A stretch of 64,000 bases of DNA, taken from Verrucomicrobiota bacterium. GTDB lineage: Bacteria > Verrucomicrobiota > Verrucomicrobiia > Chthoniobacterales > Terrimicrobiaceae. The notes under the pieces were generated by a model. That model searched no databases. It had not been told where the DNA came from and saw nothing but the letters and a program-made list of their open reading frames with translations. Positions within the stretch are counted from its first letter, which is position 1. Every line of letters starts with the position of its first letter. Where the stretch lies: contig JAPLTF010000069.1 in assembly GCA_026398275.1 (NCBI GenBank), positions 21,719 through 85,718 of the forward strand. The letters run 5' to 3'. Below, in pieces: positions 1-64,000 of this stretch. Position numbers and translations under genes: made by a program.

Positions 1-141
1 AGAGGGTTGCGTGTCTTTTTGGCTTGGCCTGCGTTGCTCAGGCGGGGCAAGACCGCTGTGGGTATTGCCGCCGCCTTCGTGCCTTGGCCAAGCCAAAAAT
101 CCTCAGCAACGCGGCTTTTTCCTAATTATTTCACAGGTTCT
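1..141. repeat. Palindromic MITE-like element, copy 1 (partial at window edge)
   Basis: This stretch is the reverse complement of positions 7872-8012 with only two mismatches that I could find and no indel. It ends with the same terminal motif (TTCACAGGTTCT) as the full copy at 7872-8149. The window begins inside the element, so its second module, if present, lies to the left. The element runs directly into the truncated ResB-like gene and supplies that frame's apparent start codon. No transposase is encoded, so it is a non-autonomous repeat. Family identity is not known to me. Confidence 0.8.
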
Positions 142-619
142 GAACCACGCGGGGCTTTGGATCGTCCTTGCCGCTGCGATATTTGGTTCGGGCGACATGA
201 TCCGGGCGCGGATGATCCTTCTCGAAGGCCAGGCCGAAGCCATGGTGGTGGATGCCGCAGGACGGCAGGGATACCTTCCCTTCGGCCTGTTTCTCCAGAG
301 GTTCTCCGTCGAGCAGTATCCCGCAGAACCAGGGCGTCCCGGAGCGCCAAAACGCTTTACAGCCGAGGTGACCGTTCTCCGCAAAAGCCAGAAGTTCGAG
401 GATGTCCGCATCGAGGTCAACAAACCCTTCCGCCGCGACGGGTGGACGTTATATTTAACCAACTACGAACTCTCGCCCAACGGCCAGCCCAACCAGTGCC
501 TGATCGAGGCGGTGCGCGATCCCTGGCTGCCGGCTGTTTACACCGGGATATTTCTGATGCTCGGAGGGGCCGTTGCCATGTTGTTCCGCAACCCGTTCGC
601 GCCATGCCTCCAGCCATGA
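11..619 (+). CDS. ResB-like cytochrome c biogenesis protein, C-terminal part, 5' end replaced by a repeat
   Basis: ResB proteins work with CcsA in system II cytochrome c maturation, delivering reduced apocytochrome and haem on the outer face of the membrane. The recognisable part starts near residue 45 with a membrane helix (LNHAGLWIVLAAAIFGSGD), followed by a periplasmic-type domain and a final helix near residues 175-193. The usual N-terminal membrane helices are missing. The first ~44 codons of the open frame are translated repeat DNA, and the same peptide reads out of copy 2 on the opposite strand, so the true start is lost or lies outside the window. The stop overlaps the ccsA start (ATGA). 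It may be a non-functional fragment or an unusually short form. Confidence 0.6.
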   Translation: MSFWLGLRCSGGARPLWVLPPPSCLGQAKNPQQRGFFLIISQVLNHAGLWIVLAAAIFGSGDMIRARMILLEGQAEAMVVDAAGRQGYLPFGLFLQRFSVEQYPAEPGRPGAPKRFTAEVTVLRKSQKFEDVRIEVNKPFRRDGWTLYLTNYELSPNGQPNQCLIEAVRDPWLPAVYTGIFLMLGGAVAMLFRNPFAPCLQP

Positions 620-1380
620 ACGCCGCTTTCTCCGCATTCGCACTCGCGGCGGTCGCGTGCTGGGGGGGCGGATTGCTGATCCGAAGGTTCCACCCGGCTC
701 CCGGGCTGATGCTTTACTCGACAGGCATCACGATCCTCGCCGCCTACGCAGGGCTGTTGTGGTGGCAGCTCGGCCGTCCGCCGATGCGCACGCTCGGCGA
801 AACCCGTCTTTTGTATGCGATCCTCCTGCCTGCCGTCGCCTGCGGAGTAGCGCTGCGGTGGAGGCTGGTCTGGCCGATGATCTACGGGGCTGCGATGGCC
901 GCTGTTTTTCTTGGCATCAACCTCGCGCGGCCCGACGCGTTCGACAAAACCCTGATGCCCGCGCTCCAGAGCCCATGGTTTGTTCCGCATGTCGTTGTCT
1001 ATATTCTCGCCTACGCGTTCCTGACCGCATCAGCGCTTGGATCCGCCCGATTTTTCCTGACGGACGACGACACCCTGCCCGCATGTGACCATGCGGTCTG
1101 GATCGGCCTTGCGTTTCTGACGATGGGGCTCCTCTTTGGCGCGATCTGGGCCAAGGAAGCCTGGGGGCATTACTGGACATGGGATCCCAAAGAAACTTGG
1201 GCCTTCCTCACCTGGGCGATCTATCTCGGATACATCCACATCCGGCTTCGCCACTGCCAGGCCCGCCGCTTTGCTGCCGGGTTTTTGCTTGCGGCCGTCG
1301 CCATCCTCGGCACCTGCTGGTTCGGCGTGAACTATTTGCCTTCAGCCAAGACCAGCGTGCACACTTACACCCAGCCATGA
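616..1380 (+). CDS. ccsA: CcsA/ResC-like cytochrome c assembly protein
   Basis: Multi-spanning membrane protein of 254 residues that handles haem for cytochrome c maturation together with ResB. The diagnostic tryptophan-rich haem-handling motif WGHYWTWDPKETW lies near residues 183-195. Candidate haem-ligand histidines precede it (PHVVVYILAYAF) and follow it near the C-terminus (KTSVHTY). The start at 616 was chosen because its ATGA overlaps the ResB-like stop, which matches the coupling used by all the downstream genes; an in-frame ATG at 604 is possible. Its own stop overlaps the next gene in the same way. The length is near the lower end for CcsA proteins. Confidence 0.9.
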   Translation: MNAAFSAFALAAVACWGGGLLIRRFHPAPGLMLYSTGITILAAYAGLLWWQLGRPPMRTLGETRLLYAILLPAVACGVALRWRLVWPMIYGAAMAAVFLGINLARPDAFDKTLMPALQSPWFVPHVVVYILAYAFLTASALGSARFFLTDDDTLPACDHAVWIGLAFLTMGLLFGAIWAKEAWGHYWTWDPKETWAFLTWAIYLGYIHIRLRHCQARRFAAGFLLAAVAILGTCWFGVNYLPSAKTSVHTYTQP

Positions 1381-2432
1381 TCCGCCATCTTTTCATCTCT
1401 CCGGGTCATAACTATTTCGGCCAGCACGGACAGCGCCCCGGAGAGTTTCCGATCATTGAAGTCCCGGAGATCGAATGCCTCGCGGGCCGGGGGATCCGCG
1501 GCGACCGGTTTTTTGATTTCAAACCCGATTACAAAGGGCAGATCACGTTCTACGCCTGGGAAAATCTGATCAGCATGTGGGAGGATCTTGGAGTATCGAG
1601 AGATCACCGCGACGTCTCCGCCACAAGGCGCAACGTCATTTCCGAAGGGCTGGAACTGAGCGGCCTGATCGGCAAGGAATTTGAGATCCAAGGCGTGCAC
1701 TTTCTGGGAACCGAAGAATGCCGTCCGTGCTACTGGATGAACGGAGCGATTCATCCCGAGGCAGAAGCCTGGATGCGGGGACGAGGAGGCCTGCGGGCAA
1801 AAATCCGGAGTGACGGCTGGTTGAAATGTGATCAAAATGGTCACAATAAATGGGCGTTCGCCGCTCTTCTGGCTGGTGGAATGTCCACCCGCATGGGACG
1901 GGACAAGGCATCCCTTGAAATTGGAGGCATGCCGCTTTGGCGGCGACAGATCGATCTCTTGAGTTCGATCTGCGATCCTGTGGCCGTATTCGCCCCGGAG
2001 CGCCCGCACTGGTTGCCCGACGGGCAGGCATTTGTTCAGGACAATCCGGCTGCGCGGGGTCCGATGGCCGGGCTCCTTGCCGCGCTCGAATGGGCCGCGG
2101 CGCGAGGCGGTTCGCACGTTCTGGTTCTTGCTGTGGACATGCCCCGGATGGGGCCTCAAGTTTTGAGGAAACTCGCTGGTGCATGCAGGCCGGGCCAAGG
2201 GCTCATCCCGGCAACCGACTCCTTTTTGGAACCTCTCTGTGCGGCGTATCCGATCGAGGCACTGCCTGTTCTTTTGGAATCAGCTCGGCGCGGGCACTGG
2301 AAGCTTCAGGATGCCATCAACGATCTGCTCGCCAAAGGGTTGCTGGCCACCCAAAGCCTGCTGCCAGAGGAAAGCAGCCTGTTCTTCAACCTCAACTCAC
2401 CGGAAGACCTCGCGGTTCTGAGCGTCCCATGA
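1377..2432 (+). CDS. MOSC domain-MobA fusion protein (Moco sulfur carrier-type domain plus Mo-cofactor nucleotidyltransferase)
   Basis: Two domains sit in one frame of 351 residues. Residues 1-150 form a MOSC-type domain (GHNYFGQHG, GRGIRGDRFF, and the cysteine-containing EECRPCYW near 114-120). Residues from about 160 form a MobA-type NTP transferase with the signature LAGGMSTRMGRDKA at 165-178. MobA converts molybdopterin cofactor to the guanine dinucleotide form used by DMSO-reductase-family enzymes such as formate dehydrogenases; MOSC domains bind or handle Moco. No in-frame ATG lies at the junction, so a separately started MobA is unlikely. The gene is coupled by ATGA overlap to ccsA and to the exporter gene. 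Domain calls are confident; the combined function is inferred. Confidence 0.85.
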   Translation: MIRHLFISPGHNYFGQHGQRPGEFPIIEVPEIECLAGRGIRGDRFFDFKPDYKGQITFYAWENLISMWEDLGVSRDHRDVSATRRNVISEGLELSGLIGKEFEIQGVHFLGTEECRPCYWMNGAIHPEAEAWMRGRGGLRAKIRSDGWLKCDQNGHNKWAFAALLAGGMSTRMGRDKASLEIGGMPLWRRQIDLLSSICDPVAVFAPERPHWLPDGQAFVQDNPAARGPMAGLLAALEWAAARGGSHVLVLAVDMPRMGPQVLRKLAGACRPGQGLIPATDSFLEPLCAAYPIEALPVLLESARRGHWKLQDAINDLLAKGLLATQSLLPEESSLFFNLNSPEDLAVLSVP

Positions 2433-3166
2433 TCGAAACCTCCAGCTCCCTGGCCATCGCATTTTTTGCCGCCGCAATGCTCTACAGTTCCGTTGGGCAC
2501 GGGGGGGCATCGGCATATTTGGCGGTGATGGCACTGGCCGGGTTCGCGCCTGAGGTGATGCGCCCCTGCGCGTTGTGGATAAACCTGGCCGTCTCCGCGA
2601 TCGCAACATTTGCCTTCCTGCGGGCGGGCCATTTTCGTCTCCGGCTTTTTTGGCCGTTTGCCGTGACAGCAATTCCGATGGCTTTCATTGGTGGCGGCCT
2701 GCATGTCCGATCCGAGCTTTTTCTCCTGCTGGTCGCAACCTCTCAGGCAGTGGCGGCGATCCGGTTGTTCTTGCCCGAGGGAGGCAGACCTCTCCGTCCG
2801 CTGCATATCGGCATTGCGATGGCCTGCGGAGTCATCATCGGACTTCTCTCCGGTTTGGTCGGGATCGGAGGCGGGATTTTTCTCACTCCGCTGCTTCTGC
2901 TCGCCGGATGGGCGGGGCCGCGCGAGGCCGCTGCGGTTTCCGCTCCGTTTATTTTTGTCAACTCGGCTGCCGCGCTGGCCGGAATGGCGGGAGGTTCTGT
3001 TGCGATGCCGACGGCATTTCCGATATGGTTGGCCGCTGCGGTGGCCGGCGGCATGGCGGGAGCATTTTGCGGCAGCCGCCTTGGCCGTCCGGTCTGGCTG
3101 AGGCCTGTCCTCGGCGCGGTGCTCCTCATCGCTTCGGCAAAATTTGGAATGCAGCTGCTCTCATGA
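2429..3166 (+). CDS. TauE/SafE-family sulfite/anion exporter-like membrane protein
   Basis: Protein of 245 residues, almost wholly hydrophobic, with two glycine-rich half-repeats typical of the TauE/SafE (DUF81) family: SSVGHGGASAYLAVMAL near the N-terminus and LSGLVGIGGGIFLTPLLLL in the middle. Members move sulfite, sulfoacetate or other anions across the inner membrane. Its place in a molybdenum cofactor operon suggests export or import of a sulfur or oxyanion compound linked to Moco enzymes, but the substrate cannot be read from the sequence. The start overlaps the preceding stop (ATGA), and the end overlaps moaA. Confidence 0.85.
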   Translation: MIETSSSLAIAFFAAAMLYSSVGHGGASAYLAVMALAGFAPEVMRPCALWINLAVSAIATFAFLRAGHFRLRLFWPFAVTAIPMAFIGGGLHVRSELFLLLVATSQAVAAIRLFLPEGGRPLRPLHIGIAMACGVIIGLLSGLVGIGGGIFLTPLLLLAGWAGPREAAAVSAPFIFVNSAAALAGMAGGSVAMPTAFPIWLAAAVAGGMAGAFCGSRLGRPVWLRPVLGAVLLIASAKFGMQLLS

Positions 3167-4182
3167 ACCCCGTTTTCACGACCAAAAGCCCAGGGCCTGC
3201 CTCAAAAGATTCTTACGGCAGAACGATCGACTACCTTCGCATTTCGGTAACCGACCGGTGCAATGAACGTTGCCTCTACTGCATGCCCGAGGGCTACAAA
3301 GGTTGGGCTCAGAAGCCTGAGCACCTCACGGCGGGGGAGCTTATTCGTTCGGTTGAGGCGGCCACGGGTCTGGGATTTCGGAAATTCCGAGTGACCGGTG
3401 GCGAGCCGCTCATCCGGAAAGACATTATCGGGATCCTGCGCGCGATTTGGGAGCTTCCCGGCACACAAACCCTGGGTCTCTCGACCAATGGCACCCGGCT
3501 TGCGCCGTTAGCCCGCGAGATCAAGCAAGCGGGCGTTCGCTCCGTGAACGTGAGCCTGGATGCCCTTGATGCCGATCTCTACCGCCGGATTACAGGCGGA
3601 GATATCGGCGCCGTTCTGGCCGGGCTCGAGACCGCACGGGAGCAGGACTTCGAGGTCATCAAGTTGAATTGCGTCCTCATGCGCGGGGTCAACGAGGGCG
3701 AGTATGTCAAACTCATTGAATTTGCGGCCGAGCGGGCGATGCCGCTGCGGTTTATCGAGCTGATGCCACTCACGCGCACCGATGTTCTTGACGATTCCCA
3801 TTTCCTGTCCATCCAGGAGGTCATGAGCCGGCTCGCCGTGGCAGGGGCATTGACGGCAACAGACAATTACCGCCCGGGGCACGGTCCCGCAAAATACTTT
3901 GAGTTCCAGAGCGACCGTCTGCCCTCACCTGCCAGGCTCGGATTCATCGGGGCCATCACCAGCCCGCATTTTTGCGAAACCTGCAACAAGCTCCGGCTGA
4001 CGGCAGACGGGAAGCTGAGGCCGTGCCTTGGCCGGTTTGGAGAAATTGATTTGCTGGGCAGCCTCCGGGCCGGGGAGGACCCGGCCCGAGCGTTTGAGGA
4101 GGCCATCGCGAACAAGCCCGAGAACCATGAGTTCCCCGACCGCTACGCGCCCGGACGACCGATGACCGCCATCGGAGGGTGA
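3163..4182 (+). CDS. moaA: GTP 3',8-cyclase MoaA
   Basis: Radical SAM enzyme that performs the first step of molybdenum cofactor synthesis, turning GTP into 3',8-cyclo-GTP with MoaC downstream. It has 339 residues, the usual family length. The N-terminal [4Fe-4S] motif is RCNERCLYCMPE, and the SAM-binding GGEP follows. The C-terminal cluster cysteines appear in CETCNKLRLTADGKLRPCLG. The protein ends in the conserved GlyGly tail needed for activity. It starts by ATGA overlap with the exporter gene and is followed 6 bases later by moaD. Confidence 0.97.
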   Translation: MNPVFTTKSPGPASKDSYGRTIDYLRISVTDRCNERCLYCMPEGYKGWAQKPEHLTAGELIRSVEAATGLGFRKFRVTGGEPLIRKDIIGILRAIWELPGTQTLGLSTNGTRLAPLAREIKQAGVRSVNVSLDALDADLYRRITGGDIGAVLAGLETAREQDFEVIKLNCVLMRGVNEGEYVKLIEFAAERAMPLRFIELMPLTRTDVLDDSHFLSIQEVMSRLAVAGALTATDNYRPGHGPAKYFEFQSDRLPSPARLGFIGAITSPHFCETCNKLRLTADGKLRPCLGRFGEIDLLGSLRAGEDPARAFEEAIANKPENHEFPDRYAPGRPMTAIGG

Positions 4183-4188
4183 AAAGCC

Positions 4189-4428
4189 ATGAAGGTGCTC
4201 TATTTCGCCCAAGCTGGAGAGGCCGCAGGCTGCCGGGAGGAGCACTGGGAGATTCACTCCCCTTTGACGCTGGACGAGTTTTGGCTCGAAGCTGTCAGCC
4301 GTCATCCGGGGCTGGCCCTGTTGCGGGACCAATGCCGGGTGGCATCCGGGATGAGCTACCTTCTCGCAGGCGAGCGGATCGAGCCACAACAGGAGACGGC
4401 GGTCATTCCGCCGGTGTCGGGCGGATGA
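4189..4428 (+). CDS. moaD: Molybdopterin synthase sulfur-carrier subunit MoaD
   Basis: Small ubiquitin-like protein of 79 residues ending in GlyGly, the C-terminus that is thiocarboxylated and donates sulfur to precursor Z in molybdopterin synthase. The N-terminus MKVLYFAQAGEAAG matches the beta-grasp start of MoaD. Sequence conservation is otherwise low, as is common in this family. The stop overlaps the moaE start (ATGA), consistent with equal synthesis of the two synthase subunits. No MoeB-type activating enzyme is in the window. Confidence 0.93.
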   Translation: MKVLYFAQAGEAAGCREEHWEIHSPLTLDEFWLEAVSRHPGLALLRDQCRVASGMSYLLAGERIEPQQETAVIPPVSGG

Positions 4429-4799
4429 ACGTGGACGTCGAGATTTCGGAGCAGCCTTTGCCTTTGCAACCGCTCACCATTTCCGGCTGTGGGGCCATTG
4501 CGCGATTCGATGGAATCGTGCGTGGCCTTGAAGACGGAAAGGAAATCGCGGGGCTTTGCTACGAAGCCTACGCGCCGATGGCGGAGAAGGTCATTCGCGA
4601 CATCCTTGCCGAACTTTCCGTCGAGCATCCCTGCGAGCGGGTTCGCGTGTCTCATCGCATCGGGTTTGTGCCTGTGGGCGAGGCTGCGATGATGATGGAC
4701 GTCCATTCGATCCACCGGGGCGAGGCTTTCGCCCTCATGCAAAAATTCATGGATCGGCTCAAGCAGGAGGTGCCGATATGGAAACGGGGGAGCAGATGA
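4425..4799 (+). CDS. moaE: Molybdopterin synthase catalytic subunit MoaE
   Basis: Catalytic subunit of 124 residues that, with MoaD, converts cyclic pyranopterin monophosphate to molybdopterin. Family features are visible: GAIARFDGIVR near residue 25, LCYEAYAPMAEKVI, HRIGFVPVGEAAMMMDVHSIHRGEAF and the C-terminal active-site lysine segment LKQEVPIWK. It is slightly shorter than E. coli MoaE at the C-terminus. The start overlaps the moaD stop, and the stop overlaps the preferred moeA start. Confidence 0.96.
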   Translation: MNVDVEISEQPLPLQPLTISGCGAIARFDGIVRGLEDGKEIAGLCYEAYAPMAEKVIRDILAELSVEHPCERVRVSHRIGFVPVGEAAMMMDVHSIHRGEAFALMQKFMDRLKQEVPIWKRGSR

Positions 4800-5959
4800 T
4801 CGAGGTCGAAGCCCTTTGGGAACTCATCGATGAAATGGTTGTCCCGGGCGAAGCCTGCGATGTGCCGGTGACTGACGCGCTCGGAACGATCACGGCTGCA
4901 GATGTTGTTGCTCCGGCGGACATGCCGCCGTTTGATCACAGCGCGATGGATGGCTACGCCCTTGCCGGTTCCGGTTTGGAACCCTGCTCCATCGTGCGTG
5001 CGATCGCTGCCGGGAATGTCGATGCGGGCGTGATCCATCGTGGCCAAGCGGTGAGGATTTTTACCGGAGCTCCCCTTCCGCAAGGCACTCACTGCGTCGT
5101 TAGGCAGGAAGACTGCCTGGTGGATGGGAGCGTCGTTCGCGTCCGGGAAGATGTCACAGTCAGTGAGGGCGCACACCTCCGCCGTCGCGGAGAGCTGCTG
5201 GAAAAGGGAGGCGTGATTCTTCCCCGTGGGGCGGATATCACGGCCGGGGCGATTGCGCTGCTGACAAGTTGCGGGATCACAAAGGTTCCGGCCCTTTCAC
5301 AGCCCGTGGCCTGTCATATTTCCACCGGATCCGAGTTGGTGGAGGCGGGCGGAGTATTGGGTGCCGGGCAGATATACGACAGCAACGGCCCGATGATGCA
5401 GGCCCTGCTTGACGCGCGGTGCACCCGGCTTGTTCGCCAGCGGGTGCCCGATGTGGCCTCCGAGCTTCATTCCGCCGTTGCAGGATTCACCGGCGACCTG
5501 CTGCTGATCTCCGGTGGCTCGGGGCCGGGCGACCACGACCACACCGGCAGGGCGCTTCGTGATGCCGGATATACCATTCATGCCTCCCGCATCAACAGCC
5601 GACCCGGAAGGCCGCTGATCTTCGCCACGCGAGGCCGCCAGGTTGCCTTCGGGCTCCCTGGCAACCCCCTCTCGCACTGGGTCTGCTTCCACGCATTCGC
5701 CACCCGCGCCCTTGCCCGCCTCGAAGGCAGGGATATCCCGGCATTGGTCAATGCTCATCTCACCGAACAACTGCCAAGCGGCGGCGACGGACGCCGCACT
5801 TGGACTCCCGCCCGGCGGCAATATCGCGACGGAATGCTTTATGTCGTGCCGCTCGGCTGGCAACATTCCGGTGATCTGACACCCTTGGCCTCTGCGGATG
5901 CGCTTCTGATGAACAGGCAAGACCCGGCAACCCATTTGTTTCCAACTTTTCTTTTATGA
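4796..5959 (+). CDS. moeA: Molybdopterin molybdenumtransferase MoeA
   Basis: Enzyme of 387 residues that inserts molybdate into adenylylated molybdopterin. Conserved motifs include MPPFDHSAMDGYAL in the N-terminal third, FTGAPLPQGTHCVVRQED, STGSEL, a glycine-rich SGGSGPGDHDHTGRAL in the MPT-binding domain, and GLPGNPLSHWVCFHAF. Two starts are possible. The ATG at 4796 overlaps the moaE stop and has GGGGGAG upstream; the ATG at 4778 has AGGAGG upstream and adds six residues. The first fits the coupling pattern of the operon. MoeA acts with Mog, encoded two genes downstream. Confidence 0.96.
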   Translation: MIEVEALWELIDEMVVPGEACDVPVTDALGTITAADVVAPADMPPFDHSAMDGYALAGSGLEPCSIVRAIAAGNVDAGVIHRGQAVRIFTGAPLPQGTHCVVRQEDCLVDGSVVRVREDVTVSEGAHLRRRGELLEKGGVILPRGADITAGAIALLTSCGITKVPALSQPVACHISTGSELVEAGGVLGAGQIYDSNGPMMQALLDARCTRLVRQRVPDVASELHSAVAGFTGDLLLISGGSGPGDHDHTGRALRDAGYTIHASRINSRPGRPLIFATRGRQVAFGLPGNPLSHWVCFHAFATRALARLEGRDIPALVNAHLTEQLPSGGDGRRTWTPARRQYRDGMLYVVPLGWQHSGDLTPLASADALLMNRQDPATHLFPTFLL

Positions 5960-6399
5960 ATTTCAGCCATCTGGATAAACAAGGCCGGGCCCGCATGGTC
6001 GATGTGGGGGCGAAGTCCGTGCAGATCCGGACCGCCTCAGCCACCGGCACCCTCCACTGCCAGCCGGAAACAATCCGCCTTCTGCGCGATCTGGCCCTGC
6101 CCAAGGGCGATGTGCTCGCAGTCGCCCGGATTGCCGGCATCCAAGCGGCGAAAAAAACCGCTGAACTCATTCCGCTCTGCCACACGCTCCCTCTTGATCA
6201 GGTCACGGTGGACTTTGAAATTGGCGACGACAAAATCCAGATCACAGCCACTGCGCGCACCAGCGCAAAGACGGGGGTGGAGATGGAGGCGCTCACCGCC
6301 GTGAGCCTGGCCGCCCTGACGCTTTTTGACATGATGAAAGCCGTCGACAAATCCATGCGGATCGAAGGCATCCGCGTGACGGGAAAAACCAAAAAATGA
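5956..6399 (+). CDS. moaC: Cyclic pyranopterin monophosphate synthase MoaC
   Basis: Protein of 147 residues that converts 3',8-cyclo-GTP, the MoaA product, to cyclic pyranopterin monophosphate. Recognisable motifs are MVDVGAKSVQIRTASA, the active-site stretch AAKKTAELIPLCHTLPLDQV, KTGVEMEALTAVS and DMMKAVDKSM containing the conserved aspartate and lysine. It is translationally coupled on both sides by ATGA overlaps with moeA and mog. Its length is close to E. coli MoaC. Confidence 0.97.
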   Translation: MNFSHLDKQGRARMVDVGAKSVQIRTASATGTLHCQPETIRLLRDLALPKGDVLAVARIAGIQAAKKTAELIPLCHTLPLDQVTVDFEIGDDKIQITATARTSAKTGVEMEALTAVSLAALTLFDMMKAVDKSMRIEGIRVTGKTKK

Positions 6400-6863
6400 A
6401 AATCGGCCGCGTGACGTTGAGCGACCGCGCCAGCAAGGGAGTCTACCAGGACCTGAGCGGGCCGGAGATCGAACGCGTCGTCCGTGAGTGCCTTGATGCT
6501 GAGGCGGAATTTGTCGCCCGCCTCCTCCCGGATGAGCGCATCCAGATCGAAGCCGCCTTGATGGACTTGGCAGACATCGAGCATTGCGATCTTATCGTCA
6601 CCACAGGGGGGACGGGGCCGGCGCCGCGAGACGTGACCCCGGAAGCGACCCGGGCCGTCCTGGACCGCGAACTGCCAGGGTTCGGCGAGGCGATGCGGGC
6701 AGCCAGCTTTGCAAAGGTCCCGACCGCCATCCTCTCCCGTGCGACCGCAGGCACCCGGGGACGAACGCTCATCGTCAACCTTCCCGGCAACCCGCGAGCA
6801 ATCAATGATTGCCTCCTCCCCATTGTTCCAGCCATCAGGGAGTGCCTGCTTCATCTGAGGTAA
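6396..6863 (+). CDS. mog: Molybdopterin adenylyltransferase (Mog/MoaB family)
   Basis: Protein of 155 residues of the MogA/MoaB fold that adenylylates molybdopterin before MoeA inserts molybdenum. The diagnostic substrate-binding motif TTGGTGPAPRDVTPEAT lies near residues 69-85, and the second motif LPGNPRAINDCLLP is near the C-terminus. It starts MKIGRVTLSDRASKG by ATGA overlap with moaC and is the last gene of the coupled operon; no clear terminator was found after it. Mog and MoaB are hard to separate by sequence alone, but the length and motif fit Mog. Confidence 0.92.
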   Translation: MKIGRVTLSDRASKGVYQDLSGPEIERVVRECLDAEAEFVARLLPDERIQIEAALMDLADIEHCDLIVTTGGTGPAPRDVTPEATRAVLDRELPGFGEAMRAASFAKVPTAILSRATAGTRGRTLIVNLPGNPRAINDCLLPIVPAIRECLLHLR

Positions 6864-7207
6864 TGTGCCAGGGTGGTCGCCCCGTTCTCGCCGCCGTGAT
6901 TATCCCCCAGCCCGCCACTCGACAAAAGGGAGAAATCAGGCTGATAAAGGTTCCCGGCGCGGTCCTCGTTCCCCCCATCCCTGCCGGCAGAAGATACGTG
7001 TCGCCCAGGTCGCGGCCAATCACGCCTCTCATTCTGCCTCCTTTTCTCCCTCATCCCCATTGTTTGATAGAGAGCCCTTTTTTTGGGCCCGTGCACTGGT
7101 CCGTGCGCAAAATGGAGGAATTTCTGGTTTTTCTCGCGTATCGCTGTGCATACTTGTTCCCGCACATCAATTGTTCCTAAAATCCGTTTTCACGTTATTT
7201 CGCATCG
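6864..7207. other. Intergenic region, 344 bases, no convincing gene
   Basis: This is the gap between mog and the truncated regulator gene. Open frames exist on the minus strand (roughly 6835-7165), but neither has a recognised domain, a good ribosome site or a convincing family match. They could be remnants of a lost gene. The last 130 bases are AT-richer and probably hold the promoter of the regulator gene. No Moco riboswitch-like structure was recognised. Confidence 0.4.
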
Positions 7208-7882
7208 ATGCCGAACTCGTTGAGAAAAACCTCCAAGATTTTGCGCCTGACTCTGGTCCTTCCGCTGTCCGCTCATGGACCGAATCTCCTGAGAGGAATG
7301 GTGAGACAGTTGAATCTTGGAAAAATTGCATGGTCCATCAGGCCGGTTGCATCGGATTTTCCGTTTATCAAGGAGGAACTCGACGAATGGAATCCGGATG
7401 CCGTGTTGATGCAGGCGGGAGAAGACGTGGCCTTGGAATGGTGCCGGGTTCACAAGCGGCCTTACGTGTTGTTGCTGGGAGGAGAAGAGGAGCGCAAAAA
7501 GCATGAGCTGGTGGCCTCGGTGGACGACCTTGCTGTCGGCCGGATGGCGGCCGAATACTTTATCGAACGGGGCTATCGGAATTTTGCTTTTGTCGGAAAT
7601 GGAAACTGGGCATTTTCTCTCGAGCGTCAGGAAGGCTTCGAGGGGGTTGTGCGTTCGCACAACCGGGAGGTTTTTGAGTTTATTCATTCCACCCCGGAGT
7701 TTGATCCCCAGCCAAAGCGTCGGATCCTCTATCAGGGGCCGCTGGCGAAGTGGCTCGCGGACCTTCCGAAACCCGTCGCTATCCTCGGTGGAAACGATCG
7801 TGAAGCCCTCGACATCGTTCAGGCCCGCACGGAGGCGGGGATCGCGATAAACTCGAATACGAGCAGGGCTGAGAACCTGTGA
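7208..7882 (+). pseudogene. Truncated XylR/LacI-like transcriptional regulator (sugar-binding domain only)
   Basis: The 224 readable residues match the periplasmic-binding-like sensor domain of XylR-type regulators, which in Verrucomicrobiota are usually followed by an AraC-type DNA-binding domain. Visible landmarks are LTLVLPLSAHGPNLLRGMVRQL, VASVDDLAVGRMAAEYFIERGYRNFAFVG, and KPVAILGGNDREALDI, where the family normally continues through the end of the binding domain into two helix-turn-helix motifs. Here the frame runs into the palindromic element and stops at a TGA inside its terminal repeat. No DNA-binding domain is left, so the product is probably non-functional. Confidence 0.75.
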
Positions 7883-8149
7883 AATAATTAGGAAAAAGCT
7901 GCGTTGCTGAGGATTTTTGGCTTGGCCAAGGCACGAAGGCGGCGGCAATACCCGCAGCGGTCTTGCCCCGCCTGAGCAACGCAGGCCAAGCCAAAAAGAC
8001 ACGCAACCCTCTGGGCGAGAGTAGAAAAGGCCGTCTGGCGGCGTTGCTCGCTCAGTTACAGCCCGCTGAGGGGATGCGCCTTCGCGAGCGCCTTGCCATC
8101 CGGCCTTTTCTGCTCTCGCGCGGCTTTTCCTAATGATTTCACAGGTTCT
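7872..8149. repeat. Full-length nested palindromic MITE-like element, copy 2
   Basis: The element of about 278 bases has terminal inverted repeats reading AGAACCTGTGAAAT at the left end and the mirror image at the right end, extending about 28 bases with a few mismatches. Inside are two hairpin modules. Module 1 pairs TTTTTGGCTTGGCC (7914-7927) with its exact complement at 7984-7997. Module 2 pairs 8015-8033 with 8101-8119 (18 of 19 bases). Module 1 is nearly identical, in inverted orientation, to positions 1-141. There is no coding capacity and no clear target duplication. It truncates the regulator gene on its left. Confidence 0.85.
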
Positions 8150-8165
8150 GAGTCAAAAAAACAAA

Positions 8166-8184
8166 CCCGGCCCGTGAAGCCGGG
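8166..8184. terminator. Possible intrinsic terminator hairpin
   Basis: A six-base GC stem, CCCGGC paired with GCCGGG around a seven-base loop, is followed after five bases by a run of T (accaaattttt). It sits just right of the palindromic element and before the hydantoinase gene. It may be the surviving terminator of the gene cut by the element, or an attenuator of the next gene. The stem is short, so the call is weak. Confidence 0.35.
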
Positions 8185-8232
8185 ACCAAATTTTTCTATG
8201 GGGAGAAATGACTCCGTGCTTTGATGGTGTCC

Positions 8233-9618
8233 ATGGCACTCCTGATTAAGAACGGGGAAATTGTGACGGGCAGCTCGAGGCTTGTGGCGGACATCTGGTG
8301 CGAGGGGGAAACGATCACCCGCATCGATAAAAACATCCCGGCTCCGGCGGGAGCGGATGTCGTGGATGCGGCCGGCAAATTTGTGTTCCCGGGGTTCATT
8401 GATCCGCACACGCATATCTACCTGCCCTTCATGGGGACGTTTTCCAAGGACACCTATGCCACGGGCACGCAGGCCGCGGTAGCTGGCGGAACCACGACGA
8501 TCTTTGACATGTGCTGCCCGTCGCGCCTGGAGGAAGCGGCGGACGGGTTTGCCACATGGAAGTCCCAGGCCGATGGCAACGCCTGCTGCGATTACACCTT
8601 CCACATGGGCGTCACCAGGTTCGACCAGGGAACAGAGGCCCAACTGCGAAAGATCGTCGCCGAGGGAGTGCAATCCTTCAAAATCTTCCTCGCCTACAAG
8701 GGCGCGTTCGGGATTGATGACGCCGAACTCCTCGCCACCCTCCGGCTCGCGCGCGAGCTCGGCGTCGTGACCGCCGCGCACTGCGAAAATGAAACCCTGG
8801 TCGCGGAACTCCAAAAGAAACTGCTCTCGGAGGGAAAAACCGGACCCGAGTGGCACCACGAGAGCCGCCCGCCGCGCGTCGAGGCGGAAGGGGTTCATCA
8901 CCTCATGACATTTGCGGAGCTGACAGGCGCCCCGGTCTACATCGTCCACCTGAGCTGCCGCGAGGCCCTCGAGGAGGCGGTCCGCGCCCGCCTGCGCGGC
9001 GTGGACGTGCGGGTCGAAACCCTCATCCAGTATCTCGTGCTGGACAAAACCTGCGCGGAGATGCCGGAGTTCGAGGGCGCGAAATTCGTCATGTCCCCTC
9101 CCCTCCGGGACAAATCCAACCAGCCCGTCCTTTGGAACGGCCTGGCCCAGGGGCTCATCGACACCGTCGGAACCGACCATGCCCCGTTTGACTTCGAGAC
9201 CCAAAAACCCATGGGCCTGTCGGATTTCACGAAAATCCCGAACGGCATCCCCGCCCTCGAGGACCGGATCCCGCTGCTCTATACACACGGCGTCTGCACC
9301 GGCCGCCTCGACCTCCAGACATTTGTCAATGTGGCCAGCACCAACGCGGCTAAAATTTTCAACCTCTTTCCTCAAAAGGGAACGATCCAGACCGGCAGCG
9401 ATGCCGATCTCGTTGTCTTCGATCCCTCGTATCGCGGAACCCTGTCCGTAAAGACGCAGACCTCCGCCGTGGACTACAACGCATTCGAGGGCTGGGAAAT
9501 CCAGGGCCGCCCCGCTGTCGTCACCGTGCGCGGAGAAATCGCCGCACGCGATGGACGGTTTATCGGCAGAACCGGCCGAGGGAAATTTCTTCAGCGACCT
9601 CCCTCGCAAAGTAAGTAA
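8233..9618 (+). CDS. Dihydropyrimidinase / D-hydantoinase-type amidohydrolase
   Basis: Cyclic amidohydrolase of 461 residues that opens dihydropyrimidine or hydantoin rings. Binuclear metal ligands are visible in order: DPHTHIY, the likely carbamylated lysine in SFKIFLAYKGAFG, AAHCENE, VYIVHLSC and TVGTDHAPF. The C-terminal segment PQKGTIQTGSDADLVVFDP is typical of the family. The start at ATG 8233 (MALLIKNGEIVTG) fits family N-termini; an ATG at 8224 and a TTG at 8221 are in frame, and a purine-rich stretch (ggggag) sits about 28 bases upstream of 8233. The 3' end overlaps hemB on the opposite strand by 59 bases. No other pyrimidine-catabolism gene is adjacent. Confidence 0.93.
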   Translation: MALLIKNGEIVTGSSRLVADIWCEGETITRIDKNIPAPAGADVVDAAGKFVFPGFIDPHTHIYLPFMGTFSKDTYATGTQAAVAGGTTTIFDMCCPSRLEEAADGFATWKSQADGNACCDYTFHMGVTRFDQGTEAQLRKIVAEGVQSFKIFLAYKGAFGIDDAELLATLRLARELGVVTAAHCENETLVAELQKKLLSEGKTGPEWHHESRPPRVEAEGVHHLMTFAELTGAPVYIVHLSCREALEEAVRARLRGVDVRVETLIQYLVLDKTCAEMPEFEGAKFVMSPPLRDKSNQPVLWNGLAQGLIDTVGTDHAPFDFETQKPMGLSDFTKIPNGIPALEDRIPLLYTHGVCTGRLDLQTFVNVASTNAAKIFNLFPQKGTIQTGSDADLVVFDPSYRGTLSVKTQTSAVDYNAFEGWEIQGRPAVVTVRGEIAARDGRFIGRTGRGKFLQRPPSQSK

Positions 9619-10567
9619 GGATCATATCCGCCCCCGCCCGCTTGATTGCAATCAGCGACTCATTCCGCGTCCGCTCGTAATCCAGCCACCCAAGCTTCGC
9701 CGCCGCCTGGATCTGCGAATACTCACCGCTTACTTGGTATGCCGCCACAGGAACTGATGATTTATCGCTAACTTCGCGAATAATATCAAGATAGTATGAT
9801 GCCGGCTTAACCATCACAATATCAGCTGTCTCCAACTCATCCAATTCAACCTCAAGCCAGGCTTCACGCCGGTTTGCTGGATCCAACTGGTAACTCGCCT
9901 TGCTGATCGCATCTTTCCCGATCTTGCTCCCCACTGCATCGCGAAACGGGCCATATAACGCGGATGCGAACTTTGCGGAATACGCAAGTATTGCGACATC
10001 TGAAAACCCCGCCTCATCCAACGCCGAACGGATTGCCCCGACGCGGCCATCCATCATATCCGAAGGGGCAACGATATCCGCACCGGCCTGCGCTTCCAGG
10101 ACGGCCAACCGGCAAAGGGCCTCGACCGTGGAGTCGTTGTCCACCGTGAGGCCATCCGCGGAGAGGAGACCGTCGTGACCATGGGAGGTATAGGGATCGA
10201 GCGCCACATCGGTGATCACGACAAGGTTCGGGCATTTCTCCTTCGCGGCACGAACCGCACGGTAGAGGAGATTATCCGGAACCAAGCCATGCGATCCGAC
10301 AGGGTCTTTGAGAGAAGGCTCTATGGATGGAAAAACCGCCACGGCGGGGATCCCCCATTTTTCAGCCTCCTGGCAGCGCCGGACGAGGGATTCGATGGAG
10401 TTTCTGAAAACCCCCGGCATGGATCCGATTTCGGTGTCCTCAGACCCATCCTGAACGAACAGCGGCCAGATCAGATCGCTTGCATGCAAGTGGGTTTCGC
10501 GAACCATTCGCCGGATATTGTCGGTCCGTCTCAAGCGGCGGGGGCGCCGCGATAGTTGCAGTTTCAT
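9560..10567 (-). CDS. hemB: Delta-aminolevulinic acid dehydratase (porphobilinogen synthase)
   Basis: Enzyme of 335 residues that condenses two aminolevulinate molecules to porphobilinogen in haem and corrinoid biosynthesis. The Schiff-base lysines are in AYSAKFASALYGPFRDA and VMVKPASYYLDII. The metal-site segment DVALDPYTSHGHDG lacks the cysteines of zinc enzymes, which suggests the magnesium-dependent class. SDMMDGRVGAIRSALD is also typical. The frame stays open further upstream, but MKLQLSRRPRRLRR at 10567 is the usual start. It overlaps the hydantoinase gene tail to tail. Confidence 0.96.
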   Translation of the reverse strand: MKLQLSRRPRRLRRTDNIRRMVRETHLHASDLIWPLFVQDGSEDTEIGSMPGVFRNSIESLVRRCQEAEKWGIPAVAVFPSIEPSLKDPVGSHGLVPDNLLYRAVRAAKEKCPNLVVITDVALDPYTSHGHDGLLSADGLTVDNDSTVEALCRLAVLEAQAGADIVAPSDMMDGRVGAIRSALDEAGFSDVAILAYSAKFASALYGPFRDAVGSKIGKDAISKASYQLDPANRREAWLEVELDELETADIVMVKPASYYLDIIREVSDKSSVPVAAYQVSGEYSQIQAAAKLGWLDYERTRNESLIAIKRAGADMILTYFAREVAEEISLGRFCR

Positions 10568-10686
10568 GGATTTGAGAGCTAGCCGGAAAATCCTCCTTTG
10601 GCGAGGAGGAAGCGTGGCCCGGTCCCTCCATTTCCGGCAGCCGATTGCAGTTCGACCTGCAGAGGGAAAATGCAATATTTTGTTCC

Positions 10687-10891
10687 ATGGGCGTGACCAT
10701 CCCAGTCTTCCCGGGAGTTGAGGAGCTCGACGCCGTCGCCCCTCTGGAAGTCTTCGGCACGGCAAGGGGTGCCGGTCTTGACACCACGGTGGAGCTTGTC
10801 ACCCGCACTCAGCATTCGGAAAGCGGAAGCGGACCGCGTCGCGGAAATCCTCGAACACGAGGGGCGTGGCGGGATTCTCCACCAACTGTAA
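10687..10891 (+). pseudogene. DJ-1/PfpI-family remnant with internal deletion and frameshift
   Basis: From 10687 the frame reads MGVTIPVFPGVEELDAVAPL and on to VELVTR, a good match to the first strand-helix unit of DJ-1/PfpI/ThiJ proteins. About 40 codons in, the match stops. In the frame shifted by one base, 10802-10891 reads RKAEADRVAEILEHEG and ends in TAA, which resembles the C-terminal helix of the same family. The catalytic cysteine region is absent. The simplest reading is that a gene of about 190 codons lost its middle. This is inference from short matches. Confidence 0.5.
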
Positions 10892-10934
10892 GAATCGGTT
10901 CGACTTGCGGGGTGCATGGAACGAAAATGCCCGC

Positions 10935-11918
10935 ATGTCCACCGCCGCACGACTCCACCAATTTGGAAAGCCCGCCGACTCGCTCACTGCCGGAGATATC
11001 ACAGTCCCACCCCCCGGACCGGAAGAGGTTGTGCTGGAGATGCTGGCGGCCCCGATCAACCCGGCGGACCTCAACGTCATCGAAGGCACATATGGAGATC
11101 TTCCGGCACTTCCCGCCACCATCGGCAACGAGGGGGTCGGGCGGGTGTCGGCCGTGGGGTTGGGCGTCACCGGATTGGAGCCCGGCCAGCTCGTCCTGCC
11201 CATGACATTCGGCACATGGTGCCGACAGATGATCGTGCCTGCGAAAAATGTCATCCCGCTCCCGGGCGGGCTGGATATTTTCCAGGCGGCGATGCTGACT
11301 GTGAACCCGGCGACGGCATGGAGGATGATGCACGATTTTGTGAAGCTCGAGCCCGGAGACTGGCTCGTGCAGAACGCCGCGAACTCGGGCGTCGGGCGCA
11401 GCGTCATCCAGCTCGCCCGCGCGATGAGCTTCAAAACTCTGAATGTCGTGCGGCGCGCGGAGCTTGTGGAGGAGCTCACCGCAGCTGGCGGAACCGTCGT
11501 CGTCACCGAAGAGTGCGACCTGAGAAAAGAGCTGAAGACCCTGTGCGGCGGAGCTCGCCCGAAGCTTGCCCTCAATGCCGTGGGAGGCCCCAGCGCCCTG
11601 AACATCGCCAACGCGCTCGCCCCGGGCGGATCGATGATCACGTTTGGCGCGATGAGCAAGCAGCCATTGAAAATTCCCAACGGGCTCCTCATTTTTAAAG
11701 GTCTGAAATTTGAGGGATTCTGGCTCAACCGCTGGCGGAAAACCGCCGGGCATGCCGCCCTGCGCGAAACCTATGCCGCGCTCGCCGAGCACCTGAAGGC
11801 CGGGACGCTTTTTACCCCCGTGCATGAAACCTACCCCCTCTCCCGCGTGGTGGAAGCCGCCGGGGCGGCCGCCAGGGAGCAGCGCGGAGGCAAGGTGCTC
11901 CTCGACCTCGCCGCCTGA
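10935..11918 (+). CDS. Zinc-independent MDR-family reductase (2-enoyl thioester reductase-like)
   Basis: Medium-chain dehydrogenase/reductase of 327 residues. The pattern APINPADLNVIEGTYG, PATIGNEGVGRVSAVG and WLVQNAANSGVGRSVIQLAR is that of MECR/ETR1-type trans-2-enoyl-CoA/ACP reductases and related quinone reductases, which use NADPH and carry no catalytic zinc. NVVRR follows the nucleotide-binding fold. The start MSTAARLHQFG at 10935 matches the family; an in-frame start at 10866 would add 23 unrelated residues overlapping the PfpI remnant. The cfa gene follows after 19 bases, perhaps in the same transcript, hinting at a lipid role. The substrate is not certain. Confidence 0.85.
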   Translation: MSTAARLHQFGKPADSLTAGDITVPPPGPEEVVLEMLAAPINPADLNVIEGTYGDLPALPATIGNEGVGRVSAVGLGVTGLEPGQLVLPMTFGTWCRQMIVPAKNVIPLPGGLDIFQAAMLTVNPATAWRMMHDFVKLEPGDWLVQNAANSGVGRSVIQLARAMSFKTLNVVRRAELVEELTAAGGTVVVTEECDLRKELKTLCGGARPKLALNAVGGPSALNIANALAPGGSMITFGAMSKQPLKIPNGLLIFKGLKFEGFWLNRWRKTAGHAALRETYAALAEHLKAGTLFTPVHETYPLSRVVEAAGAAAREQRGGKVLLDLAA

Positions 11919-11937
11919 TGCCGGGAAAGGAAAAAAT

Positions 11938-13179
11938 ATGTTCTTCCGACGCCTCGTCCTCAAAAGCTTTTCCAAGTTTAAGAACGGCTCGCTGACGCTC
12001 GTCCTGCCCGACGGCACGAAGCGGAGTTACGGTGGCGTCTACCACGGGCTCCATGCGGAGGTGCGGATCCTCAAGGAATCCTTCTTCCGGCGCTGCGTGC
12101 TCTTCGGTGCCATCGGTTTTTCTGAGAGCTTCATGGCGGCCGAATGGGAAACCCCCGACCTCACCAAGGTCATCGCCTGGTTCATCCTGAATTCCAGCGA
12201 TGCCGATGCCCTGCAAACCGACCGCTCGCGCGGGACCGGGATCTTCAACATCCTGAACCTGGTCAACCGCGCCATCCACCGGCGGCGGCCGAACAGCCTC
12301 GAAACCAGCCGGAAAAACATCCGCGACCACTACGACCTGAGCAACGATTTCTTCAAGCTCTGGCTCGACCCCACGATGACCTACTCGAGCGGGTATTTCG
12401 ATGCCCACGAAACCTCGCTCGAAGCCGCGCAGGTCCGGAAGTATGACCTTCTCTGCCGGAAGCTCCACCTGTCACCGTCGGATGAGGTGCTGGAGATCGG
12501 AAGCGGATGGGGCGGCTTCAGCATCCACGCGGCGCGGCACTACCACTGCCGGATCACCACTGTGACCATCTCCGAGGAGCAGTTTGCCGAGGCCTCGGCC
12601 CGGATCGAGCAGGCGGGGCTCACAGACCAAATTGATATCCTCCTCTGCGATTATCGCACCATCCGTGGGCGGTTCGACAAGGTGGTCTCGATCGAGATGC
12701 TCGAGGCGGTCGGCGACCGGTATGTGAACGGCTATTTTGCAAAAATCCATGAGGTGCTCAAGCCGCACGGCCTGCTCGCCCTGCAGGCCATCCTGTGCCC
12801 GGACCGCCAGTATCCGATCCTCCGCGACGGCGTGGATTTTATCCAGAAGCACATCTTTCCCGGGTCGCTCCTCATGTGCAACGCACGCATCGCGGAGGCC
12901 ATGAACGCCTCCGGCGACCTGAACCTTCTCGACTACGAGGACATGGCCCCTCACTACGCGCAGACCCTGAAAATCTGGCGCGCAAACTTTGAGTCCAAGC
13001 TCGCCGAGGTGCGCGCGCTGGGCTTCGACGATGCCTTTATCCGCAAGTGGCGTTGCTACCTCTGCTACTGCGAGGCGGCGTTCGGCACCCGCCACATCAC
13101 CGTCGCCCAAATGGTTTATTCCCGGCCGGATAACACCCGGCTGTCCTCGCCGGTTTACGACGCGTTGGCGGGAGCGTGA
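11938..13179 (+). CDS. cfa: Cyclopropane-fatty-acyl-phospholipid synthase family protein
   Basis: SAM-dependent methyltransferase of 413 residues that adds a methylene bridge to unsaturated acyl chains of membrane phospholipids. Motifs: RDHYDLSNDFFKLWLDPTMTYSSGYF, the SAM-binding EIGSGWGGFSIHAA, VSIEMLEAVG and the C-terminal WRCYLCYCEAAFGTRHI. The start at 11938 has GGGAAAGGA upstream; upstream codons of the same open frame overlap the reductase gene and are not conserved-looking. The protein is probably membrane-associated. It ends 17 bases from the convergent vapC-like gene. Confidence 0.93.
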   Translation: MFFRRLVLKSFSKFKNGSLTLVLPDGTKRSYGGVYHGLHAEVRILKESFFRRCVLFGAIGFSESFMAAEWETPDLTKVIAWFILNSSDADALQTDRSRGTGIFNILNLVNRAIHRRRPNSLETSRKNIRDHYDLSNDFFKLWLDPTMTYSSGYFDAHETSLEAAQVRKYDLLCRKLHLSPSDEVLEIGSGWGGFSIHAARHYHCRITTVTISEEQFAEASARIEQAGLTDQIDILLCDYRTIRGRFDKVVSIEMLEAVGDRYVNGYFAKIHEVLKPHGLLALQAILCPDRQYPILRDGVDFIQKHIFPGSLLMCNARIAEAMNASGDLNLLDYEDMAPHYAQTLKIWRANFESKLAEVRALGFDDAFIRKWRCYLCYCEAAFGTRHITVAQMVYSRPDNTRLSSPVYDALAGA

Positions 13180-13196
13180 GGCTTCACCCGAACCCG

Positions 13197-13664
13197 TTAT
13201 CCGCCCGCTTGGAAGCCGGGCACTTCCAGCCCCTCGGACTCCGCCAAACCCGCCTGGTTCGCGTCGAAGGTCAGAAATGCCTGCAACCCCGCATGGAGGG
13301 CGGTGGCTACATGCAGGACATCCAATGTCCGATGCCCGTTCCCCATCGTCTTCCGTGCGCTCAGGCGCTCGGCCAGGCTGTGGACGTCGCCCCAATCCAC
13401 GGGGAGGATCTCCACCGCTCCGGAGGTGAGATCCTCCTCGAAATCCTCAAACATTTTGTCTGCCCCGTCCTTTGAAAATCCCTGCGTGCGGTCGTTGGAA
13501 AACCGGAATACCTGGAGTCGGGTGGACTGGCGGAACTCGAAGGCCACCAGCGAAGAAATGCAGAGAGGTTCCTCAAACCGCGCCACCAATGTATCGGCTT
13601 CGTCCGTGTTATCCTGGCGGCGGTAGAGCGCACAGAGCAGCGAGGTGTCGGCGAAAGGCCTCAT
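13197..13664 (-). CDS. PIN-domain ribonuclease toxin (VapC-like)
   Basis: Small PIN-domain protein of 155 residues, presumed endoribonuclease toxin of a type II pair. Acidic active-site residues are visible: FADTSLL at the N-terminus, a glutamate in VAFEFRQ near residue 42, and the aspartates in LDVLHVATA and TFDANQ near the C-terminus. Its start overlaps the antitoxin stop by four bases, the usual antitoxin-first arrangement. The RNA target cannot be inferred. Confidence 0.88.
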   Translation of the reverse strand: MRPFADTSLLCALYRRQDNTDEADTLVARFEEPLCISSLVAFEFRQSTRLQVFRFSNDRTQGFSKDGADKMFEDFEEDLTSGAVEILPVDWGDVHSLAERLSARKTMGNGHRTLDVLHVATALHAGLQAFLTFDANQAGLAESEGLEVPGFQAGG

Positions 13665-13918
13665 CCCTCCTGACCTTCAAGCTCATAAGCCTCCATCTTG
13701 GCGACCTCCTTGGCGCTAAACACCCGGTCGCCCCAGATCTCCCGACGTCTCGCCTCAAAATCCGGCCAGACAAACTTCTTTTTGACCGGCTCGGCTGCAG
13801 GCACAAGCCTTGCGAACGGTCGTCCATGGCGGGTGATCTCAACGGGCTGCCCGTCATCAATCCATGCGGATACCCTGCGAAAGTTATTTCGCAAATCGGC
13901 GATTGTTGCGGTTGGCAT
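13661..13918 (-). CDS. Phd/YefM-like antitoxin of the adjacent PIN toxin
   Basis: Protein of 85 residues starting MPTATIADLRNNFRRVSAWIDDG, a typical Phd/YefM DNA-binding N-terminus, with PVEITRHGRPFARLVPA in the middle and a C-terminal tail that would wrap the toxin. An ATG at 13936 is in frame and would add six residues. I prefer 13918 because the first six codons lie inside a palindrome that looks like the operator. A TTGACA hexamer about 30 bases upstream suggests a transcript starting close to this ATG, so translation may be nearly leaderless. Confidence 0.85.
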   Translation of the reverse strand: MPTATIADLRNNFRRVSAWIDDGQPVEITRHGRPFARLVPAAEPVKKKFVWPDFEARRREIWGDRVFSAKEVAKMEAYELEGQEG

Positions 13919-13936
13919 GATATAAATATCTATCAT
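13917..13936. promoter_or_regulatory. Palindromic operator candidate of the toxin-antitoxin pair
   Basis: The 20 bases ATGATATAAATATCTATCAT form an imperfect palindrome (8 of 10 base pairs in the half sites) at the antitoxin start. On the minus strand a TTGACA box lies at 13947-13952 and a weak -10-like TATTTA at 13923-13928, so the palindrome covers the presumed -10 region. Phd/YefM antitoxins usually repress their own promoters through such sites. The assignment is by position and symmetry only. Confidence 0.5.
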
Positions 13937-13968
13937 ACCGCCCGCCTGTCAAGTTTCTCCTCCCCGGC

Positions 13969-14778
13969 TCAGTCTTCCGCTTCCGTGCTGTCGATGTCCG
14001 CCAGGCGGTTCGACGTGCAGGTGCCGCGCTTCGAACTTCTGATAAATTCAAAAAACTCGTTGGCCTCCGGTCCCCACCCGCTTTTTCCGGCTTCCTCAAG
14101 TGCCTCGCGAACCCTCAGCCCGCTGCGATAAACAAGCTTGAAAGCCCGCTTGATCTCCATCCGGGTCTTGGCATCAACCCCTCCCCGCCTCAGTCCGATC
14201 ACATTGATCCCCACAAGCAGGTTGCGGAAATTTGCCGTCACGAACGGCGGGATGTCCTTGTTGAAGCTCGAACTTCCCGCAACCATTGCCCGGCGTCCGA
14301 TGCGGAGGAATTGGTGGAAAACGCTTCCCCCGCCAAGGACCGCCGCCTCCCCGACGTCCACGTATCCGGCCAGCAGGCAGTTGTTGGTGATAATGACATT
14401 GTCCGCAATCGTCACATTGTGCCCGATGTGGGTGCCGACCATCAGGAAGCATCCGTTGCCCACCGTGGTGGCGCTTCCTTCCTTCGTCCCCCGGTGGATG
14501 GTCACGTATTCGCGGATCCGGTTGTTGTCGCCGATTCTGACCTCGCTGGATATCCCGGCATTGTGCGCAAAATCCTGAGGAGCGGCTCCGATGACCGCCC
14601 CGTATCCGACAAAGTTTCCCGATCCCATGGTGACCCGGCCCTCGATCACCGCGTAGGCCTGGACCACGCATCCGGCTCCCAACGTCACATCTCCGGCAAT
14701 GATCGCGTATGGGCCGACCTCCACATCTTCGGCAAGGCGGGCGGATGGTGAGACGATGGCTGTGGGATGAATTTTCAT
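13969..14778 (-). CDS. lpxA: Acyl-ACP-UDP-N-acetylglucosamine O-acyltransferase LpxA
   Basis: First enzyme of lipid A biosynthesis, 269 residues, built of left-handed beta-helix hexapeptide repeats (for example AIIAGDVTLGAGCVVQAYAV). The active-site region HNAGISSEVRIGDNNRIREY and LMVGTHIGHNVTIADN are recognisable, and GTHIGHN carries the region of the catalytic histidine. The start at 14778 overlaps the radC stop by four bases. Its presence supports an LPS-bearing outer membrane. The C-terminal ~20 residues (after FIRSSKRG) look like a lineage-specific extension. Confidence 0.94.
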   Translation of the reverse strand: MKIHPTAIVSPSARLAEDVEVGPYAIIAGDVTLGAGCVVQAYAVIEGRVTMGSGNFVGYGAVIGAAPQDFAHNAGISSEVRIGDNNRIREYVTIHRGTKEGSATTVGNGCFLMVGTHIGHNVTIADNVIITNNCLLAGYVDVGEAAVLGGGSVFHQFLRIGRRAMVAGSSSFNKDIPPFVTANFRNLLVGINVIGLRRGGVDAKTRMEIKRAFKLVYRSGLRVREALEEAGKSGWGPEANEFFEFIRSSKRGTCTSNRLADIDSTEAED

Positions 14779-15473
14779 AGGAGACCGGCGTCGCGGAAGC
14801 TGAAGTAGGGGAGCCGTCCGCCATCGGGTGAGCCCAGGATCATGTGATCCATCAGATTGATTTGCAACATCGATGCCGCCTCGCGCAGGGCGGATGTCAG
14901 GCGCCGGTCGGCAGCGCTCGGCTGGGGGTCGCCGCTCGGGTGGTTGTGGACAAGCACGAGCGAGTAGGCGCTGTGGATGATCGCCGGCCGGAAGATCTCC
15001 CGCGGGTGCGCGACGCATTCGTTGATCGAGCCCAGCGCAACCTCCTCCACGAGCAGCAGGCGCAGCTTGGTATCCAGCAATATCACCCGCAACGACTCGC
15101 GGCGCAGGGACAGAAATTCCTGGCCGAAAACCTCAAAGATCCTCGCGGGCGAGTCGAGCAGCGGGCGCTCCTCCCGGCTGCGGGCGAGCCGCTTACCGAT
15201 TTCGAACGCGGCAGCCAGCTCGATCGATTTTGCCTTGCCGATGCCTGAAACTTTTTTTCGGATCTCCAGGGCGGTCGCCCGCGAGAGCGCAACAAGTCCT
15301 GCGCCCGTGTGGAGAAGCTCCGAGGCCATCGCGAGCGCGTTCTTGCCGGGCCGGCCGGTGCGGATGAAGATCGCGAGCAGCTCGGCGTCGGTCAGCGCCT
15401 CAATGCCGTGCCGGTCGGCTTTTTCTCTCGGGCGCTCCGAGGCCGGCATTTCAAGAATGCGGGTCGTCTCCAC
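14775..15473 (-). CDS. radC: RadC/JAB-domain protein
   Basis: Protein of 232 residues with an N-terminal helix-hairpin-helix region (KVSGIGKAKSIELAAAFEIG) and a C-terminal JAMM-type metal-binding motif HNHPSGDPQPSAAD near residue 175. The family is annotated as DNA repair protein, but its biochemical role is still unclear. It is linked by overlap to lpxA and lies 3 bases after the polyprenyl synthase gene, so it is transcribed in a four-gene minus-strand operon. Confidence 0.94.
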   Translation of the reverse strand: METTRILEMPASERPREKADRHGIEALTDAELLAIFIRTGRPGKNALAMASELLHTGAGLVALSRATALEIRKKVSGIGKAKSIELAAAFEIGKRLARSREERPLLDSPARIFEVFGQEFLSLRRESLRVILLDTKLRLLLVEEVALGSINECVAHPREIFRPAIIHSAYSLVLVHNHPSGDPQPSAADRRLTSALREAASMLQINLMDHMILGSPDGGRLPYFSFRDAGLL

Positions 15474-15476
15474 GCT

Positions 15477-16463
15477 CTAAAATCGCTCGAGCAATGAGCC
15501 CAGGTGGGAGGCGATCGCCCTGAGCCCGCGCGCGTATTTGTTGTCCTGGATCTCGTCGAGCTGCGCAAGCGCCTCCTCGATGAGGCGGAAGGCAACGCCC
15601 TTGGCTGCCTTCAAAGCGCCCGCGCTGCCGAGCATCGCCACCAGAAGCTCGCCATCCACCTTGTCCTCCTTCAAAAGCAGATCCCGGATCGTGCCAACAT
15701 CCTTGCCGGACTGGAGCATCAGCAGGACTGGCAGGGTGAATTTCCCTTTTCTCAAATCCGTCCCGAGCGTCTTCCCCGTCTCCTCCTCACTCCCCGCCAG
15801 ATCGAGGATGTCATCGTAAATCTGATACGCCACGCCGAGTTTCGTCCCGAAGGTTTTCAATGCGCCGATGACCGGAGGGCTCGCCTCGCTGATGAATGCC
15901 CCCAGCTCGCACGCGGCCGAAAAGAGCGCTGCGGTCTTCATCTCGATGATCCGGTAGTAGTCGGCGGTCGAAAGCTTCAAGTCAAACCGCCGCTGGGTCT
16001 GGACGATCTCCCCCGAGCAGACCTCGGCGGCCGCGTCGGCAATCCGCCGGCAGATGTCGCTGTTGCTGAAATTCGTGGAGAGCCGCAGGGCATGCGCGAA
16101 GAGGCAGTCGCCGAGGAGCACTGTGATGGCGTTCCCCCACTTGGCGTTCGCCGAGGGCTGGTCGCGCCTCAACTCCGCCCCGTCCATGATGTCGTCGTGG
16201 ACAAGCGTGGCGATGTGGATCAGCTCCAGGATCACCGCCAGATCGACATGGCCTGCCGTGATCTTTCCGGTTGCTCCCGCGGAGAGCAGCGCCAGCGCCG
16301 GTCGAAGCCGCTTCCCGCCCGCGCCGCAAACATACGAAACATACCCCTCGACCGCGGGATCAAACGCCTTCGCCTGGGCCCGGATCCTCTCCTCCACCGT
16401 ATAGAGGTGGGGATTGATGAGCTCGAAGGCCTGGGCAAATGAGATCGGTTCAGCAGATGTCAT
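15477..16463 (-). CDS. Polyprenyl diphosphate synthase (IspB/octaprenyl type)
   Basis: Trans-prenyltransferase of 328 residues that extends allylic diphosphates with isopentenyl diphosphate to the long chain used for quinones. The first aspartate-rich motif is LVHDDIMDGAELRR, the second is YQIYDDILDLAGSEEETGKTLG, and GGKRLRPALALLSAG is the substrate-binding start. Chain length cannot be fixed by eye, but the small residues before the first motif fit long-chain synthases. It lies in an operon with SDR (18 bases upstream), radC and lpxA. Confidence 0.93.
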   Translation of the reverse strand: MTSAEPISFAQAFELINPHLYTVEERIRAQAKAFDPAVEGYVSYVCGAGGKRLRPALALLSAGATGKITAGHVDLAVILELIHIATLVHDDIMDGAELRRDQPSANAKWGNAITVLLGDCLFAHALRLSTNFSNSDICRRIADAAAEVCSGEIVQTQRRFDLKLSTADYYRIIEMKTAALFSAACELGAFISEASPPVIGALKTFGTKLGVAYQIYDDILDLAGSEEETGKTLGTDLRKGKFTLPVLLMLQSGKDVGTIRDLLLKEDKVDGELLVAMLGSAGALKAAKGVAFRLIEEALAQLDEIQDNKYARGLRAIASHLGSLLERF

Positions 16464-16481
16464 GGTCGGAAAATGGGAATA

Positions 16482-17294
16482 TCAGATGGAATCCGCCTTC
16501 CATGCAAGGATGCGCCGCACAATGCAGAAAGGAATAATCAGGGCGGCGCCCACCGCGACAGCGAGAAGCGGCCCGGGAATCACCCGCACGCGATCCCTCG
16601 CGACAGCCTGCAGCCCTGCGGTCACGACCTCCTGCGGCGTGACCACAAATGCCGGAAACGTCTCGAAATGCGATGCCGAATCCTCTTCGCCCTCGCGGGT
16701 CGCCACGCCGAAAAACTCGGTGGGCACCGGCCCGGGACAGAGAGCGGTCACAGTGATCCCCTTCGGACGCAGCTCGATGGCCAGCGCCTCGGAGAAGCTC
16801 GTCACGTAGGCCTTCGTCGCGGAATATACGGCCATGTTCGGAAGCGGAAAAAATCCAGCCACGCTGCTGACATTCAGCACCGCCGCCCGGCCCCCGCGCA
16901 GCATCGACGGCACCAGCAGGTGGGTCAGATGGGTCAGCGCTGCGATGTTCACATCGAGCATCGCCCGGACCCGCCTCCAGTCGCTGGCATCAAACTTCCC
17001 GTGGTCACCGAGACCCGCGTTGTTGATCAGAAAATCCACCGCGATCTTTTCCTTGTGCAGCCAGCCCGCGAGCGCCGACCGCTTCTCCTCGCTGCCGAGG
17101 TCGGCGCAGTAGATCCGGACATCAAGGCCCGGATGAATCCCCCTCAGTTCCTGCGCCAGCTCCTCCAGGCGGTCATTTCTACGCGCCACCAGGACAAGCC
17201 CCCTCGCATACGGCCCGAGCTGCCGGGCAAACTCCGCCCCCAGCCCCGACGAGGCTCCGGTGATCAGTGCTGTGCATCCCTCAAAATATTTCAT
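16482..17294 (-). CDS. Short-chain dehydrogenase/reductase
   Basis: Classical SDR of 270 residues with the nucleotide motif TGASSGLGAEFA, LINNAGLGDHG, catalytic serine in VLNVSSVAG and YSATK. The C-terminus ends in a hydrophobic helix (LLAVAVGAALIIPFCIVRRI) that may anchor it to the membrane, as in related lipid-modifying SDRs. The start MKYFEG at 17294 was preferred over 17342 because it begins at the canonical first strand. The substrate is unknown. It heads the lpxA operon and is divergent from a cupin gene 14 bases away. Confidence 0.9.
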   Translation of the reverse strand: MKYFEGCTALITGASSGLGAEFARQLGPYARGLVLVARRNDRLEELAQELRGIHPGLDVRIYCADLGSEEKRSALAGWLHKEKIAVDFLINNAGLGDHGKFDASDWRRVRAMLDVNIAALTHLTHLLVPSMLRGGRAAVLNVSSVAGFFPLPNMAVYSATKAYVTSFSEALAIELRPKGITVTALCPGPVPTEFFGVATREGEEDSASHFETFPAFVVTPQEVVTAGLQAVARDRVRVIPGPLLAVAVGAALIIPFCIVRRILAWKADSI

Positions 17295-17308
17295 AGATGT
17301 GAATCTCA

Positions 17309-17665
17309 ATGATTGTTCGGAACCTATCCAGCCAAAAACCATTCACCACCGCCGACGGCTCCCGGATCCGCAGCATTCTCGACCACGCGAACGCCCCTGT
17401 CAAAAATCAGAGCCTCGCCGAGGCCGTGGTCCCGGCCGGGACTTCCACCGCCCGCCACCACCACAAGACCAGCGAGGAATTCTATTTCATCCTGGACGGC
17501 ATCGGAACCATGGAAATCGACGGCGTGCTCCAGGAGGTCGGCCCGGGCGACGCCATCCTCATCCCGCCCGGCTCCTGGCACCGGATCACCGCCGCCGCCA
17601 GCGACCTCCGATTCCTCTGCTGCTGCGCCCCGCCCTACAGCCACGAGGATACGTTTCTGGAGTAG
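17309..17665 (+). CDS. Small cupin-domain protein
   Basis: Single-domain cupin of 118 residues. The metal-binding histidines and glutamate are in ARHHHKTSEEFYFILDG (cupin motif 1), and the second motif is GDAILIPPGSWHRITA. Such proteins are often mannose-6-phosphate isomerase-like or of unknown role, and no substrate can be assigned. It is transcribed away from the SDR operon with only 14 bases between start codons, so the two promoters must overlap the coding starts. A palindromic repeat follows it. Confidence 0.85.
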   Translation: MIVRNLSSQKPFTTADGSRIRSILDHANAPVKNQSLAEAVVPAGTSTARHHHKTSEEFYFILDGIGTMEIDGVLQEVGPGDAILIPPGSWHRITAAASDLRFLCCCAPPYSHEDTFLE

Positions 17666-17691
17666 AAGGCATCCGGCCACGGTGCGCTGGC

Positions 17692-17767
17692 TGGAGGGCG
17701 ATGCGCCGTCAGCGCCCACTCTTTTTTCCCAATCAAAAAATGGGACGGCACGGCGGCCGTCCCTCCA
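17692..17767. repeat. REP-like palindromic repeat, family B, copy 1
   Basis: Begins TGGAGGGCGATGCGCCG and ends CGGCCGTCCCTCCA, so its ends form an inverted repeat. A related unit, with TGGAGGGAC at one end and GTCCCTCCA at the other, is at 29316-29378. It lies after the cupin gene and just before the stop of the convergent methyltransferase gene, where it could end transcription from both sides. Confidence 0.6.
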
Positions 17768-17771
17768 AGAT

Positions 17772-18425
17772 TCAATCCACTGGCACGCGATGGATCTCGA
17801 CCATGTGGCTGTTGAACGGCGTCCGGCCCCACATCGGGCTCACGGAGACCTTCCATTCCGGACCTTGAAAGGGTGCGGCCACCTCATCTCGTGTCGGAAA
17901 ATGGCAGGCCCCGCCACGGATCCAGCCGGAGATTCTGACGAACCCCTCCTCCACCATGGTGGCATAGTATCTCCAGGAGTTGTCCCGGAATGTCGTGCGG
18001 ATCATTGCGCGGCCGCCGGGGCGGATGCGCGCGGCGATTTGCTCCAGCACGCCGCGCTGGACATCCGCCGGCATGTAGTGAAGGACGTCGAGCATCACGA
18101 TGTCTCCTGAAAAGTCCGGCAGGGCGCGAGCATCGCCGGTCTGGAACTCCAGCAGCGGATATCCGCCCGCGACCAGCTCCGTGGCAATTTGGATTTTTGC
18201 GGCATCGGGTTCGATTCCAAGAATCCGCTGCCCGCATCCGGATTCGCGCAGGTAGGCCGCGAGCAGCCCCACCCCGCATCCGATGTCGAGGACCGGATGG
18301 CTGGAATTTCGCAGCAGCTCCGCCACGGCGGGATACGCAGGATCCCACGTTGCCTTGCCCTTGCAGTATCCTTGCAAAAACCGGGATCGCCGGAATCTTT
18401 CCGCCGCCCGCAGCGCCGCCGTCAT
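17772..18425 (-). CDS. Class I SAM-dependent methyltransferase
   Basis: Protein of 217 residues with the SAM-binding motif VLDIGCGVGLLAAYLRESG (near 45-63), the acidic residue of GIEPDAAKI, TGDARALPDFSGDIVMLDVLHYM and the post-motif RIRPGGRAMIRT. Substrate unknown. The start at 18425 overlaps the stop of the flippase-like gene by four bases, so the two are made together. Partners of this membrane family in lipid and glycan pathways are often polar-lipid enzymes, which hints at methylation of a lipid-linked metabolite. Confidence 0.85.
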   Translation of the reverse strand: MTAALRAAERFRRSRFLQGYCKGKATWDPAYPAVAELLRNSSHPVLDIGCGVGLLAAYLRESGCGQRILGIEPDAAKIQIATELVAGGYPLLEFQTGDARALPDFSGDIVMLDVLHYMPADVQRGVLEQIAARIRPGGRAMIRTTFRDNSWRYYATMVEEGFVRISGWIRGGACHFPTRDEVAAPFQGPEWKVSVSPMWGRTPFNSHMVEIHRVPVD

Positions 18426-19399
18426 GGGCGGACCTCCCCGTGCCTGACGAGCCAGAAGAATGCCCCGGGCAGCCCCCACAGGACCGACATGAGATATCCG
18501 CAAAGCGAGATCGAGACGGCAAGCGGACCGGCGACATCCGCAAGATGGCCGAGCAGGAAAACGAACATCCCCTCCCGCACCCCCACCCCGCCAAGGCTGA
18601 CGGGCAGACCCGAAATGATGTCCACCGTCGGCATGAGCGCGAGAAACTTCGTCGCGGCAAGGTCCACCCCGTAGGCGCGGCTCGCGCAATAATAGGTGAG
18701 AAAAAACAGCGCGAGCATCGCCAGAGAAACCCCGAGCGCGCGCAGGGTGCGCGGCCACTGCACGGCACACTGGAAATAGACGCCGGTGAGTTCCACCAGC
18801 CGCTTGCGGCCGGGCCACCGCTCGGGGAGCCGTTCGACAATCCCGCGGGCGGATAGAACCACGGACAGCGCGATGAGGGCAGTCAGGACGGCGAGATAGA
18901 CGACGATCGAGTGGACGAGTCCCGCGACCACCTGGCTCGTCGAGAGCCACCGGAACTGCCAGGCCATGAGGGCGGCTCCGAGCAGGATCATGGATACTGA
19001 ACCGCAGAGCCTGTCCATCAGCACGGAGATCGCGGACCGCCCGACATCCTTTCCCCCTGCGGCCAGAAGCCCGATTTTCACCACGTCCCCGCCCGCCCCG
19101 CCGGGAAGGAATAAATTGCAGAACAGTCCGGCAAAGAAGATCGATGCCGACTCGGTGAACCGGATCTCAATCCCGGCCATCCCCAAAAAGATCCTCCAGC
19201 GCAGGAGGCAAAGGAATTGGACGGCACCGGCGAGAAGAAATCCGGCGAGCAGCCAGCGCGGGTCCGCAGTGAACAGGACGGAGACAATCCGTCCGCGGAA
19301 ATCCTGCCCAGTGAACAGCCAGGCCAGCAGAGCAATGCTGACGGCCGCCTGAACGGGCAGGATCAGCTTGCGGAGGTTTTTCTTTTTCTGCTCGGTCAC
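18422..19399 (-). CDS. Lysylphosphatidylglycerol synthase TM region/UPF0104-type membrane protein
   Basis: Integral membrane protein of 325 residues with about eight hydrophobic helices. The conserved motifs FLPGGAGGDVVKI and SGLPVSLGGVGVREGMFVFLLG are those of the UPF0104/LPG_synthase_TM (AglD-like) family, whose members act as lipid flippases or accompany polar-lipid modification. It lacks the soluble aminoacyl-transferase domain of full MprF. It is followed by an overlapping methyltransferase gene. The ~150 bases upstream hold its promoter and nothing else I recognise. Confidence 0.85.
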   Translation of the reverse strand: MTEQKKKNLRKLILPVQAAVSIALLAWLFTGQDFRGRIVSVLFTADPRWLLAGFLLAGAVQFLCLLRWRIFLGMAGIEIRFTESASIFFAGLFCNLFLPGGAGGDVVKIGLLAAGGKDVGRSAISVLMDRLCGSVSMILLGAALMAWQFRWLSTSQVVAGLVHSIVVYLAVLTALIALSVVLSARGIVERLPERWPGRKRLVELTGVYFQCAVQWPRTLRALGVSLAMLALFFLTYYCASRAYGVDLAATKFLALMPTVDIISGLPVSLGGVGVREGMFVFLLGHLADVAGPLAVSISLCGYLMSVLWGLPGAFFWLVRHGEVRP

Positions 19400-19552
19400 A
19401 ACGATGATTCACCCTGCCAGCTACGTCCCCCCAGCGTCAACAATCCCGGGTTTGCCACACTGTCGCACCAGCCGAAAAATCCGGGAGGGTGAGGCTCCGT
19501 CCGAACCCAAATATTTCACGGCTCACACGGAGGTTCGCCCGAAATAGGCCTC

Positions 19553-20437
19553 TCACCCGCGCGGGTGGAATTTTTTGATCACGGCCTTCAGCCCGCTTTT
19601 TTCGACATGGGTATAGATCTGGGTCGTCGAGATGTCGGCGTGCCCGAGCAGTTCCTGGATGATCCGCAGATCGGCCCCGCCGCCGAGCAGGTGTGTCGCG
19701 AAGCTGTGCCTCAGCAGGTGCGGAAAGACGTTGATATCGAGCCCCGCCCTCGCGGCATATTGATTGATCAGTTGCCAGATCCTCTGGGGAGTCAGCTTCT
19801 TTCCGCGGATTGAAAGAAAGATCTCAGCCCCGGTCCTCGGGCGGACGAGCGAGGGCCGGGCGGAATCCAGGTAGCTTTTCATGGCGCCGAGCGCGGGCAC
19901 CCCGACCGGGACCATACGGGTCTTGTTTCCCTTTCCAATGACCCGGATGAATCCTGATTCCATGTCTAGGTTTTCGAGCCGGGCATTGCAGAGCTCCGAA
20001 ACGCGGAGACCGCTCGAATACAGAAGCTCCAGCATCGCCCGGTCCCGCAGGCCCTGCGGGTCGCCCTGACCGACACTCTCGATCAGACGTTGCACATCGC
20101 CGGGATTCAGCGTCTCCGGCAGGTGCTTCTCCGGACGAGGCAGCGTGAGGGTTTCCGCTGGATTTTGCGCCCATCCCTGACGAGAAACCAGGAAGCGGAA
20201 AAAGATCCGGATCGCCACCGCATCGAGCCGGACCGATGACGCCTGCAGCCCGGAACGTTTCCGGAATGCGAGAAAATCCGTAATATTCCCGGCCTCGATC
20301 GACTTCAGCTCCAGCCCCTCGCGCGATGCCCATTCCGCAAATGTCTCCAGGCTCCGCTGAACGATAAGCTGGTAGTTGGTCGAGAGCCCCCGCTCGGTCG
20401 CCAGGTAGATCAGAAATTGCTCAATCTCTTCGGACAT
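19553..20437 (-). CDS. xerD: Tyrosine recombinase XerD-type
   Basis: Recombinase of 294 residues from ATG 20437 (MSEEIEQFLIYLATERG; a further ATG at 20449 adds four residues). It has the N-terminal SAM-like core-binding domain and the catalytic set: R in SSGLRVSEL, K in IGKGNKTRMVPVG, HLLRHSFATHLL, the histidine in LGHADISTTQ, and the nucleophile in IYTHV. XerC/D pairs resolve chromosome dimers at dif. It stands alone, not next to an integrase cassette, which supports a housekeeping role. XerC versus XerD is not certain. Confidence 0.88.
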   Translation of the reverse strand: MSEEIEQFLIYLATERGLSTNYQLIVQRSLETFAEWASREGLELKSIEAGNITDFLAFRKRSGLQASSVRLDAVAIRIFFRFLVSRQGWAQNPAETLTLPRPEKHLPETLNPGDVQRLIESVGQGDPQGLRDRAMLELLYSSGLRVSELCNARLENLDMESGFIRVIGKGNKTRMVPVGVPALGAMKSYLDSARPSLVRPRTGAEIFLSIRGKKLTPQRIWQLINQYAARAGLDINVFPHLLRHSFATHLLGGGADLRIIQELLGHADISTTQIYTHVEKSGLKAVIKKFHPRG

Positions 20438-20495
20438 TGCTCGTCCCATGTACTTAACCGTAGATGAAATTTATTCACGCAGATTCGGAAAGAAT

Positions 20496-20563
20496 GGTAG
20501 GGCGGGACGTCCTCGGCCCGCCGGATCGACTGACAGCGGTCGGCCCGGAGGTCCGACCCTACC
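20496..20563. repeat. REP-like palindromic repeat, family A, copy 1
   Basis: Starts GGTAGGGCGGGACGTCC, has CGGCCCGCCG inside, and ends GGAGGTCCGACCCTACC, forming an imperfect long hairpin. A shorter relative is at 46613-46667. The end of the gspG-like gene, including its TAG stop, lies inside the repeat, so the repeat overlaps a functional 3' end and may act as a terminator. Confidence 0.65.
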
Positions 20564-21068
20564 AATTCTTGATCCACTTGACCTCGTTTGCCGTCGCGGT
20601 CGTCGACCCAGCCAAGGAATAGAGATCAAAGAAGTTGGTTCCATTGTGATTTGTGGCCCCGGGATAAACGTAATAATAGACCGTCCCAAACGGATCCACG
20701 ACACCGGACGAACTCGTCATTCCCTTGCTGAACTCAAAGTACACCTTTCCGGCATCCGGGCAAAGCACCTTGTAGAATGAATTGGAAGCCGTCACGGAGT
20801 TATTCGGATAGCTTGCCGAAGCCGGATAATCCCCATTATCCGCCTTGTAGCTCTCCAGCGCCGCCGAGAGCGCGGCGATCTCCGCCTCCGCGCGCGCCAT
20901 CGCGCCCTTTTTCTGAATGAACCCCGCCGTGCTCAGGATCAGCCCGGCGAGAATCGCGATGATCGCGATGACGACGAGAAGCTCGAGGAGCGTGAAGGCT
21001 GAAGGCGTGCGCAAACCGGCCGTCCCTTTCAGCTTTCCAATTTCAGCTTTCAGCTTTTTCTTCATCAT
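20559..21068 (-). CDS. Type II secretion / type IV pilin-like major pseudopilin (GspG-like)
   Basis: Prepilin of 169 residues with the processing site and N-terminal helix AFTLLELLVVIAIIAILAG (residues 24-42), cleaved after Ala and methylated at Phe, with the conserved Glu at position 5. After the helix comes RAEAEIAALSAALESYKADNGDYP, matching the GspG core, and a C-terminal calcium-loop-like part with DPFGTVYYYVYPG. The leader is long (about 24 residues). The first ATG at 21068 overlaps the gspF-like stop. It probably forms a pseudopilus with the adjacent platform protein. Confidence 0.88.
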   Translation of the reverse strand: MMKKKLKAEIGKLKGTAGLRTPSAFTLLELLVVIAIIAILAGLILSTAGFIQKKGAMARAEAEIAALSAALESYKADNGDYPASASYPNNSVTASNSFYKVLCPDAGKVYFEFSKGMTSSSGVVDPFGTVYYYVYPGATNHNGTNFFDLYSLAGSTTATANEVKWIKNW

Positions 21069-22345
21069 GTCTGGGCCTGCATGCCGGTGATGATGCTGAT
21101 GAGCGGCAGGAAGAGGGCGATGACGATCGTTCCCACGACGACCGCGAGGAAGACGATCATGACCGGCTCGAGCAGGGAGGTGAGGCCGGCGACTGCATTG
21201 TCCACCTCGTCGTCATAGACCTCGGCCACCTTGAGCAGCATCTCGGGGAGCTGGCCGGTCTCTTCACCCACATCGATCATGCTGATCACCATCGGGGGGA
21301 AAACCCCGCTGGCCTCGAGCGGCTGGACGATCGATTCGCCCTCCTTGACGCTGTCGTGAACTTTGGAAATCGCATCGGCGATGACGCTGTTGCCGGCGGT
21401 TTCGCGCGTGATGTTGAGCGCCTGAAGGATCGGCACGCCGCTGGTGACGAGCGTGCCGAGCGTGCGGGTGAACCGCGAGATCGAGCTCTTGCGGGTCAGG
21501 TCGCCGAAGAGCGGGGCCTTGAGCTTGACGTTGTCGATGACCTGGATGCCCTTCGCGGTGCGCCCGATAATTTTGTAGAGGATGATGAAGACGACGACGG
21601 CCCCGACAATGACGAGGGAGTTGTTCTTCACCAGGTTGCTGGCCCCGATGACGAACTGGGTGAGAGCGGGAAGCGGCTTGCCGCCGAGCATGTCGGCGAA
21701 GATCGCCTCGAACTTCGGAACGATGAAGACGAGCAGGAATGCCAGGATGATGATCGCGATCACCAGCACGATGATCGGATAAAACATCGCGGCCACGACC
21801 TTGTTTTTGATCTTCTGCGCCTTTTCCTGGAACTCCGCGAGGCGCAGGAGCACGAGTTCGAGCACACCGCCGAGCTCGCCGGCCTTCACCATGTTCACAT
21901 AGAGCTTGTTGAAAATCCTGGGATGCCCGGCAAGGCTCTCGGAAAATGTCCCGCCGCCCTGGACGGATTCGGCGAGGTTGATGATCACGCCTTTGAGCAC
22001 GGGATCAGGCTCCTGCTTGGAGAGCACCGTCAGGCCGCGGAGGAGCGGCAGGCCGGCATCGATCAGCGTCGCGAGCTGCCGGGTGAAAATCATCAGTGTT
22101 CTCGGCTTGATGGTCTTTTTCTTCAGGAAAGGAATTTCGAGCTTGATCTGCTTCTTGGCACCGGACTGGGCTTTCGCGGGCGCTTTCGTCTTGGCCTTCG
22201 GCCCCTTGCCCTCCTCAGAGATACTCTTGGGGAAATACCCCGACTGCCTCAACTGTCCGACGGCATCATTCTGGGATTCGGCTTCGATTACTCCCGAGGA
22301 TTCCTGCCCTCGGGCATCAAGTGCAACATAAGAATAGCGAGGCAT
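21065..22345 (-). CDS. Type II secretion inner-membrane platform protein (GspF/PilC family)
   Basis: Protein of 426 residues with two T2SF repeats: FTRQLATLIDAGLPLLRGL and FTRTLGTLVTSGVPILQALNI. Three hydrophobic segments are present, the first at AMFYPIIVLVIAIIILAF and the last at the C-terminus. The N-terminus MPRYSYVALDARGQESSGVIEAES is typical. A lysine/alanine-rich linker follows residue 50. It forms the assembly platform for pseudopilin insertion. The downstream gspG-like gene is coupled; no GspE ATPase or GspD secretin is nearby. Confidence 0.92.
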   Translation of the reverse strand: MPRYSYVALDARGQESSGVIEAESQNDAVGQLRQSGYFPKSISEEGKGPKAKTKAPAKAQSGAKKQIKLEIPFLKKKTIKPRTLMIFTRQLATLIDAGLPLLRGLTVLSKQEPDPVLKGVIINLAESVQGGGTFSESLAGHPRIFNKLYVNMVKAGELGGVLELVLLRLAEFQEKAQKIKNKVVAAMFYPIIVLVIAIIILAFLLVFIVPKFEAIFADMLGGKPLPALTQFVIGASNLVKNNSLVIVGAVVVFIILYKIIGRTAKGIQVIDNVKLKAPLFGDLTRKSSISRFTRTLGTLVTSGVPILQALNITRETAGNSVIADAISKVHDSVKEGESIVQPLEASGVFPPMVISMIDVGEETGQLPEMLLKVAEVYDDEVDNAVAGLTSLLEPVMIVFLAVVVGTIVIALFLPLISIITGMQAQT

Positions 22346-22388
22346 AAATGGGCGGGAAGTTAAGGAGGCTCTTCTAACTTCAGGGGAC

Positions 22389-23021
22389 TCAGGTGTCGAG
22401 CAAAGAAAAATCACCCCCCACGTAGGGATTGTGGTCGCGCTCGTATCCGATTGTCGTGGTGGGGCCATGACCGGGAAAAACGATGGTTTCCGGATCCAGG
22501 GCAAAAAGCTTTTCGCGGATACCCTTGAACAGAAGAGGCCCGTCACCCCCGGGGAGATCCCAGCGGCCGACCCCATCGCGGAAAAGCACGTCCCCGCCGA
22601 TCAGCCGGAGCGAATCGGGAAAGAAAAAGCACAGGCTCCCGGGACAGTGCCCCGGGACGAGCAGGATCTTCATTTTCGTCCCGGCCACCTCGCATTCGTT
22701 GCATTCCCCAAGCAGGCGGTCCGCGGAAAATGGCTCGATTTCCAGTTCGAACCCCATCCGCCGGAAAAATCCGGGGTCGGTTGTCATGGGGGTCGTGTCC
22801 GGGTGGTAGGCGATCTTGCAGCCATGCCGCCGCTGGATCGCCGCGGCGTCCGCCGTGTGGTCAAAGTGGCCGTGGGTCAGCAATAGCCAGTCGACCTTCT
22901 CCCCGGCAAAGCGCCTGTCGGCACCCTGCGGCGCATCGAAAAGGATGTTTCCGCCGGGGGATTCGAGCAGGATTGCGTTGGTATCGAGGGGGCCGCCGGT
23001 AAATGTTTTGAACTGATTCAT
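22389..23021 (-). CDS. Metallo-beta-lactamase-fold hydrolase (glyoxalase II-like)
   Basis: Protein of 210 residues with the metal motif LLLTHGHFDHTADAAAIQ near residue 50, then LVPGHCPGSLCFFFPDSLRLIGGDVLF and FPGHGPTTTIGYERDHNP. This order is that of small glyoxalase II-like MBL hydrolases that cut thioesters or similar bonds. Start ATG at 23021. It is read divergently from the Tsp-like protease gene. The substrate is not known. Confidence 0.9.
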   Translation of the reverse strand: MNQFKTFTGGPLDTNAILLESPGGNILFDAPQGADRRFAGEKVDWLLLTHGHFDHTADAAAIQRRHGCKIAYHPDTTPMTTDPGFFRRMGFELEIEPFSADRLLGECNECEVAGTKMKILLVPGHCPGSLCFFFPDSLRLIGGDVLFRDGVGRWDLPGGDGPLLFKGIREKLFALDPETIVFPGHGPTTTIGYERDHNPYVGGDFSLLDT

Positions 23022-23093
23022 CTGGAAATGGTCTGAAAGTTGATGACGAAGTTTGATTTTCCGGCCCGGCTCTGCAAGGTTTTCGCGGCACAC

Positions 23094-25268
23094 ATGATGA
23101 AATATATTTCCAAGGCCCTGTTGACAGCCCTGATTTTGGCGGTCATCCCGCTTCCCCGATTGGCGCAGGCGGCCACGTCACCCGACTCCGGACAGGTCGC
23201 GCTCGCGGTGGCCCGCTGGCTCGAGCAGGCGCACTACTCGCGCAAAAAGCTCGACGACGAGATGTCTGCAAAGCTGCTGACCACCTACCTCGAGGCGCTG
23301 GATTACAACAAGCTCTACTTCACCCGGCAGGACGTGGATGAGTTCACAAAAAAATATGCCACCGGCCTCGATGATGCGATCTTCCGCGGCGACCTCTCCC
23401 CCGCGCACGAAATCTTCGCGCGCTTCAAGGAGCGGGTTGAAGCCCGCGTCGCCAGCAACAAGAAACTGGCGGAGAAGAAGTGGAATTTCTCGGGCGCCGA
23501 CTCCGTCGAGCTGAACCGCCAGAAGGCGCCGTGGCCGAACAACCTCGCCGAGGCGGACAAGCTCTGGAGCCAGCGCGTCGAGGCGGAGCTGCTGCAGGAG
23601 AACCTCAACGAATTCAAACCCCGCCCGCCGGAGCAGACGGTCATCAAGCGCTACGACCAGGCCTTGCGGAACGTGCGCGAGATGGAGGCGGATGACGTGG
23701 TGAACACGTTTCTGAGCGCACTCGCGCAGGCCTACGACCCGCACTCCGAATACCTCAGCCCGAGCGAAATGGACAACTTCAACATCTCGATGAAGCTCTC
23801 CCTCGTGGGCGTCGGCGCGGTGCTCCGGAACGACGATGGATTTGCCAAGGTGATGGAGGTCGTTCCCGGCGGGCCCGCAGACCGCGACGGGCGGCTCAAG
23901 GAAAACGACCGGATCGCAGCCGTCGCGCAGGGCGACGGGGAATTCGAGGATGTCGTGGACATGAAGCTCGACAAGGTCGTGGAAAAAATCCGCGGCAAGA
24001 AAGGCTCGGTCGTCCGCCTGCAGGTGATCCCCGGCGATGCCGCGGACCCCTCGAAGCGGCACGTTGTCGAGATCACACGCGACGAGGTGAAGCTGAAGGA
24101 TTCGGAAGCGAAGGCCGAGGTCCTCGACGTGCAGGGACCGAACGGGAAGACGACGCGCATCGGCTGGATCACGCTCCCCTCATTTTATGCCAACATGAGC
24201 GGAGGCGGGCCATCCAAGAGCACGACCGAGGACGTGGCGGCGCTGCTCGGCCGGCTCAAGCAGGAAGGAATCGAGGGGCTGGTCATGGATCTGCGGAAAG
24301 ATGGCGGCGGCTCGCTTGAGGAGGCGATCAACCTTACGGGCCTGTTCATCCCCAAGGGACCGGTGGTCCAGGCGAAGGATCCCAACGGGAAAATTACGGT
24401 GTCGAGCGACACGAACCCGGGCATCGCCTTCACCGGCCCGATGGTCGTCGTGATGAACCGGCTCAGCGCCTCGGCAAGCGAAATCTTTGCGGCAGCCCTG
24501 CAGGATTACGGCCGCGCAGTCATCGTCGGAGACGAGCGGAGCTTCGGAAAAGGAACGGTTCAGACGGTTCTCGACATCGGCAAGGTCATGCCGTTCTTCA
24601 GCCTCGGCGCGGCCGATGCGGGCGCGCTCAAGCTGACAATCCAAAAATTCTACCGCGTCCGCGGCGGCTCGACCCAGCTGAATGGCGTCGAATCGGACAT
24701 CGTCTTCCCCTCGCGCACCGACAATGCCGAGATCGGAGAAGGGTCGCTGAAGAACCGCTTGGAATACGACGAGGTCGCACCGCAAAAGCTTGCGGAATGG
24801 CCCTCGCCGCTGTTCCTGCAGGAGCTGCGCGCGAACTCGAAAGCGCGCGTCGCCGCGGATCCGGAGTTCGCCTACGTGAGCCAGGACATGAAGCGCCTGC
24901 TCGAGCGCATCGCGGAAAACAAGCTGTCTCTCAATGAAAAGTCGCGCCGCAAGGAGCTCGCGCAGGACAAGGCGCGCAAGGAGGAACGCCAGAAGGAGCG
25001 CGCCCAGCGCGGCCCGCTGGTCAGCGCGCAGGTCTGGCAGCTCACGCTCGACGATGTCCGCACGAAGCGCGAGAAGCTTGAGTCCGTCGCCTACGAGCGG
25101 GATCGCGAAAAGCACTACATCGACGACCCGGACGAGGCCGCGGAGGAAAAGAAGGACGGCCCGAAACCTCCCGAGCCGGACCCCGTCCGCAACGAGACCC
25201 TCCGGGTCATCGAGGATCTCATCACCCTCACAAGCCAGAACAAGACGGCCAGCGTGGGAGGAAATTAG
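23094..25268 (+). CDS. prc: Carboxy-terminal processing protease (S41 family, Tsp/Prc-like)
   Basis: Periplasmic serine protease of 724 residues. It has a signal peptide (MKYISKALLTALILAVIPLP followed by an A-Q-A-A cleavage region), an N-terminal helical domain, a PDZ domain around residues 230-320 and an S41 catalytic core with serine in RLSASASEIFAAALQDYG and lysine in RSFGKGTVQTVLD. A charged C-terminal region resembles the Tsp tail domain. Length and order match E. coli Prc, which trims outer-membrane and peptidoglycan-related proteins. An upstream in-frame start at 23040 would hide the signal peptide and was rejected. Confidence 0.93.
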   Translation: MMKYISKALLTALILAVIPLPRLAQAATSPDSGQVALAVARWLEQAHYSRKKLDDEMSAKLLTTYLEALDYNKLYFTRQDVDEFTKKYATGLDDAIFRGDLSPAHEIFARFKERVEARVASNKKLAEKKWNFSGADSVELNRQKAPWPNNLAEADKLWSQRVEAELLQENLNEFKPRPPEQTVIKRYDQALRNVREMEADDVVNTFLSALAQAYDPHSEYLSPSEMDNFNISMKLSLVGVGAVLRNDDGFAKVMEVVPGGPADRDGRLKENDRIAAVAQGDGEFEDVVDMKLDKVVEKIRGKKGSVVRLQVIPGDAADPSKRHVVEITRDEVKLKDSEAKAEVLDVQGPNGKTTRIGWITLPSFYANMSGGGPSKSTTEDVAALLGRLKQEGIEGLVMDLRKDGGGSLEEAINLTGLFIPKGPVVQAKDPNGKITVSSDTNPGIAFTGPMVVVMNRLSASASEIFAAALQDYGRAVIVGDERSFGKGTVQTVLDIGKVMPFFSLGAADAGALKLTIQKFYRVRGGSTQLNGVESDIVFPSRTDNAEIGEGSLKNRLEYDEVAPQKLAEWPSPLFLQELRANSKARVAADPEFAYVSQDMKRLLERIAENKLSLNEKSRRKELAQDKARKEERQKERAQRGPLVSAQVWQLTLDDVRTKREKLESVAYERDREKHYIDDPDEAAEEKKDGPKPPEPDPVRNETLRVIEDLITLTSQNKTASVGGN

Positions 25269-25409
25269 CCCGAAAACCGCGTCCACGAAACATGCTCCAT
25301 GTTCCGCTACAGGAAAAGCCGTTTTCGGGATTAGCTTCCCTTCGGGTTTGTCAGACGGCCCGGCTTCCTGTCCAATCCAGCAACCATCGATAGCCCCCGC
25401 ACCCATTAT

Positions 25410-26963
25410 ATGCCCGACCAACCACTCACCGGCCACAACTGTCCCGGAGACCCCTGCACGATTGTCATCTTCGGGGCATCCGGGGATCTGACGAAACGCA
25501 AACTCCTCCCCGCGCTCTACAACCTCAAGGTCCTGCGCCTGCTCCCGCAGAATTTCTCCGTCATCGGCGTGGCCGTGACCGATGGCGACGACGACAGCTA
25601 CCGCGCAAAATCCACCGAGGACATCAAGGAGTTCGCCACCCGCGAAGTCGACGACGCCGAGTGGGACGACTTCCGCAAGCGCAGCTACTATCTGCAGGGG
25701 GATTTCAACGACATCGAAACCTTCAAAAAGCTGGAGAACAAGATCGCCGAGGCCCAGAAAACGTGGAACCTCCCGGGCAACGTGCTCTTCTATCTGGCGA
25801 TCACGCCCACGCTGTTCGCAAAGGTCGTCGACCAGCTCGGCACGGTCGGGCTCACCACGCAGGCCCCGGATGGCTGGCGGCGGGTCATCATCGAGAAGCC
25901 GTTCGGCCACGACCTCGCCAGCGCCCGGGCCCTCAACGAAAACCTCAGCAAGCACCTCGAGGAATCCCAGATCTACCGCATCGACCACTACCTCGGGAAG
26001 GAGACCGTCCAGAACATCATGGTCTTCCGGTTTGCGAATTCCATTTTCGAGCCGATCTGGAACCGCCGGTATATCGACTACGTGCAGATCACCGTGGCGG
26101 AGGAGCTCGGCGTCGAGCTGCGCGGCGGATACTATGACCACTCGGGCGTGCTCCGCGACATGGTCCAGAACCACATCCTCTCCGTCCTCTCCCTGATCGC
26201 CATGGAGCCGCCAAGCTCGATCTCGGGCGACAGCGTCCGCAATGAAAAGGTCAAGGTGCTTGAGGCGATCCGCCCGATGCAGCCGGAGGAGGTCATCTCG
26301 AACACTGTGCGCGGGCAATACGGGACGGGAATGATCGGCGGAAACCATGTGCCGGGCTACCGCTCGGAGCCTGCCGTCGATCCGCACTCAAACACCGAAA
26401 CCTTTGTCGCCATGAAGCTGTTTGTCGAAAACTGGCGCTGGGCGGAGGTCCCGTTTTTCATCCGCTCCGGAAAGCGGCTTGCGGCACACACGACCCAGGT
26501 GGTGATCGGATTCCGCCGCACCCCTCTGCTCCTCTTCGGAGAGGACCTCCAGGCGAACGTCAAGCCGAACCGCCTGGTCCTGCATGTCCAACCCGACGAG
26601 GGCATCACATTGGACATCCACGCCAAGCGCCCCGGCCCGAATATCAAACTGGTCAATGTCCCGCTCGATTTCTCCTACAAGGAATTCGGCGAGGGAATGG
26701 CCGCCACCGGCTACGAAACCCTGCTCTACGATTGCATGATCGGCGAGACGACGCTCTTCCACCGCTACGACAGCGTCGATGCCTCGTGGCGGATCGTCAC
26801 CCCGATCCTCGATGTCTGGCAGGCGCTCCCCGCCCGCGACTTCCCGAACTACGACTCGGGCACGTGGGGCCCGGCCGCCTCCGATCACCTCCTCGAAAAG
26901 AGCGGCCACGAATGGCACCACTACCCTCTCCATCCCGGTTCGCTCCCGTCATCGGGCAAGTGA
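25410..26963 (+). CDS. zwf: Glucose-6-phosphate 1-dehydrogenase
   Basis: Enzyme of 517 residues for the first step of the oxidative pentose phosphate and Entner-Doudoroff pathways, yielding NADPH. Nucleotide motif IVIFGASGDLTKRKLLPALYN near residue 18, EKPFGHDLASA, the active-site RIDHYLGKETVQNI and the C-terminal HRYDSVDASWRIVTPILD are clear. The ATG at 25410 gives a family-typical N-terminus. Pentose-pathway partners such as pgl or gnd are not adjacent. A possible stem (25269-25277 with 25321-25329) lies between this gene and prc. Confidence 0.96.
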   Translation: MPDQPLTGHNCPGDPCTIVIFGASGDLTKRKLLPALYNLKVLRLLPQNFSVIGVAVTDGDDDSYRAKSTEDIKEFATREVDDAEWDDFRKRSYYLQGDFNDIETFKKLENKIAEAQKTWNLPGNVLFYLAITPTLFAKVVDQLGTVGLTTQAPDGWRRVIIEKPFGHDLASARALNENLSKHLEESQIYRIDHYLGKETVQNIMVFRFANSIFEPIWNRRYIDYVQITVAEELGVELRGGYYDHSGVLRDMVQNHILSVLSLIAMEPPSSISGDSVRNEKVKVLEAIRPMQPEEVISNTVRGQYGTGMIGGNHVPGYRSEPAVDPHSNTETFVAMKLFVENWRWAEVPFFIRSGKRLAAHTTQVVIGFRRTPLLLFGEDLQANVKPNRLVLHVQPDEGITLDIHAKRPGPNIKLVNVPLDFSYKEFGEGMAATGYETLLYDCMIGETTLFHRYDSVDASWRIVTPILDVWQALPARDFPNYDSGTWGPAASDHLLEKSGHEWHHYPLHPGSLPSSGK

Positions 26964-27010
26964 CGGTTGCCAGAGGTTGAGGCCGGCTCACGGGTCAAAG
27001 ATGTCCCGAA
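26953..27010 (-). pseudogene. C-terminal fossil of an HX9DG-type prepilin gene
   Basis: Read on the minus strand this segment gives DIFDP, a stop codon, then AGLNLWQPSLAR and a stop. The intact prepilin-like protein at 29395-30078 ends TFDPAKGINHWNPSLAR. The bases are also similar, for example TCGGGCAAGTGACGG at both 3' ends. The segment overlaps the zwf stop. It appears to be the last bit of a decayed relative of that gene, or a short duplicated 3' end. Confidence 0.4.
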
Positions 27011-27079
27011 TAAGGAAACATTTGGAGGGACCGGCAGCGTCCGTTTCGTCGCTATCCGTGAACGAGTAGCGGTTTTCAG

Positions 27080-27511
27080 ATGGGATGCTACTGCAGGCTT
27101 TGCGGGAGAGAACGCGCGAATGAAAAGTTTTCGGGCAAGGGACACAGCGTCCATGTTTGCAAGGATTGTTGGAACCTTCCGCCGCCCCGCAAAGAGAGGA
27201 TTGAGAGGGAGGAGGAAATCCTCGGCTTTCTCCGGCAATCCCGGATTTCGGCGAAGAACCGCAAGAGGCTTGCGGTGCTATCGGAGCATGCGGATGCTGA
27301 GCTTCGGCACCTGGCCGAACTTGTTCTGCGGGTTTCCAAGATCTCCGAGGGAAAACGCAAGCGCTGGAGGAAAGTCAGCGCTATCGATCCCGAGCTCTAT
27401 CAGGAATGTCTAAAGCAGTATTTGCCGGATTACCCGGAGGATTTTGAATGGGACGGTGGTTTTCGGCCGGGCCAGGGTTCCGCGCTGTCAAAGGCCGTTG
27501 CAGAACTGTAG
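27080..27511 (+). CDS. Small zinc-ribbon protein of unknown function
   Basis: Protein of 143 residues whose N-terminus holds CRLCGRERANEKFSGKGH and then HVCKDC, two CxxC pairs about 22 residues apart, which should bind one zinc. The rest is charged and helical (RKERIEREEEILGFLRQ, LAELVLRVSKISEGKRKRWRK). Similar short proteins with this CGRxRxxEKFSGKGH head occur in many bacteria without known function. A second Cys-rich gene follows after 72 bases, so the two may be a unit. No strong ribosome site is visible. Confidence 0.65.
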   Translation: MGCYCRLCGRERANEKFSGKGHSVHVCKDCWNLPPPRKERIEREEEILGFLRQSRISAKNRKRLAVLSEHADAELRHLAELVLRVSKISEGKRKRWRKVSAIDPELYQECLKQYLPDYPEDFEWDGGFRPGQGSALSKAVAEL

Positions 27512-27583
27512 GCGACCGGGGCCGGAAAAGTTTGCGGCGGTTCTTCCTTGCCAGCCGGTGCACCTGCCGTTGGACTTTTAGGC

Positions 27584-29251
27584 ATGGGAAAAATTGACAA
27601 GTTCCGGGAATGTCCGGCGGTTGGGCGGCGGATCAAGCCGGTCGAATGCGGACAGAACCGGGGGAAGAACTATCCGTGTCCGCCCGGGTGTCCGCACTGT
27701 CCATGGGCGGTGGAAAACTACGACGCATTTCTCGACATCGAGGGGGCGATCGATACGAAGACGCTCGGTTTTTACATCGAAGTCGTCGGTGAGGCATCGG
27801 CGAGAAAGCAGCTCAGCTTGGATGACCTGCACAATTCGGAAGAGGGCGAGCTGATATTTCAGTCCGCCTGCTACCGGGAGTTTTTTCACCGCGAGATCGA
27901 GCCGGGAAAGCGGCTCTACGAGCTGTGGCGCGAGGCGGGTTGGAAAGGCCTGACCCGGGATGAACCGTTTGTGGCCGGGTTCAAGGCGAAGGTGCGCCCG
28001 ACGTTGCTGGAGGTCCGCCGCGTGATCGACGACTTGCAGATCGAGTGCGCGGATTTGCTGGATGAGTCCGCTGGCACCTTTGTCGCTTGCGACCGGGGGA
28101 TGGCAAAAGGCGCGCTGCAATTCCAGTGCCTCATGGGGTGGGTGGCCACGTATCCATTTTTTTCCCGGATGCACGGCACGGCTTACACACTGCCTCCGGG
28201 CGATGAACCGGGGCTGGATCTCGTGCGGCGGCACATCAGGGCATTGGGCGGTCCGAAGACCGGACCGATCTCCGACTGGCTGTTCGAGAATTTTTTCGAA
28301 CTGCACGAGCACATCATGGAGGAGTGCCAGAAGTCCATGAAGGCGATGTTCAAAAAGGAATCGGTGAGCGATCTGGCAAAGCAAAACTGGCCGGAGCATG
28401 AAAACGAAGTGCCGGCCCGACGCAGGCTGGAAGTGTCCACTTCCTTTGTCCCAGAGGAAATTGAGGATGTGGGCGAGATGATGCAGGAAGTCTTCCGCTC
28501 GCATTACAAAAAGTTTCTCGAAGACCGGATTCCCGCGCTCGACAACATGACCCCGCGCGAGGCGGCGCGGCGTCCGGAAATGCGCGACCGCCTGGTCGCC
28601 CTCATGAAGGGCCACCTGCAAACGATGGATGGCCACAGCAAGAAAGACGGACGCCGTTACGACATTGGCTGGGTGTTGGATGAGCTCGGCCTCGGGGAGC
28701 TGAAAGTGCCAGCCCGTTCGGTCTCCGGCATGTCCTCCGCTGGCTGGTGGGAGGAACTCGACGATGAGGAGTTCGACGCCCGCCTCCAGGCAGGAATCGC
28801 CGACCCGGAAAAATTTCTGAGCATCGAGCATTTCCCCGAGCTGGCTGATTACATCGACGGCATTGATGCCGCCCTGCTCAACACGAAGGAGCGGGACTCC
28901 CTGATTCTCATGATCAATTGCACCATCGCCACCGTGATTCCAGAAGGCATCGCCCCGGATGACATCGAAGAGGCGGAAATGATTCGAGAAACCAAAGATG
29001 TCTTCGAGCAGATCATCCCAAAGACGGAGATGGAGTCCAACATGGTGGCAGCCTACGAGAATTTGATCAGTGTTTCTGCACAGCCCGCCGTCCTCTCGTT
29101 TGCGTCAAACCTCTTCCTGTCCGCGACAGGCAAGGGAACGATTGCCGGGCTGATCCCATTTGGCAAAAAGGTGCGGGCCGAAAGTATCGTGCCCATGCTC
29201 GTCCAGATCGAGGCGTTTCTGAGGTGCCTTCGAAAGTCCGCGCTGCCCTGA
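27584..29251 (+). CDS. Large Cys-rich-headed protein of unknown function
   Basis: Protein of 555 residues. Residues 1-40 contain five cysteines in the order RECP, VECGQNRG and YPCPPGCPHCPW, a likely metal site. The middle holds a long helical region and LDNMTPREAARRPEMRDRLV, a short module also seen in SEC-C-associated and toxin-binding proteins. The C-terminus LISVSAQPAVLSFASNLFLSA is mostly hydrophobic. I do not recognise a characterised family and assign no function. Start at ATG 27584 puts the Cys cluster at the N-terminus; an earlier in-frame ATG at 27548 is possible. The cysteine-rich neighbour upstream may belong with it. Confidence 0.7.
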   Translation: MGKIDKFRECPAVGRRIKPVECGQNRGKNYPCPPGCPHCPWAVENYDAFLDIEGAIDTKTLGFYIEVVGEASARKQLSLDDLHNSEEGELIFQSACYREFFHREIEPGKRLYELWREAGWKGLTRDEPFVAGFKAKVRPTLLEVRRVIDDLQIECADLLDESAGTFVACDRGMAKGALQFQCLMGWVATYPFFSRMHGTAYTLPPGDEPGLDLVRRHIRALGGPKTGPISDWLFENFFELHEHIMEECQKSMKAMFKKESVSDLAKQNWPEHENEVPARRRLEVSTSFVPEEIEDVGEMMQEVFRSHYKKFLEDRIPALDNMTPREAARRPEMRDRLVALMKGHLQTMDGHSKKDGRRYDIGWVLDELGLGELKVPARSVSGMSSAGWWEELDDEEFDARLQAGIADPEKFLSIEHFPELADYIDGIDAALLNTKERDSLILMINCTIATVIPEGIAPDDIEEAEMIRETKDVFEQIIPKTEMESNMVAAYENLISVSAQPAVLSFASNLFLSATGKGTIAGLIPFGKKVRAESIVPMLVQIEAFLRCLRKSALP

Positions 29252-29315
29252 AAATCACGTCGCGATGTCCGCATCCCACCCGGCAACGGGCCACGGGGCC
29301 AGCCCCCGGGGCATA

Positions 29316-29378
29316 TGGAGGGACCTGCGCCGCCCGGTTCCGTTGCTTTTCACGGACGACACAGCGGTCGTCCCTCCA
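29316..29378. repeat. REP-like palindromic repeat, family B, copy 2
   Basis: Starts TGGAGGGACCTGCGCCG and ends GTCGTCCCTCCA; the ends are inverted repeats, with an inner GGACGACACAGCGG that parallels GGACGGCACGGCGG in the copy at 17692-17767. It fills most of the 143-base gap between two convergent genes, a typical place for bidirectional termination. Confidence 0.6.
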
Positions 29379-29394
29379 GGATCTGAAATCCGGG

Positions 29395-30078
29395 TTATCG
29401 GGCAAGTGACGGGTTCCAGTGGTTGATGCCTTTTGCGGGATCGAAAGTCATATCGATGGGAAGCAGCTCAACATGGCCGTCGGCGAACGCGAATTGGGAT
29501 TTCCCATCGTGCCGGTCGATGTCCACATCGTAGCCGACGCCGCCTTCCTCCCAAAAGTGCGCCATCACATGGTCTGCCGCAGCCGGAACCTCCGCGAGGA
29601 GAATCGTGCGGGTCGGTTTGGGAATCGAAGCCAACCGTCGCCACTGCTGCGGGGAGCCTTGGTAATCATCAAAGCCGGGATCCAACTCGAAAAATGCGTT
29701 CAGCCCATAGCTCAACCCGCTCTTGCGAGAAATATCCGCTGGGCACCGAAAATAGCGTTTCTGAGCAGCCAGCCACATGGCGCTGTCGGGATTATCCGGC
29801 TCGCCGAGGTAGGGAAGGATGCTCTTCGCCCACCCCCTCTGCTGGTATCCGAACGCGGAGTGTGAGGAGCGGGGCAATTCCCCCTCGTGATCGGAGGCCC
29901 AGAGAAGCACTCCCTGGGAGAGCCCGCGCATCGCCGAGCGACACCGGGTCAACTGCGCCGCATCCATGCTCCTGGCAAGAGCGGGAACAAGGATCGCCGC
30001 CAGAACTCCGATCACCGCCACGCACACGAGCAGCTCCACCAATGTGAAGCCAACCCGTGTGGGGAACGGTTCGCTCAT
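29395..30078 (-). CDS. Prepilin-like protein with FADGH-type C-terminal motif
   Basis: Protein of 227 residues. A short leader ends in VGFTLVELLVCVAVIGVLAA, a type IV prepilin cleavage site and helix (cut after Gly, Phe first, Glu at +5). The globular part carries FRCPADIS and, near the C-terminus, DRHDGKSQFAFADGHVELLP, the motif seen in the very numerous PVC-phylum prepilin paralogues. Start at 30078 (MSEPFPTR). It lies 8 bases after the PEP-CTERM gene on the same strand, so both are probably cotranscribed. It is probably a surface or pseudopilus-type protein. Confidence 0.85.
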   Translation of the reverse strand: MSEPFPTRVGFTLVELLVCVAVIGVLAAILVPALARSMDAAQLTRCRSAMRGLSQGVLLWASDHEGELPRSSHSAFGYQQRGWAKSILPYLGEPDNPDSAMWLAAQKRYFRCPADISRKSGLSYGLNAFFELDPGFDDYQGSPQQWRRLASIPKPTRTILLAEVPAAADHVMAHFWEEGGVGYDVDIDRHDGKSQFAFADGHVELLPIDMTFDPAKGINHWNPSLAR

Positions 30079-30086
30079 CGAACGAA

Positions 30087-30809
30087 TCACGCGATGTTCC
30101 GCCGCCTCAACACTGCGGCGACCACGCCGGCACTGAGCAGCAGCACCCAGGCGGATGGTTCGGGAATCGCCGTCCATGAGACGGTCTGCGTGGTTGTGGA
30201 ATATCCGGCAGCGGCGGAGGCCGTTGTCGTGTAGTCCACCGCACTTCCTGCCGCACTGTCCGCGAGGAAGAACTCGAAGGTTGCGCTCACCGGCGTGCCG
30301 TATGGCGTCGAGGCCGGCATCGTAAAGACGGTGTGCCACATGGTCCCGTTCCACAGAACGTAGTCGTGGGCTGACCCTGAGGTCAGAAAGACCGGTGCGA
30401 ACGTCCCATTACCGCTCGTGTTGTAAAAATACGCTCCCAGTCCCGGCATCGAACTCAGCATGCGAATGCCAAGGGATTTTCCGCCGGGAATCAGGCTGCT
30501 CGCCCCGGTATCAACCAGAAACCCGAACCGGTTGCTGTATTGGCGCGCCTCCTGTGTGGGATCGAGCGTCATATACCATGGGGACATGGCGTCAAAATTG
30601 TTTCCCGGACTCCAAAGCGCGAGCGGTTTCATCTGGGGCGTCCCCGACTCGACGTTCGAGGAAAATGTCCCGGAAGCCTGATCCAAAAATGTCACGTTGA
30701 TATGGATCATTCCCCCTTGCGTCATGGCGGAGGGAATGGTTGTCAGGATCGCAGCCTGGGCTTGCATCAGCGCGATATGAATGAGCAGAAAGGTGAAAAG
30801 TTTTTTCAT
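30087..30809 (-). CDS. PEP-CTERM sorting-domain protein, otherwise unknown
   Basis: Secreted protein of 240 residues with an N-terminal signal peptide (MKKLFTFLLIHIALMQAQA) and a C-terminal sorting signal: IPEPSAWVLLLSAGVVAAVL followed by RRR. Such proteins are processed by an exosortase and found mainly in biofilm- or EPS-forming Gram-negative bacteria. The middle part is rich in Ser, Thr, Gly and aromatic residues with no known domain. It is cotranscribed with the prepilin-like gene. No exosortase gene is in this window. Confidence 0.82.
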   Translation of the reverse strand: MKKLFTFLLIHIALMQAQAAILTTIPSAMTQGGMIHINVTFLDQASGTFSSNVESGTPQMKPLALWSPGNNFDAMSPWYMTLDPTQEARQYSNRFGFLVDTGASSLIPGGKSLGIRMLSSMPGLGAYFYNTSGNGTFAPVFLTSGSAHDYVLWNGTMWHTVFTMPASTPYGTPVSATFEFFLADSAAGSAVDYTTTASAAAGYSTTTQTVSWTAIPEPSAWVLLLSAGVVAAVLRRRNIA

Positions 30810-30886
30810 GAGATGTGTTTTCCATGGCCTCAAGCGCACGAAGAGAGCCCTGATGCGGCATGGCACAGGGTTGGGTTGTGTCTCTC

Positions 30887-30931
30887 CGGAGAATCCCGAA
30901 GCACGGTCCGGAATTCGGACAGGATTCTCCG
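30887..30931. repeat. Intergenic hairpin upstream of the PEP-CTERM gene
   Basis: CGGAGAATCC at 30887-30896 pairs exactly with GGATTCTCCG at 30922-30931, and inside it GTCCG and CGGAC form a second short stem around an EcoRI-like GGAATTC. Together with a GGGCAGGATGCCC palindrome at about 30980-30992 it fills the gap before the next gene. Function unknown; it could be a terminator for the 31014 gene and rng operon. Confidence 0.45.
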
Positions 30932-31013
30932 CGCAGTAAGTTTCGGCACGGGCATCGGGCCCGCGCTCGAAATCGCACGGGCAGGATGCCCATGCCACGT
31001 CTGGATCTTGCGC

Positions 31014-31397
31014 CTAAGCGGCTATGGGGACCGGAGCGGGAGGAGACACAGGACGCACGGGCACCACCTCATTGAGAATGAGGGGATAGGAAAACTTTGT
31101 TTCCGGGGGAGCCGGAATCGCCCGCCCGGCACGCGCGAGAAACTTATCGATCTTCTTGTCGGCCTTGACGGTCGCAGGCAGGCGGGATTCTTTTTCTTTC
31201 CCGGCCTCGATCGTCTTGCACATTTTGCACGGCGCTTTCCCGCTGAATGTCTTGGTCAGGGCCGCAGCCAGCGAGGAGTCCCTCGAATATTCGATCGCCA
31301 TGCCCGTCCAGGCCACAGCCTGCAGCACAGCCCAGTGCCCGCCGGCGATGGAGAACATCGCCAGAAAAATGAGCGGGTATCCGGTGATTCGAAGCAT
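31014..31397 (-). CDS. Small exported or membrane protein with a CxxC motif, unknown function
   Basis: Protein of 127 residues beginning MLRITGYPLIFLAMFSIAGG, a likely signal or anchor helix, with a single PCKMCKTIEAGKEKE motif near residue 60, followed by a basic stretch and a Pro/Val-rich tail (PVRPVSPPAPVP). The CxxC and neighbouring lysines suggest redox or metal binding, but I know no characterised family. It lies 44 bases after rng on the same strand and could be cotranscribed with it. A frame upstream is open further, but the ATG at 31397 gives a sensible signal segment. Confidence 0.6.
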   Translation of the reverse strand: MLRITGYPLIFLAMFSIAGGHWAVLQAVAWTGMAIEYSRDSSLAAALTKTFSGKAPCKMCKTIEAGKEKESRLPATVKADKKIDKFLARAGRAIPAPPETKFSYPLILNEVVPVRPVSPPAPVPIAA

Positions 31398-31441
31398 CGC
31401 CGGATACTCATGCCGGCTATTTTGACCGGCGTCAATCCTTC

Positions 31442-33022
31442 TCAGGGCTTCAGCTCGTCGCCCGTGATGGCATTCGAGATGACGTATCTTTCCTGGTGGA
31501 ACGTGGGGTCGGACCGGAAGGAAAGCCGCCCGGCGTAGCGCCGCTCGATTTCGATGAGGTGGTCCTCGTCGTCCGTCCGCAGGCGGCTGAGGAGGTCCGG
31601 ATGCACGGTGATTTTGATTTCGTGGACCGTCTCCTGATGCTTGCGCATCACCGAGTGGAGGGCGCGCTGGAGCTCGACGCTCATGGTCATCGGGCTCTTG
31701 ATGAGCCCCTTTCCATGGCAGTGCGGGCACGGCACGAAGACGGCGCTGGCGAGGCTCTCGTTGGCGCGCTGGCGGGTCATTTCCATGAGGCCGAGTTGGG
31801 AGATCGGCAGGACGTGGGTGCGAGCCTTGTCTCGCTTGAGGTGCTCCTTGACGCGCTGGTAGACCGCCTGCTGGTCCCTCCGGCTCTTCATGTCGATGAA
31901 GTCGGCCACGATCAGCCCGCCGATATTGCGAAGGCGGAGCTGCCGGGAAATTTCATCCGCCGCCTCGAGGTTTGTCTGGAGGAGGGTTTTTTCCATGTCC
32001 CGGACTCCCTTGTTCCGGCCGGTGTTGACGTCGATCGCGATCATGGCCTCGGTCTCATCAATGACGATGTAGCCCCCGCACGGGAGCCAGACCTGGCGGT
32101 GGAACGCCGCATCAATCTGTGCCTGGACGCCGAAGCAGTCGAAGATCGGCTGCGCGCCTGTGTAGTGCTGGATGGATTTTTTGGCGCGCTTGGAGACCTG
32201 TCCGACGAGCGCCTGCATTCGCTCCGCGGCCTTGGCGTCGTCGACGATGACCGCGTCCACCTCGTCGGTCAGAAAATCCCGCACCGTGCGGTCGATGAGG
32301 TCGGGCTCCTCGAACAGGCACGCGGGCGCATGCTTTTCCTCGAGCCCGGCCTGGATCGAAGTCCACTGCTCGAGAAGGATGCTGAGGTCGCGCACGAAGT
32401 AGCGGGCGCGCTGGCCGGCCCCAACCGTGCGCATGATCACGCCCATGCCATCCGGAACCTCGAGTTCGCGGAGAATCTTGCGGAGGCGCTCCCGTTCCTT
32501 CGGATCATCGATCTTGCGCGAGATGCCGAACTGGTCGTTGAACGGCATCAGCACAAGGTACCGGCCGGCCAGGCTGATGTCGGTCGTGATGCGCGGCCCC
32601 TTGTTGCTGATGGGCCCTTTCTTGACCTGGACGAGGATGTCCGCACCGACGGGGTAGATGTTCGGGACATCCTTGTGCGTGATGCGCGGGGCCTTTTTCT
32701 TTTTCCCCTCACCGCCGCGGTTGATCGTCTCAATCCCGCTGTCCAGCGCCGCCGGGATGGCGTCCCAGAATTGGAGGAAAGCATTTTTTTCAAAGCCGAT
32801 GTCCACGAACATCGCCTTGATGCCGGACTCGATGTTGCGGACCTTTCCCTTGTAAATGCCGCCGACGATGTTGCGGTCGGTCTCGCGCTCGATCGTGTAT
32901 TCCTCGAGCTTGTTGTTCTCAAGCAAAGCGACCCGCTTTTCGAGCCGCTCGCAGCTGACGATGAGTTTGATCCCCGTGGATTTTTTCTTGATTCCCAAAA
33001 TTCTTTTGACTGTGTCTATCAT
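31442..33022 (-). CDS. rng: Ribonuclease G/E family endoribonuclease
   Basis: Enzyme of 526 residues involved in rRNA and mRNA processing. N-terminal S1-type domain (GGIYKGKVRNIESGIKAMFVDIG), then catalytic region with IDVNTGRNKG carrying metal-binding aspartates, GGLIVADFIDM, and the zinc-link motif CPHCHGKG. Length is close to E. coli RNase G, and there is no long RNase E-type C-terminal scaffold. The start at 33022 was chosen because upstream codons overlap the 3' end of mrdA. In many bacteria this gene is linked to mreBCD, as here. Confidence 0.94.
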   Translation of the reverse strand: MIDTVKRILGIKKKSTGIKLIVSCERLEKRVALLENNKLEEYTIERETDRNIVGGIYKGKVRNIESGIKAMFVDIGFEKNAFLQFWDAIPAALDSGIETINRGGEGKKKKAPRITHKDVPNIYPVGADILVQVKKGPISNKGPRITTDISLAGRYLVLMPFNDQFGISRKIDDPKERERLRKILRELEVPDGMGVIMRTVGAGQRARYFVRDLSILLEQWTSIQAGLEEKHAPACLFEEPDLIDRTVRDFLTDEVDAVIVDDAKAAERMQALVGQVSKRAKKSIQHYTGAQPIFDCFGVQAQIDAAFHRQVWLPCGGYIVIDETEAMIAIDVNTGRNKGVRDMEKTLLQTNLEAADEISRQLRLRNIGGLIVADFIDMKSRRDQQAVYQRVKEHLKRDKARTHVLPISQLGLMEMTRQRANESLASAVFVPCPHCHGKGLIKSPMTMSVELQRALHSVMRKHQETVHEIKITVHPDLLSRLRTDDEDHLIEIERRYAGRLSFRSDPTFHQERYVISNAITGDELKP

Positions 33023-33071
33023 GTGAAGGTTTTTTGTTGTTGGCGCGTCTGGCACGCCTTGGTGATGCTGT

Positions 33072-35291
33072 TCAACGGTGGTTTTGTGGAGGAGGTTTCT
33101 GCTGGCGGTTTCCGCCATCGGTTTTCTCCTTTTTGCCACCGAGGAAATTGAAAAATTTTTGCAGGGCATTCGGCTTGCTCTGCTGGTTTTTGACGCGCCC
33201 GCGGTCATCGGCTTCCTGGCGGACGTTCGGCTGCGCGGCCGGGCTGTTTTCCTGCGCGGTGCCTGCGGCGGCATCCGCCCCGCTGGCGGCCTCCCCGTCG
33301 TCGCCAACGGTGGTGGCGGCCGGGATGTCGCGACCGAAGTCGATGCTCTCGACGAATCGGAAGTTCCCCTTGGCGGGCTCGAGGGCCGCCACTTGAGGCA
33401 CGTCCTCCCCCTTCTCCATTTTCAGGATATCCTCAAGGATCTTGGCGGCAATCGGTGCGGAGACTCCGCCTCCCGACTTCGCACCCTGGACAAACGTCAC
33501 CACCGCATATCGCGGGGCCTCATACGGGGCGAACGAGATGAACCACGTGTGGTTGTCATCGATTCCGGACCGCTTGAACTGTGCCGTGCCGGTTTTTCCG
33601 GCCACCTCGAAGTTTTTGATCCTCGCCCGCCCGGCAGTCCCCCCCCCCTCGTTCACCACCTTCCACATTCCGCGGCGCACTTTTTCCACCTGCTCGGCAG
33701 TCAGCCCGGCATCGGTGATCAGGCTGCTGCGGACGCGGGCGGGTTCCTGCGCGGCGACCGCACCGTCTTGCGCGACGATCCGGTCGATCAGCCGCGGGTA
33801 GTAAACGGTGCCGCCGTTCGCGACGGCCGATGCGACCATCGCCATCTGCAGAGGCGTGGCGAGGACATCCCCCTGCCCGATGGATGTGTTGGCGGTCAGC
33901 CCGGAAGTCCAGCGGGCCTGGGGATTGATCGCTGCCAGCCACTCCGGCCCGGGAAGGACTCCCGGCGCTTCGCCCGAAAGGGGAATCCCGGACTTTTGGC
34001 CGAGCCCCAGCATGTTCCCCACCGCGTCGATCTGATCAATGCCCGCCGCATTTCCAAATTGGTAGAAAAAGGCGTTGCAGGAATGCTTGATGGCATCCGA
34101 GAGGCCGAGTGTGCCGTGGGCGCCCTTCCCGAAGATCCAGCATTTCATGAATTTGTCACCGTAGGTGAATCCCCCCGAGCAGTTGAACGTGCGGCCGCCA
34201 ACCCCGGCCCGGAGCCCGGCGAGGGCGACCGGGATTTTGTAGGTCGATCCCGGTGCATACGCGCTGATCGCGCGGTTCAGGAGCGGGTTCGTTTCGTCGT
34301 TGGTCAGTTCCTTCCAGTCGAGCGATGCGATTGACGGAATAAAAACGTTCGGATCATACGACGGGACCGATGCCATCGCGAGGATATCGCCGTTCTGCGG
34401 GTTGACCACGACCGCTGCTCCGCGCCCCACCGAGCGGAGCGCCTGCTCGGCAAAATACTGGATCCTCGCATCGATGGTGAGGAAGACGTTGCTGCCCTGC
34501 ACGGGCTCCTTGCGGTTGATTTCCCCCTCGATGACCCCCTTCACATTGCGCTGCAGAATCCGGGCGCCGGGCTGGCCTTTCAGATACTCGTTCAGGTAAA
34601 GCTCGATCTGCGCCTTGCCCTCCATGTCCGGCTCGTAAAAATTGAAATTCTTCAGATCCGGGAGTTTGTCGAGGTCGTTCGGCATGCCGACATATCCGAG
34701 GAGGTGCGCCGCCAGCGAGCCGTAAACATACCACCGGACCGGCTTCACCGTGACGTTCACGCCCGGCAGCCCGAGATTTTTTTCTGAGAAGACCGCCATC
34801 TGGCCGAAATCCAGATCCTGCCGGTAGCTGTAGGGAACTTCCTGGTTGGTCCGGTAATGGATCTGCAGGGCATTCGCATTGTAGTCCTCCGCCACACCCA
34901 ACTCCTCCAGGCGCGGAATCACCTCCTCGGAGACAATTTTCACGACGTCCGCCTCCTTGAGATCGCGGGGCATGTTGTGAACCCTGCCGCGGTAGGTGGT
35001 CATCGGCACGGAGCCCTTGGATTCCCGGTAGGCCCGCACCATGTCAGGCAGATAAAAATCGACCTCGAAGCTCGCACGGTTTTCCACGAGCTTGATGCCG
35101 TTCCGGTCAAGGATCTCACCGCGCACAGCCGGGATCCTCACCGAGACCTGCGAGCGGTTTCCGATCCGGGCCGTGTATTCCGCCCCCCGCGCAATCTGGA
35201 CATACCAGAGCCGGAACACGAGCCCGGAGAGCGCCACGAGCATGATCAGGCCGATGAGCAGGATGCGGGCGGTGGATCGGGAGCGCTTCAT
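33072..35291 (-). CDS. mrdA: Penicillin-binding protein 2 (elongation-specific transpeptidase)
   Basis: Transpeptidase of 739 residues for lateral wall synthesis, anchored by one N-terminal helix (ILLIGLIMLVALSGLVF). The PBP dimerisation domain follows; the catalytic motifs are STYK (AYAPGSTYKIPVAL), SCN (KHSCNAFFYQFG) and KTGTAQ. The C-terminal ~90 residues, from about ATTVGDDGEAA on, are a low-complexity, charged tail not found in E. coli MrdA. It follows mreD with a 3-base gap. A rodA gene would be expected next but rng is found instead. Confidence 0.94.
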   Translation of the reverse strand: MKRSRSTARILLIGLIMLVALSGLVFRLWYVQIARGAEYTARIGNRSQVSVRIPAVRGEILDRNGIKLVENRASFEVDFYLPDMVRAYRESKGSVPMTTYRGRVHNMPRDLKEADVVKIVSEEVIPRLEELGVAEDYNANALQIHYRTNQEVPYSYRQDLDFGQMAVFSEKNLGLPGVNVTVKPVRWYVYGSLAAHLLGYVGMPNDLDKLPDLKNFNFYEPDMEGKAQIELYLNEYLKGQPGARILQRNVKGVIEGEINRKEPVQGSNVFLTIDARIQYFAEQALRSVGRGAAVVVNPQNGDILAMASVPSYDPNVFIPSIASLDWKELTNDETNPLLNRAISAYAPGSTYKIPVALAGLRAGVGGRTFNCSGGFTYGDKFMKCWIFGKGAHGTLGLSDAIKHSCNAFFYQFGNAAGIDQIDAVGNMLGLGQKSGIPLSGEAPGVLPGPEWLAAINPQARWTSGLTANTSIGQGDVLATPLQMAMVASAVANGGTVYYPRLIDRIVAQDGAVAAQEPARVRSSLITDAGLTAEQVEKVRRGMWKVVNEGGGTAGRARIKNFEVAGKTGTAQFKRSGIDDNHTWFISFAPYEAPRYAVVTFVQGAKSGGGVSAPIAAKILEDILKMEKGEDVPQVAALEPAKGNFRFVESIDFGRDIPAATTVGDDGEAASGADAAAGTAQENSPAAQPNVRQEADDRGRVKNQQSKPNALQKFFNFLGGKKEKTDGGNRQQKPPPQNHR

Positions 35292-35294
35292 GTG

Positions 35295-35846
35295 CTAGTA
35301 GGCCCTCGTGGTGCGCTGCCAGGGATTTTCGGGAATGAGGCCGGCAAACGGCCTGACAGCCGCGTGGAGGAGCGGAACAAAGAGGCCCGCCAGAAGCCCG
35401 GGGGCCAGGATCCGCCAGAGGATCGCCTGATCGAAAACCAGTCCCTCGCGCCTCAGGGAAATCATCGCAAACTGCATGAAAAGAAACGCCCAAGTCCCGA
35501 CGACGCTCAGCGGAATGACCGGCCACCAGTGGCCGCGCAGATAAGATGGCCTGAGCCCGCTGGCGATGCTTCCGTAAATCACGAAGAAGACAATAGAACA
35601 GCCCAGCGCAATTTCAACCCGGCCACCCACGACATGCAGATACATGAGGTCGGTGAGCAGCCCGGTGAAGAGCGCCGTGAAAAGCATCGCCGGAAACGGG
35701 AGCGCCATCGCCGCGTAGCAAAAAATCATCGGCACCAAAACAAACCGGGCCCCGTGAAGCACATGAACAGCCGGAAGCGCCTGCTGCAGCAGGAAGGCGG
35801 CAAACACCCCGACGCAGGCGGAAAGGGCGCCGACGACCGCCTTCAT
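35295..35846 (-). CDS. mreD: Rod shape-determining protein MreD
   Basis: Hydrophobic protein of 183 residues with five or six membrane helices, in the place expected for MreD between mreC and mrdA. Its start overlaps the mreC stop by four bases. MreD proteins are poorly conserved, so the assignment rests on length, hydrophobicity and gene order; phrases such as FTALFTGLLTDLMYLHVVGG resemble the family pattern. It links the cytoplasmic MreB filaments to the wall synthesis complex. Confidence 0.82.
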   Translation of the reverse strand: MKAVVGALSACVGVFAAFLLQQALPAVHVLHGARFVLVPMIFCYAAMALPFPAMLFTALFTGLLTDLMYLHVVGGRVEIALGCSIVFFVIYGSIASGLRPSYLRGHWWPVIPLSVVGTWAFLFMQFAMISLRREGLVFDQAILWRILAPGLLAGLFVPLLHAAVRPFAGLIPENPWQRTTRAY

Positions 35847-36652
35847 TTCGCCCCCACAACCACGAACAAATCCTCGGTCTGCGAGATGTCCACGGCCGGC
35901 TCGACGAGCGCCTGGCCGTCCAACGGACGTGTTCGGAATTCTTTGACTTTACCGATCAGGATGCCAGACGGGAAAACCCCGTTGCTGATGCCGGCGGTAT
36001 AAACTTTTTGCCCGGGTTCGAGGGCGGCGTTCTTTGTGAGGAAATTCAGCTGGAGCTCGCCGCTGGTCCCGCTCTCCTGGATGCGCATTCCGGAGAGGAT
36101 CCCCTGCTCGCGCGTGCCCTCGACCTTGGCCGCGACCCGGCAGGTTTCATCGGTGATCAGGACGACGATCGATTCGTTTTTTGAAACTGTGGTTACCTTT
36201 CCGACCAGGCCGACGTCGGTCAGCACCGGCTGGTCGGTTTCCACGCCGTCCTCAAACCCCCGGTTGATCTTGACCGTGTTCCACCATGTCGAGGCATCGC
36301 GCGAGATCACCCTCGCGGCCAGCAGGCGGAAGACCGAGCGCTCGCGGTATTCCAGGGCGAGGCGGAGGCGGTTGTTCTCGCCCTCGATTTCGCGGAGCAG
36401 GTTGTTGGTCGTGAGGAGTTCGCGGTTGACCTCGTTGAGCTTCCGGTTCTCCGCCTCGATCTCATCAAGGGTCTTCAAACCCTTCCCCATCGAACCGAGC
36501 TGCTCCTGGACGGCTGTGCCTGTGCGGAGAAACGGCCCGAGGAGGGAGAGGAATGTGCCCGAGATGGACTGCTGCACGCCCGACGGAAGCACCGAGAGGT
36601 AAATGGCCAGCAGGAGCACGGCCACCAGGAGAGCGATGTTGAGCTTCTTCAT
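35843..36652 (-). CDS. mreC: Rod shape-determining protein MreC
   Basis: Protein of 269 residues with one N-terminal membrane helix, a coiled-coil stretch (IEAENRKLNEVNRELLTTNNLLREIEG is the pattern around residues 60-90) and a periplasmic beta-rich core with ARVISRDASTWWNTVKINRGFEDGV and GLVGKVTTVSKNES. These are typical MreC landmarks. It organises the elongasome with MreD and PBP2. Located 29 bases after mreB. Confidence 0.92.
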   Translation of the reverse strand: MKKLNIALLVAVLLLAIYLSVLPSGVQQSISGTFLSLLGPFLRTGTAVQEQLGSMGKGLKTLDEIEAENRKLNEVNRELLTTNNLLREIEGENNRLRLALEYRERSVFRLLAARVISRDASTWWNTVKINRGFEDGVETDQPVLTDVGLVGKVTTVSKNESIVVLITDETCRVAAKVEGTREQGILSGMRIQESGTSGELQLNFLTKNAALEPGQKVYTAGISNGVFPSGILIGKVKEFRTRPLDGQALVEPAVDISQTEDLFVVVGAK

Positions 36653-36681
36653 GCGGAGTCAGGGGCCGGGGCCCCGTGCGG

Positions 36682-37716
36682 TCACGGATGCGGACGCTCG
36701 GAAGAAACCGCCCGGAGGAACTTCAGTTCCGACAGGGCCCGGCCGGTGCCTTCGGCCACGGCGCTGAGCGGATCCTCGGCAACATGCACGGGAAGCCCGG
36801 TTTCTTCGGCAAGCAGTTTGTCAAGCCCCCGGAGGAGCGCGCCTCCTCCCGCGAGCACCAGCCCGCGATCGACAAGATCGGCGGAGAGTTCGGGAGGACA
36901 TCTTTCCAAGGTGATGCGGACGGAGTCAACGATTGTTGAAAGCGGTTCCAGAAGGGCCTCGCGCACCTCCTGCGAAGAGATCGAAATGGTCTTCGGCAGC
37001 CCGGCCACCAGATCCCGGCCCTTGACCTCCATGCTCACTTCCTTCTCCAGCTTGTAGGCGGAGCCGATTTTGATTTTGATCTCCTCGGCCGTGCGCTCGC
37101 CGATCATCAGGTTGTAGGCGCGCTTCATGTAGTTCGCGATCGCCTCGTCGAGCTCGTCGCCCGCCACGCGCACGCTCCGGCTGAACACGATTCCGGAAAG
37201 CGAAATGAGGGCGACCTCTGTTGTGCCGCCGCCGATGTCGATGATCATGTTGCCCGCGGCGTCCTGCACCGGAAGGCCGACGCCGATTGCTGCGGCCATT
37301 GGCTCCTCGATGAGATAAACCTCGCGGGCGCCCGCGTGGGTTGCGGAGTCTTTCACGGCGCGCTTTTCAACTTCGGTGATCCCGCTCGGGACCGCGATCA
37401 CGACGCGGGGGCGGACCATCCGCCGTCGGTTGTGAACTTTGCTGATGAAGTGCCGGAGCATCGCCTCCGTGATTTCAAAGTCGGCGATAACGCCATCCTT
37501 GAGCGGGCGGATCGCCACAATGTTGCCGGGAGTGCGGCCGAGCATGCGCTTGGCCTCGTCTCCGACTGCGAGCACGCGGTTCGTGCCCTGTTGAACGGCT
37601 ACGACCGAGGGCTCGCGAAGCACAATCCCGTGGTCTTTGACATACACGAGTGTATTTGCGGTGCCGAGGTCGATGCCAATGTCGTTGGAAAAAAATCCCA
37701 GAAGGTTGTCAAACAT
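36682..37716 (-). CDS. mreB: Rod shape-determining actin-like protein MreB
   Basis: Actin-like ATPase of 344 residues with [19 protein letters not shown] (phosphate 1), [33 protein letters not shown] (phosphate 2) and [20 protein letters not shown] (adenosine motif). It directs lateral wall synthesis and, with mreC-mreD-mrdA downstream, shows a rod or at least an elongating cell. Start ATG at 37716 ([14 protein letters not shown]); a longer open frame upstream is unlikely. Confidence 0.97.
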
Positions 37717-38092
37717 CAGATAGGAATTTGAATTGAGGTAAAGTGTTGATTTGGAGCGACAGCCCCGCCACGCCCCCGTCGCCAAGTGGCGGAAGAGACT
37801 GTCTTGCGAACAACTTGATTTTCAGAATGCCCTGCGTCAAGGGCTATCCTCTCAAACTTTGGGATTTCTTCGCGGGCGGGGTCGCGGGGCGGAAATCAGG
37901 CTAAACGCAATGCTGATCACTTACGAAAGGAGCGTGGGCGTCCCGCCCGCTGGTTTTTCGGTTGCGGGCGGGATGCCCAATGCTCCCTGACCAGCATTGC
38001 GAACCCACCCGCTTTTCATCACACCCCGCCCGAAAGCAGCATTGCGATCGGTCTTGGAAACCGTTAAAGCTTCCGCCCAACCTACAAAATCC
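37717..38092. other. Intergenic region between divergent mreB and folD, 376 bases
   Basis: The gap holds the mreB leader, the folD promoter region and the hairpin repeat listed separately. GGGCGGGGTCGCGGGGCGG near 37876 is another GC-rich run. No small gene or riboswitch was recognised. The left half is AT-richer near mreB, where its promoter probably lies. Confidence 0.5.
37929..37986. repeat. REP-like hairpin, family C
   Basis: The left arm GGAGCGTGGGCGTCCCGCCCG pairs with a right arm ending GGGCGGGATGCCCAATGCTCC around a loop TGGTTTTTCGGTT. The stem is over 20 base pairs with two or three mismatches. GGGCGGGATGCCC is a common core of verrucomicrobial intergenic palindromes. It lies in the folD leader region. 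Confidence 0.7.
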
Positions 38093-38998
38093 ATGTCTGC
38101 AAAATTACTCAAAGGAACAGAAATCCGGGAGGCCCTGCTCGCCGAAATCAAACAGGAGGTCGAGGCGATCAAGGCTGCCCACGGCGTCGTGCCCGGGCTG
38201 GTCACCATCCTTGTCGGGAGCAATCCCGCGTCGCTTTCCTATGTTTCCCTGAAGATCAAAACCGCCCACAGCCTCGGTTTCCATGAAATTCAGGACAGCC
38301 AGCCGGCGGATATTTCCGAGGCGGCGCTGCTCGCGCTGCTGGAAAAATACAAGCGGGACGACACCATTCACGGCATCCTCGTCCAACTGCCCCTGCCGCC
38401 GCACATCAACGAGAAGAAGGTGCTCGACGCCATCGATCCCGACAAGGATGTGGACGGGTTTCACCCCGTGAATGTGGGCCGCCTGCTGATCGGCGGCAAA
38501 GAAGTGAAATTCCCTCCCTGCACGCCTGCGGGAATCCAGGAGATGATCCGGCGTTCGGGGGTCGAGACCAGCGGCGCGGAGGTCGTCGTGGTCGGCCGCT
38601 CCAATATCGTGGGCAAGCCGATTGCAAACATGCTGATGCAAAAAGGCCCCGGCGCGAACGCGACCGTGACCGTCGTGCATACCGGCACGAAAAATCTCGC
38701 GGCGCATTGTCAGCGGGCTGATATCCTCATTGTTGCCGCCGGGGTTCCGGGCCTGGTCAAACCCGAGTGGATCAAGCCGGGAGCCTGCGTCATTGATGTG
38801 GGCGTGAATCGCGTGGGAGAAAAGACCGACGAAAAGACGGGACGGCAGGTTGCGATTTTGCGGGGGGATGTGGATTTCGATGCGGCCGCGAAAATCGCCG
38901 GATTCATCACGCCGGTTCCCGGCGGCGTGGGCCCCATGACGATCACCATGCTCATGCGGAACACCCTCAACTCGCTGAAATTCCGGCTGGGGATCTAG
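38093..38998 (+). CDS. folD: Bifunctional methylene-THF dehydrogenase/methenyl-THF cyclohydrolase
   Basis: Enzyme of 301 residues that interconverts 10-formyl-THF, methenyl-THF and methylene-THF with NAD(P). The catalytic SYVSLKIKTAHSLGF (Lys at the active site), HGILVQLPLPPHI, DVDGFHPVNVGRL, VVVGRSNIVGKPIANML and ITPVPGGVGPMTITML are characteristic. It converges on and overlaps (4 bases) the homocysteine methyltransferase-MTHFR gene. With fhs it completes the route from formate to methylene-THF. A start further upstream (37997) is open but has no conserved residues. Confidence 0.97.
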   Translation: MSAKLLKGTEIREALLAEIKQEVEAIKAAHGVVPGLVTILVGSNPASLSYVSLKIKTAHSLGFHEIQDSQPADISEAALLALLEKYKRDDTIHGILVQLPLPPHINEKKVLDAIDPDKDVDGFHPVNVGRLLIGGKEVKFPPCTPAGIQEMIRRSGVETSGAEVVVVGRSNIVGKPIANMLMQKGPGANATVTVVHTGTKNLAAHCQRADILIVAAGVPGLVKPEWIKPGACVIDVGVNRVGEKTDEKTGRQVAILRGDVDFDAAAKIAGFITPVPGGVGPMTITMLMRNTLNSLKFRLGI

Positions 38999-40914
38999 CC
39001 CGGCAACCCCTCGCGGAGCACTTCCACCGTTCCGCTTCCGGTGGCGGTGGACATCAGGTAAACCCCCGCCCAGCCTTCGCTCACCAGCCAGCGGATCTGC
39101 TCGGCGGCAATCGCCCGGCCCACCCTGGCTTGGTCGGCGGGATCCGTCATGGTGGAAAACCTTTTGAGGATATCGTCCGGGATGACCACCCCGGGGACCT
39201 GCGCCATCCGTTTGGCGTGCTCGAAGCTCGTGAGCACCATCACGCCGATCAGGAACGGCACCCGGCCGCGGAATTTTTCCAGCACCGCGAGCGGGGCATG
39301 GTGGAAGGCGGGCTGGGTCATGATGTAATCCACGCCGTTGTCGATTTTCTGCTGCAGCCGGGAGAGTTCGAGTTCCATGTTCCGCGCCTCCGGCTCGACG
39401 CCGGCCCCGATGGTGAAACGGGTGCGCGGATCCGGCTGCTTGCCGAGCGCCACGCCGCCAAAATCCACGCCCGCGTTGAGGCAGGAGTGCGTGAGCCGGA
39501 TCATCGCGACGGAATCCAAATCAAACACGGCCGCCGAGCGCGGGTAACTCGGCGACATTTTGGGCGGATCGCCGGTGACGAACAGGACGTTGTGGATGCG
39601 GTTGGAATGATACCCGACCAGGCGGCTTTGGATGCCCATGGTATTCAGATCGCGGCCCGTGAAGTGCGGGATCAGCTCCAGCGGGTCGCCGGTCGCGGCG
39701 GTCCAGTTGAGGCGCTCGCGGATCAAATGGATGAAATCGCCGGGGGAAATCAACGGGATGCCCCGCGAGCCATCGGTGAAATCCACCGCGTCCACCAGCC
39801 CGCAGGTGGAAATCTTTCCGATGAAATCGACTTTTTTTTGAATGATGTTTTCGTCCGTTCCGCGCGGCGGAAGCGCCTCGATGCTGACCACGAACCGCCC
39901 GTCCTTAAGCTTCTGCGACAAGTTGCCATTGAGCCGTTTCTCGGCGTCGCCAATGGGCGGCAGGGCGGAAGTCACCTCCAAGGAAACAGCCTTTTTCCCC
40001 CCAGTTCTGGATTGCAGGTAATTGTGCATCTCCTGGATGTGCGGCGGATGCATTTCGCAGCAGCCGCCGAGTAAACGCACCCCGCGATCGAACAAACTGC
40101 GGGCCATCTTGCCTGCAAACTCCGGGTTGACCGAGGTCATGAGCCGGTTGCCGATGCGCTGGAAGCCGCCGGCATTCGGCATGACAACGAGCTGGATCTC
40201 CCCGGAACGAACCGGCGCGGCGTCCTTGACGGCATCGACAAACGCGTCGGCATCCCAAGGCGCGCAACAATTGACCCCGACAACGGCCACGCCGAGTGCT
40301 GCCATGCGGTTGACAAACGCGAGCGGGGTGGGCTGCTCCGGCGGCTGGAGCGCATTGGCGTCGGGAGGGGTCATTTCCGCAATCACAGGAGGCATTTGTG
40401 GCAGCGAGCGGATCAACCCGATGAGCAGTTCGAGCTGAGGCAGGGAACTGAACGTCTCCAGCAGCAGCGCGTCCGCGCCGGCGGTCGCGAGGGATTCCAG
40501 CTGTTCGCGGTAACATTCCGCGACCGCGTCCGCCGTGCTCAGGGGTTGGGCTGTCGGACCGACGGAGGCCAGCACAAAGAAATCCTCCGGCCCGTCATGC
40601 GGGGACTGGAATTTGGCGATGGCTTCCCGTGCCACCTGGACGCCGCTCCGGTTCAAGGACGCAACGCGGCCTTCCAGCCCGAATGGCAGCAGCTGCCGTC
40701 GGTTGGCTCCAAAGGTGTTGGTCTTCAGGCAGCGCGCCCCGGCGGAGAGATACGCGAGGTGAACATTCCGGATCAGTTCGGGCTGGTCCACGTTGAAGGC
40801 CTCGTAAACGTGGTTGGTTTCCGAAAGCCGTCCGGTCAACTCGAATAAATAGGAACCCATCGCGCCGTCGGTGAGCAGCGGTTGCGACTTTAATGCGGTC
40901 AGGAAATCAGCCAT
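38995..40914 (-). CDS. Bifunctional homocysteine S-methyltransferase/methylene-THF reductase (YitJ-like)
   Basis: Fusion of 639 residues. The N-terminal part (about 1-290) is a homocysteine S-methyltransferase with the zinc cysteines in VGVNCCAPW and RLLGGCCEMHPPHI. The C-terminal part (about 320-639) is a methylenetetrahydrofolate reductase: RFVVSIEALPPRGTDE, VLFVTGDPP, YIMTQPAFHHAP. This order matches YitJ of Bacillus. It could turn methylene-THF into methyl-THF and pass the methyl group to homocysteine or another acceptor. It is the last gene of the minus-strand C1 cluster, 44 bases after the transporter gene. Confidence 0.9.
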   Translation of the reverse strand: MADFLTALKSQPLLTDGAMGSYLFELTGRLSETNHVYEAFNVDQPELIRNVHLAYLSAGARCLKTNTFGANRRQLLPFGLEGRVASLNRSGVQVAREAIAKFQSPHDGPEDFFVLASVGPTAQPLSTADAVAECYREQLESLATAGADALLLETFSSLPQLELLIGLIRSLPQMPPVIAEMTPPDANALQPPEQPTPLAFVNRMAALGVAVVGVNCCAPWDADAFVDAVKDAAPVRSGEIQLVVMPNAGGFQRIGNRLMTSVNPEFAGKMARSLFDRGVRLLGGCCEMHPPHIQEMHNYLQSRTGGKKAVSLEVTSALPPIGDAEKRLNGNLSQKLKDGRFVVSIEALPPRGTDENIIQKKVDFIGKISTCGLVDAVDFTDGSRGIPLISPGDFIHLIRERLNWTAATGDPLELIPHFTGRDLNTMGIQSRLVGYHSNRIHNVLFVTGDPPKMSPSYPRSAAVFDLDSVAMIRLTHSCLNAGVDFGGVALGKQPDPRTRFTIGAGVEPEARNMELELSRLQQKIDNGVDYIMTQPAFHHAPLAVLEKFRGRVPFLIGVMVLTSFEHAKRMAQVPGVVIPDDILKRFSTMTDPADQARVGRAIAAEQIRWLVSEGWAGVYLMSTATGSGTVEVLREGLPG

Positions 40915-40958
40915 AAGCGGGCATATTGTAACCACGCCCAAGGACTGTCAAAAGGAAC

Positions 40959-42176
40959 CTACGTTTTGGCCGTGTTGCGACAGAGCAACGAGAGCACAAA
41001 ACCGACTGCGAGCAAAATGGCACCGAGCGCGAAGGCGTGGCCGGATGCCTGCGCGCCGTGCCGGTCTTTCAGCCAGGCGACGACTTGCGGGCCGACGATG
41101 CCGCCGGCCGACCAGGCGGTCAGGATGGCACCGTAGAGCACGGGCATCAGGCCGGGACCGAAGGTGTTCAGGACAAACGAAGGCATGACGCCAAAGCCTC
41201 CGCCGTAGCAGAGAAGGATGTAGCAGATCAGCGCGGCGAACACCCATGGGTTGCCGGTGAGCATCAGCGCGACGAAGGCGATGACCTGGGTCGCGAGCAT
41301 GAGGCGGAAGGTGTTGAGCTGGCCAAGGCGGTCGGACAGACCTCCCCATGAGAACCGGCCCAGGCCGTTGAACACGGAGCTGATCGCGATCAGGGTGGCG
41401 CCGTAGGCCGCCAGGGTGGCCGGGGAGAGGAGCGGGTTGGTTTTCTTCCACAAATCCTGAAGCAGCGGCGACTGGAAGCTGATGATCGCAATGCCGGCGA
41501 CGATGTTGCAGAAGAAAACCAGCCACATCAGGACGAACTGCCGGGACACGATCTGGGGCAGCGCTTTTTCCTTTCCGGCCAGGGACGCGGCGGCAGCCGG
41601 CGGGTTGCGGAGGAAGCACGCCGCCGCCAGGCCGATCACGCCGACGATGATGCCGATCCCTGCAAAGACTTTCGGGAGCTGGCCGGGAAACGCTGCATCA
41701 AGTGCCGGGGCGATGACTTTGCTCATCAGGAGCGCCCCGAAGCCGAACCCCATCACGACCATTCCGGTAACCAGGCCTTTCTTGTCGGGAAACCATTTTG
41801 CAGCGGTCGCGACCGGGGTGACATAGCCGAGGCCCAGGCCGATGCCGCCCACGACGCCGTAGCCGAGCCACAGGAGCGGCAACGATTTCCACTGCAGCGC
41901 CAGTGCCGCCAGCAAATAGCCGAGCCCGTAGAGCAGGCTACCGGTGACGGCAAGTTTGCGCGGGCCGAACTTCGGCAGCAGGACGCCGCCGACCGCCGCC
42001 GCCACACCAAGAAACCCGATGGCGAAACTAAATGTCCACGCGACCTGGGTGTTGCTCCAGCCGTAAGCGTCCACGAGCGGCTTCTGGAAATAACTCCAGG
42101 CATAGACCGACCCGAGGCACAACTGGAGCAGCGTGCCCATGCCGGCAATCAGCCAGCGGTTTGCGGACGCCGGCAT
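40959..42176 (-). CDS. OFA-family MFS transporter (oxalate/formate antiporter-like)
   Basis: Major-facilitator protein of 405 residues with 12 predicted helices. The N-terminal GSVYAWSYFQKPLVDAYGW and GYGVVGGIGLGLGYVTPVAT, plus the loop KWFPDKKGLVTGMVVMGFG, are OFA-family signatures. Members exchange oxalate, formate or other small monocarboxylates. There is no gap between the fhs stop and this start, so both are translated from one message, which suggests that formate (or a C1 acid) is the substrate. That is inference; related proteins carry other acids. Confidence 0.85.
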   Translation of the reverse strand: MPASANRWLIAGMGTLLQLCLGSVYAWSYFQKPLVDAYGWSNTQVAWTFSFAIGFLGVAAAVGGVLLPKFGPRKLAVTGSLLYGLGYLLAALALQWKSLPLLWLGYGVVGGIGLGLGYVTPVATAAKWFPDKKGLVTGMVVMGFGFGALLMSKVIAPALDAAFPGQLPKVFAGIGIIVGVIGLAAACFLRNPPAAAASLAGKEKALPQIVSRQFVLMWLVFFCNIVAGIAIISFQSPLLQDLWKKTNPLLSPATLAAYGATLIAISSVFNGLGRFSWGGLSDRLGQLNTFRLMLATQVIAFVALMLTGNPWVFAALICYILLCYGGGFGVMPSFVLNTFGPGLMPVLYGAILTAWSAGGIVGPQVVAWLKDRHGAQASGHAFALGAILLAVGFVLSLLCRNTAKT

Positions 42177-43865
42177 TTAGAACAACCCGACGATTTCGCC
42201 GGCTTCGTTGAGATCGATGACTTCGGCGGCCGGAACTTTTGGCAGCCCGGGCATCGTCATGATGTCCCCGAGCAAAACGACCACGAAGCCGGCTCCCGCA
42301 CTGAGTTTCACGTCGCGGATCGGGACATCGAAGTTTTTCGGGCGCCCCAGCAGGGCCGGGTCGGTGGAGAGGGAGTATTGCGTTTTCGCCATGCACACCG
42401 GCAGGTTCCCGTGCCCGGCGGCCTCGATGTCTTTGAACTTCTGCCGGACTTTGACGTCGGCCATGATGTTGTCGGCGCCGTAGATGTTTTGCGCGATGGC
42501 GCGAACTTTGTTCCAGAGGCTCATCTCGTCGGTGTAGAGGAACTGGAACTCGTTCGAGCGGGGGCGTTCGGCCAGCTCGACGACCGCGCGGGCGAGGTTT
42601 TCGGCGCCGGCTCCGCCTCGCGCCCAGTGGTCGGCCTTGATGGCCTGGACGCCGAGGGCCTTGCAGCGGTTCTCGATGACAGCAACCTCCTCGTCCGTGT
42701 CGCTGGTGAAATGGTTGATCGCGACAACAGCCGGGACGTTGAACAGGCGGATGTTTTCGAGGTGCTTCTCCAGGTTGACGATTCCTTTTTCGACGGCCGC
42801 CGGGTCGGGTTTGCCGAGGTCGGCCTTCGCGACTCCGCCGTGCATTTTGAGCGCGCGGACCGTGGCGACGAGGACGATGGCGCCGGGTTGGATGCCGGCT
42901 TTGCGGCACTTGATGTTGAGGAACTTCTCGGCCCCGAGGTCGGCGCCGAAACCGGCTTCGGTCACGGTGTAGTCGCCGAGGCGCATCGAAAGCTTGGTCG
43001 CGAGGACACTGTTGCAGCCGTGCGCGATGTTGGCAAACGGGCCGCCGTGCACAAACGCGGGATTGTTTTCCAAGGTCTGGACGAGGTTCGGCTTCAGCGC
43101 ATCCTTGAGGAGGACGGTCATCGCGCCGTGGGCCTTGAGATCGGCCGCAGTAACCGGCTTTTTATCGCGGGTGTAGGCAACGACGATCTTGCCCAGGCGC
43201 TCCCGGAGCTCCTTGAGTGACTCGGAGAGACAGAAGATCGCCATGACTTCGGATGCGACGGTGATGTCGTAGCCGGATTCGCGCGGGATGCCGTTGGCGA
43301 AGCCGCCGAGGCCGAGCGTCACGGAGCGCAGGGCGCGGTCGTTCATATCCACGACGCGGCGCCAGACCACACGGTTGACGTCGATATTCAGCGCGTTGCC
43401 CTGCTTGAGATGGTTGTCGAGCATCGCGGCGAGCAGGTTGTGCGCGGTGCCGATGGCGTGGAAGTCGCCGGTGAAATGGAGGTTGATGTCCTCCATCGGG
43501 ATGACTTGCGCGTAGCCGCCGCCGGCCGCGCCACCCTTGACGCCGAAACACGGGCCGAGAGAGGGTTCGCGCAGACAGATGATGGCGCGTTTGCCGATGC
43601 GGTTCAGGGCGTCGCCGAGGCCGACGGTCGTCGTCGTCTTGCCTTCGCCGGCCGGGGTCGGGCTGATCGCGGTCACAAGAATGAGTTTGCCCGCCGGGGC
43701 ACCGGCGAGGGAATGGAAGTAGTCGAGCGAGACCTTGGCTTTGTAGTGGCCGTATTGGTCGAGGTCTTCTTCGGGGATGTTCAGCTTTGCAGCGATTTCC
43801 CCGATCCGTTTGATTTTGGCGGCGCGGGCGATTTCGATGTCGGAAAGAACCGTTTTTTTTGTCAT
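42177..43865 (-). CDS. fhs: Formate-tetrahydrofolate ligase
   Basis: Enzyme of 562 residues that joins formate and THF with ATP to form 10-formyl-THF, the entry to the methyl branch of the Wood-Ljungdahl pathway or to formate assimilation. The P-loop [18 protein letters not shown] lies near residues 70-85; [18 protein letters not shown] and [16 protein letters not shown] follow. The length is that of the bacterial monofunctional form. It lies in the middle of a minus-strand C1 operon, 28 bases after the methyltransferase gene and immediately before the transporter gene. Confidence 0.97.
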
Positions 43866-43893
43866 GTTTGGTAGTGGGTAAAGGGCGAGGCGA

Positions 43894-44760
43894 TTACTCG
43901 GCGTAGTATTCCTGCACGCGCATGATGACGTCGTAGCCCTCGAGCTTCAGGCAGTCGTTCAGGCAGAGCATGGCCGGGTGATCGGGTGGCAGCAGCTCGT
44001 ATTTGCGTTTGACGGAACCGATGACGTGGTCCATGCCCAGCGGCACGCTGAGGGTCAGGAAAGCGCTTTCCAGCGGTCCCTTGGTGGGAGATCCATCGGC
44101 TCGCTTGGTCGGGAGCATGACACTGAAATTGCTCAAACCCACCGACATGTGAACGCCCTTGAGGGCAGGGTCGGCGTGGATCAGGCGAATGGCTCCCATG
44201 AGGCAGTGAAACCGGCCCTCGGAGTCGGCCCCGATGGGCGCGATGGCGGGATCAATGATGCACTGGTCCACCGGAATCCCGTGTCTCCCGGCTTCGGCAA
44301 CAAGCTCCTTTGCGGTCCGGTAAACTTCCTCGGCGGTGTGATTGGGTTTTCCAACTCCGTTTTCCACACTTTCGGAAGCCAGCAGGATCGGCATGAACGG
44401 CATGATCTTGGTGAGCCCGAACATTTCCGTCCGCAGCGGAGAAATGGAGTTGAGAACCGGGATCCTCCCGCCGGCCCTGGCGCTGTCGTAGGCCTTGAGT
44501 CCGGTCTCGGCCATGGCAGGATCGGGCGTGTCAATGGAGAGGGGCTTCGTGGTAACGCTTTGAACCTGCCGGACCATCTCCGCCAGAAAATCACCGGAGC
44601 GCGGACCGACGTTGACGTCAATATATCCGGCACCGCCGGCGTCCTGAGAGACGGCCAGTTCCTTCAGGCTGGCAATGTCATTCTCCTCGAAAAATTTATG
44701 GGTGGAGGGAACCGAATCGTTGATCGATTCGCCGATGATGGTCAGGTTTGGGATGGGCAT
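43894..44760 (-). CDS. Methyltetrahydrofolate methyltransferase-like protein (AcsE/MeTr family, pterin-binding)
   Basis: Protein of 288 residues of the DHPS/MeTr barrel. Landmarks: [52 protein letters not shown] and [11 protein letters not shown]; the last aligns with the GLSN segment that binds the pterin in acetogen AcsE. In acetogens this enzyme moves the methyl group from methyl-THF to the corrinoid iron-sulfur protein. Here no corrinoid protein or CODH/ACS is in the window, so the acceptor is unknown. It lies between an MTHFR gene and fhs. Confidence 0.85.
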
Positions 44761-44809
44761 AGGTGTTGGAAATGTGTCGAACTTCGGGTTTCACGGAGTC
44801 CTTTCGGCA

Positions 44810-46435
44810 TCAGCTTTTTTTCGGTTCCGCCGGGGTGCCGTTCGTTTCCGGAGCCGGATTGGCGGGGACGGCGACATGATGGTGGTCGCGGCCGAGAAAG
44901 TTGTTGGCCCAGGCGGAGGTGTGACCGAGAGCGGGGTTGGCGAAGACCGCCGGGCCGTCGAGCATCTGCTTGGATTCGCCGTAAAACTTCAGCCGGTCAT
45001 AGGCGCGCGCCCAGAGGCAATCCTTGTCATCCAGTTCGCAGCGCCCTTCGCTGGAGCCGCCGCACGGGCCGTTGCGCGCCACCTTGGAACAGGAAGCGCG
45101 CGGGCAGAGATAGCCGGTGTCCGGCAGGGAACAATCGCCGCAATCCTGGCAGCCATACATCAGCGTCTTGGAAAGATGCTCGACCCCGTGCAGCGTCTTC
45201 AACGTCTGCTTGCGGTCGCCCTTTTCCAGGCCGCCGTAAATCTTCTGCAACAATGGAAACAGGTTCTTCCCGGGGGTAAACGCCAGCGAGTGAACCAGGC
45301 GGGTCAGCCGGTAGTTCCATGTGACGTCAGCCGCTTTGGGCGGGGCTTGCAGAGACTGGAGATAGGCCTGGTTGAGCCGCTCGCCATCCCCGAGGCCGGT
45401 CCCCGCGTCCTTTTCGAAAAGATAAAATTCGTCGGGCTTCGAAAATTGGATTTCCCTGGCGAATTCCTTCCAGTCCTCCGCGCCGAAGCTTTCCGCCAGA
45501 TCGATGATTTGCGCGAACGACTCAGCCTTGTGCACCCCGCCCAGGTAGCCTCCGGCAAAGCCCAGCCCTTTAAAGACCGCCAGTTGCTTGGCGGCCAGCT
45601 CCATGAACCAGGCCCGGCCCTTGTCCGGTCCCGCCGCGTATTTTTCCACCTGCGCGTAAAGGGCGTCGCTCACCACGCAGCCGGGGATTTTGTTTTTGTG
45701 AAACAGCCCGGCCACCATCTTGTTCAGCACATAAACATTGCCGATGACGGGTTTCGCAAGGTTCGCCCATTCCAGGAACAATTTGATCTCGTGAAATTTC
45801 CGCATGTCGTAGCCGAGCTGCGGAACGACCCACTGAGCGCCTTCCTGGATTTTGCGGGCCAGCTTGAAATATTGCGGCATCAGCTCCCGCTCCTGCCGCT
45901 TGAACGGCGACACCGCGCAGCCGATGAAAAAATTCGTCTTGGGCAGCTTCTCCGTTTTTCCATTCGGCCGGGAGACTTCCAGCCCCTCGTTCATCGCGTG
46001 GAGCATGGAAACCAGGCTCACGGAATCCAGGTCAAACACCGGCATGGCGCGTCCCTGGAACCCCGCCACCGGATAGTCCCCGGTCAGTGCCAGGATGTTG
46101 TCAAACCCCTCCGCCGCATACCGCCAGGCGGCGGACTCGAGACCGTTCCGGTTGAGGTCCTTGCAGGTGAGATGGATGACCATCTCTTTTCCGGCGGGCT
46201 TGAGAAGATTGGCCAGCCAGTCCGCCGGCAGCATCGGATTGCCGCCGGGATTATCGGTGATCGAGACCCACCCGATCCGCGGGTCAGCCGCCAGCGCCTC
46301 GCCCAGCTCAACGAGCTTCGGTCGCTGGTCGGGTTCGGGAATGCCGCGCGTCGTCACCAGCTCGGCCCCGTAGATAAAACGGCCCGCACCCAGTGTCTGG
46401 CAGAAAGTCAAATTGTCTTTGGGGGGAAACATCAT
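44810..46435 (-). CDS. Methylene-THF reductase with MetV-type Cys-rich C-terminal domain
   Basis: Protein of 541 residues. The first ~300 form a MetF-type flavin barrel (RFIYGAELVTTRGIPEPD, VSITDNPGGNPM, NILALTGDYPVAG). The C-terminal third holds YGCQDCGDCSLPDTGYLC, then RASCSKVARNGPCGGSSEG and CELDDKDC, the MTHFR_C domain known from acetogen MetV. Fusion in one chain suggests iron-sulfur or zinc-dependent electron input to the reductase. A His/Pro-rich tail (GRDHHHVAVPANPAPE) ends the protein. It is the first gene of the C1 operon; nearby metabolism makes methyl-THF its product. Confidence 0.88.
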   Translation of the reverse strand: MMFPPKDNLTFCQTLGAGRFIYGAELVTTRGIPEPDQRPKLVELGEALAADPRIGWVSITDNPGGNPMLPADWLANLLKPAGKEMVIHLTCKDLNRNGLESAAWRYAAEGFDNILALTGDYPVAGFQGRAMPVFDLDSVSLVSMLHAMNEGLEVSRPNGKTEKLPKTNFFIGCAVSPFKRQERELMPQYFKLARKIQEGAQWVVPQLGYDMRKFHEIKLFLEWANLAKPVIGNVYVLNKMVAGLFHKNKIPGCVVSDALYAQVEKYAAGPDKGRAWFMELAAKQLAVFKGLGFAGGYLGGVHKAESFAQIIDLAESFGAEDWKEFAREIQFSKPDEFYLFEKDAGTGLGDGERLNQAYLQSLQAPPKAADVTWNYRLTRLVHSLAFTPGKNLFPLLQKIYGGLEKGDRKQTLKTLHGVEHLSKTLMYGCQDCGDCSLPDTGYLCPRASCSKVARNGPCGGSSEGRCELDDKDCLWARAYDRLKFYGESKQMLDGPAVFANPALGHTSAWANNFLGRDHHHVAVPANPAPETNGTPAEPKKS

Positions 46436-46880
46436 ACTCCATCAACTCCATGCGATGCTACGCTCAGGACTGCCCTTCGCCATGGAAACGCTGCATCGCC
46501 ATAAGGTCATGAGCCTGCCCGGAAGGACTTTCAAAGTCAAACATTTCCATGGCGTTCCATGGCGTTATGGCGTTTGGGCGATTAAATGTGGGTGCAGTTG
46601 GATGCAAGGCTTGGTAGATGACGTCCCCGGCCCGCCGCTTCGGTCAGCCCGGAGGTCTGCCCCTACCTTTTACGATGAACCTGACCCGGTTTTGATCGCA
46701 CCCATGGCGTTTGTCCATGGCGTTTTGCTTTTCTGATTCTCAATCCGCAAGCGGTGCTTTATCATGTTTCCCAGTGGCTACCGTGACCAAACATGTCCTT
46801 GCAACGAAGATCAGCAATGAAACCGCCACCCTTCAGCACAGGGCAAATGCGAAGCCGGATGAGCCGCGATCCAGAAGATA
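46436..46880. other. Intergenic region upstream of metF and hypA, 445 bases
   Basis: Region between two divergent operons. It carries promoters for both, the family A repeat at 46613-46667, and five copies of the nonamer CATGGCGTT or a one-base variant (46548, 46558, 46566, 46703, 46716). No open frame with a known domain was seen. No SAM or THF riboswitch structure was recognised by eye. Confidence 0.45.
46613..46667. repeat. REP-like palindromic repeat, family A, copy 2
   Basis: GGTAG, then ACGTCCCCGGCCCGCCG, then CGGTCAGCCCGGAGGTCTG and CCCTACC. It matches the copy at 20496-20563 except for a shorter left arm. It lies in the divergent promoter region between the C1 and hydrogenase maturation genes. 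Confidence 0.55.
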
Positions 46881-47222
46881 ATGCACGAAGTTTCGATCAT
46901 GGCGGAAGCGGTGCGGATGGCCGTGGAATCGGCGCAGGCCGCCGGTGCCGGGCGCATCACCGGGCTGCGGCTGCGTGTGGGCGCGTTGAGCGGCGCGGTT
47001 CCGGATGCGATGCGGTTCGCGTGGGATGTGGTCAGCCGCGACACCATCGCGGCGGGGGCGAGGCTGGAGATCGAACCGGTGCCGGCGGCGGGCTGGTGCG
47101 CGACGTGCCGGGCGGAATTTGCGTGTGCGGATTTTTTTAACGAATGTCCCCGGTGCCATAATGTGAGCGGCGAGTTGCGGCGCGGGAGAGAACTGGATAT
47201 CGCCTCAGTGGAGATGAATTGA
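46881..47222 (+). CDS. hypA: Hydrogenase nickel incorporation protein HypA
   Basis: Protein of 113 residues that delivers nickel to hydrogenase precursors. It begins [19 protein letters not shown], with the nickel-binding His2-Glu3, and carries the zinc site CATC and CPRC in [21 protein letters not shown]. Length typical. It is followed after one base by hypB. It is read divergently from the C1 operon; its promoter must lie in the 445-base gap upstream. Confidence 0.96.
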
Positions 47223-47223
47223 T

Positions 47224-48003
47224 ATGTGCAAAGAATGCGGATGCGGACTCGGCGGTGACGACGTGAAGATCGGCGGGCATTCCCGCCATCACGGTCATTC
47301 CCACGGCCACAGTCACGGACACGAACACCATCACGGGCACAGCCATGCGCCGATCAAGCTGGACCTCAACCGTTCGCTCATGGAGAAGAACGACCGCCTG
47401 GCGGAGCGGAATCGCGGATTCTTCAAGGCGAAGAAGCTGCTTGTGCTGAATGTGGTCTCCTCGCCCGGCTCGGGAAAAACCACGTTCATCCGTGAGACGG
47501 CGGCGCAGCTTGCGGGCAAATTGCGAGTGGGCGTCATCGTCGGGGATCTGGCCACAGACAACGACGCGGCGCGCTTGCGGGAGGCCGGCATTCCGGTGGT
47601 GCAAATCACCACGGGAGCGGTTTGTCATCTGGATGCGGACATGGTTTCCAAGGCGGCGGCGCAGCTCGATCTCGACAAGGTGGATGTGCTGGTGATTGAA
47701 AATGTCGGCAACCTTGTCTGCCCGGCAGACTACGACCTCGGCGAAGATTTGCGCGTGGTGCTGTTGTCCACGACCGAGGGGGAGGACAAGCCGCTCAAGT
47801 ATCCGCCGATGTTTCACTCGGCGCAGGTCGCCGTCATCACGAAGACCGATATCGCCGCCGCCGCGGGATTTGATCGCGAACAGGCGCTGGGGAATCTCAG
47901 GCGCGTGAGCCATCACGCGGAAATCTTTGAGCTGTCCTCGAAGACCGGGCAGGGGATGCAGGCCTGGCTGGATTTCCTGGTGAAGCAGCGGGGGGAAGGT
48001 TAA
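47224..48003 (+). CDS. hypB: Hydrogenase nickel incorporation GTPase HypB with His-rich nickel-storage region
   Basis: GTPase of 259 residues that releases nickel for insertion. N-terminal CKECGCG metal site, then a His-rich tract with 14 histidines between residues 19 and 42, likely storing nickel. The G-domain has the P-loop [10 protein letters not shown] and [11 protein letters not shown], with TKTDIAAA for guanine recognition. Converges on the endopeptidase gene, with only 11 bases between. Confidence 0.97.
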
Positions 48004-48014
48004 ACCCGGCGGGC

Positions 48015-48491
48015 TCAGCGGACGAGCAATTGGATTTTCTTCACGGCTTCGGCAAAGCCATGCCGGGCTGCGGGGGTGAGGTCTTCGCTGAATTCCATTT
48101 TCTCAGCAGGGATCGTCAGCCACCACGCGCGGGGCACATGGCCAAAGACATCGCGGGAGAGCGCAAGCATGGTGCGCGGGTCGGCGGCGTGGGCCATGAG
48201 CTGCGGGGTGTCGCCGGGTTCCAGCTGGCGGAACCGGACTTCATTCGGCGCATCCACGGCGGCGTCCACAAAGATCACGGTGTCGGCCAGGGCAATCGGA
48301 TCGGCGTGTTCGGGCGAGAGTTGCTGGCAGACAAGCGTGCGGACACCGGGCAGATGCAATGCCTCCACCGCCTCGGCCACGCGCGGGCCGACGCCGTCAT
48401 CGCCGCGCAGCGTGTTGCCGTAGCCGATGACGAGGAGCGCGTGCTTCTGCCCGCTTCGGCTTTCGACCGGTTCTGGCTCGGAGCTTTTCAT
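48015..48491 (-). CDS. hoxW: Hydrogenase maturation endopeptidase (HoxW/HyaD/HycI family)
   Basis: Protein of 158 residues that trims the C-terminal extension of the large subunit after nickel insertion. The family start is VIGYGNTLRGDDGVGPRVAEAV, with the nickel-recognising aspartate, followed by VFVDAAVDAP-type sequence (IFVDAAVDAPNEV) and a histidine in QLMAHAADP. It lies at the end of the hyp-hox operon, 52 bases after hoxH, so it should be specific for this hydrogenase. The exact name within the family is by context. Confidence 0.9.
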   Translation of the reverse strand: MKSSEPEPVESRSGQKHALLVIGYGNTLRGDDGVGPRVAEAVEALHLPGVRTLVCQQLSPEHADPIALADTVIFVDAAVDAPNEVRFRQLEPGDTPQLMAHAADPRTMLALSRDVFGHVPRAWWLTIPAEKMEFSEDLTPAARHGFAEAVKKIQLLVR

Positions 48492-48543
48492 GGAGTCAGG
48501 CCGCTTTCACGCTGAACCGGGGCAAAGCACGCGCTCCTCAAAA

Positions 48544-49971
48544 TCACCCGCGCGTCAGTTCATCCAGCACTTTTCCACCGGCCCCGATCAGCTGGACGCG
48601 CATCGGCATCTGGCCGACGGCGTGGGTCGAGCAACTCAGGCACGGGTCGTAGCAGCGGATGCCGTGTTCCACGCGGTTGAGAAGCGGCTCGGGAATCTGC
48701 TGGCTGCCGTTGATGTAATGCCGCGCGATCTGAGCGACGGTCTGGTTCATCGCCAGGTTGTTCTGGCCGGTGGCGACGATGAGATTCACTTTTTCGAGCA
48801 GGCCGTTGCGGTCCACGGTGTAATCGTGGAAGAGCGTGCCGCGCGGGGCTTCGCTCGCGCCCACGCCGCGCAGGCTGTTGATGCCGGCATCGGCACGGAG
48901 GTAGTCGCCCAAAATCTCCGGATCGTCCATGGAGCGCTCGATGTATTCGAGGCTCGCAAGGATTTCGATGAGGCGCGCATAGTGGTAGAGGAACGACGAC
49001 GTGACGGCGCCGCGCCCCATCATTTTGAATGTCTTCAACTCGGCGTCCGCTTTGGGCACGCCCATGCGCTGGCAGACGTTGAGGCGCGCGAGCGGGCCGA
49101 CGCGGTAGATGCCCGCCGGGAAACCGAGCGGCAAATAATAGGGCGACTTGAGATACGAACTGTTCTGCACGGATTCGCCGATGACTTCGTGATACTTCTG
49201 CGGGTCAACCTGGTCGGCGATGATGCTGCCGCTGCTGTCGGTGAAACGGAGCTTGCCGCCGTGATGTTCCCACGTTCCGTCCTCGGCCACGAGGCCCATG
49301 AACAGCGACGGGAAGTTGCCGAAGATCTGGATTTCGCGCTGGTGGGTCTCCATCGTTTTCTTCCACAAATTCAACGCGGCCTCCGTCGTGGCGTAAGCTT
49401 CGGGCAGCCAGAGGCGGATGCGCTCGCGGCCTTCCACGCTCAACGGGCTGCGCACACCGCCGGGCACGGCCCAGGAGGGATGCACCTTGCGTCCGCCGAG
49501 GATCTCGATGACTTCCTGGCCGAACTGGCGCAGGCGGATGCCGGCGCGGGCGAGATCTTTGTTCGAGGCGATGATGCCGAAAACATTGCGCTGCGGCTGG
49601 GGCGTGTCCCAGCCGAGCAAAAAGTCGGGCGCGCTCAAATGGAAGAAACTCAACGCGTGGCTCTGCACCATCTGCCCGAGGTTCATCAGGCGGCGCAGCT
49701 TGTCGGCGGTGGGCGGGATATTGACAGCCATGATGGCGTCGCCGGCCTTGGCGGATGCGAGCAGGTGGCTGACGGGGCAGATGCCGCAGATGCGCGGGGT
49801 GATGGCAGGCATCTCGGCGAACGGCCGCCCCTCGCAGAATTTCTCGAAGCCGCGGAACTCGACGACGTGGAACTCGGCGTCGGACACGTGGCCTGCGTCG
49901 TCCACGTAAATGCTGATCTTGGCGTGGCCCTCGATGCGGGTCACCGGGTCAATGACGATGCGTTTGGACAT
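48544..49971 (-). CDS. hoxH: NAD(P)-linked [NiFe] hydrogenase large subunit (HoxH-like)
   Basis: Catalytic subunit of 475 residues. The N-terminal nickel ligands are in [19 protein letters not shown]; the C-terminal ligands are in [16 protein letters not shown] tail of about 25 residues after the His ([18 protein letters not shown]...) would be cut by the endopeptidase. These motifs match group 3 bidirectional enzymes, best 3d. The upstream gene is the small subunit, 9 bases away. With HoxEFU it couples H2 to NAD(P)H. Confidence 0.95.
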
Positions 49972-49980
49972 AAACTTGGT

Positions 49981-50526
49981 TCAACCAAACTTGATCTGTT
50001 TGCCTTCGAGGTTCGGTTTGACGCCGCTCAGCATCTGCGAGACGAGCGCCTTGATGTGCGCGGCGGGCGGCGGGCAACCGGGCAGAAAATGCTCGACATG
50101 CACGACTTCATGAACGGGCATCACGCGCTCCAGCAACTGCGGCACGATGCCGTCGGCTTTCGGGAGGCAGGGGTTGTCCTGGGCGTTCTCGATGTAGGCG
50201 CGCTGCAGCACGCTTTCGGTGTTCCCGAGGCCGAGCTGGTTGCGGATGGCGGGCACGTTGGCCGTCACCGCGCAATCGCCGAAGGACACGAGCACTTTCG
50301 TGCGCTGGCGGATTTTGTGGAGCAGCTCCAGGTTGTCCTCGTTGCAGATTGCGCCTTCGATGAGGCACACATCCACGCTCCCGGGATAATCCTTCATGTC
50401 CACGACCGGGCTGTAAACGATGTCCACCAGATCCACGAGGTCGATGAGAAACTCGTCGAGGTCGAGGAACGACATGTGGCAGCCGGAGCAGCCGCCAAAC
50501 CAAACTGTGGCTAATCGAACTTTCAT
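49981..50526 (-). CDS. hoxY: [NiFe] hydrogenase small subunit (HoxY-like)
   Basis: Small subunit of 181 residues without a twin-arginine signal, so it is cytoplasmic. Cysteines for a proximal [4Fe-4S] cluster are in WFGGCSGCHMSFLDL, LIEGAICNEDN, SFGDCAVTAN and FLPGCPPPA. The short form lacking medial and distal clusters is typical of HoxY in group 3d. It is separated from hoxU by 135 bases containing TTCGG-type repeats and from hoxH by 9 bases. Confidence 0.95.
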   Translation of the reverse strand: MKVRLATVWFGGCSGCHMSFLDLDEFLIDLVDLVDIVYSPVVDMKDYPGSVDVCLIEGAICNEDNLELLHKIRQRTKVLVSFGDCAVTANVPAIRNQLGLGNTESVLQRAYIENAQDNPCLPKADGIVPQLLERVMPVHEVVHVEHFLPGCPPPAAHIKALVSQMLSGVKPNLEGKQIKFG

Positions 50527-50583
50527 GATTCAGTGGCAAATCGGAAATTTGAAAGAGGCCCGGAGCCCGAACAGGGCGGCCGG

Positions 50584-50660
50584 ACGCCGGGGGATTCGGA
50601 TTTCGATTTTCGGTATTCGGATTTCATTCGGTTTTCGGGAATTCGGTTTTCGGGTTTTTC
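50584..50660. repeat. Degenerate TTCGG-rich tandem repeat between hoxU and hoxY
   Basis: About 75 bases composed of repeated TTCGG/TTTTCGGG units, for example GGATTTCGATTTTCGGTATT and CGGTTTTCGGGAATTCGG. The period is irregular and there are no unique spacers of constant length, so it is not CRISPR. It interrupts an otherwise tight operon. It might be a slippage-born filler or a structured leader of hoxY. Confidence 0.5.
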
Positions 50661-50661
50661 T

Positions 50662-51384
50662 TCAGACCGCCACGACCCATTGATGCTTCTCCCTCGCCGT
50701 CACGAGGAATTCCAGCTTGCCGCGGTCGCGTTCCATCTCGCCCGCCGTCGAGCCTTTGTGGAACAGCGCGCCGGTCGGGCAGGCTTGCACGCACTTGCCG
50801 CATTGCGTGCAGGAAACGGATTCGCCCCACGGCATGTTGAGGTCGGTGATGATGTGCGACTTTGTGCCGCGCCCGGAGACGTTCTTCGTGCCCGCGCCTT
50901 CGATGTGCCAGCACACGCGCACACAACGCGTGCAAAGAATGCAGCGGTTGTGATCCATGCCGAACAGCCGCTGCGTGGTGTCCACGCCCCATTTCGGGAA
51001 CAGGTATTCATAGCGGACGTGATCCATGCCCAGCGAGTAAGCCATCGTTTGCAGCTCGCAATGGCCGTTGGACACGCACACGGCGCAGACGTGATTTCGC
51101 TCGGCGAAGAGCAGCTCCAATGTCATGCGGCGATACTTGCGCAGGCGTTCGCTGTCGGTGTTGATCTCCATGCCCTCGGCGACTTTCGTGGCGCAGGCGG
51201 GCAACAGCTTCGGGACGCCCACGACCTCCACGAGGCACAGGCGGCAGGCGCCCACATCGTAAATTCCCTCGAGGTGGCAGAGCGTCGGGATCTTGATGCC
51301 CGCTTCCTCCGCCACCTGCAAAACCGTTGCGCCCTCCTCGGCGGTGATGGATTTGCCGTCAATCGTCAGTGTTTTGGCAGCCAT
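50662..51384 (-). CDS. hoxU: Hydrogenase diaphorase iron-sulfur subunit HoxU
   Basis: Protein of 240 residues resembling the NuoG N-terminal region. A plant-type [2Fe-2S] site is in [19 protein letters not shown] and LPACATKV; then [15 protein letters not shown]; two [4Fe-4S] sites follow in [11 protein letters not shown] and [15 protein letters not shown]. It links the hydrogenase module HoxYH to the NAD(P)-reducing module HoxEF. It starts 12 bases after hoxF. No frameshift or missing cysteine was seen. Confidence 0.95.
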
Positions 51385-51396
51385 AATGTTTTCGGG

Positions 51397-53046
51397 TTAT
51401 TTCGCCTCCGCTGCGGGCTGCCTGTTGGTATCGCCGTTGCCGCCCGGGCCGTATTTGTCGGGTTGGAGCAGCGCCTCGTATTCGTTGCGGAAGAACCGCA
51501 GCGTGCTCATCGTGGGATTCGGGGCGGTCTGGCCGAGGCCGCAGAGGCTGGTGTTCTTCACCATGTCGCAAAGTTCTTCGAGCTTCTCGAGATCGCGCCT
51601 GGTGGCTTTGCGTTTGAGAATCTTTTCCAGCAGGTTGTGCATCTGCACCGTGCCGGCGCGGCAGGGGATGCACTTGCCGCAGGATTCGTCCATGCAGAAC
51701 TCCATGAAGAAGCGCGCCACGTCCACCATGTTGGTGCTGTCGTCCATCACGATCATGCCTCCCGAGCCCATGATCGAGCCGAGCTTTCCGAGCGATTCGT
51801 AATCCACGGGTGTGTCGAGATGCTGCGCCGGGATGCAGCCGCCGGACGGGCCGCCCGTCTGCACGGCCTTGATCTCCGCGCCGCCGGGAGCGCCGCCACC
51901 CATTTCCTGAACGATGGTGCGGAGCGGCGTGCCCATCGGCACCTCGATGAGGCCGGTGTTCTTGATGTTGCCGGCCAGCGCAAAAACTTTCGTGCCCTTG
52001 CTCTTCTCGGTCCCGATGCCGGCGAACCATTCCGCGCCGTTGCGATAAATCGGCGGCACGTTGGCGAAGGTCTCGACGTTGTTGATGAGCGTGGGGCAGC
52101 CATACAGGCCGCTCTCCGCGGGAAACGGCGGACGCGGACGCGGCGTGCCGCGCTTGCCTTCGACCGACGCCATGAGCGCGGTTTCCTCGCCGCAAACAAA
52201 CGCGCCCGCGCCGATGCGCAGGTCCACTGTGAAGTTGAACGGCGATTCAAAAATCCCGCTGCCCAGCACGCCGAGCTGCTTGGCCTGCTTGATCGCGAGC
52301 TGCAAGCGGCTGATGGCGAGAGGGTATTCCGCGCGCACGTAAATGAATCCCTGATCCGCCCCCACCGCGTAGGCGGCGATCGCCATGCCTTCGAGCACGC
52401 TGTGAGGGTCGCTTTCAAGGACGCTTCGATCCATGAATGCGCCCGGGTCGCCTTCGTCGGCATTGCAGATGATGTATTTCTTCGCGCCAGGAGATTTGGC
52501 GACCGTGCCCCACTTGAGACCGGTGGGGAAGCCCGCGCCGCCGCGCCCGCGCAGGCCGCTCCCGACCATCGTCTCGACGACGTCCCTGGGCGTCATCTCG
52601 CGGAGCACCTCGTGCAACGCCTCATAGCCTCCCACCGTGATGTAGCTTTCGATGCGCTCGGGATCAATCACCCCGCTGTTCGCGAGCACGATGCCGAGTT
52701 GGTTCTTGAAGAATGCCGCGTCCGGGTCGGCCTGCGGGATATTCGCCGTGCCGCCATGGAGTGCGGCGATGATGGCGGGCGCGTTCTCCGGCGTGACCTT
52801 GATGTAGAGCGAATTCTGCGGGTCGGCCTGGACGAGAGGGCCTTCGCAGCAAAGTTTCATGCAGCCGACGCCGCGCACTTCGACGTCATTCTCAAGGCCG
52901 GCTTGGGCGACCGCGTTTTCGAGTTGTTCCTTGACGCCCTTCGCGTCCGAGGACATGCAGCCGGCGGCCATGCAACAGCGAAGCGTGACCTTTTTGCGCG
53001 CGGCGAGTTCCTTTGTCTTGATTTGAACCAGATCGTTGAGAATCAT
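51397..53046 (-). CDS. hoxF: Hydrogenase diaphorase flavoprotein subunit HoxF
   Basis: Protein of 549 residues with an N-terminal thioredoxin-like [2Fe-2S] domain (TLRCCMAAGCMSSD, CMKLCCEGP), the FMN/NAD(P)H-binding stretch GSGLRGRGGAGFPTG, and the [4Fe-4S] site ESCGKCIPCRAGT. The C-terminal tail from about YGPGGNGDTN is short and low-complexity. The start codon at 53046 overlaps the hoxE stop. It is the site where NAD+ or NADP+ is reduced with electrons from H2. Nucleotide preference is not decided by eye. Confidence 0.95.
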   Translation of the reverse strand: MILNDLVQIKTKELAARKKVTLRCCMAAGCMSSDAKGVKEQLENAVAQAGLENDVEVRGVGCMKLCCEGPLVQADPQNSLYIKVTPENAPAIIAALHGGTANIPQADPDAAFFKNQLGIVLANSGVIDPERIESYITVGGYEALHEVLREMTPRDVVETMVGSGLRGRGGAGFPTGLKWGTVAKSPGAKKYIICNADEGDPGAFMDRSVLESDPHSVLEGMAIAAYAVGADQGFIYVRAEYPLAISRLQLAIKQAKQLGVLGSGIFESPFNFTVDLRIGAGAFVCGEETALMASVEGKRGTPRPRPPFPAESGLYGCPTLINNVETFANVPPIYRNGAEWFAGIGTEKSKGTKVFALAGNIKNTGLIEVPMGTPLRTIVQEMGGGAPGGAEIKAVQTGGPSGGCIPAQHLDTPVDYESLGKLGSIMGSGGMIVMDDSTNMVDVARFFMEFCMDESCGKCIPCRAGTVQMHNLLEKILKRKATRRDLEKLEELCDMVKNTSLCGLGQTAPNPTMSTLRFFRNEYEALLQPDKYGPGGNGDTNRQPAAEAK

Positions 53047-53570
53047 TTTGCCACCCACTTGTTGATGTGTTCGAGCGCTGACTCCGGAGACTGGCGCGGA
53101 GTGACAGAGCCGTCGTAAACCACCGCCGGCGCGATGCCGCACGCGCCGATGCACCGCGCGGTCAGGAGCGAGACGTTGTTGTCCGCAGTGGTTTCCCCCG
53201 CCTTGATCTTGAGGTGCTCCTGCACGGCCCCGATGACCTTGTCCGCGCCCTTCACGTAACACGCCGTCCCCATGCAGACGACGCACGTGTGTTCGCCCTT
53301 CGGTTTGAGCGTGAAGAAATGGTAGAACGTCGCGACGCCATAAACGCGGCTCGGCGGCAGCTTGAGCTTGTAGGAAACGAACAGGAGCAGGTCGTCCTCG
53401 AGATAGCCGAACAGTTCCTGCGCCTTGTGAAGAATCTCGATGAGCGCATCATGGCGGAACTGGTGCTTCTTCATGTGCACTTCAAGGATCTTGAAGCGCT
53501 TGTCTCCTGAAGCGTGTTCCAGGGCCATTTGAAGTCGGCTCTGTTTGTTGCGGGAGGATACGGCAGTCAT
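53043..53570 (-). CDS. hoxE: Hydrogenase diaphorase subunit HoxE (NuoE-like)
   Basis: Thioredoxin-like [2Fe-2S] protein of 175 residues. Cysteine ligands are in VVCMGTACYVKGAD and ARCIGACGIAPAV. The N-terminal helical part (HDALIEILHKAQELFGYLEDDLLLFV) is typical. Its presence makes this a five-subunit HoxEFUYH complex, as in cyanobacterial and many bacterial bidirectional enzymes, rather than the HoxFUYH tetramer. It is 141 bases downstream of hypE; that gap may hold a second promoter. Confidence 0.95.
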   Translation of the reverse strand: MTAVSSRNKQSRLQMALEHASGDKRFKILEVHMKKHQFRHDALIEILHKAQELFGYLEDDLLLFVSYKLKLPPSRVYGVATFYHFFTLKPKGEHTCVVCMGTACYVKGADKVIGAVQEHLKIKAGETTADNNVSLLTARCIGACGIAPAVVYDGSVTPRQSPESALEHINKWVAK

Positions 53571-53711
53571 CGTTTTTTTGTCTGCGGCTGTTGGTAGAGG
53601 AAAATGGCGGATGATGCAAGATATTAGCGCGATAAATACTTTACAGGGTCTCCGGGATGCCGCAGTTGAAAACGGAGCGGTGCAGCCGCGCGAGCGCAGG
53701 TTTGAGGCGGG

Positions 53712-54764
53712 TCAACAAATCCGCGGCAGCTGCTCGCCGCTGGGCATGTCGAGGATGCGGCTGGCACCGATGGGGCTCTTCAGCGTCACGAGCGGCGCGG
53801 CTTTCTCCGCAACTTCGCCAATGACGGTTGCCGCTTCACAGACCTCGAAGCCGCGGAGAATTTGCACCACCCGCTCAGAATCCTTCGCCGCGACGAAGGC
53901 GACGAACCGTCCTTCGTTCGCCACATGCAACGGATCAAGCCCGAGCATCTCGCACGCGGCGTGAACGTCTTCGCGGACGGGAATCGCCTTTTGTTCCGCG
54001 GCGATCTTCACGCCTGCGGCTTCGGCGATTTCATTCAGCGCGCCGGCCAGGCCGCCGCGCGTGAGGTCGCGCAGGCAGCGGATTTCCACTCCGGCTTCGA
54101 GCAGTGCCAGGACGGGCCCGGCGACAGGCGCGGAGTCGCTTTCGATGGTGCTTTCGAACTGCAACCCCTCGCGCACCGCCATGATGGCCATGCCGTGTCT
54201 GCCCAGATCACCGCTGACAATCACCGCATCCCCCGGCCGGACGTTCTGCGGAGCAATGTGGAGGGCGTGTTCGATGACGCCGATGCCCGTGGTGGTGATG
54301 AGCAATCCGTCGCCATTGCCATTGTCCACGACCTTCGTGTCGCCGGTGATAATCTGCACGCCGCAACGCTTCGCCGCGCCGCTCATCGAGCAGACGGCGC
54401 GCCACAACGTCTCCATCGGCAAGCCTTCCTCGATGATGAACGCGCAGCTCAGGTAAAGCGGGCGCGCGCCGCTCATCGCCAGATCGTTGACCGTGCCGTG
54501 CACCGCCATCGAGCCGATGTCGCCGCCGGGAAAAAACAGCGGGCGCACGACGTAGGAATCGGTCGTCATCGCCAGCCTGCCCGGCGGAACGGCAAACTGG
54601 GCGGAGTCGTGGCGCGTGTCGAGAATCGGATTGCTGAACGCCGGGCCAAAAACATTTTCCATCAACTGATGAGTCAGCATCCCGCCGCCACCGTGGGCCA
54701 TGAGGACGTGAGGATGCTGCCGGATCGGCAGCGGGCAGCCCGCGTTAAAGTCAGGAATTTTCAT
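53712..54764 (-). CDS. hypE: Hydrogenase expression/formation protein HypE
   Basis: ATP-dependent dehydratase of 350 residues that turns the C-terminal carbamoylated cysteine into thiocyanate for the Fe(CN)2CO centre. It ends in PRIC with the acceptor cysteine. The N-terminal [17 protein letters not shown] and the AIR-synthase motifs [23 protein letters not shown] and ITGDTKVV are clear. It is 9 bases after hypD and partners with HypF encoded upstream in the operon. Confidence 0.97.
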
Positions 54765-54773
54765 TTCGCATGT

Positions 54774-55871
54774 TCAACTTCTGGCGCTCTGGCGACGATA
54801 CCGGTGGTAAGCCGCACAAGCGCCTTCGCTCGATACCATGGTCGCGCCGAGCGGGTGTTCGGGCGTGCAGCGGTTGCCGAAGGCCGGGCATTCGTGCGGC
54901 TTGATTTGCCCTTGCAACACGAGCCCGCTCAAGCAATCCGCCGGTTCCTCAACGCGGTGGGCGGCCAGGCCAAACTTCTTTTCGGCGTCAAACGCCGCAT
55001 AGGCGTCGGCCAGGCCCAGGCCGCTCGCCGGAATCTCGCCGACGCCCCGCCACTTGCGCGGCACGATTCTGAAGACCTTGCGCATCAGTTCCTGCGCCGG
55101 CTGGTTGCCCCGCTTGCACACGGCGCGGGCGTATTGGTTCTCGACCCCGGCACGGCCGGACTCCAGCTGCTGCACGCACATCAGGATGCCCTGCAAAATA
55201 TCGAGCGGCTCGAAGCCTGTGACCACGATCGGCACGCGATACTTTGCGGCGAGCGGCGGATATTCCCCGGTGCCCATGACCGCGCAAACGTGGCCCGCCG
55301 CGAGAAATGCCTGCACGCGGCAGTCCGGCGACGACATCAGCGCATCGATCGCCGGTGGCACGAGCACATGCGAGATGAGCATGGAAAAATTCTTCAGCCC
55401 CTTCTGCGCGGCCTGATACACCGCCATCGCCGTCGCCGGCGCGGTGGTTTCGAAGCCCACGCCGAAAAACACGACTTCCTTGCCGGGGTTTTGTTCCGCG
55501 AGCTTCACGGCATCCAACGGCGAATAAACCATTCGCACATCACCACCCGTCGCCTTGACCGTGAGCAAATCCCTGGTGCTGCCCGGCACGCGCAGCATGT
55601 CGCCGAACGACGTGAAGATCACGCCCGGCCGCGCGGCGATTTCCAGCGCCTTGTCGATCATCTCCAGCGGCGTCACGCACACCGGGCAGCCCGGCCCGTG
55701 GATGAGCGTGATCTGCTTGGGCAGCAGCTCATCAATGCCGAACTTCACGATGGCGTGCGTCTGGCCGCCGCATACCTCCATGATGCTCCACGGCTTTGTG
55801 GTGGTGCGGTGGATTTCCCCCGCGAGCTGATGCGCGAGTTCGCCATCGCGATATTCGTCGAGGAATTTCAT
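54774..55871 (-). CDS. hypD: Hydrogenase formation protein HypD
   Basis: Iron-sulfur protein of 365 residues that, with HypC, assembles the Fe(CN)2CO unit. Conserved motifs are [41 protein letters not shown] and a C-terminal cysteine set for its [4Fe-4S] cluster in [16 protein letters not shown]. The start overlaps the hypC stop by four bases. The length is standard. Confidence 0.97.
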
Positions 55872-56122
55872 GGCCCGCCCTCCTTCAGCCCGTCGAGTTC
55901 CTCCATCTGCCGGAGATACTCGAAAACCTTGTGCGCCTCGTCCTCGTCCACTTTGCTGAGCGCGAATCCGGCGTGGACGATGACATAATCCCCAACCTGA
56001 GCTTCCGGCACATAGGCAAGGCTCGCTTCCTTGATGACGCCGCCGAAGTTGACCTTGCCCATGCGCGTGATCGGGTCATCACCGGTGAGGGTTTCAACTT
56101 TGCCTGGAATCGCGAGACACAT
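55868..56122 (-). CDS. hypC: Hydrogenase assembly chaperone HypC
   Basis: Small chaperone of 84 residues starting [12 protein letters not shown], where the N-terminal cysteine binds the iron ligand unit and the large-subunit precursor. The middle [20 protein letters not shown] is typical of HypC/HybG. It lies 7 bases after hypF and overlaps hypD, so its synthesis is tied to its partners. Only one hypC copy is in the window. Confidence 0.97.
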
Positions 56123-56129
56123 ATTTCGT

Positions 56130-58544
56130 TCAGCCTAACCCGTGGCGGGCGGCGAAGACTTGACCCAGGGCAAGTCCGCCATCATTTGTCGGCACGCGCT
56201 GATGCCAATACGGTTGAAACCCTGCTTCCCGCAATCGCGTCACCGCGTGCTCCGTCAGGTAACGGTTCTGAAAACAGCCGCCACTCAGCGCCACGCGAGG
56301 ACAGCCGATCCGCCGCGCGACCTCGACAATCGCCTCCACCAGCGTGTTGTGAAACTTCGCGGCGATCTCGCCGACGGAAACGCCCCGCTGCAAATCGGCC
56401 GCGATCGCAGCGATCATCGCTGACCAGTCCAGTTGCATCGGCGCATGGCGGCTGTCGACTGGCAATTCATAGATGGCGCCAGTCTCGGTCCCATCAATGG
56501 CAAACTCCAGCTCCATCGCCGCCTGACCTTCAAACCGCGACTGCTGGCGCAAGCCCACCAGCGCGGCCACCGCATCAAACAGGCGCCCGGCGCTGGAACA
56601 CCAGGGCGAATTCAATCCGCGCGCCATGGCCGTCTCCAACGCGGCCCGCTCCATCGGGGGAAACATCCCGGCGAACTTTTGCCGCATCTCCAACAAAGTC
56701 TGATCGCGGTGATCGGCCAGTTCATGCAGCAACCCGAGCGCGGCGCGGCGCGGCTCTTTCACCGCCGCATCGCCGCCCGGCAACCGGAATGGCCGAAAGG
56801 AGGCGAGGCGTTCCACCGCATCGCCCGTCACGAGGAAAAATTCGCCGCCCCAGATTGTGCCGTCCGTGCCATAGCCCGTGCCGTCCCAAGCCACGCCCAG
56901 CGCGGGCAGCTCGGCCTCGTTCTCGGCGAGGCAGGACAAAACGTGGGCGATGTGGTGTTGGACCTGGATGACGCGCGGAGCGGCGGCCTCCGGCCCGGCA
57001 GGGCGCTGCTTTTCGGATTCCCGCCGGGCCGGATGCTGGCGTTCCAAGGCAAACTTCGTCGAGAGATAGTCCGGGTGCAGATCGGCGGCGATGATGTCCG
57101 GATCCGCGCCGTAGAGCTGGGGCAAGTCGGCGGCGGCGCGGCGGAAGGCGATGTCCGACTGTTCGGTTTCCAGATCGCCGATATGCTGGCTGAGAAAAAC
57201 CTGTTCGCCCACCGCCAGCGCGATCGAGTTCTTCAGATGCGCGCCAACGGCGAGGATCTTTTGATTTTGGAGTTTTGAGTCTGGAATCTGAACCGGCAGC
57301 GGCGCGTAACCACGCGCCCGGCGCAAGACCATCTCGCGGCCCGACATGATGAGGGCGATGGAGTCGTCCAGGTGGCGGACGATGGGACGATTGTGGACGA
57401 GAAACACATCCGCAATGCCGCGCAGCCGGTCGAGCGCCTCGTGTTCGTCGGTGCAAATGGGCTCATCGCTCAAGTTGCCGCTGGTGGCGACGACCGGGAA
57501 ACCCAACTCCGCCATCAGCAGGTGATGCAGGGGATTCGATGGCAGCATCACGCCGAGATTTGGATTTCCGGGGGCGACGCCGTCTGCGGGCGAGGCTTGA
57601 GGCCGGAGGCTGGAAGCCGGGCGGCGGCGCAACAGAACAATGGGTGCCTCAGGCGAGTGCAGCAGCCGCTCTTCCAGCGCCGAGACTTCACAAACTTCCA
57701 TCACGCCTGGCAGCGACGGAAACATCAAAGCGAACGGTTTTTCCTCACGGTGCTTGCGCTCGCGCAGGCGGCGGACGGCCCCGGCGTTCCGCGCGTCCAC
57801 CAGCAAATGGAATCCGCCGATGCCTTTCACCGCCACGATCTGCCCGCGACGAATGGCTTCGACGCCAGCCAGCAGGGCCGCATGACCGCGGGCCAGCGGC
57901 CATGGCTGGACCGGCGGCACGCCTGCGCCGGGCTCCCACAGTTCCAGTTGCGGGCCGCAGGCAGAACACGCGTTGGGCTGCGCGTGAAAGCGGCGGCTGC
58001 GCGGGTCGTCGTATTCCGCCTCACACGCGGGACACATCTTGAACCCGCGCATCGAAGTGTTGGCGCGGTCGTAGGGAAGCGCCTCGATGATGCTGAAGCG
58101 CGGGCCGCAATTCGTGCAGTTTGTGAACGGGTGGCGATGGCGGCGATTCGCCGGATCGAAAATCTCGCGCAGACAATCCGGGCAGGTTGCGATATCCGGC
58201 AACACGAGCGCGGTCCGGTGCCCGGATTTCCCGCTCTCGCGGATCACGAACCCGTCGTAGCCGATGGCATCGAGCCAGGTGGATTCGAGGCTTTGGATGA
58301 AACTGCGGGGCGGCTTTTCGGTTTCAAGGCGGCGGCGGAATTGCTCCAGCACGGCCTGCGCGCCCTCGACTTCCATGAAGACGCCCTGCGGAGAATTGTT
58401 CACCCAGCCGGCCAGGTCCAACTCGGACGCCAGGCGATAGACGAACGGACGGAAGCCCACGCCCTGAACCGCGCCACGAACAACCAGCTTCAGGCGTGTG
58501 GTGGCACGCGCGAGGCTGGCTTCCAGTGTCGTCATTTTCCCCAT
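56130..58544 (-). CDS. hypF: Carbamoyltransferase HypF
   Basis: Protein of 804 residues that makes the cyanide ligand precursor from carbamoyl phosphate. Domains in order: acylphosphatase (RGAVQGVGFRPFVYRLA), two zinc-finger pairs (CPDCLREIF, CTNCGPRFS, CPACEAEYD, CSACGPQ), YrdC-like (VAVKGIGGFHLLVDA), and a Kae1-like C-terminal domain (HPDYLSTKFA, VQHHIAHVLSCL). ATG 58544 has GGAAA upstream; an ATG at 58535 is a close alternative. It is the first gene of the ten-gene hyp-hox operon and lies 265 bases from the integrase start. Confidence 0.96.
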   Translation of the reverse strand: MGKMTTLEASLARATTRLKLVVRGAVQGVGFRPFVYRLASELDLAGWVNNSPQGVFMEVEGAQAVLEQFRRRLETEKPPRSFIQSLESTWLDAIGYDGFVIRESGKSGHRTALVLPDIATCPDCLREIFDPANRRHRHPFTNCTNCGPRFSIIEALPYDRANTSMRGFKMCPACEAEYDDPRSRRFHAQPNACSACGPQLELWEPGAGVPPVQPWPLARGHAALLAGVEAIRRGQIVAVKGIGGFHLLVDARNAGAVRRLRERKHREEKPFALMFPSLPGVMEVCEVSALEERLLHSPEAPIVLLRRRPASSLRPQASPADGVAPGNPNLGVMLPSNPLHHLLMAELGFPVVATSGNLSDEPICTDEHEALDRLRGIADVFLVHNRPIVRHLDDSIALIMSGREMVLRRARGYAPLPVQIPDSKLQNQKILAVGAHLKNSIALAVGEQVFLSQHIGDLETEQSDIAFRRAAADLPQLYGADPDIIAADLHPDYLSTKFALERQHPARRESEKQRPAGPEAAAPRVIQVQHHIAHVLSCLAENEAELPALGVAWDGTGYGTDGTIWGGEFFLVTGDAVERLASFRPFRLPGGDAAVKEPRRAALGLLHELADHRDQTLLEMRQKFAGMFPPMERAALETAMARGLNSPWCSSAGRLFDAVAALVGLRQQSRFEGQAAMELEFAIDGTETGAIYELPVDSRHAPMQLDWSAMIAAIAADLQRGVSVGEIAAKFHNTLVEAIVEVARRIGCPRVALSGGCFQNRYLTEHAVTRLREAGFQPYWHQRVPTNDGGLALGQVFAARHGLG

Positions 58545-58809
58545 GGTTTCCAAAAGTCACGAAGGGAATAGCACACGGCGATCCCAATTCGGATGCACAA
58601 ACTGAAAAACTTGCAAAACCCCGGACCGGAGAGAAAATCACCGAGGCATTTCCGCCCATGAGATGTTTTGCGACACGGGCAGGATGGCTGGTTTGGGAAG
58701 TGCGGGAAACATCTCTGGAACAACTCATTGTGAAAGTCACGGGCATGGAAGGCGAGTAGATTCATGCAGGATTTCATGCAGCGAGGTTTTGACACCGGTC
58801 CCTCGGCGT
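58545..58809. promoter_or_regulatory. Divergent control region of the hyp-hox operon and the integrase
   Basis: Contains the presumed promoter of hypF and the left end of the integrated element. A short direct repeat (AAAGTCACG) occurs at about 58555 and 58734, and TTCATGCAG is repeated 12 bases apart near 58762. No tRNA is present. Attachment sites could not be defined without the other end. Confidence 0.35.
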
Positions 58810-60063
58810 ATGAAGCCGAGAAATACAGTGGTGAGTGTGGGCCGGGAGCTGGCGGAAATCAAGATCTACACGCTGCGAAGCCGTGGGGGCTATCGATCCT
58901 TCCAATGCTGCTGGTATGAATTGGGCAAGCGGCAGACGAAGACGTTCGGGCACCTGCGGGCGGCGAAGCTCTTCGCCCAGCAGAAGACAGTCGCCCTGGC
59001 CAACGGGCTGACGGAGATCAACGAATCCACGCTGCGGGATGTGGAGGTGTTCAAGGACTGCGAGAACCGGATCGCGAAATTCGGACTCTCAATTCCATCC
59101 GTGATCCAGGAATGGATCGCACTCAAGGAATTCCTGCCAAACGTTCCGCTCTCTGAGGCGGTGCAGTATTACCGCCGCCATCAGGGTGCCATCAAGCGCA
59201 TGACGGTCGCCGAGGCCATTGCCCTATTTTTAGAATCCAAGAAAGGGGCCGGATTGTCGGATGTCTATTTGTCGGGCTGCAAGGTGCAGTTTGAAAAGGT
59301 GACAAAAGGATTTGGCGCATACCAGCTCGGCGAGGTGGCGCAATCTCAGATCGACCAGTTTTTGCGGGGGTTGCCCGGCGGGCCGGTTTACAAGAACAAC
59401 TTCCGCCGCGCGCTGGTGACGTTGTTCAACTGGGCGCGCAAGCAGGGATACTTGGAGGCGGATCGGAAAACCGCCGCCGACCGGGCGATGAACTTTTCTC
59501 TGCCGGATACGGCTCCCGCCATCTGGACGTGCGAGGAAATGCGAAAGATCCTATCGGCGGCTCCGGCGAGGTTGATTCCGCTGCTGGCCATCGGGGCCTT
59601 CTCGGGGATTCGATCGGCGGAGATCGCGCGTCTGGAGTGGCAGGATGTGCTTTGGGACCGGGGCTACATCGAAGTGAAGGCGCGGAAGGCGAAAACCAAA
59701 TCGCGGCGGCTGGTTCCGTTGAAGGATAACCTCAAGCGCTGGCTGGAACCATTTCGGAAAGAGTCCGGGCAGATCAGCGAAGTCGAATGTTCTTCAGCCG
59801 GGCTCAACAGCCTGGGAGATGCCGTTGGTTTCAAATGGCGGCAGAACGCGCTGCGGCACAGTTATGCGAGCTACCGACTGGCCGAGATTCAGAGCGCGGC
59901 GCAGGTCGCGCTGGAACTCGGCAACAGCCCGGAGAAGCTCTTCGCGCACTACCGTGAACTGGTCACACCCGAAGCGGCCAGCGAATGGTTCCAGATTTTT
60001 CCGCCCGAGGGATGGGAGCCGAAGAAAGAAGTCCCGCGTCGGCGCAGGCTCCGGCCGTTGTGA
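58810..60063 (+). CDS. Tyrosine-type integrase of an integrated element
   Basis: Site-specific recombinase of 417 residues. N-terminal Arm-like region, core-binding domain (GAGLSDVYLSGCKVQFEKV) and catalytic domain with Arg in FSGIRSAEIARLEW, Lys in EVKARKAKTKSRR, NALRHSYASYRL, LGNSPEKLFAHY. The tyrosine is in FAHYREL. Two positions that are usually His (before LRH and in LGH) are Asn here, as in some verrucomicrobial integrases. Start ATG 58810 (MKPRNTVVSVGREL); upstream codons look non-conserved. It lies beside the hydrogenase operon and converges on an HTH gene 4 bases away. Confidence 0.88.
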   Translation: MKPRNTVVSVGRELAEIKIYTLRSRGGYRSFQCCWYELGKRQTKTFGHLRAAKLFAQQKTVALANGLTEINESTLRDVEVFKDCENRIAKFGLSIPSVIQEWIALKEFLPNVPLSEAVQYYRRHQGAIKRMTVAEAIALFLESKKGAGLSDVYLSGCKVQFEKVTKGFGAYQLGEVAQSQIDQFLRGLPGGPVYKNNFRRALVTLFNWARKQGYLEADRKTAADRAMNFSLPDTAPAIWTCEEMRKILSAAPARLIPLLAIGAFSGIRSAEIARLEWQDVLWDRGYIEVKARKAKTKSRRLVPLKDNLKRWLEPFRKESGQISEVECSSAGLNSLGDAVGFKWRQNALRHSYASYRLAEIQSAAQVALELGNSPEKLFAHYRELVTPEAASEWFQIFPPEGWEPKKEVPRRRRLRPL

Positions 60064-60067
60064 AAGC

Positions 60068-60277
60068 CTACCCCCTGGCTTCAACCCCGAACTTGCCGGT
60101 GATCGCCTGCCTGACCGCCTCGGCATCGAAGAGGTGGAGTCGCGGGCTCGGGGCGATGTAGGGGATCACGCGGTCACCGACCCAGTTGTCGATGGTGCGG
60201 GGGCTGACCCCCAGGAGCGCGGCGATTTCTTTTTTCTTGAGGAGTCTGCGGACGGTGGCGGCGGGTTCGATATTCAT
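60068..60277 (-). CDS. Excisionase/AlpA-like helix-turn-helix protein
   Basis: Protein of 69 residues with a MerR/AlpA-like winged helix: LLKKKEIAALLGVSPRTIDNWVGDRVIPYI. Proteins of this type are excisionases or activators of integrases in prophage and satellite elements. It is transcribed toward the integrase and away from the second HTH gene, with a palindromic control region between them. Length and pattern fit a directionality factor, but no test distinguishes it from a repressor. Confidence 0.75.
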   Translation of the reverse strand: MNIEPAATVRRLLKKKEIAALLGVSPRTIDNWVGDRVIPYIAPSPRLHLFDAEAVRQAITGKFGVEARG

Positions 60278-60322
60278 GCACCGTTTGCGATGTCAACGCA
60301 GAGAGTCGCGTTTTTGCGGAAA

Positions 60323-60340
60323 TGTCGTTACGTAACGACA
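60323..60340. promoter_or_regulatory. Perfect 18-base palindrome in element control region
   Basis: TGTCGTTACGTAACGACA is a perfect palindrome. It lies 46 bases upstream of the excisionase-like start and 164 bases before the other HTH gene. Symmetry, AT-rich surroundings and position between two divergent regulatory genes suggest an operator for one of the two HTH proteins. A second inverted repeat, GGTTTTGC at 60422-60429 with GCAAAACC at 60438-60445, may be a second site or a hairpin. Confidence 0.55.
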
Positions 60341-60503
60341 ATTGCCCAATTTTTGACTGCCGGAGAGCACGCTCAAAACGGGATTTTCACCCAAAAATTG
60401 AAAATTCGAAAAAAAACTTACGGTTTTGCCGCGTGGCGCAAAACCACAGGGTAATCGAAAGCCGGTGAAAGTCAAGCTTGCGGTTGACACCGCATGCGTG
60501 GGC

Positions 60504-60752
60504 ATGAACAGCGAAACCCCACTTCAGAGCCAGCAATGGCTCACGGAAAAAGAACTGGCGCGGCATCTCAATGTGAGCCAGCGCCATTTGGTAAATCTGC
60601 GAAAAACCGGCCTCCCCCATATTTTGTTGGGTGTGAGCGTGCGTTACAAGCTCGCCGAAATCGAAGCCTACCTGTGCGGAAACCGGCGGCTGTCGTCGCA
60701 TGTGGAGCGGAAGCGCCGGCAGGTAAACACGAATCTTGGAGGGCTCCTGTGA
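60504..60752 (+). CDS. Small HTH protein (excisionase/regulator-like)
   Basis: Protein of 82 residues from ATG 60504 (a TTG at 60426 is open but unlikely). The helix-turn-helix is WLTEKELARHLNVSQRHLVNL, followed by a wing, VRYKLAEIEAYLCGNRRL, and a basic tail HVERKRRQVN. This resembles DNA-binding proteins of the excisionase/MerR class. It is the first gene of the plus-strand element operon and its stop overlaps the next start (TGATG). Confidence 0.72.
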   Translation: MNSETPLQSQQWLTEKELARHLNVSQRHLVNLRKTGLPHILLGVSVRYKLAEIEAYLCGNRRLSSHVERKRRQVNTNLGGLL

Positions 60753-61102
60753 TGAAACTCCCGGACCTGTCATATCTGGCGCTGCCCGATGGCGTGCTTT
60801 TCCAAGTGAACAAAAAGCCCGAGTCGGCGCGAGCCACAGCCGAGCGCATGGGGATGCTGGCCGGTTTGAACCGTGATCTGACCCGTCCGGGAGGAGGGAT
60901 CAATGTTGCCACTGCGATCGGACGGGATGGCGAGTGGATGCGGGCGATCGTGGCGAGCAATGCCCCCGCGATCACCGGTTTTGAATGGATGGAGTTTGCT
61001 GTTTCGCCTGTGAACCACACGGCGACAAGCTGGCTCTTTTCGCTGGCCTGCGCGATGGCCCATGCGGACCCGGACACCATGCGGTTTGAGGAGCGCTCAT
61101 GA
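60752..61102 (+). CDS. Unknown element protein, paralogue of the next gene
   Basis: Protein of 116 residues with no known domain. It shares a clear pattern with the following protein: LALPxGxxL at the start, a G-D/E-W core (DGEWMRAIVASNAP), then FEWMEFAVSPV and a C-terminal helix. It is translationally coupled to the HTH gene before it and to its paralogue after it. Function unknown; the place next to a primase suggests a role in element replication or control. Confidence 0.7.
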   Translation: MKLPDLSYLALPDGVLFQVNKKPESARATAERMGMLAGLNRDLTRPGGGINVATAIGRDGEWMRAIVASNAPAITGFEWMEFAVSPVNHTATSWLFSLACAMAHADPDTMRFEERS

Positions 61103-61425
61103 ACCTCGGATCACTTGCTCTGCCCAAGGGTGCCGTCCTGCTCAAGGACATGGATGATGAGCGATCAATGGCGACCGCGTTCCAGCTCGGCCTCTATTCG
61201 CACATCGTCGCAGGGTTGAAATCCACGGACAAGCCGTCTGGAATGGCGGGCATCCAGCGCAGCGGCGACTGGCTCGTGGCGGTTTTCGCATGGGAGCGGT
61301 GCGTCACTGGCAACGGCTGGGCAATGCTCTCGATCTCGCCCGTGAGCGAGGAAAACCTGTCGTTTCTCAAGAATCTCGTTCGGATCATCCTGGACGAGAG
61401 GCCGGAATACATCTCCACCCCATGA
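61099..61425 (+). CDS. Unknown element protein, paralogue of the previous gene
   Basis: Protein of 108 residues aligned end to end with the one before: SLALPKGAVLLKD, RSGDWLVAVFAWER, WAMLSISPVSEENLSFLKNL. The two are probably an old tandem duplication whose products may form a heterodimer. Overlaps both neighbours by four bases (ATGA). No signal, helix-turn-helix or catalytic motif was seen. Confidence 0.7.
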   Translation: MNLGSLALPKGAVLLKDMDDERSMATAFQLGLYSHIVAGLKSTDKPSGMAGIQRSGDWLVAVFAWERCVTGNGWAMLSISPVSEENLSFLKNLVRIILDERPEYISTP

Positions 61426-63719
61426 GCGAGCCCGTCACACGACCCGGGATTTCACCGGAGACGCTCGCGGCGCTTGGGATCCGCCATGTGGATGCGGAGG
61501 AGGCGAAAACGCTCGTCGGGCAGAGTTTCGCCGGCCTCTACATCCCCTACGGCGTGCATGTCGAAGGGAAGCCGTTCGGGCGTCTGCGCCTGGACACTCC
61601 GACCTCGGACCGGAAATACACACAGCGGGTCGGTAGCGGCGTGCATCCGTATTTTCCGGCGCTGCCGGGGCTGGACGGCCAACCGGATCTGGTGCTGGTC
61701 GAGGGCGAGTTCAAGGCGATCGCGCTGTGCGAGGCCGGGATCCGTGCGGTCGGGATCAGCGGGTTCTACGGGTTCATGCACAAGGGGGAAATTTGCGCGA
61801 GGCTCGCCAGGCATCTCAAGGAGCACCCGGCTCAAAGGGTGCTCTTCCTCGGCGACAACGACACGACGTTCAATGTGCAGTTTTCCGATGCGGCGGTGAA
61901 GCTGGCCGGGCTGATGGTGCCGGTTCCGGTTGCGTTGCCCCGCATCCCGCTTTCCATGCCCAAGGGGGCCGACGATTGCCGGGAGCAGCTCGGGGCCGCA
62001 GCATTCGGCCCGTGGTGGGAGTCGCTTGTCGCGGGAGCCGTGGAGGTGCCGCCAAAGATCCGTGCGGACCTGCTGGCGGTCGAGCTCGTGAAGGCGGCGG
62101 CTGGGGACATGCGGGCAATCGCCGGGGTGGAGCGGGCGATGATGCTCCAGCGTCTCGGGAAACTCTCCACCGGGCTCCACGGGCTCGCCAGGGCCGAACT
62201 CGCCGACGTTTGCAAGGAGAAGGTCGGGATCAACAAAAGCGTGATGCACCAGGCGGTGGCGGCGGCGATGCGGGAAACCGAGGCCGCGCTGACGACGAAG
62301 GAAGAATGGAAGGCGGTCAGCGAAAGCTACGGGGAGCCGATGTTCGTGAGCCGGGACGGAAAACTGATCACCGGCCTGAACGAGCGGTTCTGGGCCGGAC
62401 TGATCCGCAAACAGCACCTCCTGCTCCACGAGCCGGGGGAAAAGCGGTTCTACCGGTATGAGGAATCCAGCGGGCTGTGGGCGGCTCAGTCGAAGGCGTC
62501 GCTCGCGCAACTCGTCTGCGACACGGTGCACGCGGAAACCGGCGGGCATAGCGACTGCGTGAAGCACGCGCAGCTCACGTTTGCAAACGCCGTGGTCGGC
62601 CACCTTGCCGGTATGGTCGAGAAGCCGGATGCGTTTTCCGCCGACCCGATCGGGATCCACGTCGCCAACGGGTTCCTGGTCATCGATGGCGTTGGGATCA
62701 CGCTGCGCGGGTTCAGCCCGGATTTTTACAGCCGGAACCAGTCGCCGATCGCCTTCGACCCGGAGGCCCTGTGCCCGATGTTTTTGGAGCAGGTTCTTTA
62801 CCCCGCCCTTGAGCTCGAGGACATCGGCCTGCTTCGCTACTGCGTCGGCCAGTGCCTTCTCGGGCGGAATTTGATGCAGACGATCCTCATCCTCTTCGGG
62901 CCGGGCGGTGCCAGCAAGGGGACGCTCAGCAACGTGGTCCAGGGGCTGCTGGGCGAGCACAATTGCTACGAGCTGCGGACCGAGCATCTGGTCGAGCGGT
63001 TCGAGCTGTTCCGCTACATCGGCAAGAGCCTCCTCTATGGGGCGGATGTGGAGCCGGAATTTCTGCGGCGCCAGGGGGCCGAGGCGCTCAAGAAGCTCGT
63101 GGGCGGCGACCTGCTTTCCCCCGAGGGCAAGGGCAGCAACGAGCAGATCAACATGCGCGGGGTGTTCAATGTGATCGTCACCTGCAACAAGCGGCTCTCG
63201 GTGCGGCTCGCCGGGGACGCGTCGGCATGGCGGCGGCGGCTGCGGATCATCGGATTCAATCCGCCGAGGGCTGACCGCCCGAGCATCGTGAACTTCGACC
63301 GCATGCTGCTCGAAAAAGAAGGCGCCGGAATCCTCAACTGGGCGGTGCTGGGCGCGGTGGAAGTTCTGCGCGACAAACGGGCGAACCGGACAAGGTTGCT
63401 CACCGATGCGCAGCAGCAACGGGTCGAGGCATTGCTCGGGCAGTCGGATTCGATGCGCCTGTTCCTGGAAACCTGCGTCGATCGGATGCCGGGAGATAGC
63501 CTCGAAAAGAACGACCTGCTGGAACGCTACGCCGATTTCTGCGGAGACAAGTGCTGGGAGCCGTTGCCGGAGCTGGCAGCCAGAAAAGAACTCAACAACC
63601 GCATGCTGGAGCTGTTCGGTTCAGTGGAACGCAAGAGCGCGGGTTCTCGAAACAACCAGCGCGGGTATTCAAACGTGGGTTTTCGGGGTGAGGAAAAAGT
63701 GCCGGATTCGCTGATTTGA
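61422..63719 (+). CDS. TOPRIM primase-SF3 helicase replication protein (phage/satellite type)
   Basis: Protein of 765 residues. N-terminal part has a DUF3854/TOPRIM-like nucleotide site (DLVLVEGEFKAIALCEAG; LGDNDTTFN). The C-terminal part is an SF3-type D5/P4 helicase: ILFGPGGASKGTLSNVVQG as Walker A near residues 490-505, DVEPEFLRRQG, and CNKRLSVRLAGDASAWRRRL as the motif C/Arg finger region. It resembles the alpha-type replicase of P4 and PICI satellites. It starts by ATGA overlap with the paralogue gene and is followed by the putative origin. Probably essential for element replication. Confidence 0.85.
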   Translation: MSEPVTRPGISPETLAALGIRHVDAEEAKTLVGQSFAGLYIPYGVHVEGKPFGRLRLDTPTSDRKYTQRVGSGVHPYFPALPGLDGQPDLVLVEGEFKAIALCEAGIRAVGISGFYGFMHKGEICARLARHLKEHPAQRVLFLGDNDTTFNVQFSDAAVKLAGLMVPVPVALPRIPLSMPKGADDCREQLGAAAFGPWWESLVAGAVEVPPKIRADLLAVELVKAAAGDMRAIAGVERAMMLQRLGKLSTGLHGLARAELADVCKEKVGINKSVMHQAVAAAMRETEAALTTKEEWKAVSESYGEPMFVSRDGKLITGLNERFWAGLIRKQHLLLHEPGEKRFYRYEESSGLWAAQSKASLAQLVCDTVHAETGGHSDCVKHAQLTFANAVVGHLAGMVEKPDAFSADPIGIHVANGFLVIDGVGITLRGFSPDFYSRNQSPIAFDPEALCPMFLEQVLYPALELEDIGLLRYCVGQCLLGRNLMQTILILFGPGGASKGTLSNVVQGLLGEHNCYELRTEHLVERFELFRYIGKSLLYGADVEPEFLRRQGAEALKKLVGGDLLSPEGKGSNEQINMRGVFNVIVTCNKRLSVRLAGDASAWRRRLRIIGFNPPRADRPSIVNFDRMLLEKEGAGILNWAVLGAVEVLRDKRANRTRLLTDAQQQRVEALLGQSDSMRLFLETCVDRMPGDSLEKNDLLERYADFCGDKCWEPLPELAARKELNNRMLELFGSVERKSAGSRNNQRGYSNVGFRGEEKVPDSLI

Positions 63720-63749
63720 GCAAAAGTGCCTGAATAGGGCTGCATCAGA

Positions 63750-63882
63750 ATGAAGTTGGGACACTTGGGACACGTTTTTTTAACCCCTTACGTTTACGGG
63801 ATTTTGTGTGTATCGGAGATATACCTTTTTACCTATATATATAAGGGGTGGGAATTTTGTGTCCCAGGTGTCCCAACTTCAT
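63750..63882. other. Candidate replication origin: inverted iteron-like repeats around an AT-rich core
   Basis: The left arm (63750-63773) and right arm (63859-63882) are inverted repeats matching at 23 of 24 bases. Each arm has two direct TTGGGACAC-type units, so four GGGACAC sites face inward. Inside, ACCCCTTA (63783-63790) pairs with TAAGGGGT (63842-63849), and the centre is AT-rich with a TATATATA run. It lies just after the replication gene, as origins do in P4 and PICI elements. Function is inferred from form and position. Confidence 0.6.
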
Positions 63883-64000
63883 CGGTGTGCTTCAGTGATC
63901 CAGGCTGTGCGAGGGGCGATGGGGAAATAGGCGTTTTTCGCCCTCCCCTGGGAGCCGTTGAGCCGTTGAGGCTGCCCCGCCTTGCACCCTCAAAGCACCC
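63883..64000. other. Element end region, nothing identified
   Basis: No gene, repeat or attachment site can be supported in the last 118 bases. GAGCCGTTGAGCCGTTGAGG near 63951 is a short tandem. The element continues beyond the window. Confidence 0.4.

Follow-up and report, generated by a model that had tools for sequence, protein, structure and literature searches.

A candidate PICI-like element beside hypF in a Verrucomicrobiota genome and its ties to tailed phages

The phage satellite families treated in the work cited here belong to Enterobacterales, Pasteurellaceae, Vibrionaceae and gram-positive cocci (PMC6092414, PMC10111431, PMC10803314). The PICI plan comprises int, a regulator, a primase and rep that are sometimes fused, and an origin in which two sets of iterons flank an AT-rich region (PMC6092414). 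In gram-negative PICIs the order of zones places the captured helper genes at the right-hand side, and helper-embedded PICIs capture phage genes (PMC10111431). The marker families of the PICMIs are PF00589, PF12728 and PF19263, which correspond to an integrase, an AlpA/HTH_17 protein and a DUF3987/DUF5906 primase (PMC10803314). A full-text literature search combining "phage satellite" with "Verrucomicrobi" yielded no paper on the subject, as judged by title.

The DNA considered here is a stretch of 64,000 nucleotides (the window, C39:21719-85718) from a 4.66-Mb Verrucomicrobiota genome that is assembled in 117 contigs and is 98.7% complete. A sequence-only reading had placed a satellite-like integrated element at 58810-64000 of this window. 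An element is present, while the proposed borders did not hold: the left end is inferred near 58705, and the unit extends beyond 64000 and also beyond window coordinate 65687, where the contig ends, leaving 1.7 kb readable beyond the window and ~7 kb of the left side legible. Between 58705 and 63882 the element consists of an integrase gene, a reverse-strand HTH gene, an AlpA-like HTH_17 gene, the small genes unkA and unkB, a TOPRIM-SF3 replicase gene and an origin-like repeat (Table 1). As known from its genes and repeats, it is PICI-like in design, rather than a proven PICI, and it looks like a PICI-like satellite with a captured phage gene. We judge the chances to be evenly balanced that it is an integrative element of the PICI/PICMI type, designed like a phage satellite and readable over its left 7 kb.

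Table 1. Features of the element and of the DNA to the right of its origin-like repeat. Coordinates are those of the window unless preceded by L004 (window = L004 + 57281).
Feature	Coordinates	Strand	Evidence
Inferred left end (attL side) and integrase leader	58705..58791	+	91% copy of 87 bp on C86, differing DNA leftward
Tyrosine recombinase (integrase)	58810..60063	+	PF00589 4.8e-8; phrog_1 2.6e-26
Excisionase/regulator-like HTH_17 protein, 69 aa	60068..60277	-	PF12728 4.2e-6; TIGR01764 5.4e-6, slightly under cut-off
AlpA-like HTH_17 protein, 82 aa	60504..60752	+	PF12728 7.2e-8; 69% identity to L245 cassette protein
unkA, 116 aa	60752..61102	+	No family match; 53% identity to L245 homologue
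unkB, 108 aa	61099..61425	+	No family match; 46-47% relatives in four IMG/VR contigs also bearing MgsA_C
TOPRIM-like + SF3 helicase replicase, 765 aa	61422..63719	+	DUF5906 (PF19263) 8.1e-10; phrog_1156 7.9e-40; P4-family primase C-terminus (TIGR01613) 2.5e-26, below NCBIfam cut-off
Origin-like repeat: two 9-bp iteron pairs (TTGGGACAC) around AT-rich stretch	63750..63882	.	Inverted-repeat search, folding, 9-mer count
Stand-alone RarA/MgsA C-terminal domain (MgsA_C)	L004:6768-7316 = window 64049-64597		phrog_16866 2.8e-64; solved relatives 3bge, 3pvs
McrA-like HNH nuclease	L004:7331-8119	-	EcoKMcrA 6ghc 6.8e-6; PADLOC type IV restriction model
C-terminal part of HNH protein	L004:8092 onwards	-	Interrupted ~8267 by repeat

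Comparison with described satellites

As in the gram-negative PICIs, the window element carries an integrase and an AlpA/HTH_17 regulator at one end, and a primase-rep gene is followed by two iteron sets around AT-rich DNA, the predicted origin. Further likenesses to gram-negative and helper-embedded PICIs are the dynamic small genes, the phage-shared genes on the right and the occurrence of a related cassette within a phage genome (PMC6092414, PMC10111431). The differences concern the host (Verrucomicrobiota vs. Enterobacterales and Pasteurellaceae), the replicase, which is a fused TOPRIM-SF3 protein in the window, and the phage-shared gene, which encodes a RarA C-terminal domain and not a capsid or terminase protein. 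The att sites of gram-negative PICIs are direct repeats; none was found in the readable right side of the window element, whereas two of its relatives (L057 and L064, below) have them. PICI packaging or interference genes, which some published PICIs also lack, were not recognized in the readable 7 kb.

With the PICMIs of Vibrionaceae (PMC10803314) the element shares PF00589, PF12728 and PF19263, all above their cut-offs, a small number of genes and defence-like cargo. Unlike them, it adjoins hypF and not fis, and it has two small paralogues in place of the int-overlapping iolg. Because it does not lie at fis, it is not classed as a PICMI, though the marker genes are present.

P4-type satellites are alike in having an integrase, an AlpA-like gene and a primase-helicase, and in P4 the helper is exploited through psu, sid and delta. 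These three genes and epsilon are unmatched among the readable proteins in PHROG, Pfam and NCBIfam comparisons, and the origin design in the window is PICI-like. The element is not classed as P4-like because the P4-specific genes were not found in the readable part. From the P4/PICI plan proposed by the sequence-only reading, the PICI gene order and origin design remain, joined by complete minimal relatives; P4-specific genes were not found in the readable part, and the same left-arm gene order occurs in a tailed-phage contig.

Left end, small genes and replication module

The left end was placed near 58705 because the DNA to the left of an 87-bp segment differs between the hypF locus and a second copy of the segment on contig C86. 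Within the inferred left end, TGGAACAAC lies at 58716-58724, a sequence shared with the left cassette junction of phage contig L245 (below), and paired ATTCATGCAG/ATTTCATGCAG occupy 58760-58781 inside the integrase leader. The right part of the segment contains paired TTCATGCAG repeats; since these are found again ahead of related integrases at tRNA-Asp in two other genomes (G498 and G544), this part is taken to be integrase leader, not host DNA. The C86 copy (G000:C86:43911-43997; L005 9912-9998) adjoins the arg operon, and an IS-type repeat begins where the copy ends, suggesting the IS-cut remnant of a second related left end. This copy was considered as the attR of the window element and rejected, because its orientation would enclose the arg operon in the element. 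The sequence-only reading had proposed a search for attachment repeats; no att repeat above chance, and no attR, was found within the contig, the readable right side included.

The left neighbour of the element is hypF with the hyp operon of hydrogenase genes. Some 150 bp separate the hypF ORF from the inferred left end upstream of it, and hypF is transcribed away from the element; an effect of the insertion on hypF expression is a matter of speculation. Because none of the 25 other genomes searched in the family has a match to hypF (window 56130-58553), the hydrogenase maturation locus is accessory in this group, and synteny offers no empty site for comparison.

The integrase and the tandem small genes without family match (unkA and unkB) are present as had been claimed. 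Integrase relatives occur in 103 of 286 class genomes, and none was returned by the viral scan. A close relative in G498 (L132, G498:C39, 1596-13021) lies at tRNA-Asp beside an apparent type I restriction-modification system and a HipA-like gene, a defence island as read from translations. The small HTH genes had been called divergent; two HTH_17 genes are found, one of which converges on the integrase. unkA and unkB are paralogues (29% identity, 1e-10), and a fold search with a confident model of unkB (pLDDT 84) gave no significant structural match.

The predicted replicase gene, whose start overlaps the unkB stop (ATGA), agrees with the TOPRIM-SF3 protein expected at this place. Its TOPRIM part is read from the motifs VEGE...GDND in the first third of the protein, a sub-threshold DUF3854 match and N-terminal homologues; the SF3 helicase part is of the D5_N/DUF5906 type, with D5_N itself under cut-off. 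A nine-sequence family profile of the replicase matched the solved primase-helicase 7ola (2.1e-24). Its two halves appear to be shuffled within the group, because homologues of the N-terminal part are fused to other helicases in G004 and G005. Matches in 44 of 388 phylum genomes extend largely over the helicase part, and searches with the short patterns of the replicase found no close relatives in genome contigs or viral contigs.

The putative origin proposed to follow the replicase also found a counterpart. At 63750-63882 a 41-nt inverted repeat, 80% complementary, surrounds an AT-rich stretch, and its arms contain TTGGGACAC-TTGGGACAC and the near-inverse of this pair. This repeat is far from chance: its folding energy lies 7.3 s.d. 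below that of shuffles (z = -7.3; 0 of 200 shuffles as low), and the three copies of TTGGGACAC in the window, where 0.35 are expected, are all confined to it. We regard it as a putative replication origin. A search for known RNA families at the hairpin returned microRNA matches alone, far under gathering scores, which were taken as chance. Paired iterons of like kind are found downstream of related replicases in five loci, namely L048 (GGGACACTTGGGACGC and its inverse), L051, L052 and L066 (CGGACGG type) and L060 (GTGCCCCATG type); the same search did not find them near several other related replicases.

Most of the fetched replicase neighbourhoods contain a tRNA detected by ARAGORN, often <3 kb from the replicase, and two of them hold complete small elements. 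One, of 6.7 kb (L057), is bounded by a 52-nt att repeat (90%) at 5016 and in tRNA-Met at 11738, and contains integrase, unknown, HTH, unknown, TOPRIM-like and SF3 genes; the other, of 5.4 kb (L064), is bounded by a 54-nt att repeat (98%) in tRNA-Val at 9044 and at 14491, and contains SF3, small genes, an ATPase and an integrase. PHROGs comparison of ten scanned proteins from both revealed no structural family. A full prophage with terminase, portal, protease and capsid genes (L052) also has a related replicase and an iteron repeat. Because the relatives include both att-bounded small elements and this prophage, replicon type alone cannot separate satellite from phage. Elsewhere, a replicase relative in L048 (G188:C34, 12104-18588) has as neighbours a large serine recombinase (phrog_95) and genes whose translations read as BREX-like. 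In a genome of the same genus, L060 (G004:C157) combines a TOPRIM-like protein joined to a different helicase with an iteron repeat using another 9-mer, a near-identical MgsA_C and a HigBA-like toxin-antitoxin pair.

DNA right of the origin and kinship with tailed phages

The readable DNA to the right of the origin encodes MgsA_C, an McrA-like HNH nuclease, which is probable defence cargo, and the C-terminal part of a further HNH protein. The repeat that interrupts the latter translates into what was read as an ISL3-like transposase end; this IS-type repeat recurs at nine other contig ends, which accounts for the break in the assembly. The N-terminal half of the cut HNH gene was not found on other contigs. 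At two further loci of the genome, G000:C32 (L108 9619-10006) and G000:C23 (L109 7223-7289), 3' pieces of MgsA_C, cut at different points, are joined to host genes; the DNA that follows downstream, which carries XRE-type HTH genes, is the same at both loci, and they are read as remnants of further elements or phages. A dead remnant, immobile after its right end was lost by IS insertion or deletion, would fit the contig ending in an IS within a truncated HNH gene and the truncated MgsA_C copies at those two loci. We consider this very improbable, as the genes from integrase to replicase are all open, the origin repeat is intact and an IS in cargo need not block mobility.

The sequence-only reading had proposed to look for capsid-size, terminase-like or helper-exploiting genes, and had named structural phage or conjugation genes on the right as evidence against a satellite. 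Matches to Pfam, PHROGs and NCBIfam in the readable 7 kb included no recognizable terS, capsid, packaging or helper-exploiting gene, and the additional 1.7 kb contributed the phage-shared MgsA_C and no structural or conjugation gene; the assembly does not reach the right end. An integrative element of another kind (integrated plasmid, IME or ICE), mobile by conjugation and sharing replication genes with phages and satellites, seems improbable. P4-family primases are common on plasmids, and in G498 a related integrase drives the tRNA-Asp island with type I restriction genes, but no relaxase, T4SS or partition gene was recognized up to the contig end, and unkA, unkB and MgsA_C have relatives on phage contigs.

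MgsA_C relatives are mostly from Verrucomicrobiota. The domain is 97-99% identical in several IMG/VR contigs, four of which also have an unkB relative. One of these, L245 (IMG/VR 3300021605_000013), is a temperate tailed phage contig in which portal, head-tail, peptidase, TerL (GpA type), TerS and ParB-like genes are followed by a cassette and then MgsA_C; phage protein names in this contig and its sisters were read from translations and are not PHROGs matches. The cassette contains an integrase, HTH_17, unkA, unkB, a primase-like gene, a RepA-like ATPase gene and an iteron-like region, in the same order as the window element, with identities of 36% for the integrase, 69% for HTH_17, 53% for unkA, 47% for unkB and 99% for MgsA_C. 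Contig L245 differs from the window element in having portal and terminase genes, and the primase and RepA-like ATPase in place of TOPRIM-SF3.

Seven sister contigs are without the cassette (L139, L177, L180, L181, L183, L184, L188) and show a ParB-like gene, then an intact gene of ~296 codons, then MgsA_C. Of these, L177 has an IS at the place of the cassette and an HTH_17-unkB block on the opposite side of ParB. In L245 the ~296-codon gene is truncated at the cassette start (junction GTGATGATGG|AACAACAAG), and ~500 bp of it are replaced; for this reason the cassette does not count as a clean insertion at a specific site, and it may represent phage module exchange. After the cassette comes a phage-like intergenic stretch (CACCCTCAATGCACCCCC) and then MgsA_C. 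Stretch and MgsA_C are common to the window element and G004, with 92% DNA identity between these two, and because they are shared with phage contigs, the unit beside hypF includes phage-lineage DNA to the right of the origin. The MgsA_C phage lineage also includes L259, with portal, protease, capsid-like and tape-measure-like genes. In L177 (3300028557_000081) RarA seemingly occurs as two genes, the C-terminal domain and, 7 kb away, an AAA+ ATPase that resembles the RarA/clamp-loader N-terminal part as read from its translation (7965-8555 and 15160-15801).

These findings bear on the main rival explanation, in which a prophage from the tailed-phage lineage with MgsA_C, whether still intact or decayed, occupies the locus with its left arm. 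The block from integrase to origin would then be the phage's own lysogeny and replication module, with structural genes located rightward, lost, unassembled or of another type. We hold this to be a serious possibility, though a less likely one than the satellite reading. It is consistent with the gene-by-gene match to L245 and the near-identity of MgsA_C within the lineage, with the closest integrases (in G240 and G352), which adjoin tail-type genes, with a right side that is unseen because the contig breaks at an IS, and with prophage L052. It is opposed by the cassette being missing at that place in seven of the eight sister contigs, which argues against a fixed phage module, and by TerL of a sister phage in the lineage, which found no match in the 98.7%-complete genome in a search without positive control; the broad terminase family phrog_2 gave a weak match of only 20 bits. 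A portal-family search of the genome was without match, and its controls were likewise silent.

Proposed course of the element and its meaning

The satellite reading is favoured by a gene set and order that fit the PICI and PICMI descriptions, by the iteron repeat, by the minimal relatives L057 and L064, by an L245 cassette that cuts a gene intact in seven sisters, by the lineage terminase not being found and by the McrA-like cargo. Points against it are the missing attR, the lack of a terS, capsid or helper-exploiting gene in the readable part, the continuation into phage-lineage DNA, the replacement in L245, the existence of prophage L052 with its replicon of the same type and a terminase search that had no positive control.

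The sequence itself shows which genes are present and in what order, an architecture resembling an origin, an MgsA_C gene held in common with phages and, in one phage contig, a related cassette; the integration site, excision, replication, the direction of gene capture and packaging by a helper are inferred. The integrase would insert the element site-specifically, with its left end near 58705, while the small HTH proteins probably regulate the integrase and replication genes and assist excision. In the excised element, replication would be primed by the TOPRIM-SF3 protein, which would first attach to the paired 9-bp iterons and open the AT-rich stretch. To the right of the origin would follow the RarA C-terminal-domain gene common to tailed Verrucomicrobiota phages and then the McrA-like nuclease as cargo, and spread may occur via the packaging machinery of MgsA_C-bearing tailed phages. 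In one possible history, a satellite entered a phage to become the cassette, and its relatives departed with the adjacent MgsA_C gene, a capture like that described for helper-embedded PICIs (PMC10111431). In the other history that fits, some temperate members of the phage lineage carry the cassette as a module for lysogeny and replication, and hypF would adjoin a prophage left arm.

A broader and doubtful proposal is that of a helper-embedded satellite family of Verrucomicrobiota, which would insert beside MgsA_C in tailed phages, take up this gene and later enter chromosomes, the captured domain redirecting fork/SSB machinery to the iteron origin. If the satellite reading is true, the locus would provide a candidate satellite type, together with a replicon open to testing, in a phylum in which few phage systems have been studied, and the candidate helper lineage would be that of the IMG/VR contigs in which MgsA_C accompanies a GpA-type terminase. 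MgsA_C would serve as a marker with which gene exchange between such elements and phages can be followed.
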